From a virus: 21,547 bases of DNA. Every line of letters begins with the position of its first letter. Position 1 is the stretch's first letter. The stretch is taken from the IMG/VR virus record IMGVR_UViG_3300029319_000472, positions 3,466 to 25,012 of that record. One strand, written 5' to 3'. Shown in pieces: positions 1 through 21,547 of this stretch. Under the pieces are notes generated by a model. The model was not told where the DNA came from. It did no database searches and saw only the letters and a list, made by a program, of their open reading frames with translations. Position numbers and translations under genes: made by a program.

Positions 1-3000
1 GTTGTATAGTCATGTTTGCCTTTACCCCAATCCATCATTATATCTGTCAAGTTTGCTATATAACTAGCAGTTGGACCAAATAAACCCACTTTTTGTTTCA
101 ATGTAGGTTGATATGGTCTACCAGCACCTAATGCTGGTGCTAAACCTAGTCTATTATTAGATAATGTTTCTACCATTCTATTAACATCACTAAATATTCC
201 TAATATTGCAGATCTTTCTATAGCTGATACTAATTTATCTCCAAATTTTTTCTTACTATAATCTCTACCAAACTGTCTATTTCTCATAGCATCTACCATA
301 GCACCCATAGATACTAAGGCTACTACACCAATCATAAAGTTTGAATCTCTTTCTTGCATACCTCTCATCAGCACTCTTTGTGTAGCTGCCATACCGAACT
401 TTTTAAATTGTGCTAATACACCACCTATTTCTGTATTCATCCATAGTGGCACATCACCTTTACTTGGTGTTACAATAGTAATATTAATATCTTTCTGTAA
501 TGCTGATAAGTAAGTATCTCTTGCTTTTTTATCAGTCCAGTTATCTGCTCTTGCTACTCTAAGTTTACTGTATCCAGCAGATTCACTTGCACCTTTACCT
601 AAACCAAATTGTTTATATTGTTCATATATAGCTTTTGCCATATCTTCATCAATAAATAAATTTTTTAACTGCGCTCTTGCTTTTTCACTAATAGCTTTAC
701 CTTTTGCCATAGCTTCTACATAATCTAAAATTTTAGATCCATTAACTAAACTAGCAATATTTTTAACTCCAGTATTCCAGATATTCATAGCATTTATATA
801 ACTAAAATAAAAATTAGTAATCTGACCACTTTTTCTTTCTAGTGTATTCATCAACCCAAATATATCTCCAGTATCTGCAAACAATGCAGCTCTAGTACCT
901 AAAAACATATCAGTAGCTTCACCAGTAAGTTGTGCATCTGATCTAGATAATTTTAACATTCTCCAACCCATGTCTTTAAAAAATCCTTCATACAATCTAC
1001 CAAAGTTTCTTTTTATACCATCTGCCATAACTACTCTTGCTACATCAGGTACAGCAGCTAGTATTCCAGATAAATATGTCATAGCTGTAATATTTTTAGC
1101 TACTCTAATACCTGATGACATAGCAGAAGATGGATCAGCTGATAATCCATATGTGCCTCTAAGTAAACCAATATTAGCTTCTAAATCATCTAAAGCCTCT
1201 ACCATTTCTCTTCTTATAGCTGCTTTATCTCCTTTAGTTTTAGCTCTTAATATTCTATCTTGATATTCTTTATAAATTTGTAATAAACCTGGTCTAAATC
1301 CACCAGCTGCAAAATTTAAACCCAATGCACCAGGATCGCCAAACTTTTCAGTCAAAACAATATCTGGCATAATTGATCTATAATAACCCCTCATCAAACC
1401 AAATATATCACCTTCTATAAAACCTTTTGATATTAGCTCATCATCATTCAAATCTAATCTTCTTGCTTTAACATGGTCTGATATACCGAGTGGTGTAGAA
1501 ATATAACCTTCTTCAGAAGCAATTATTTTTTGCCATTTTTGTATTCTATAAAAAGGTTGTTGTGTAAGTATACTATCAACAATGTCTACAGCATCTTTAT
1601 ATTTAGCATTTGGATTATCTTTAAGTAAAGCTCTATATATAATTTTAGTAAACTCTGTTTTTCTTTTTTTAATTACATCTTTTTTATAAAATCTAGGTAA
1701 ATAGTTTTTTCTTAAACCAGTATTAGCAGATATGTATTTTATTTTAGATTCTATTTCTTCTATTTTGGTTTTTATAAAGGCAGTACTAAAATCTTGACCT
1801 TCTATTTTTATAGTATTTAAACCTTGTTTACGCATTAAATCTAATTTACCTTTCCAAAAATCTAATTGCTTAAAAGGCATTATTAAAAATAATCCTGAAT
1901 CATCTGCTCTTCTACCAATAGTATTAAAAAAGTTTTCTCTAATAATTCTTGCTGCCTGTACTACTTCATCATCTAAATTTGAGGATCTACTTACTAATGC
2001 TCTAGATACAGCAGCTCTAAATTCAGGAAATGACATAATACCATCTTTAGAAACACCCATTTTTCTCATTACTCTAGAAACACCTCCAATATCTTTTTGC
2101 ATTTCCTTTGACATTCTTGCTAGATATTTATCATACATATCTTCAATGTTTCTCATAGATGCAACAATCATAGCTTTGCCTCTATTTATTTCATTTTCTA
2201 TAGAAATAGTTGTTGCACCACCTTTTAAATCAAAATTCTTTTTTTGATATAATGGTATTTCTAATAAATCAGATACCATCTGCCGAGCTGACAAAACACT
2301 TTTTTGTAAACCTCTAAATACAGCTGTTAATGGTGTATCTTCTAACCCTAACAAAGTTTTTGATATTTCTTCACCTAACATTTCTTCATTATAACTTTTT
2401 TGTGGTTGTATATCTCTAGTTCTAGCAGCACCAGCACTTGATGTAGTTGGTGTTTCATTAGGATCTAAGTATCTTGGATCTATACCTTCTGCATCTAATT
2501 CATCTAAACTTTTTTGTACATTAGTTTTTTCTAAACTATTTGCACTATCTGTATATTTTTCATATCTAGCTAAATCTTTTGCAGTCTTTAAACCACCTAT
2601 ACCATTTAATTTATTAATTAATCCAGGCAATAGAAAAGATGTACCCATAATAGCTAATCCAATATTAGTATCTCTTTTTTTATCTAATAATTGTTTTGTC
2701 ATTTCTTCAGCTGTCATAGCCACACCTAATCTTGTTGGTGACATAAATGTTTTACCACCAGCAGTAACATTTAATAACTTTGCTCCTGTACCAGCTAATA
2801 ATAATGTTGAAGGATCTGTAACTGCACCAGTAACAGTACCTATAACAGATAATGGTGATAATATATTTCTTACTCTATCTACTTTTAATTCTTTGATAAG
2901 TCTTGTTGTGTGGTCATAACTTTTTGAATCTTGAAAGTATGATAAAAAATCACTGTATCCTGTTAATAATCTTTCATCTTCTAAATATAAATAATCAGGA

Positions 3001-3206
3001 TCTTCAACTTCTTGTCTAGTTTTTTCTATATAATTAGTAATAGCTAATCCAATAACATTCTCTTTGTTAAATGAATCAGTAAATACTGTGTATGCTTCTG
3101 CTGGATTGTTGTATAAAGTTTTGAAAAAATATTGTCTTTGTACCTCTGTAGTACTAGGTTTATCTGCTATTGATTCAAATCTATAATTACCTTTTATAAT
3201 TGTCAT
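1..3206 (-). CDS. Large internal virion (ejection) protein, gp16-like, partial
   Basis: This open frame starts at an ATG whose complement lies at 3204-3206 and runs without a stop to the left edge, so at least 1068 codons are visible and the C-terminus is missing. The ATG overlaps the stop of the upstream gene (ATGA). It is the last gene of the structural block after gp14- and gp15-like genes, the position of the T7 gp16-type protein that is ejected with the DNA and forms part of the trans-envelope channel. The strongest family-like stretch is in the last 150 visible residues: a PLWMNTEIGGVLAQFKKFG segment, then RVLMRGMQERD and a hydrophobic IGVVALVSMGAMVDAM segment. That order is typical of the large internal virion proteins of podoviruses. 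I see no lytic transglycosylase domain at the N-terminus, unlike T7 gp16. The family call is recognition of pattern and synteny, not a database match. Confidence 0.8.
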   Translation of the reverse strand, partial: MTIIKGNYRFESIADKPSTTEVQRQYFFKTLYNNPAEAYTVFTDSFNKENVIGLAITNYIEKTRQEVEDPDYLYLEDERLLTGYSDFLSYFQDSKSYDHTTRLIKELKVDRVRNILSPLSVIGTVTGAVTDPSTLLLAGTGAKLLNVTAGGKTFMSPTRLGVAMTAEEMTKQLLDKKRDTNIGLAIMGTSFLLPGLINKLNGIGGLKTAKDLARYEKYTDSANSLEKTNVQKSLDELDAEGIDPRYLDPNETPTTSSAGAARTRDIQPQKSYNEEMLGEEISKTLLGLEDTPLTAVFRGLQKSVLSARQMVSDLLEIPLYQKKNFDLKGGATTISIENEINRGKAMIVASMRNIEDMYDKYLARMSKEMQKDIGGVSRVMRKMGVSKDGIMSFPEFRAAVSRALVSRSSNLDDEVVQAARIIRENFFNTIGRRADDSGLFLIMPFKQLDFWKGKLDLMRKQGLNTIKIEGQDFSTAFIKTKIEEIESKIKYISANTGLRKNYLPRFYKKDVIKKRKTEFTKIIYRALLKDNPNAKYKDAVDIVDSILTQQPFYRIQKWQKIIASEEGYISTPLGISDHVKARRLDLNDDELISKGFIEGDIFGLMRGYYRSIMPDIVLTEKFGDPGALGLNFAAGGFRPGLLQIYKEYQDRILRAKTKGDKAAIRREMVEALDDLEANIGLLRGTYGLSADPSSAMSSGIRVAKNITAMTYLSGILAAVPDVARVVMADGIKRNFGRLYEGFFKDMGWRMLKLSRSDAQLTGEATDMFLGTRAALFADTGDIFGLMNTLERKSGQITNFYFSYINAMNIWNTGVKNIASLVNGSKILDYVEAMAKGKAISEKARAQLKNLFIDEDMAKAIYEQYKQFGLGKGASESAGYSKLRVARADNWTDKKARDTYLSALQKDINITIVTPSKGDVPLWMNTEIGGVLAQFKKFGMAATQRVLMRGMQERDSNFMIGVVALVSMGAMVDAMRNRQFGRDYSKKKFGDKLVSAIERSAILGIFSDVNRMVETLSNNRLGLAPALGAGRPYQPTLKQKVGLFGPTASYIANLTDIMMDWGKGKHDYT

Positions 3207-6073
3207 TGTAACGCAACTTCAGGTACAAATTCTTCTTCTCTAGGTGGTAATTGATTATCTATATATTTATCATACTCATCTCTTAAATTTTCCCAATCAT
3301 AATGACCAAGTGTTACAAACTGTGCAAAAGGTTCAAGTATAGGATCAGTAATTGGTCTACCAGAATCAAATATTTCTAATAAATTTCTTTGCATATATCT
3401 AGGCATAAATGGAAACGCTTTATTAATAAATGAATTTTTGTCCTGTATAATTGTAGAGTGTCTTACATACTTAATATCACTAAATGTTTTTGGTGCATCA
3501 GGATCAAAAGAATCAGCTGAATCTATTTCCATTTTGTATGTTTCACGCTCATTTTGTAATGATTGTCCATGAAATGAAGAATTTGGATTTCTTATAAATA
3601 TTAAATATTGTGTTTCATCTGCTTCTCCTCCTGGTACTGGTTTAAATTGAAAACTATCTAATTGATTATAAATATCTCTTACTGTAGGTTCTACATAATC
3701 ACCATCAGGTGCATATAAAAATCCTAAATTATCCATAAACCATTGTTTATCTCCTTTAAGAGATTCACTATTTTGCATATCAGTTAAAGCTATTTTTACT
3801 TGTGTTGCTAAATAATAACCAGCATCTTTTTGTGAATATCCAGCTTTTACCATTTGTGTTTCTATTCCATCTTTCATTAAAGTTGGTTGTGCTAAATCAC
3901 TACTTAATGAAGATATAGAATAATTATTTAAATATAATTGTTGAAAAGCATATTCTAATATATCAGGAACTAATTTTTCTGCTGTATCTTTAGCTCTATC
4001 TGGATTGTCTACAAAATCTGAAAGATCCATACTATTAGATAATTTTGTATAAATAATATTATTTAAAAAATCTCTTGCTTCAGGTGCAAATTGAAAAAAT
4101 ATTTTTGCATTTGTTGATGTAAAAGGTTGTCCAGGTAATACATTATCTATTAACGCTGCTGCATTGTTAGTTAAACCTACAAAACCTTTTTCTACAATAT
4201 TTGGATCTGTATCTGTTATTAATAAGGGTACTTCTCTATTTTGTATAAAAGCATCAATAGGTAAAGATTCTGCATATGGAAAACCTTGTTCTCCTTGTAC
4301 ACTATTCCATAAGTCTAACCATATTTGATTTTCTGTAGTATTTTTAACTACATGCTCAACTAATATATTTGTAAAACTTTCTTCAATAGTATCATTATCA
4401 ATAATAAATTTTTCTATTTCATTGTTTATAAATGTTATATCTTTATCAATCTTTTCTTTTTGTTGTTGATAAAGTTTTACAGCATTATTTACACCAGCAA
4501 CTTGTAAATATGCACTACCACCCATTTTTAATGCAAAATTATAAAAACCCATATCTATCTCTTCATTAAAAGATTGTATAGCAAGTGGATTTTCTTGTGT
4601 TAAAAACTCTAAAAACTGAACACTTCTAATTATAGTTAATCCTTCATTTTCTCCAGTAGGATTAAACTCAGGATTTGTAATAATTGAATTAGTTTGATTA
4701 AGGTAATCATACATAATACTTGGAACAATATTTTCTGTAATCATTATATCTAGTAAACTATTTGTTTGTGCTGATCTTTGATCTGAGGGTAAAGAAAACT
4801 CATTTATAAATTGTAACGCATCATAGTTAGCATTAGTTAATTCTATTGAGGCTACTTTATAATCTACTAAAAAATCTTTTAATTCTTTATCATCTTTAAA
4901 AAGACCAATATTATTTTCTTTTAAAACTTTGCTGTATATTGAAAGTTGATTGATATCTATATCTTCATCTTTTAAAATATTTAAAAAAGCCATCTTTTGT
5001 ACCATAGTATTTATAAGAGCTGAATCCTCTTCAAGGTTATAAGACTTAATTAAATTTTCTAATGCTGGTTCTCCTGTAAGTAAAAGTTGTTTTATATTAT
5101 TAACACTTGTTACTTCTATAGTATTTCTAAGAGTGTTTATTGATTGTGATTGTTGATATTTTAAATTTTGATTAGCTACATCTATCTGTGCTTGATATAA
5201 ACCTTTTATATTACTTGCTTGTTCATTTGAATTGTTAATTATATTTGCTACATCATCACTTGTTATATTTGGTGCAGATTTAAATAACTCACCTTTAGAA
5301 TAAGCAATATCTAATTGAGCAGCTAATTTATCTGCATTTTCTATTTGTTGTAAAACATCAGGATCACTAAAATTAATATTTTTATATAAACTTGTTTTTA
5401 TAGCTGTATATCTACTTTGTTCTAATGCAACAAATAAATTATCAAGATTTTCATTTATTTCTTTTTCACCAAAGTTATATGGATCTAATTGTGCTAAAAC
5501 ATCCAAAGATTTATTATAATCTGATATATCGTTTGTAATACCTAAAGCAATTACATCTGTATCTAATGCAACTTGTTCTAAATTTTGTGGATCAACAGAA
5601 AGATCAATACTTGCAAAGTTGCTAGTAATATCTTGTATAATTCTTTGTGCTTCAGTATTTACATTATCATACTGATTCTTAATTAATATTTTATCTGCAT
5701 GATTTTTAACTGTATTAAATTTAGCTAAAGATTTTTGGTCTACATAACTTGATATATAATTTTTATATCTCTCTGGAGCATTTACTAATAAACTATCCTT
5801 GTATCCTAATATTTCATTCTGCATAGCATTTAAATCAGGATCAGCAGAATCTAGTTGTCTATTTGTAGCATCATATAAAAATTTATCTGTGTTTACTTTA
5901 AAATCAGATTTCCATTGTTCATCTAAAACTTCTAACTTTTGTAAACTAAGTGTTTCACCAATTTTTCCAATACCTTCTATTATATCTCCAAGATTAGAAG
6001 CACTACTTTTTACAACACCTAATTTTGGTGTTATAACAGTAGTTCTATCACCTCTTTGTCTAGTTATTGCCAT
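3203..6073 (-). CDS. Internal virion protein, gp15-like
   Basis: A 956-residue protein, mainly helical and polar, rich in Asn, Asp, Gln and Ile, with no signal peptide, membrane span or recognisable catalytic motif. It begins MAITRQRGDRTTVITPKLG, then a long region of heptad-like helices such as LEVLDEQWKSDFKVNTDKF, which is the usual look of the middle internal virion protein of podoviruses. It sits between a gp14-like gene and a gp16-like gene, matching the T7 order 14-15-16. The start ATG overlaps the upstream stop as TAATG, and an AGAGGAAG ribosome-binding site precedes it. The expected role is as a component of the inner core that is ejected into the cell envelope during infection. G+C is very low here (16 of 60 bases in 5221-5280). 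The role is inferred mainly from position and size. Confidence 0.75.
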   Translation of the reverse strand: MAITRQRGDRTTVITPKLGVVKSSASNLGDIIEGIGKIGETLSLQKLEVLDEQWKSDFKVNTDKFLYDATNRQLDSADPDLNAMQNEILGYKDSLLVNAPERYKNYISSYVDQKSLAKFNTVKNHADKILIKNQYDNVNTEAQRIIQDITSNFASIDLSVDPQNLEQVALDTDVIALGITNDISDYNKSLDVLAQLDPYNFGEKEINENLDNLFVALEQSRYTAIKTSLYKNINFSDPDVLQQIENADKLAAQLDIAYSKGELFKSAPNITSDDVANIINNSNEQASNIKGLYQAQIDVANQNLKYQQSQSINTLRNTIEVTSVNNIKQLLLTGEPALENLIKSYNLEEDSALINTMVQKMAFLNILKDEDIDINQLSIYSKVLKENNIGLFKDDKELKDFLVDYKVASIELTNANYDALQFINEFSLPSDQRSAQTNSLLDIMITENIVPSIMYDYLNQTNSIITNPEFNPTGENEGLTIIRSVQFLEFLTQENPLAIQSFNEEIDMGFYNFALKMGGSAYLQVAGVNNAVKLYQQQKEKIDKDITFINNEIEKFIIDNDTIEESFTNILVEHVVKNTTENQIWLDLWNSVQGEQGFPYAESLPIDAFIQNREVPLLITDTDPNIVEKGFVGLTNNAAALIDNVLPGQPFTSTNAKIFFQFAPEARDFLNNIIYTKLSNSMDLSDFVDNPDRAKDTAEKLVPDILEYAFQQLYLNNYSISSLSSDLAQPTLMKDGIETQMVKAGYSQKDAGYYLATQVKIALTDMQNSESLKGDKQWFMDNLGFLYAPDGDYVEPTVRDIYNQLDSFQFKPVPGGEADETQYLIFIRNPNSSFHGQSLQNERETYKMEIDSADSFDPDAPKTFSDIKYVRHSTIIQDKNSFINKAFPFMPRYMQRNLLEIFDSGRPITDPILEPFAQFVTLGHYDWENLRDEYDKYIDNQLPPREEEFVPEVALQ

Positions 6074-6585
6074 TATCTTCCTCTATATTTTCTATTAAAT
6101 AATTCTAATTTATTTTCAGTAGCACTAAATCCCTCTGGTCCTGGCTTATAATATTGATAATAACTCCATCCATTAATAGCATGAGCAGAAGCATTTAATA
6201 TAGATCCATAAATTAAAGATTGTCTTTCTATTTTAGAATTTACTATGCTTCTATCTAATTGACTATTAGCTAGATCTTGATTTATCTTCATGCTTTTTAC
6301 ATCTTTTGCAGCTTGGTCTAATACATCTTGTTGTATTACTTCTAGACTTCTACTATCATCTAAAATACCAGCTGCTCCAGCTAAAACTTTGTTATTACCA
6401 AGAGTATTATTCATTTTTTCCATTCTAATATTTTCACCTTGCAATCCAGCAACTTCTCCATATTTTTTATTTTCTTCATACTGAGCTATTTGATTACTAA
6501 TAGCTTGATTACCATAATATGCTTTAGTTAAAGATCCTACTGCTTGTCCAGCAGATGCGATTAATAATGCTGTTTCAACTCCCAT
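6073..6585 (-). CDS. Internal virion protein, gp14-like
   Basis: A 170-residue protein that opens with a short apolar helix (ETALLIASAGQAVGSLTKAY) and continues as Gln/Asn-rich amphipathic helices with the segment GAAGILDDSRSLEVIQQDV. This 'small apolar N-terminus plus long helix with G-D-S-x-S' layout is characteristic of gp14-type internal virion proteins. In T7 the gp14 protein goes to the outer membrane during DNA ejection. The C-terminal third, IYGSILNASAHAINGWSYY, is again mildly hydrophobic. The start overlaps the stop of the tail tubular B gene (TAATG), and its own stop overlaps the next start in the same way. This places it in one translational chain with the tail and the other ejection proteins. 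Confidence 0.75.
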   Translation of the reverse strand: MGVETALLIASAGQAVGSLTKAYYGNQAISNQIAQYEENKKYGEVAGLQGENIRMEKMNNTLGNNKVLAGAAGILDDSRSLEVIQQDVLDQAAKDVKSMKINQDLANSQLDRSIVNSKIERQSLIYGSILNASAHAINGWSYYQYYKPGPEGFSATENKLELFNRKYRGR

Positions 6586-8780
6586 TAATATACTACCTCT
6601 ACTGCCATACCTAATAAAGTTAATGGTAATGGTTCTGTTTGTGTTATTTTTACTGTGGGTGTTCTATCATAACCTAAAAAATAAAACTCTTTTTTACCAG
6701 TTACAGCAGCAACTGATTGAGCTACATTAAAATCTACTTGTCTAATAATTAAACTTTTTGCTTCTTTATCAGCAGCTTGAAGTGCAACATTAAGTGTATT
6801 AGATACATCTATAACTGCCCTAGAAATTCTTTTTATTTGCCCTGTCAAAGGTCCATTAGATATATCTTTATCTATAGGCATAGTTTCTAATGTGGGTGTA
6901 TAATCAAAACCAATATTTACTCCAGCTGGGTGTGCTTCATTTAAAGTTATTGTATTAGATCCTGATGTAGTGAATGTTCCTAGTGCCATAGTACCATCAA
7001 CAGCATATACTGATGTAGATGTCAAGTGTGTAGGTGTATTGTGTAATCTACCTTGTACTATTGTAATTACTGCATTATCTGATGGTGTAGCAGCAAGATT
7101 TTGATTTAAAACTAATGTATATCCAGACGCTGTAGCATTTACTGTTTGAATAGTGTATTGTGTACTGTTACCAGCTATTTGGATAATATCATTAGGATTA
7201 GGTGCTGATGTATAACCATCAACATTTAAAGTTGATCCTGACTGACTACCACCATTTACTTTAGGTGAACCTTGTTGATTTAATGTTGTAACACCAGAAG
7301 AATCTAATGTTAGTGCATCAGTTTCTGCAAACTTTTCTAATGTATAAACTGTAGATCCTTGTAATGTTCTTTTAACTACACAGAATAAATTTTCATTTAT
7401 AGCTGTAATACTTCTAAATTCATCTCCTGTTCTAGTAGTCCATACTGTCCAACCAGCTATTTTTTCAGATCTAATACTATGAAATAAAGCTAGTGTACCA
7501 TCTGTATTAGTAAAAAATGCAAACTGTTCTGGTTTTGTTGTACTACCAGTTATCATAGTCATATCTACTGGATTGTTTACTACTTGTGATGCAAGTATAG
7601 ATATTGATGTAGAAGCATATGCTGTTTCGACATCAGAATATAAATATTCTCTAATAGCTCTACCATTCTTTTGTGCATATATAGTTGCACCATCAAAAAT
7701 TATAGGCTTTGCTCTATTACATCCATAAGGTGTTTGACGCATAAAAATTATGTTTGAAGGAGTAACAGCAGAAGTATCAGTAGATGTAGGTACAAAAAAT
7801 TCACCACCATCAGTAAATACTTGTAAGTTTCTTGAAGATACTAAATGTCTAATTTCGTTTACTCTATCACCAGCAACTGTTACATCAATAGCATCATCAG
7901 CAGCACCACTACCTATGTCAAAGTTAAAATATTCTCCTACTTTACTTGCTATTACAGAAGCTGGTTTATCTCTTACACCACCAAAATATAATCTATTATC
8001 GTGAAATGTAACTGCTTGTGGAAAGCCTTTGATAGAAGATATTAATTGTTCTGCCCAAATAAAATGGGGTCCTACTGTATCTACTTCTTCTATAACAGTT
8101 ACTGTTACTACAGTAGCACTTGTAAATCCTGTCACTTTTACTTGTTTATTATTTACTAATAAATATGTACCTACATATGCACTTGTAAAATAACCAGAAC
8201 TAGCTGTTAATGTTCTTCCTGTTCCAGTAGTTTTATCTGATAAAGTTACTGATATTGAAGCATCTGCATATTTAAAAAATGGTTGTGTTGTTTTAATAGC
8301 ACCACTCACAGATACTGTTTCATCTTCTTCAAATGTAAATAAAGATACACTAAATGAAGATGCTGATGCTCTTACTATTTTTACTATAGGATTATTTCTA
8401 TGAACTATAAATACTGTATCACCAAACTGTGCATAGTTTAGTTCAAATAACTGTGCTGTAGTCCAGTTACAATTACTTGTAATATTTGATTGTACACTTA
8501 CACCATCACTATCAAATACATCTAATCTATTATTAGATAAAGCAAATACTGCAAGTTCATCATTAGAAAAAATAAATGGTATAATTCTTGAATCACCAGG
8601 TAAACTAGCTTTGTAGGTTGTGCCTGGTCTACGCATCAATCCACCTTCATCTAGCAAATACCAGTTTCTTAATGTTTTTGCACCATTAAAATATGCTTGT
8701 GCATCTGTTCTATTTGCTAATAGTGGATTTATTTCACCAGCTGAAAAGTTGGTGTATACAGTTCTAAGAACACTAGCCAT
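6585..8780 (-). CDS. Tail tubular protein B (tail nozzle), gp12-like
   Basis: A 731-residue protein whose N-terminus carries the hallmark of podoviral nozzle proteins: a FSAGEINPLLANRTDAQAY segment at about residues 12-30, followed by GAKTLRNW and GGLMRRPGTTYKA. The rest is beta-rich, with many Thr, Ser and Val residues, as expected for a propeller-like ring. The length fits the family. It forms the distal part of the short tail below the gp11-type gatekeeper ring and connects to fibres. It follows the tail tubular A gene with a TAATG stop/start overlap. The GGAGGA ribosome-binding site lies inside the last codons of that gene, so the two are translated together. The fibre gene is not in this window. 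Confidence 0.88.
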   Translation of the reverse strand: MASVLRTVYTNFSAGEINPLLANRTDAQAYFNGAKTLRNWYLLDEGGLMRRPGTTYKASLPGDSRIIPFIFSNDELAVFALSNNRLDVFDSDGVSVQSNITSNCNWTTAQLFELNYAQFGDTVFIVHRNNPIVKIVRASASSFSVSLFTFEEDETVSVSGAIKTTQPFFKYADASISVTLSDKTTGTGRTLTASSGYFTSAYVGTYLLVNNKQVKVTGFTSATVVTVTVIEEVDTVGPHFIWAEQLISSIKGFPQAVTFHDNRLYFGGVRDKPASVIASKVGEYFNFDIGSGAADDAIDVTVAGDRVNEIRHLVSSRNLQVFTDGGEFFVPTSTDTSAVTPSNIIFMRQTPYGCNRAKPIIFDGATIYAQKNGRAIREYLYSDVETAYASTSISILASQVVNNPVDMTMITGSTTKPEQFAFFTNTDGTLALFHSIRSEKIAGWTVWTTRTGDEFRSITAINENLFCVVKRTLQGSTVYTLEKFAETDALTLDSSGVTTLNQQGSPKVNGGSQSGSTLNVDGYTSAPNPNDIIQIAGNSTQYTIQTVNATASGYTLVLNQNLAATPSDNAVITIVQGRLHNTPTHLTSTSVYAVDGTMALGTFTTSGSNTITLNEAHPAGVNIGFDYTPTLETMPIDKDISNGPLTGQIKRISRAVIDVSNTLNVALQAADKEAKSLIIRQVDFNVAQSVAAVTGKKEFYFLGYDRTPTVKITQTEPLPLTLLGMAVEVVY

Positions 8781-9376
8781 TAGTATCCTCCAGTAGTCAA
8801 TCTATCTTGTATAAACCTTTTTGTATTTAGTATGCTATTTGTTACTTCTTGACTATCTATATTCTTAGCTATTCTCATTTGATTTTCACCAAGTGTTTCA
8901 AACTGTTGTATCATAGCTGAATCTCTAGCTACAGATCCAGCAAAGATAGATGCAAGTTTATATTGTAATGCTAATTTAAAATATTCAGGAAACTCTGCTT
9001 CTACTTGTCTAAATATATAATCTGCTATTAATGTATTGGTAGATCCATAATTATTTACAAATATTTTATCACCATATCTAGCATATGATATTGGGTTATC
9101 ATTTACAGTAACTGTATTTAAAACTAATAGTTCAGGACTTGCTGGTAGCTGATAAGCATATTCATATCTTCCAGTTGGTGCATCAGCTAATAAAGAAAGT
9201 TGTTTTTGTTCTGTGGCAAACTTCCATCTGTGTCTTGATAAACAAGACTTTAGTATGTTTTCATACATATTAGAAGCTACTAAGGCTTCTGTAGAACCAT
9301 CATCAAAAGATGATATCGGAGAAGCTCCGATCATTATGATAGCTCTTGCACATATATCTACTTTAGTATCTGCCAT
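8780..9376 (-). CDS. Tail tubular protein A (gatekeeper), gp11-like
   Basis: About 198 residues starting MADTKVDICARAIIMIGAS, with FDDGSTEALVASNMYENI next. This N-terminal pattern (alternating small residues, then G-A-x-x-I-x-S-F-D-D and S-x-x-A) is typical of the podoviral gp11-like protein that forms the ring below the portal. The open frame could extend to an ATG at 9404-9406, adding ten residues. I prefer the inner ATG because the family normally begins here and because the extension would be read through the G6/C6 hairpin at 9386-9404. Neither start has a clear Shine-Dalgarno sequence. The gene precedes tail tubular B in the same order as T7 genes 11 and 12. Confidence 0.87.
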   Translation of the reverse strand: MADTKVDICARAIIMIGASPISSFDDGSTEALVASNMYENILKSCLSRHRWKFATEQKQLSLLADAPTGRYEYAYQLPASPELLVLNTVTVNDNPISYARYGDKIFVNNYGSTNTLIADYIFRQVEAEFPEYFKLALQYKLASIFAGSVARDSAMIQQFETLGENQMRIAKNIDSQEVTNSILNTKRFIQDRLTTGGY

Positions 9377-9385
9377 GAAAAGATA

Positions 9386-9404
9386 GGGGGGTATAAAACC
9401 CCCC
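9386..9404 (-). terminator. GC hairpin between decoration and tail genes (T-phi-like position)
   Basis: Six G's, a seven-base AT loop and six C's form a perfect 6-bp all-GC stem, followed on the minus strand by TATCTTTTC, a short and imperfect T-rich tail. It lies between the capsid/decoration genes and the tail tubular A gene. T7 places its partial terminator T-phi between gene 10 (capsid) and gene 11 (tail). The expected effect is partial termination, giving more capsid than tail transcript. The stem and its position are seen; termination is inferred. It could instead be an mRNA processing or stability element. Confidence 0.55.
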
Positions 9405-9411
9405 ATTCACA

Positions 9412-9660
9412 TTATGATAATAAGGCAGTTCTTACTTGTGTAGCACTAGCTGTAGTTACAATTAAAATATCTACAACTGCGTTTGAGCCACCACTATTAA
9501 CAATGATTACATCACCAGCATTAAGGTCGCCAGTAGATGCTAAAAAGTATTCATTGTCATCAATAGTACCAATAGCATCACCATCAGTATAATACCAAAG
9601 TGAATTAGAATCTCCCATTTGGGATATCTTTTTCACAGGATTAGTTGTTTCGTATGCCAT
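9412..9660 (-). CDS. Small virion protein downstream of capsid, probably head decoration
   Basis: An 82-residue acidic protein that begins MAYETTNPVKKISQM and contains SLWYYTDGDAIGTID and a GDLNAGDVIIVNSGG turn. Small proteins of this kind, with a Y-E-T-T-N-P start and a G-D-x-I/V-x-V beta segment, commonly lie next to the capsid gene in podoviruses of marine bacteria and are thought to be structural. The start is two bases after the capsid stop. Its GGGAGG ribosome-binding site is formed by the last codons of the capsid gene, so the two should be made in coupled amounts. Decoration is an inference from position and size; a biochemical role is not shown by the sequence. Confidence 0.65.
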   Translation of the reverse strand: MAYETTNPVKKISQMGDSNSLWYYTDGDAIGTIDDNEYFLASTGDLNAGDVIIVNSGGSNAVVDILIVTTASATQVRTALLS

Positions 9661-9662
9661 GA

Positions 9663-10499
9663 TTATGCCTCCCTACATTTCTGGATTCTTACACCATCAC
9701 CATCAATAAGTACTGCACCCATTGACATATATGATGTTGTTAGGTGTGCTACCTTTTCAGGTATGTAGTTTACTTCTGTTCTCACATCAGAACCTACACC
9801 TAATCCTAGAGATGATTTATGGAAAGCAAGTGTGAATCTATCGTTTGATCCATCTTTGTGTAAGCCACTAAATGCCATCCACATGAAAGTAATCCATCTT
9901 TTAGCAGTTAATGTGCCGCCAAATGGTAAGTCTGCTTCACCAACATATTCAGCTCTTGAGAACTGATCTATGTCTAGAAGGTCTGACCATTGTTTTCCAC
10001 CAACAATCCAATACCTTTGTCCATCATCTGGAACATCATTTTCTTGGAAGATCTCAAACACATTCTGTGCTTTGTCTAAGTTCATACCAGTTGTTGATCC
10101 AGCTGAGTTATGTGCTAATGCAGTTGCGTTAGCGTCAAATGTATCAGTGATGATAGAATCGGTTTTTCTACCAAGAGCATATGCTGCATTTTGTGCAACA
10201 ATGTTTCTCTCATCAATGTTTACTTTTAGTTCGTCTAAACGATCCACATAATCAGCAGCGTAGAAGTCAGATAGTGTTGCAGTCACATTAGAGTGTACAG
10301 AGTTCATAGCGACAACCTCAGCGTGTCTTGCTTTAGTTGAAGCAGAACCTTTTGCTACTTTTTGAAACTGAACAGTACTTCCTTTTACATTACTGACATT
10401 ACGGACCATGTTCTTGAGCTTACTGCCCATTCTTTGATAAGCCATATGCACTTCTGCTTCGAACTGCTTTATAAAGGCTTGATCTATAGTCGCTGTCAT
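9663..10499 (-). CDS. Major capsid protein
   Basis: A 278-residue protein opening MTATIDQAFIKQFEAEVHMAY followed by QRMGSKLKNMVR, a signature of one capsid family found in many marine and proteobacterial podoviruses. Further family-like segments are NIDERNIVAQNAAYALGRK in the middle and VAHLTTSYMSMGAVLIDGDGV near the end, the last typical of an HK97-type A-domain. It builds the icosahedral shell. It lies between scaffold and tail genes, has a good AAAGGA ribosome-binding site seven bases before the ATG, and has its own 107-base leader upstream. Base composition is less AT-rich than the tail and ejection genes, as usual for a highly expressed gene. Confidence 0.92.
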   Translation of the reverse strand: MTATIDQAFIKQFEAEVHMAYQRMGSKLKNMVRNVSNVKGSTVQFQKVAKGSASTKARHAEVVAMNSVHSNVTATLSDFYAADYVDRLDELKVNIDERNIVAQNAAYALGRKTDSIITDTFDANATALAHNSAGSTTGMNLDKAQNVFEIFQENDVPDDGQRYWIVGGKQWSDLLDIDQFSRAEYVGEADLPFGGTLTAKRWITFMWMAFSGLHKDGSNDRFTLAFHKSSLGLGVGSDVRTEVNYIPEKVAHLTTSYMSMGAVLIDGDGVRIQKCREA

Positions 10500-10606
10500 T
10501 GTTTTTCCTTTCGTATTGTTCTAAATCCAAGTTGTCGTTATAAACTTTGTTATGTTGTCCAAACTGGGCATCTTCCAGTCTATTTCGGCTTGTTATGTGA
10601 GATATA
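10500..10606 (-). promoter_or_regulatory. Leader region upstream of the capsid gene
   Basis: This is the largest gap within the structural block, where nearly all other junctions overlap. It holds a 5-bp inverted repeat (ACTGG/CCAGT with a 7-base loop, 10563-10579) and the capsid ribosome-binding site. A TATAAT hexamer on the minus strand at 10606-10611 has no convincing -35 partner. A capsid-specific promoter or mRNA processing site is plausible because the gap is unusual, but I cannot assign one from sequence. Confidence 0.35.
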
Positions 10607-10867
10607 TTATATTTTTGTCATTTTTACAAGACCAGAAGCAATAAAAACATTGACATCTCCAAAAGTATATGAGCCATCAGATTCTTCTATATATGATGCA
10701 AATGTCTTAACATAGCTTTTATCTTTAGAATATAGATATGCTTCTGTAGTAATAACAGCTGGTTTTACCGAATCCATGTCATTCTTTGACATCCATTCAC
10801 TATGACCAGTAGGATCTTCCCATTTAAATATGTACTTTTTAAAGGGAAAATCTTTCTTTTTAGCCAT
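10607..10867 (-). CDS. Small conserved phage protein of unknown function
   Basis: An 86-residue protein beginning MAKKKDFPFKKYIFKWEDPTG with conserved-looking parts HSEWMSKNDMDSVKPA, VKTFASYIEESDGSYTFGD and NVFIASGLVKM. The pattern (K-W-x-D, a central Y-L-Y-S-K-D, then F-G-D-x-x-V and a hydrophobic strand) is that of a small all-beta protein often found among the structural genes of marine phages. Its function is not known to me. It overlaps the scaffold gene by 8 bases and is separated from the capsid gene by a 107-base leader. A virion or assembly role is suggested only by location. Confidence 0.6.
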   Translation of the reverse strand: MAKKKDFPFKKYIFKWEDPTGHSEWMSKNDMDSVKPAVITTEAYLYSKDKSYVKTFASYIEESDGSYTFGDVNVFIASGLVKMTKI

Positions 10868-11603
10868 ACTTTTTTTCGTATAGCTTAGTTACTTTGTTAT
10901 AATATGCTTCATCTCTCTTTGCTGGATCGTAATATCTAGGATCATTCATCATAGATCTAAGATCTGTTTCATCAAGTTCAGCATCAACTACTGTGTTTGA
11001 ATTAGGTAATGGTTGTGTTTTTGTCAAAGCCATAATCTCTTCTATTGCTTTTATTCCTTCAGCTGTACTAGCTAATTTTGCAAGACTATTATAACTATCT
11101 TGACTTAAATATTTTTTTGACCACAAATCAGCAGCTTCTACACGACTATTAGCATTATCACCTAACTTTTGCATTTCTTGTTGTGTATCAGGTAAACCAG
11201 CTATCTCATTGTTTACAAAAGCATTTACACCTCTGTTAAACATTTCTTGTGATAAATTATTTTCTTTACAAATAGCTGACCATTCTTTTAATAGTTCCTG
11301 ATCTTTATTAACTTCTATATTAATATGCTCTGGCACTTCAGGTATAACTATCTTGTATTCTTCAGGTACAACACTTTTTCTTTCTTGTTCTATATCTGTT
11401 CTTATCTGCTTAGATAGTTCATCTGTTCTCATACCTAGCTTTTTTTCTAAAGCATTGTAAGAAGCTCCAAGTTCTTCAACTTTTATTTCGTTTCTATCTG
11501 TATCCCAAAACTTTTCTGATATATATTCAGGTCTACTAGGTGCTTCTTGTGGTGCTTCTGTTGCTGTAACTGCTTCTGTAGTTTGTGTATTTTCTTCTTC
11601 CAT
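10860..11603 (-). CDS. Capsid assembly scaffolding protein
   Basis: A 247-residue acidic, mostly helical protein. It has an N-terminal low-complexity Glu/Thr/Ala stretch (MEEENTQTTEAVTATEAPQ), then PEYISEKFWD and ASYNALEKKLG. This start is seen repeatedly in podoviral scaffolds and in capsid assembly proteins of the gp9 type. The C-terminal part ends in DPRYYDPAKRDEAYYNKV and a basic KLYEKKYG tail. A basic helical tail is the usual coat-binding element of scaffolds. It sits between the portal block and the capsid gene, as expected. The start overlaps the preceding stop (TAATG). It would be an internal, transient component of the procapsid, expelled before packaging. Confidence 0.85.
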   Translation of the reverse strand: MEEENTQTTEAVTATEAPQEAPSRPEYISEKFWDTDRNEIKVEELGASYNALEKKLGMRTDELSKQIRTDIEQERKSVVPEEYKIVIPEVPEHINIEVNKDQELLKEWSAICKENNLSQEMFNRGVNAFVNNEIAGLPDTQQEMQKLGDNANSRVEAADLWSKKYLSQDSYNSLAKLASTAEGIKAIEEIMALTKTQPLPNSNTVVDAELDETDLRSMMNDPRYYDPAKRDEAYYNKVTKLYEKKYG

Positions 11604-11878
11604 TAGTTCTCCCTATGTGTTTCTATTCTTTTTTTAATAATAAAATATAAATATCTCATTCCTTCTAAATGTCGTAACTGGTCATTTGAAATATCTCTAC
11701 CAGCTACAGCATCTACTGTAATAGATTTTAAGTAATTTAAAACCTTTTTTCCTAACTCTGTTTTAAAAAGTGCAGCAATATCAGCGTTTAATTCTATCTC
11801 TGCTTTTTTAGATCTTTGAAATCCATCTATGCTAAGATGGAAACCTTCAGGTTTGTTGCGTATTTGCTCCCAAGCCAA
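11603..11878 (-). CDS. Bbp19-like small phage protein
   Basis: A 91-residue protein with the central segment IAALFKTELGKKVLNYLKS and, near the end, HLEGMRYLYFIIKKRIE. An F-x-T-x-x-G-x-x-V-L-x-x-L motif followed by an E-G-x-R helix is what I associate with the Bbp19 family, named after a small protein in the structural region of Bordetella phage BPP-1. Its molecular role is not established. The gene starts inside the portal gene (32-base overlap) and ends in a TAATG overlap with the scaffold gene, so it is expressed with head assembly genes. The family call rests on short motifs and is moderately sure. Confidence 0.6.
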   Translation of the reverse strand: MAWEQIRNKPEGFHLSIDGFQRSKKAEIELNADIAALFKTELGKKVLNYLKSITVDAVAGRDISNDQLRHLEGMRYLYFIIKKRIETHREN

Positions 11879-13430
11879 TTTGTCCTCCTTGTGCTTGTTG
11901 TAATTGTTGTAATTGTTGTACTACTTGTTGTTGTTCACCAGCATCACGAATAAGTTTTTCTGGTAAATTCATTTTTTCTGCTAAATATCTAGCTACTTCT
12001 TCTTGTTTTACAATTAAATTTAATACTTCTGGTCCAAATGTTTGACCAAGTGTTGCATTAAATCTATTTAAATCTGAAATATCTTGTTCGTGCTGCGCCC
12101 TTGATAGTGGCGATTCAGGAATAATTTTTATTTCTTTATTATCTATACTTGGTATTTCAATCCTTCCTTGTTTTTTCAAAATATATATAACTCTTCTAAT
12201 CAAAGGTGTAATAAATTCTGATTGTAATCTACCAAATGAAGAACCAATCTGTCTTGACAAGTCTGCCATTCTTTCTGCAACTTCTGTAGCAGACATTGGT
12301 GTTCCTTTTGTTGGACCAAGTGTTTCCATATATAATGCTTTTCTAATATTGTTTCTCATATCTTCTAAAACAATTTGTGCTACATCAAATCTACCAGCTC
12401 CATTAATAGGTTGTAAACCTCTTGATCCTGGAGCAACTGGTATAATAGTTCCAGGCATAAGTGCAATATTATCTGTATTAATTACTCCATCATCTTCTAA
12501 CTGATAGATACCAGATATGTTCATCTGTGCATTTTCTAGTATTAGTTCTACTGTAAGATTTGTAGTTTTAATTGCTGCCATAGCATTAAATACTGGACCT
12601 CTTCCATAAACTTCACCACTTGCTTTGTTCCATCTAAATGTAATAAATGGATTTGAACCAACACCTTCATATTTATCTTGTAAAATAATCTCTTCAAATT
12701 CTTTTATACAAACAACATAATCATAAACTTCTTTATTTGGATCTGCATAGTTCCTCATTGTGCCTTCTATAACATTTATTTTTTCATCAGGATTGTTTGC
12801 TAATCTTTCTAACAAAACATCATTCATATTAGCATTAGGATATAAAACTTTTAAATCACCAAATCTAATTTGTCTTTTTCTATAAACACAATCTATTTTA
12901 TTGTTTGGTCCACTATTTAATGTTATGTGAGGTAATGGTATTGCATTGAATACTATTGGATCTGTAGATGTACCTTCATTAACAAGTAAACATCCTGTAC
13001 CTATAGCACAATCCATAAATGCTTCATGCACTTCCTGATTAAAATTAGAATTATGTAATACTTCGAAAACATAATCTGTTATTTCATCTAGTTGTTGATC
13101 TATAACTGGCTTTATTTCATTAGGCATTTCAGATCCAGATTTTAAATTAATCCACCTACCGAATGTTGGTGTAATACCAGCTTGTAATCTACTAGCAAAC
13201 TCTTGTATACCTACTACTGCTGTTTCATCAAATATTCTATCTGTTCTTTTTTGACCTGGTGATTCTTCATAAAATGATTCTCTTCCAGGCATAGTATATT
13301 CATATGCTTCTTCAAATTTAGGTGTCCATACAGACTTTAATCCTTCAGCCAAACTATATTTTTTTAAAAACATCTTTCCTGTCATTTCAGTAGATGTATT
13401 AACAGAGCCTCTATAATTATTATATTCCAT
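11847..13430 (-). CDS. Portal (head-tail connector) protein
   Basis: A 527-residue protein of the T7 gp8-like connector family. Characteristic parts are the N-terminal YEYTMPGRESFYEE and DETAVVGIQEFASRLQAG segments, then TPTFGRWINL, and the central NPFITFRWNKASGEVYGRGP. The ETLGPTKGTPMSATEVAERM stretch follows, an element strongly conserved in these portals. The dodecameric ring sits at one capsid vertex, through which DNA is packed and ejected. The C-terminus is Gln-rich, from a 9-base DNA repeat. Length agrees with the family. The start overlaps the upstream stop (TAATG). Confidence 0.93.
   Translation of the reverse strand: MEYNNYRGSVNTSTEMTGKMFLKKYSLAEGLKSVWTPKFEEAYEYTMPGRESFYEESPGQKRTDRIFDETAVVGIQEFASRLQAGITPTFGRWINLKSGSEMPNEIKPVIDQQLDEITDYVFEVLHNSNFNQEVHEAFMDCAIGTGCLLVNEGTSTDPIVFNAIPLPHITLNSGPNNKIDCVYRKRQIRFGDLKVLYPNANMNDVLLERLANNPDEKINVIEGTMRNYADPNKEVYDYVVCIKEFEEIILQDKYEGVGSNPFITFRWNKASGEVYGRGPVFNAMAAIKTTNLTVELILENAQMNISGIYQLEDDGVINTDNIALMPGTIIPVAPGSRGLQPINGAGRFDVAQIVLEDMRNNIRKALYMETLGPTKGTPMSATEVAERMADLSRQIGSSFGRLQSEFITPLIRRVIYILKKQGRIEIPSIDNKEIKIIPESPLSRAQHEQDISDLNRFNATLGQTFGPEVLNLIVKQEEVARYLAEKMNLPEKLIRDAGEQQQVVQQLQQLQQAQGGQIGLGANTQQT
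11895..11921 (-). repeat. Three tandem 9-base units in the portal C-terminus
   Basis: The plus strand shows TTGTTGTAA twice and then TTGTTGTAC in direct succession. Read on the minus strand it gives a Val/Leu-Gln-Gln repeat within the portal C-terminal tail. It is a short coding microrepeat and probably arose by slippage. Confidence 0.8.
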
Positions 13431-14203
13431 TATGCAAAAAATGTTCTACCTTGTGTGGTAGTACTTGCTCCTAAACCAGCTATCTTCTTTTTCCTATCTT
13501 CATTAACCATCTGAGTATTAGACATTTCATCTTGTCTTTGATTTTGTGTTTGTTGGTTTTGATTATTAGATGGTAAAAATTTACCAACTATCCCAGCTTT
13601 ATTATAAAAACCTCCTTCTCTTCTTTGAACATAATCTGTATAAGATGTGCCTAGTGCTTGATTAGCTAATGTAGTTGGAAGTAAAGGAACACCCATTATT
13701 CCAGTTAAAGCAGCTAATCCTAATTGAAAATTTTTTTGTGATTCAAACATCTCTTTTGATAAAGGTATATCTTTATCTCTAACACGCTGCATCACATCTC
13801 TACCTTGACTTGTAAAAGTTAGTTTACCATCTTTAACTGTTCCAGAATCATAAGCAGTATAACTAAATCTACCTTTTCCTGTTGCTGGATCTATTGGACC
13901 ATAGTTTACAGTTCTTCCTGTAGCTAAACCTTGTTTTTCTAAATATTCTCCTCTAGCTTCTTGTACCATTGTACCATACATCTGATTACCACCAGTATTC
14001 ATAGCCATATAGCCAGTAACATTTCCTTTAATAGCTTTTTCATTTGGATTAGCTATTGTAGTAGTAATACCTAATTTTTCTTGTGCGTATTTATCTGCTC
14101 TTTCTGCAATAGATCTATTTACATCATCACTTGTACCAAATCTATTTTTTTTTGGTACAGAGCTTTGATTACCACCAGATCCTGTAGGTTGTGATGCTCC
14201 CAT
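13430..14203 (-). CDS. Unknown protein in the portal cluster
   Basis: A 257-residue protein I do not recognise. It has a polar, Gly/Ser/Asn-rich N-terminus, and a segment TVNYGPIDPATGKGRFSYT that looks like beta hairpins. At about residues 165-187 is one hydrophobic stretch, LGLAALTGIMGVPLLPTTLA, that could be a membrane or buried helix. A Gln/Asn-rich linker follows, and a basic tail ending GLGASTTTQGRTFFA. Proteins of similar make-up (a low-complexity body and a Gly/Ser/Thr end) occur beside the portal gene in other podoviruses and are often detected in virions. It is coupled to the portal gene (TAATG overlap) and to the small gene upstream in the same way. A minor virion or head-completion role is a guess from position. 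Confidence 0.55.
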   Translation of the reverse strand: MGASQPTGSGGNQSSVPKKNRFGTSDDVNRSIAERADKYAQEKLGITTTIANPNEKAIKGNVTGYMAMNTGGNQMYGTMVQEARGEYLEKQGLATGRTVNYGPIDPATGKGRFSYTAYDSGTVKDGKLTFTSQGRDVMQRVRDKDIPLSKEMFESQKNFQLGLAALTGIMGVPLLPTTLANQALGTSYTDYVQRREGGFYNKAGIVGKFLPSNNQNQQTQNQRQDEMSNTQMVNEDRKKKIAGLGASTTTQGRTFFA

Positions 14204-14415
14204 TATGTTTCTTCACCTTCTGTATAAAAACCACCACCACCAGCTCTAGTAAATAATGATCTTGAACCTATCAAACCTTTTGCAAATCTACTTTTGTATC
14301 TTTCTAATGCTTCTTCTTGTTCTTTTTTAATTCTTTCTTCTTCACGCTTTTGCTCTTCTCTTCTTCTTTCTGCTTCTGGATCAGGTCTGTATTTTGGTGT
14401 TCTAAAAATTCCCAT
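14203..14415 (-). CDS. Small charged protein of unknown function
   Basis: A 70-residue protein made of a basic N-terminus (MGIFRTPKYRPDPEAERRRE), a Glu/Lys/Arg-rich single helix to about residue 40, and a glycine-rich end containing KGLIGSRSLFTRAGGGGF. The first 112 bases lie inside the upstream gene in another frame. The stop overlaps the next start (TAATG). No function is known to me. The helix-plus-glycine-tail design recurs near portals in marine podoviruses. Confidence 0.6.
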   Translation of the reverse strand: MGIFRTPKYRPDPEAERRREEQKREEERIKKEQEEALERYKSRFAKGLIGSRSLFTRAGGGGFYTEGEET

Positions 14416-14786
14416 TTAGTGCTTCCATTCTTTACTAAGTATTTATATAACTGAAAAGGCGTAATAATCAATCTATTTATTCCAATCAATCTCATAATTA
14501 TAGTTACACAGCTATGTTCTCTCAACCATGCTGCTTGAAACAATCTCCATTTATGTTTGAATCTTTTAGTTCTTAATATTACTCCATTATTACTAAGAAT
14601 ATGGTATATAACTCTATTTAACTCTTCTCCCTGTAGTAAACTAACATCTAATCTTTTATGAATATGCTCTATCATTACCCAAGTGTTTTTATTAGGATCA
14701 AAATAAAAAGCACCACAATGAGCCATGCCTTTGCGTCTAAATACATGATACCACTCTTCTTGGGGTGGATCGTAAAAGAATATCAT
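14304..14786 (-). CDS. Putative permuted papain-like fold protein next to terminase
   Basis: About 160 residues from an ATG whose complement is at 14784-14786, which overlaps the terminase stop as ATGA. The frame could extend eight residues further, but the ATGA coupling favours this start. Seen in sequence: an RKGMAHCGAFYF segment with His at about residue 23, a WVMIEH strand with Glu at about 40, and much later EHSCVTIIMRLIGI with Cys at about 93, then ITPFQLYKYL. This order His-Glu-Cys, with a Cys starting a helix and a T-P-x-x-L end, matches circularly permuted NlpC/P60 or YiiX-type papain-like folds. This is family knowledge applied to a pattern. The C-terminal 40 residues are a Lys/Glu-rich tail that is dual-coded with the next gene. 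It could be an enzyme, perhaps a peptidoglycan amidase, or a derived non-catalytic packaging accessory. Confidence 0.6.
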   Translation of the reverse strand: MIFFYDPPQEEWYHVFRRKGMAHCGAFYFDPNKNTWVMIEHIHKRLDVSLLQGEELNRVIYHILSNNGVILRTKRFKHKWRLFQAAWLREHSCVTIIMRLIGINRLIITPFQLYKYLVKNGSTKWEFLEHQNTDLIQKQKEEEKSKSVKKKELKKNKKKH

Positions 14787-16306
14787 CCATTCTTTCTGAA
14801 AATATCCCATTTACCTCGCTTATTTATTGTATTTCTATTGAATATATCCCAAGACTTGTAAACATTTGTAACAGTTGGTTTTTGTGATCCTACTGTCAAA
14901 GATCTACCTTCTCCAGCACCTAGCATTAAATATTGTAGTGCATCATGGACATGAGAGTATTTATTCTTATTTGGTCTATCTTCATACCTTTCTCCTGATG
15001 TTTGTATTCTTCTGTAGTGATATCCACCAAGAAAGCCTTTTCTTAGTTGTTTACAGGATGGCGATAGTAAGAAACCAGACTTACCATCAACCATCCTATT
15101 TAATGCAGCTTCTACTGATTCTATTCGTAGAGATACATCATTTGATGGAGCTGGAAAGGCTTGGATACCTTGTTGTCTAAGTATCTGAAAAGGAGTAGTT
15201 TCATCTGTTTGCGCCCTAAAATCTCCAGCTGGATCACCAAATATTTTTAAATCTTTATCTGCACAATGCTTTATTATTTCATGTTTAAGCATTTCACTAA
15301 ACTTTACTGTACCAATATCAAAACAAACTAACTCATGGTTTATTATCCATCTGCCATCAGGTAGCTTTTGACCAAACACAGCTGATGGTGTAAGTCCAAA
15401 GTCTAAACCTATGTATACTGTAGTGTTTGCAAATTGTATATCTTCACTAGCAATATGTGTATCTTCTCTAAAAGAACCATATACTAACTTACCATCTTCG
15501 ATAGTTCCTAATTTATTCAGTACATAGACATCTATCCATGACTTTGATTTACCCCTAATAATATTGGGATAATAATTTTCTGTAACATTTTTAATATTTT
15601 CAGCTGTCGTATTAATGTCGTACCCCTTGATCTTATCATCTTCTTTTAGTTCTATCATTCCAGGTGGTTGTACAAAAAACTTCCAGTTGTCAGGTTTAAC
15701 TAACATCAATGATTCTTCTTGATTCATATGATCTGGTACTGGTACTTCCCCTGACATAATAGACCACCAATGATCTTCATCTGGTGCGTTGGTATCTGCT
15801 ATAACACCATACCATGTGGGTCCACCATCTTTGACTGCTGGATATCTACCTACACGCATAGTACAAGCATCTACAATAGTTTTAGGAATCTCTCTAGCTT
15901 CATTAATCCATACTCCTGTTAGTTCTAATGATAGTAGTTTCTTAACATCTTCTGGTCTATCCAATGCTAAAAATATAACTTCTAACTCTATATCATTAAT
16001 GTGTATATTATGGGTAAACGGAACTGAGTAAGTAAAATTACCAAATATATTTTCTGGAAACCAATCTAACCATGTTTTCATGGTAGTAGTTTTTAACTGA
16101 GGGTTTGTATTTCTGATTACTGCCCATCTTGATTTCTTTTTACCATCAGGTGATGCTTGTTGTTTGGCAGCTCTTCTAAATATTTCTATACAACAAGATA
16201 CTGATTTACCTGATCCTACTGGACCTCGTACACCTCTAAAGAAGCTATCATCCTTCATAAAAGTTTTGATAACTTCTCCAGGTGCTTTATAATTTAGTCC
16301 ACTCAC
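14783..16306 (-). CDS. terL: Terminase large subunit
   Basis: A 507-residue packaging motor protein. The N-terminal ATPase has a Walker A motif GPVGSGKS at residues 28-35 and a Walker B-type strand TGVWINEARE at 130-139, with the catalytic Glu right after the Asn. The C-terminal RNase H-like nuclease shows YIGLDFG (Asp 302), FGDPAG (Asp 358) and HDALQYL (Asp 455), the three usual metal-binding acidic positions. The enzyme pumps DNA into the procapsid at the portal and cuts the concatemer. The start codon is GTG (complement at 16304-16306) and overlaps the upstream stop as GTGA. No ATG lies near enough in frame to replace it. It lies downstream of the small-gene cassette and upstream of portal genes in a single leftward unit. 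Confidence 0.95.
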   Translation of the reverse strand: MSGLNYKAPGEVIKTFMKDDSFFRGVRGPVGSGKSVSCCIEIFRRAAKQQASPDGKKKSRWAVIRNTNPQLKTTTMKTWLDWFPENIFGNFTYSVPFTHNIHINDIELEVIFLALDRPEDVKKLLSLELTGVWINEAREIPKTIVDACTMRVGRYPAVKDGGPTWYGVIADTNAPDEDHWWSIMSGEVPVPDHMNQEESLMLVKPDNWKFFVQPPGMIELKEDDKIKGYDINTTAENIKNVTENYYPNIIRGKSKSWIDVYVLNKLGTIEDGKLVYGSFREDTHIASEDIQFANTTVYIGLDFGLTPSAVFGQKLPDGRWIINHELVCFDIGTVKFSEMLKHEIIKHCADKDLKIFGDPAGDFRAQTDETTPFQILRQQGIQAFPAPSNDVSLRIESVEAALNRMVDGKSGFLLSPSCKQLRKGFLGGYHYRRIQTSGERYEDRPNKNKYSHVHDALQYLMLGAGEGRSLTVGSQKPTVTNVYKSWDIFNRNTINKRGKWDIFRKNG

Positions 16307-16500
16307 ACATTATTGGAATCAATACCAGCTTTGATTAACTTATAAATAGTTTCAGGTAGTAGTGATTCTATAAACAGATCTGCTTCTTTATCTGTAATAA
16401 GATCTTTTGGATAGTGTGCAAAATGCACTTTCTTTACTATCTTTCTTAATCTCATACGATCTTGAAAAGATATTTCGTCTTGTGCGTATTGCTGTGTCAT
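16303..16500 (-). CDS. Small protein upstream of terL, unknown
   Basis: A 65-residue protein starting MTQQYAQDEISFQDRMRLRK and continuing with IVKKVHFAHYPKDLITDKEA and a helix ending LIKAGIDSNNV. The first half is basic and amphipathic and the second acidic. It looks like a small helical protein of a type found before terL in pelagiphage-like genomes. No function is known to me. The start overlaps the stop of the membrane peptide gene (ATGA), and its stop overlaps the GTG of terL (GTGA). Tight coupling to terL suggests a packaging-related task, but this is positional inference only. Confidence 0.65.
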   Translation of the reverse strand: MTQQYAQDEISFQDRMRLRKIVKKVHFAHYPKDLITDKEADLFIESLLPETIYKLIKAGIDSNNV

Positions 16501-16604
16501 ACAGCTTTAGCAATAGCTATTATAGCAACAACTAAAATAGCAATAACAATACCTTTTCCTTTTTTATTTAAACGATCCCAACGATCAAGTATTGGTTCAA
16601 ACAT
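16497..16604 (-). CDS. 35-residue single-span membrane peptide
   Basis: This short gene has an excellent AAGGAGC ribosome-binding site before the ATG (complement 16602-16604). The product starts MFEPILDRWDRLNKKGKG and ends in a continuous Ile/Val/Ala helix of about 17 residues with a final Lys-Ala-Val. It is thus a small protein with a charged N-terminal helix and one membrane span. Its stop overlaps the ATG of the next gene (ATGA). In T7, holin gene 17.5 and the spanin genes flank the terminase genes, so a holin- or pinholin-like role is possible. The span is short, and a purely structural role or a membrane anchor would fit too. Confidence 0.7.
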   Translation of the reverse strand: MFEPILDRWDRLNKKGKGIVIAILVVAIIAIAKAV

Positions 16605-16605
16605 A

Positions 16606-16734
16606 CTAGCTCCTTTTCTTTTTCTTTTTATTTTTCTTAGCTGCCATGATGATGTCGCCTCTGGTTATTTTCTTTTTATCACCATACATAGCAGCAAGAC
16701 CTTTCTGTTTTTTAGAGTATTTACTAAAAGGCAT
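16606..16734 (-). CDS. 42-residue lysine-rich protein
   Basis: The product starts MPFSKYSKKQKGLAAMYGDK, continues with KKITRGDIIMAA and ends in a Lys-run tail. It has 16 Lys or Arg residues against 2 Asp. The K-Y-S-K-K-Q-K-x-L-A-A plus K-K-I-T-x-x-D layout is one I recognise as a frequent short ORF in marine phage genomes, with no known function. The stop is one base from the next ATG, and the start overlaps the previous stop (TAATG). Such a basic protein could bind nucleic acid, but nothing in the sequence proves it. Confidence 0.7.
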   Translation of the reverse strand: MPFSKYSKKQKGLAAMYGDKKKITRGDIIMAAKKNKKKKKRS

Positions 16735-16844
16735 TAGTAACTCTTCATCTTAGGCTTCTTACCAGCTTTCTTCATAGCCATAGCTGTAGCTGCCTGTTTC
16801 TTTGCTTTCTTAGTCTTAGGCTTCATTTTCATTCCGTGTTTCAT
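16734..16844 (-). CDS. 36-residue Lys/Met/Ala-rich protein
   Basis: Starting MKHGMKMKPKTKKAKKQAAT, this 36-residue product has 14 Lys and no acidic residue, so it is among the most basic proteins possible for its size. An AGGAG ribosome-binding site precedes the ATG (complement 16842-16844). The start overlaps the stop of the 82-residue gene (ATGA), and its own stop overlaps the next start (TAATG). The composition resembles histone-tail-like or DNA-condensing peptides. I know of no assigned function. Confidence 0.65.
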   Translation of the reverse strand: MKHGMKMKPKTKKAKKQAATAMAMKKAGKKPKMKSY

Positions 16845-17089
16845 GTTACTCTCCTATATGCTCTTGTTTTTGCTGCAATAGATTTAGGTTGCTTTACAAA
16901 CTGCTTCCCTTTTCTACTACCCTTTCGTTTAGCTCTAGTTGTTCTAGCATACTCTTCAGGAGTAAGTGCCTTTATTGCTGCCTCTGGTAAATATCTTTCA
17001 CCAGTCTTAGCAGATGGCTTTCCTGACTTTGTACGCCACTTCTGTTTAGTCCACGCCTTTAAACTGCGTTGTGATTTAGCTAGAGCCAT
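16841..17089 (-). CDS. Basic protein, DUF5872-like
   Basis: An 82-residue protein with 25 Lys or Arg and only 4 Glu. Motifs are RSLKAWTKQKWRTKSGKPS near the start, then TGERYLPEAAIKALTPEEYA and a basic GKQFVKQPKSIAAKT end. This is the pattern I associate with the DUF5872 family, found in marine phages and also in large algal viruses. W-R-T-K-S-G-K and R-Y-L-P-x-A-A-I-x-A-L are the most conserved parts. The function is unknown. It overlaps the previous gene by 14 bases and the next by ATGA, in the middle of the small-gene cassette. The DUF number is from memory and should be confirmed. Confidence 0.75.
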   Translation of the reverse strand: MALAKSQRSLKAWTKQKWRTKSGKPSAKTGERYLPEAAIKALTPEEYARTTRAKRKGSRKGKQFVKQPKSIAAKTRAYRRVT

Positions 17090-17231
17090 GTTTCTTTTGT
17101 ATATTAAATTTTGCAGTTAGACTAGCACCTTTATGTGCTTTGAATGGACCACTATGCTTCATTAGCTTGTATCCACCATTCTTTGTTTTCATCCAATGGA
17201 AACCAGCTGGAGCTTTAACAGACTTCATCAT
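17076..17231 (-). CDS. 51-residue basic protein
   Basis: The start is an ATGATG pair (complement 17226-17231) preceded by an AGGAGGTGG ribosome-binding site, and the first ATG overlaps the previous stop. The product reads MMKSVKAPAGFHWMKTKNGG, then YKLMKHSGPFKAHKGAS and an alkaline tail. The K-A-P-x-G-x-H-W-M-K start and H-K-G-A-S are repeated in other marine phages in my recollection. It is strongly basic, has a few aromatic residues and no acidic ones, and is probably a small nucleic-acid-binding beta protein, though this is unproven. Confidence 0.7.
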   Translation of the reverse strand: MMKSVKAPAGFHWMKTKNGGYKLMKHSGPFKAHKGASLTAKFNIQKKHGSS

Positions 17232-17395
17232 TTATAACCACCTCCTGCTTTCTTATAAGCTAGTGCTAACATTTGCGCCTTCCTTGCACTCCACTGTCCA
17301 GGTTTCCCACCTTTTCCACCAGCTTTAATTCTATTAAATATTCTTTTCCTCATGCCTGGCTTTGTATAGTTACCAGCTTTATTAACTGTACTCAC
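17228..17395 (-). CDS. 55-residue basic protein with GTG start
   Basis: The start codon is GTG (complement 17393-17395), which overlaps the stop of the 85-residue gene as GTGA. Translated from there the product is MSTVNKAGNYTKPGMRKRIF, then IKAGGKGGKPGQWSARKAQM and a final AGGGYK. The K-A-G-N-Y-T-K-P-x-M-R-K and G-Q-W-S-A-R-K-A-Q-M elements are known to me from many marine phage genomes as a small conserved protein of unknown function. An internal ATG at residue 15 would remove the conserved N-terminus, so GTG is the better start. Confidence 0.75.
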   Translation of the reverse strand: MSTVNKAGNYTKPGMRKRIFNRIKAGGKGGKPGQWSARKAQMLALAYKKAGGGYK

Positions 17396-17649
17396 CACTT
17401 CACCTTATTCGCCCAAAACGCAGCTGACATCTTGCCTTTAGCTATATTCTTTGCGTGTCTTGCCTTAAAAGACTTTGCTCTCTTTGTCATAGTTCTATCT
17501 CCTGTTTTACCCTGTTGCCCAAACCGAATCGTCTTAATCTTATCACCAGATTTAGCAACTACTATGTGTGATTTGGTTTTATGACCTGGAGTTCTCTTTG
17601 GTTTATTATAACCACTTACTCCAGCTCTCTTTAATAAACTCTGGCTCAT
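17392..17649 (-). CDS. Basic protein, DUF6321-like
   Basis: An 85-residue protein starting MSQSLLKRAGVSGYNKPKRT, with PGHKTKSHIVVAKSGDKIKT, IRFGQQGKTGDRT and ending FKARHAKNIAKGKMSAAFW. The G-Y-N-K-P-K-R-T-P, H-x-V-V-A-K and K-S-F-K-A-R-H motifs are very distinctive and are those I link to the DUF6321 family, found in marine phages and large eukaryotic viruses. No function is established. Net charge is strongly positive. It overlaps its neighbours by ATGA upstream and GTGA downstream. The family number is from memory. Confidence 0.8.
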   Translation of the reverse strand: MSQSLLKRAGVSGYNKPKRTPGHKTKSHIVVAKSGDKIKTIRFGQQGKTGDRTMTKRAKSFKARHAKNIAKGKMSAAFWANKVKW

Positions 17650-17870
17650 TTAAATTTTCGATTTTGTGGTTTATTTACTTTCTTTAAAGCATTTATTGCT
17701 TTTTTTTGATCTTTCTTAAATAATGAAAATGTAAAAATAGCCTTTCCAGTTTTATTATTAAATAAAGAAAAAGATACTAAATCTTTATTTTTACCTCTGC
17801 CAGGAGGTCCATCATTTAATAATTTTTTTATATTTTTCTTATACTGAATTTCAGATTCTGTTGCCATCAT
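17646..17870 (-). CDS. 74-residue basic protein, unknown
   Basis: It starts with an ATGATG pair. The AAAGGA ribosome-binding site is 3 bases before the first ATG and 6 before the second, so the second (giving 73 residues) may be used. The product has a basic helix (IQYKKNIKKLLN), a GPPGRGKNKD turn, two short beta segments LVSFSLFNN and AIFTFSLFKK, and a basic tail. The sequence is extremely AT-rich (11 G+C of 60 bases in 17701-17760), unlike the neighbouring small-terminase gene at 43-48 percent. It is unrecognised, and is the first gene of the cassette after the candidate promoter. Confidence 0.6.
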   Translation of the reverse strand: MMATESEIQYKKNIKKLLNDGPPGRGKNKDLVSFSLFNNKTGKAIFTFSLFKKDQKKAINALKKVNKPQNRKFK

Positions 17871-17896
17871 TAATCCTTTCTCGAACCTTACTATAA

Positions 17897-17925
17897 TAAA
17901 TATTTTTTTGAAGTGCTTTTTTCAA
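17897..17925 (-). promoter_or_regulatory. Candidate sigma70 promoter of the small-gene/terL unit
   Basis: On the minus strand TTGAAA (17920-17925) and TATTTA (17897-17902) are separated by 17 bases, within an A-rich run. Transcription would begin near 17890, just before the ribosome-binding site of the 74-residue gene. The gap between the small terminase and this gene (17871-17986) has no other feature apart from a weak hairpin and a G6 run. A promoter is plausible but not certain. Confidence 0.4.
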
Positions 17926-17986
17926 CTATATTGTTTGTATAGGATCTTTGTCTGTTTGCATTGTGCTAGTTTCTAAGCCTACCCCC

Positions 17987-18373
17987 CTAATCTAGATCTA
18001 TCTTGATTGCAATGTTTCCACCCACATTGTGTTGTACTCTTTCAGGAGCTTTCATGCCTATCCTATCTAGGAGATCCTTACTAGCTTCCAGTCTTACATA
18101 CTCACTCTTCCCATTTTGTATTAAGTGTAGGAGAGTTGAGGATGCGTGGACTGATCCTAGTCCTAACTTGTTGGACACTTCCTGTTGTAGGTACGCTTGT
18201 ACCTTTGGTAATCGTAGTGTCCTACTAGCTACTACTCTACCACTTTCTCCCCTTGAATAACCAGCCTTCTGACTTGCTTCGGTTATGGTACATCCTGTGG
18301 CTACGAGGGTATCAACTAACAACCTCTGTTTGTATGTCAAACCATCTTTCTTTCCTAATTGTGTTCTTGCCAT
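17987..18373 (-). CDS. terS: Terminase small subunit
   Basis: About 128 residues from MARTQLGKKDGLTYKQRLLV. The N-terminal helix-turn-helix includes VDTLVATGCTITEASQKAGY and RGESGRVVASRTLRLPKVQA. A helical oligomerisation part follows, with ASKDLLDRIGMKAPERV and an end of short beta strands (GGNIAIKIDLD). This is the usual architecture of small terminases that recognise the packaging site and feed DNA to terL. The frame remains open to an ATG at 18401-18403, adding ten residues. I prefer the inner ATG because the conserved protein begins there and the extension would code through a palindrome. No Shine-Dalgarno is visible at either start. Its G+C (27 of 60 in 18121-18180, 29 of 60 in 18241-18300) is well above its neighbours. 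Confidence 0.8.
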   Translation of the reverse strand: MARTQLGKKDGLTYKQRLLVDTLVATGCTITEASQKAGYSRGESGRVVASRTLRLPKVQAYLQQEVSNKLGLGSVHASSTLLHLIQNGKSEYVRLEASKDLLDRIGMKAPERVQHNVGGNIAIKIDLD

Positions 18374-18399
18374 TACGATAGATGTAAACATGATCGTAA
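18373..18399. promoter_or_regulatory. Nested dyad over the terS start: operator candidate
   Basis: A perfect 7-bp inverted repeat, TTACGAT at 18373-18379 and ATCGTAA at 18393-18399, encloses an inner palindrome ATGT-AA-ACAT. The two halves differ by one base in spacing. ATGTAAAC within it recurs at 18417-18424, 35 bp further on. A TTGACA hexamer on the minus strand (18403-18408) sits just upstream in the sense of terS, but no good -10 lies at the normal distance. It fits a repressor or activator site controlling the leftward late block. Confidence 0.5.
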
Positions 18400-18423
18400 C
18401 CATGTCAAGTTAAAAAATGTAAA

Positions 18424-18439
18424 CGATCCTCACGGATCG
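18424..18439. repeat. Perfect 6-bp hairpin
   Basis: CGATCC and GGATCG flank a TCAC tetraloop. It lies in the control region immediately beyond the terS operator candidate. With a 4-base loop it could form in RNA from either strand; no T-run follows, so it is not a typical terminator. Confidence 0.6.
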
Positions 18440-18460
18440 GCAGCTTTCGATCTTTCCATA

Positions 18461-18478
18461 TCATCTCTTGCGAGATGA
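18461..18478. repeat. Perfect 7-bp hairpin
   Basis: TCATCTC and GAGATGA flank the tetraloop TTGC. It is 21 bp beyond the previous hairpin in the non-coding control region. No terminator-like T-run follows on either strand. Confidence 0.6.
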
Positions 18479-18540
18479 ATGTGCTTACGCATATGATCTT
18501 CGCTGCTATCTCTCTCTCTTGATTCTCAATTATATCACAA

Positions 18541-18625
18541 AAGTACAAGTACTTCGTTTCGCTGAGCTTCGCTCCTAATCGCTCAACTACGCCCTCTACG
18601 AGGGTAACTCGCTACGCTCCTAATA
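18541..18625. repeat. Decamer-phased GCT/GCC motif array with hairpins
   Basis: From 18551 the sequence falls into ten-base units whose junctions read YC|GCT or AC|GCC: at 18561, 18571, 18581, 18591 and 18611, with one exception at 18601. CCTAAT occurs at 18574, 18619 and 18642. Short hairpins overlap the array: AAGTAC/GTACTT at 18541-18554, GAGC/GCTC near 18564-18574, CCCTC/GAGGG at 18592-18604. G+C is 30 of 60 in 18541-18600. Repeated motifs one helical turn apart suggest a protein-binding array (operator or origin-like). I see no sigma70 promoter for the rightward genes here. Confidence 0.45.
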
Positions 18626-18675
18626 CTGACTAAAGTTTGTGACCTAATCGAGGAATCAAGAAAGGAGATTATATT

Positions 18676-18861
18676 ATGAAAACTCTTGATAAAACTTTTA
18701 CATTACTAGATCTGATGCTTTCAATGAGGAAGAAAAAAGCAGATCAACTGCATAAAGCCTATGATTCAGATGTATCGTGGGAATATTATGAAGGATGGCA
18801 TGACGCCATAGAGGAACTGCAAAAGCAGATAAAAGATATGGAAGGAGATCAAAATGACTGA
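18676..18861 (+). CDS. First gene of rightward cassette, small helical protein
   Basis: A 61-residue charged protein starting MKTLDKTFTLLDLMLSMRKK with an acidic second half (SWEYYEGWHDAIEELQKQIK). It has a strong AAAGGAGA ribosome-binding site seven bases before the ATG. It looks like one or two amphipathic helices and I recognise no family. It opens the rightward transcription unit after the control region and overlaps the next gene by 8 bases. Small acidic proteins at this position in phages often target host enzymes, but there is no direct evidence for that here. Confidence 0.7.
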   Translation: MKTLDKTFTLLDLMLSMRKKKADQLHKAYDSDVSWEYYEGWHDAIEELQKQIKDMEGDQND

Positions 18862-19021
18862 TTCTGAATATAAATATCTACATTGCTTGGATAAAGCAAG
18901 AGAAGCTGAAGAGAAAGGAAATGACTATGAAGCTAAACTATGGAGGGAATATGCTGAAACGATTAACAACCAGCATGAACACATTGAAGGAGAGGTACAA
19001 GATGAACAAAGCACCTACTAA
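18854..19021 (+). CDS. 55-residue acidic helical protein
   Basis: A short gene starting ATG at 18854 after a GGAGATCAAA ribosome-binding site placed inside the previous gene. The product begins MTDSEYKYLHCLDKAREAEE and continues with a helix YEAKLWREYAETINN, ending in Glu/Gln/His-rich residues. It overlaps the preceding gene by 8 bases and the following one by 20. I do not recognise it. The continuous coding with ribosome-binding sites on both sides supports a real gene. Confidence 0.65.
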   Translation: MTDSEYKYLHCLDKAREAEEKGNDYEAKLWREYAETINNQHEHIEGEVQDEQSTY

Positions 19022-19508
19022 ACTGACTACTGATGATGCTATCATTGGTAGTATACACTACCATCAATCACAAGATTGGGCATCTTGGATTGGTTCTCTC
19101 GTTGATGAGAACTGTGAAATAGATCGTGTCTACACAGATCTACTACTGTGGCAGATATGCAACAGTACTCACAAGAGTATACAGTCATTCAAGAAGAATG
19201 CACAGTATTACAAAGATGCGTATGAGCAGACATTTGTAAATGAAAGACAAGCACCAGATGGCACAGAAATCAGCACAATCAACGCTGACAATCTACTATC
19301 ACAGGGTAAGACTTGGAAAGCATTGGAGGACAAGTACACAGCAATACACAATGCGTGTGCTGAACTCTACAAGCAACTATATCAAATGGAATGGCATCAG
19401 AGGAAAGTGGCAAAGCCATCTCAAGGTAAGATGAGGACTATGTCACAGATGACACCAGATGAGATTGCTGAAGCAAAGAGATTATCTAAAGAAGCCTTTG
19501 GATACTAA
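19002..19508 (+). CDS. 168-residue helical early protein, unknown
   Basis: The start chosen is the ATG at 19002, preceded by AAGGAGAGG. The open frame extends back to 18921, but that part overlaps the 55-residue gene in another frame and lacks such a site. The product starts MNKAPTKLTTDDAIIGSIHY with HQSQDWASWIGSLVD, then long mixed helices including SIQSFKKNAQYYKDAYEQTF, and a basic/acidic tail MTPDEIAEAKRLSKEAFGY. It has no signal peptide or membrane span. No family is recognised; it may be a phage DNA-metabolism accessory. It ends the first rightward unit, eight bases before a strong hairpin. Confidence 0.7.
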   Translation: MNKAPTKLTTDDAIIGSIHYHQSQDWASWIGSLVDENCEIDRVYTDLLLWQICNSTHKSIQSFKKNAQYYKDAYEQTFVNERQAPDGTEISTINADNLLSQGKTWKALEDKYTAIHNACAELYKQLYQMEWHQRKVAKPSQGKMRTMSQMTPDEIAEAKRLSKEAFGY

Positions 19509-19516
19509 AACAAACT

Positions 19517-19543
19517 GGAGTGGTGGGTATATCCCACCATTCC
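19517..19543 (+). terminator. Strong hairpin after the first early unit
   Basis: An 11-bp stem (GGAGTGGTGGG with CCCACCATTCC, one G.T pair) has a TATAT loop and lies 8 bases after the stop of the 168-residue gene. On the plus strand it is followed by an A9 run rather than T's, so it is not a classical intrinsic terminator in that direction. On the minus strand a T-rich stretch (AGTTTGTTTTAG) follows. It may stop or protect the rightward mRNA end, or terminate leftward antisense transcripts. Confidence 0.5.
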
Positions 19544-19566
19544 TACTAAAAAAAAATGGGATGTGA

Positions 19567-19594
19567 TTGAATCATATACCGAATCATGTATAAT
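19567..19594 (+). promoter_or_regulatory. Sigma70-type promoter of the second early unit
   Basis: TTGAAT (19567-19572) and TATAAT (19589-19594) are 16 bases apart, close to the bacterial housekeeping consensus. Transcription would start near 19601. It lies directly before the membrane protein gene and just after the hairpin at 19517-19543, so it separates two rightward units. It points to use of the host RNA polymerase for this cassette. Confidence 0.75.
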
Positions 19595-19616
19595 AAAAAA
19601 CGGAAGCGAGGTTAAT

Positions 19617-19631
19617 ATGAAAAATGACTAA
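19617..19631 (+). CDS. Four-codon minicistron before the membrane protein
   Basis: ATG AAA AAT GAC TAA is placed five to six bases after a GAGG ribosome-binding site. Its internal bases contain the ATG of the membrane protein gene at 19624. The membrane protein's own ATG is too far from the GAGG for normal use. Translation may therefore start at the minicistron and re-initiate, or the GAGG may simply be used for the second ATG at a long spacing. Confidence 0.3.
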   Translation: MKND

Positions 19632-19899
19632 CATCTTTTCATACATATTCCGTAGCCTAGAATTATTGCTAGTCAATATGATTAGAGCTATGGTTGGTAG
19701 CAAATTCCGAGATCGTGCAGCGTATCTTGGTACATGGATAATGATCTATATTGGTTTGGGTGGTGGCTTCATAGCATTTGCTATATCTATGGGCATCAAT
19801 CCTACATTGACTATGTCAGTTGTATCAGCACCAATATGGATATTTCTAGTATTTCTAACAAACAGGATAGTAAAGAAACTTGTTAGAAAAGATTATTAG
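19624..19899 (+). CDS. Small two-span inner membrane protein
   Basis: A 91-residue protein with an amphipathic N-terminal helix (IFSYIFRSLELLLVNMIRAM), a basic loop SKFRDR, one apolar span at about residues 34-56 (with IYIGLGGGFIAFAI), a short turn MGINPTL, and a second span at about 63-80. The end NRIVKKLVRKDY is basic and probably cytoplasmic. With two spans and both ends on the same side it could be a class II holin, or an early protein that excludes other phages or depolarises the membrane. It is the first gene after the sigma70 promoter, and I do not recognise the family. Confidence 0.65.
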   Translation: MTNIFSYIFRSLELLLVNMIRAMVGSKFRDRAAYLGTWIMIYIGLGGGFIAFAISMGINPTLTMSVVSAPIWIFLVFLTNRIVKKLVRKDY

Positions 19900-19990
19900 T
19901 GTTCCGTGGTGGTTCTGGGATTCAGTAATAGGAATCATCATAGGATTTATTGTACTAATAATATTAATTGTAGCAATTACAGGGAGGTAG
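19880..19990 (+). CDS. Hidden 36-residue membrane peptide with TTG start
   Basis: An open frame of 37 codons from TTG at 19880 to TAG at 19988 overlaps the membrane protein gene's end by 20 bases and stops two bases before the next ATG. Read from TTG the product starts MLEKIISVPWWFWDSVIGI and is followed by a long Ile/Leu/Val span and a short ITGR tail, i.e. a single membrane helix with an aromatic cluster at one edge. No ATG is available. Supporting points are the tight fit between neighbours and the strong hydrophobic bias; the non-ATG start and lack of a clear ribosome-binding site count against it. Confidence 0.45.
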   Translation: MLEKIISVPWWFWDSVIGIIIGFIVLIILIVAITGR

Positions 19991-19992
19991 AT

Positions 19993-20217
19993 ATGCAGTT
20001 ACCACAACCACAGGATAGTTTCACAAAAGATGAGCTAGATAGATTTGATGTCATCTACTCAATGTATTATGAGCATTGTGATACTCTCGAGGAACTGACA
20101 GATAAAGTAACAAATCAAATGTTACGAGAGAAAGTAAAACTAATTTATGTATCTGAGATCAGCGAGATGGTCAGAGAAAGGTTTGAAAATGACAATCCAA
20201 GACCAGAAGTTTCGTAG
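19993..20217 (+). CDS. 74-residue acidic helical protein
   Basis: The ATG at 19993 has an AGGGAGG ribosome-binding site. The open frame extends back to 19906, but that part has a Cys/Asn/His-rich non-protein-like look and no site. The product starts MQLPQPQDSFTKDELDRFDV, then IYSMYYEHCDTLEELTDKVT, and ends in helices with a Pro/Glu tail. It is unrecognised. It overlaps the next gene by 29 bases. Confidence 0.65.
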   Translation: MQLPQPQDSFTKDELDRFDVIYSMYYEHCDTLEELTDKVTNQMLREKVKLIYVSEISEMVRERFENDNPRPEVS

Positions 20218-20398
20218 ATGTTTTAGATGTCTAGGACTGGGAATAATTATTGATGCGTACAATCCAGAAGCATCAGATGAATGTGATATATGCTTTGGAG
20301 ATGGCAAGATAGGAGTAATAGATGATGAATACCGAGGGCTTGAAAGTACTGAAAGCAAGACTGTGGGATCAAAGACTAGCGACAAGAGATGCGATTAA
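20189..20398 (+). CDS. Small zinc-ribbon-like protein with two CxxCxGxG motifs
   Basis: The preferred start is the ATG at 20189 with an AAAGG site; the frame opens at 20147 but the added residues lie within the upstream gene. Residues 11-18 (CFRCLGLG) and 32-39 (CDICFGDG) form two CxxCxGxG motifs, the zinc-binding repeat of the DnaJ central domain and of small anti-TRAP-like proteins. The 17-residue spacer and the acidic C-terminus suggest a single zinc centre. Phages carry many small proteins of this kind, usually of unknown role. The last 77 bases overlap the following gene in another frame. Confidence 0.65.
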   Translation: MTIQDQKFRRCFRCLGLGIIIDAYNPEASDECDICFGDGKIGVIDDEYRGLESTESKTVGSKTSDKRCD

Positions 20399-20564
20399 AG
20401 GATATAGTAAATCAACTGCACTCAGTCAGTTAGATGATTTGTTTCTTATAGAAAATGAAATGCTAGAGGAGTTTGAAAAACTAAGAACTGCTATAGCAAA
20501 AGATATAACAACTGTAGAAGGTTGGTTAAAACAATTAGAGGAGTTAAAATTTGAAACCAGATAG
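20322..20564 (+). CDS. 80-residue coiled-coil protein
   Basis: It starts with an ATGATG pair after GATAGGAG, a good ribosome-binding site, inside the zinc-ribbon gene. The product begins MMNTEGLKVLKARLWDQRLA and forms charged helices with heptad-like leucines (FLIENEMLEEFEKLRTAIAK, then VEGWLKQLEEL), consistent with a coiled coil. Unrecognised. The 77-base overlap with the upstream gene is long for this phage, but both frames have good initiation signals. Confidence 0.65.
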   Translation: MMNTEGLKVLKARLWDQRLATRDAIKGYSKSTALSQLDDLFLIENEMLEEFEKLRTAIAKDITTVEGWLKQLEELKFETR

Positions 20565-20573
20565 GAGGTAAAT

Positions 20574-20879
20574 ATGAAATGTATTAGACCAGGACATTAC
20601 CAAGCAACTATTCCATATGGTCAAGACCAAGTAATAATTGTGAACATTGTAAAAGTAAAATCAAACTTCAAACACAGTATTACTAAATGGAGATTGACAG
20701 TTGATGATAGTGTACTAGGTCCACAAGTCAAAAGCGATTGGGATTCAAAGAGTTCAGCTTTGACTGTAGGCAGAAAAGAAGTAGAGAACTTGATGTTCAA
20801 GGCTCTAGAATCAAGGATTATCAAGGGTTTTCAACTACCCAAAGATTTTTATGGAAAGGAAAAATTACATGAGGTGTAA
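20574..20879 (+). CDS. 101-residue basic mixed alpha/beta protein
   Basis: It has an excellent AGGAGG ribosome-binding site seven bases before the ATG and starts ten bases after the preceding stop. The product reads MKCIRPGHYQATIPYGQDQV, then beta-like segments VIIVNIVKVKSN and TKWRLTVDDS, then a helix KEVENLMFKALESRI. It looks like a small beta-sheet domain plus helix. I do not recognise it. It overlaps the next gene by 11 bases. Confidence 0.65.
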   Translation: MKCIRPGHYQATIPYGQDQVIIVNIVKVKSNFKHSITKWRLTVDDSVLGPQVKSDWDSKSSALTVGRKEVENLMFKALESRIIKGFQLPKDFYGKEKLHEV

Positions 20880-21084
20880 CGCAGAAACATTCAAGGATAT
20901 GATGTGCAAAGTAAACAGAATATCACCACAGGCTAAGATCATATTTCAATCAAAAGTATTTCACAATACTACAGATGATCCTGAGTTTCAGTATCACGAT
21001 TGCAGAGATATTGATAAGATTGAAATACAGTTTGCTGATGGTATTATCAGCGAGAGAGATAAAATAATAATAACAGTAACTTAA
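20869..21084 (+). CDS. 71-residue protein, unknown
   Basis: The preferred start is the ATG at 20869 after AAAGGA; an ATG six codons earlier lacks a ribosome-binding site. The product starts MRCNAETFKDMMCKVNRISP with QAKIIFQSKVFHNTTDD, then HDCRDIDKIEIQF and a final short strand IIITVT. It has three Cys and one His but no classical zinc motif. No family is recognised. Ten bases separate its stop from the DUF932-like gene. Confidence 0.6.
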   Translation: MRCNAETFKDMMCKVNRISPQAKIIFQSKVFHNTTDDPEFQYHDCRDIDKIEIQFADGIISERDKIIITVT

Positions 21085-21093
21085 GGAGGAACT

Positions 21094-21547
21094 ATGTTAC
21101 CAGAACAATTAGACTTCGCAGTACGAAGTGAAGAAGTATACAATCAACACCAGACTAAGATACCTGGCTACAAACAGTTGGTTCGTGATGACACCAACGA
21201 GTTGATTGCTATACACAAAGATTCATACAAAGTTATTACACATCATCAAGCGTATGAACTAGCAATTAATTATCTTTGTAATCATTTTCATACTACTGAC
21301 ATGGTAGAAAATTACAGAGTATCTAATAAGGGTGCATTGATGGCAATACATTTCAGATTACCATCATACCAGATACCATACAAAGATTCTTTTATTGCTT
21401 TAGAAGCTATACTACACAACAGTTACAATGGTATGAGGCAGCTAACATTTGATCTTGGATACTATTTCATGTTGTGTTTGAATGGTTTGAAGTCACCACT
21501 ATGGGATGTTCGTATATCATCACAACACAAGGGTAACAAAGAAGTTA
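21094..21547 (+). CDS. DUF932-like phage protein, partial
   Basis: It starts at an ATG with a strong AAGGAGG site and runs off the right edge with 151 codons visible. Motifs are GYKQLVRDDTNELIAIHKDS with YKVITHHQAYELAINYL, ALMAIHFRLPSYQIPYKDS in the middle, and LEAILHNSYNGMRQLTFDLG followed by a C-L-N-G-L element. The layout (Y-x-V-x-x-H-x-x-A near the start, a basic-aliphatic strand, then N-S-Y-N-G and a C-x-N-G) is that of the DUF932/TIGR03299 family of phage and plasmid proteins. I know of no established enzymatic role; it is often near replication or recombination genes. The rest of the gene lies outside the window. Confidence 0.7.
   Translation, partial: MLPEQLDFAVRSEEVYNQHQTKIPGYKQLVRDDTNELIAIHKDSYKVITHHQAYELAINYLCNHFHTTDMVENYRVSNKGALMAIHFRLPSYQIPYKDSFIALEAILHNSYNGMRQLTFDLGYYFMLCLNGLKSPLWDVRISSQHKGNKEV

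What the first reader, a model, noticed from the sequence alone, without database searches (positions are those of the whole stretch)
16606..17870. Cassette of seven tiny, mostly highly basic proteins between terS and terL
Seven genes (74, 85, 55, 51, 82, 36 and 42 residues) are joined by ATGA, GTGA, TAATG or short overlaps, all read in the direction of terL. Two resemble DUF5872 and DUF6321, which I recall from marine phages and large algal viruses. The 36-residue product has 14 Lys and no acidic residue, and the 82-residue product has 25 basic against 4 acidic residues. A conserved set of histone-tail-like peptides translated with the packaging motor suggests DNA condensation, packaging or host nucleic-acid control. 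The sequences and overlaps are seen; the function is inference.
Basis: partly seen in the sequence, partly recalled or inferred. Interest (0 to 1): 0.6.

Follow-up and report, generated by a model that had tools for sequence, protein, structure and literature searches.

The report
Slot-swapped tiny basic phage proteins
Between the two DNA-packaging genes of this marine SAR11-type phage lies a conserved row of tiny, strongly positive proteins whose members are exchanged like cassettes between related phages and recur in unrelated marine phages, some with distant relatives in algal giant viruses, which suggests that they handle viral DNA late in infection.

Summary
On the minus strand, seven overlapping genes (74, 85, 55/56, 51, 82, 36, 42 aa; net charge +11 to +21) lie between terS and terL, followed by a 35-aa membrane-type peptide and a neutral 65-aa protein. 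They are the only seven of 34 genes with charge density above 0.12 (0 of 20,000 shuffles). In 49 complete terS-terL intervals there are 26 gene orders on one skeleton, with other tiny basic families (including a relative of fusellovirus virion protein VP2 and true DUF6321 proteins) substituted at fixed slots. The 55/56-aa and 82-aa genes are halves of one DUF5872-like protein: fused in four loci, and in that order in 186 of 186. The 85-aa protein goes with DUF5754/Tlr6F, not DUF6321, and is homologous to the C-terminal domain of ICP1's capsid protease. Unrelated isolates carry the same families in late operons, often beside lysis genes rather than terminase. Best mechanism: late nucleic-acid-binding proteins that enter or load the virion. 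Families and island are shown; virion presence and DNA binding are inferred. A terminase-specific role is not supported outside this lineage.

The parts
17987..18403 (-). terS, terminase small subunit, first gene of the late operon
   Evidence: Pfam Terminase_2 3e-08, above cut-off; phrog_51 2.2e-11
17646..17870 (-). g1, 74 aa, net +14; slot immediately 5' of g2, taken by a VP2-like protein in four sister intervals
   Evidence: pN/pS 0.37; no Pfam or PHROG match
17392..17649 (-). g2, 85 aa, net +21; phrog_7595, DUF5754/Tlr6F-like; homologous to the C-terminal domain of ICP1 capsid protease gp125
   Evidence: phrog_7595 1e-33; 7 of 20 relatives match DUF5754, best 2e-7; AF2 pLDDT 86.6; BFVD matches
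17228..17398 (-). g3, 56 aa (55 if the second GTG at 17395 is used), net +14; N-terminal half of a DUF5872-like protein
   Evidence: phrog_17747 3e-32; fused to g5 in four loci; DUF5872 match of fused forms; pN/pS 0.21
17076..17231 (-). g4, 51 aa, net +11; slot between g3 and g5
   Evidence: homologues in HTVC103P between g3 and g5 and in L103; slot taken by fB, fC or nothing elsewhere
16841..17089 (-). g5, 82 aa, net +21; phrog_14910, C-terminal half of a DUF5872-like protein
   Evidence: phrog_14910 1.3e-37; downstream of g3 in 186 of 186 loci; pN/pS 0.18
16734..16844 (-). g6, 36 aa, 14 Lys, no acidic residue; slot after g5
   Evidence: 11 homologous ORFs among fetched loci; too few distinct copies for a selection test
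16606..16734 (-). g7, 42 aa, net +14; family with N-terminal P-[YF]-x-K-Y-S-x-K-Q-K
   Evidence: 22 homologous ORFs among fetched loci, in several phage types
16497..16604 (-). 35-aa peptide with one hydrophobic, membrane-type segment; conserved end of the cassette
   Evidence: 77 loci; pN/pS 0.25
16303..16500 (-). 65-aa neutral protein overlapping terL
   Evidence: 104 loci; pN/pS 0.13
14783..16306 (-). terL, terminase large subunit, 507 aa
   Evidence: 65% identical to Pelagibacter phage EXVC031P Hodr, 40-41% to BcepC6B TerL and MEP301 terminase

Best explanation
The cassette is an island of late-expressed, small cationic nucleic-acid-binding proteins. They are translated with the packaging and head genes, associate with the genome during or after packaging (most likely inside the head, in tens of copies), and modestly neutralise or organise the DNA; they may be ejected with it. 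g3 and g5 act together as one DUF5872-like unit; g2 is a stand-alone head-type (DUF5754/Tlr6F-like) domain; g1, g4, g6 and g7 occupy exchangeable slots whose occupants share charge but not sequence. Shown: genes, late-operon position, charge, co-occurrence, order, slot exchange, g3-g5 fusion, homology of g2 to a capsid-protease domain, and a VP2-family relative in the g1 slot of sister phages. Inferred: DNA binding, virion entry, copy number and benefit.
For: Seven contiguous basic genes (0/20,000 shuffles). Same-strand run terS, cassette, terL, head-tail adaptor, protease, major head protein, tail proteins, internal virion protein. Slot exchange among basic families: 26 orders in 49 intervals. 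Small genes within 1.2 kb of island anchors are basic far more often than those 2.5-8 kb away: 45% vs 2% around g2, 42% vs 8% around g5, 37% vs 7% around DUF6321, 72% vs 1% around the 65-aa gene. A slot occupant matches Pfam's fusellovirus VP2 family above its cut-off, and 9 of 16 relatives match; [quoted passage not shown]). g2's domain is the C-terminus of ICP1 capsid protease (Peptidase_S78_2 at 37-160, phrog_7595 at 184-261), with structural matches to an XkdF protein. Tlr6F is in nearly all polinton-like viruses and many giant viruses (PMC4642659).
Against: No virion proteomics or binding data were found for any member. VP2 is dispensable in SSV1 (PMC9608457). The VP2-like protein is not in the window, and the match rests on a short basic sequence (28.9 bits against a cut-off of 27). 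Complete charge neutralisation is not plausible: one set carries +109 against about 68,000 phosphates for a 34-kb genome (Hodr is 34.2 kb), so some 620 sets of about 47 kDa each would outweigh the DNA. Several families have strongly conserved motifs (WSARKAQ...GGGYK; RHxxN...SAAxWAxKxxW), more than charge alone needs. Neither model resembles any solved structure, including DNA-binding folds.
Confidence: 0.45

Rival explanations
1. Injected internal proteins: packaged in the head and ejected with DNA to act in the new host (anti-restriction, nucleoid or polymerase control), as for T4 internal proteins IPI-III (own knowledge). Charge serves packing and transit; slot exchange reflects an arms race.
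For: Slot exchange between close relatives is the pattern expected of anti-defence genes; basic small proteins in a head operon; g2 domain fused to a capsid protease.
Against: g2/Tlr6F-like and DUF5872-like relatives in algal giant viruses (PMC12220804, PMC4642659) argue for a job not specific to bacteria; g2, g3 and g5 are under strong purifying selection and are not hypervariable.
Confidence: 0.2
2. Assembly or packaging accessory factors that never enter the finished virion: terminase, scaffold or capsid-maturation helpers acting on the prohead or concatemer.
For: Position between terS and terL and overlapping genes; g3-g5 directly 5' of terL in MEP401; g2 domain fused to a head-maturation protease.
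Against: In HTVC034P, Lederberg, CRP-5, CRP-13 and S-CRES1 the families lie away from terL.
Confidence: 0.17
3. Lysis peptides: cationic peptides that disturb the outer membrane at lysis, like the phage cationic peptides called disruptins (own knowledge; not looked up).
For: Island beside endolysin, peptidase or amidase genes in HTVC033P, HTVC034P, CRP-13 and S-CRES1; a 35-aa single-segment membrane-type peptide closes the cassette.
Against: Very hydrophilic sequences: for the 36- and 42-mers the most amphipathic stretch has moment about 0.3 with negative mean hydrophobicity, against 0.51 and 0.66 for magainin and cecropin; g2-like and DUF5872-like families occur in viruses of algae.
Confidence: 0.08
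4. RNA- or ribosome-directed late host-control proteins.
For: Small, Lys/Arg/Gly-rich proteins resemble ribosomal-protein composition; weak profile similarity of g2 to chloroplast L24 (E 0.46), not significant.
Against: Late-operon location; no significant match to any ribosomal or RNA-binding family.
Confidence: 0.07

Closest known systems
DUF5754 / Tlr6F (PF19058)
   Same: 7 of 20 g2 relatives match, best 2e-7; BFVD structural matches include a Tunisvirus protein (E 0.011). Described as conserved in polinton-like viruses, giant viruses and some phages, function unknown (PMC4642659, PMC12220804).
   Different: Window g2 itself does not match the Pfam model; it is much closer to phrog_7595 of marine phages and sits in a terS-terL cassette.
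DUF5872 (PF19197)
   Same: Fused g3-g5 relatives match across the junction (23.1 bits, residues 4-76).
   Different: Below the curated cut-off (27.5); in the window the two halves are separate genes with g4 between them.
DUF6321 (PF19846)
   Same: True members lie in the equivalent position in L235, L237 and L240 (1e-25 to 1e-27) and, by a profile built here, in Hodr, HTVC033P, HTVC034P, Lederberg and MEP401.
   Different: No window product matches; only two g2 relatives match weakly (best 0.003).
Fusellovirus SSV1 VP2 family (PF25632), virion DNA-binding protein
   Same: A 66-aa slot occupant in L205 passes the Pfam cut-off and 9 of 16 relatives match; it takes the slot of window g1, just 5' of g2.
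   Different: Not encoded in the window; the similarity is in sister phages only.
Capsid protease gp125 of Vibrio phage ICP1 (Peptidase_S78_2 / XkdF type)
   Same: Its C-terminal part (184-261) is a phrog_7595/g2 domain.
   Different: There the domain is fused to the protease; here g2 is free-standing, and the window's candidate protease is a separate gene (10860-11603).
T4 internal proteins IPI-III (own knowledge)
   Same: Small basic late proteins in a variable locus.
   Different: No sequence similarity was tested; T4 proteins carry a scaffold-targeting signal cut by the prohead protease, not examined here.

Membership tests
DUF5872 | Match to PF19197 above the curated cut-off | tested here: not met
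   Window g3 and g5: no match; fused relative 23.1 bits vs 27.5
DUF5872 | g3-like and g5-like halves in one polypeptide | tested here: inconclusive
   Split in the window; fused in L001 (Hodr), L121, L127, L147
DUF5754/Tlr6F | Match to PF19058 | tested here: inconclusive
   Window g2 no match; 7 of 20 relatives match, best 2e-7; structural match to a Tunisvirus protein
DUF6321 | Match to PF19846 | tested here: not met
   No window product matches; met by proteins in L235, L237, L240
phrog_7595 / phrog_17747 / phrog_14910 | Near full-length profile match | tested here: met
   g2 1e-33, g3 3e-32, g5 1.3e-37
Fusellovirus VP2 family | Match to PF25632 above cut-off | tested here: not met
   No window product; met by the slot-equivalent protein of L205 (28.9 vs 27)
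Virion DNA-condensing proteins | Strong net positive charge | tested here: met
   +11 to +21 per protein
Virion DNA-condensing proteins | Encoded with late (head, packaging, tail) genes | tested here: met
   expression itself not measured
Virion DNA-condensing proteins | Presence in the particle and binding to genome DNA | not testable with these tools
   Needs proteomics and binding assays
T4-type internal proteins | Scaffold-targeting signal processed by the prohead protease; ejection with DNA | not tested
   Signal not searched for; ejection not testable here
Cationic lysis peptides (disruptins) | Amphipathic, membrane-active helix | tested here: inconclusive
   36- and 42-mers: low moment, negative hydrophobicity; activity not testable

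The most novel reading that the evidence does not exclude
A mobile, slot-organised kit of small virion DNA-associated proteins, exchanged between unrelated tailed phages of abundant marine bacteria and sharing members with giant algal viruses, polinton-like viruses and an archaeal virus, forms a general viral genome-dressing system not previously recognised as one system; it would give the first function for Tlr6F/DUF5754, DUF5872 and DUF6321.
Probability: 0.28. Interest if true: 0.85.

Novelty: new variant of a known kind. Interest (0 to 1): 0.6.

Why it matters
Tlr6F/DUF5754 is conserved in nearly all polinton-like viruses and many giant viruses with no known function (PMC4642659). Finding it as one piece of an ordered island in cultivable phages, beside VP2-, DUF5872- and DUF6321-type proteins, and fused to a capsid protease elsewhere, turns several orphan viral families into one testable question about what dresses or loads viral DNA. 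It also concerns phages of SAR11, SAR116, Roseobacter and OM43, very abundant marine bacteria.

Tried and rejected
DUF6321 for a window product: rejected. PF19190 tried from memory as DUF5872: wrong accession (it is BACON_2), ignored. Phage tail tube initiator (PF23980) for g2: 21.6 bits, below cut-off 27 and partial; treated as a shared half-domain, not membership. PDB fold searches of both models: no match below E 1.6. Sequence search of the PDB: nothing significant. A g7-family protein against isolate phages by tblastn: no match, query only 39 aa. NCBIfam: nothing above cut-off. RNA structure in the terS-g1 gap: z -0.14, none. Promoter and terminator scans: no excess over shuffles. Literature on virion proteomics of carriers and on Hodr in the held library: nothing useful. 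Spurious-ORF artefact: rejected for g1, g2, g3, g5 by purifying selection and for all by homologues.

Full report
WHAT IS THERE. The window is 21.5 kb of a 25.0-kb viral record. Its late genes run on the minus strand: terS, the cassette, terL, unassigned genes, head-tail adaptor (11847-13430), protease-like (10860-11603), major head protein (9663-10499), tail proteins, and an internal virion protein at the far end. The nearest isolate is Pelagibacter phage EXVC031P Hodr (terL 65% identical). Between terS and terL are nine genes: seven highly basic ones (74, 85, 55/56, 51, 82, 36, 42 aa), a 35-aa peptide with one hydrophobic segment and a neutral 65-aa protein that overlaps terL. The seven are the only window genes above 0.12 net charge per residue and they are contiguous (0 of 20,000 shuffles). 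pN/pS is 0.13-0.37 for the genes with enough divergent copies; g4, g6 and g7 could not be tested well.

WHAT THE PROTEINS ARE. g2 is phrog_7595, g3 phrog_17747, g5 phrog_14910, all of unknown function. Scanning 20 diverse g2 relatives one by one gives DUF5754 in 7 (best 2e-7) and DUF6321 in 2 (best 0.003). DUF5754 is Tlr6F (PMC12220804), reported in nearly all polinton-like viruses, many giant viruses and some phages, without known function (PMC4642659). g3 and g5 are halves of one protein: they are one ORF in Hodr (132 aa), L121, L127 and L147, and the fused form matches DUF5872 across the junction, below the curated cut-off. In every locus where both were found as substantial hits, g3 lies upstream of g5 (186 of 186). 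In sets chosen by other genes they come together or not at all, with one exception (g2-chosen 11 both, 54 neither; VP2-chosen 10 and 44; terL-chosen 47 and 6; DUF6321-chosen 26 and 28, one g3 alone). Chrysochromulina parva virus BQ1 is annotated with both DUF5754 and DUF5872 proteins (PMC12085832).

A SLOT-ORGANISED ISLAND. In 49 complete terS-terL intervals, nearly all chosen by terL, there are 26 gene orders on one skeleton. Slot 5' of g2: g1 in 5, a VP2-like protein in 4, others unassigned or none. Between g3 and g5: nothing in 30, a 56-aa family (fB) in 7, g4 in 6, a 50-aa family (fC) in 1. Between g5 and the membrane-type peptide: fF in 13, fA plus fB in 11, fA in 10, g6 plus g7 in 4, g6 plus fA in 2, DUF6321-containing sets in 3. 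Occupants share charge, not sequence (fA, fB, fC, fF are labels for 36-, 56-, 50- and 38-aa basic families). The positional control: small genes within 1.2 kb of the anchor are basic in 45% (g2 loci) against 2% at 2.5-8 kb; 37% vs 7% (DUF6321), 42% vs 8% (g5), 24% vs 10% (VP2), 72% vs 1% (65-aa gene). These genes were called with a simple tiling script, and the loci are the best-scoring 80 of capped searches, so percentages are not estimates for all viruses.

OTHER LINEAGES. The same families recur in isolates with different gene orders. HTVC033P has a run g3, 42 aa, 96 aa, g5, 46 aa, 43 aa, DUF6321, all strongly basic, beside an amidase gene. MEP401 (OM43 phage) has DUF6321, g3, g5, then terL. 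HTVC034P and Lederberg have DUF6321, g3 and g5 at the end of the late operon after a peptidase. CRP-13 has endolysin, g2, then g3-g5, then terS. CRP-5 has g2 and two more basic peptides at the end of the late operon. S-CRES1 has a fused g3-g5 and g2 near a gene annotated as lysozyme. So the common context is the late operon; the place between terS and terL belongs to this lineage.

CLUES TO FUNCTION. (1) g2's domain forms the C-terminal part of ICP1 capsid protease gp125: Peptidase_S78_2 at 37-160, phrog_7595 at 184-261, between portal and scaffold genes; structural neighbours in the viral library include an XkdF protein, ICP1 ORF125 and a Tunisvirus protein. (2) The 66-aa protein in the g1 slot of L205 matches Pfam's fusellovirus VP2 family above its cut-off; 9 of 16 relatives match. 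[quoted passage not shown]). (3) DUF6321 also appears as a C-terminal piece of larger phage protein families, the same habit as g2. (4) AlphaFold gives confident small folds (g2 pLDDT 86.6; fused g3-g5 84.8 with pTM 0.53) without any solved counterpart. Together these favour late, head-associated nucleic-acid-binding proteins. They do not show DNA binding or virion presence.

A LIMIT ON THE MECHANISM (arithmetic, inference). One copy of each of the seven proteins carries +109. A 34-kb genome has about 68,000 phosphates, so full neutralisation would take more than 600 sets of about 47 kDa, more mass than the DNA. At 60 copies of each they would cover about a tenth. Complete protamine-style neutralisation is therefore unlikely; local organisation, loading or ejection with DNA is more plausible.

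RIVALS. Injected host-control proteins like T4 internal proteins, assembly helpers that stay out of the virion, cationic lysis peptides, and RNA- or ribosome-directed proteins are set out with their tests. The lysis idea is weakened by low amphipathicity and by g2-like and DUF5872-like relatives in viruses of algae; the terminase-helper idea by the other lineages.

VERDICT. The individual families were known as orphans; I found no description of the island in the held literature, but the library lacks most subscription journals and my searches were few.

Noticed in passing
window 16497-16604 (-): 35-aa peptide with a charged N-terminus and one hydrophobic segment, conserved in 77 loci just before the 65-aa gene; could be a holin-like or other membrane peptide.
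   Followed up: partly
window 16303-16500 (-): Neutral 65-aa protein overlapping terL, found in 104 loci and under strong purifying selection (pN/pS 0.13); more tightly tied to terL than any basic gene, no family match.
   Followed up: partly
L170:393-638: g2 and g3 joined in frame by a deletion that removes the C-terminal half of g2 and the first residues of g3; a real deletion or an assembly error.
   Followed up: no
L049:647-1252: A g5-like domain at the N-terminus of a 202-aa protein with an unassigned C-terminal part.
   Followed up: no
L242:2085-4276 (HTVC008M): A g2-domain protein (133 aa) directly follows a cytidylyltransferase-like protein that ends in DUF5824.
   Followed up: no
L246:6410-6700, L247:4940-5176, L249:3181-3369, L250:6243-6431: Cys-containing or membrane-type small proteins are interspersed in the basic islands of several isolates (for example 62 aa MWLAVVMACQTLEASSC... 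in CRP-5, with a similar one in CRP-13).
   Followed up: no
window 18403-18676: Divergent junction between the late minus-strand operon and a plus-strand set of small genes; an inverted repeat with T tail at 18424-18439 on the minus strand, not above chance for the region.
   Followed up: partly
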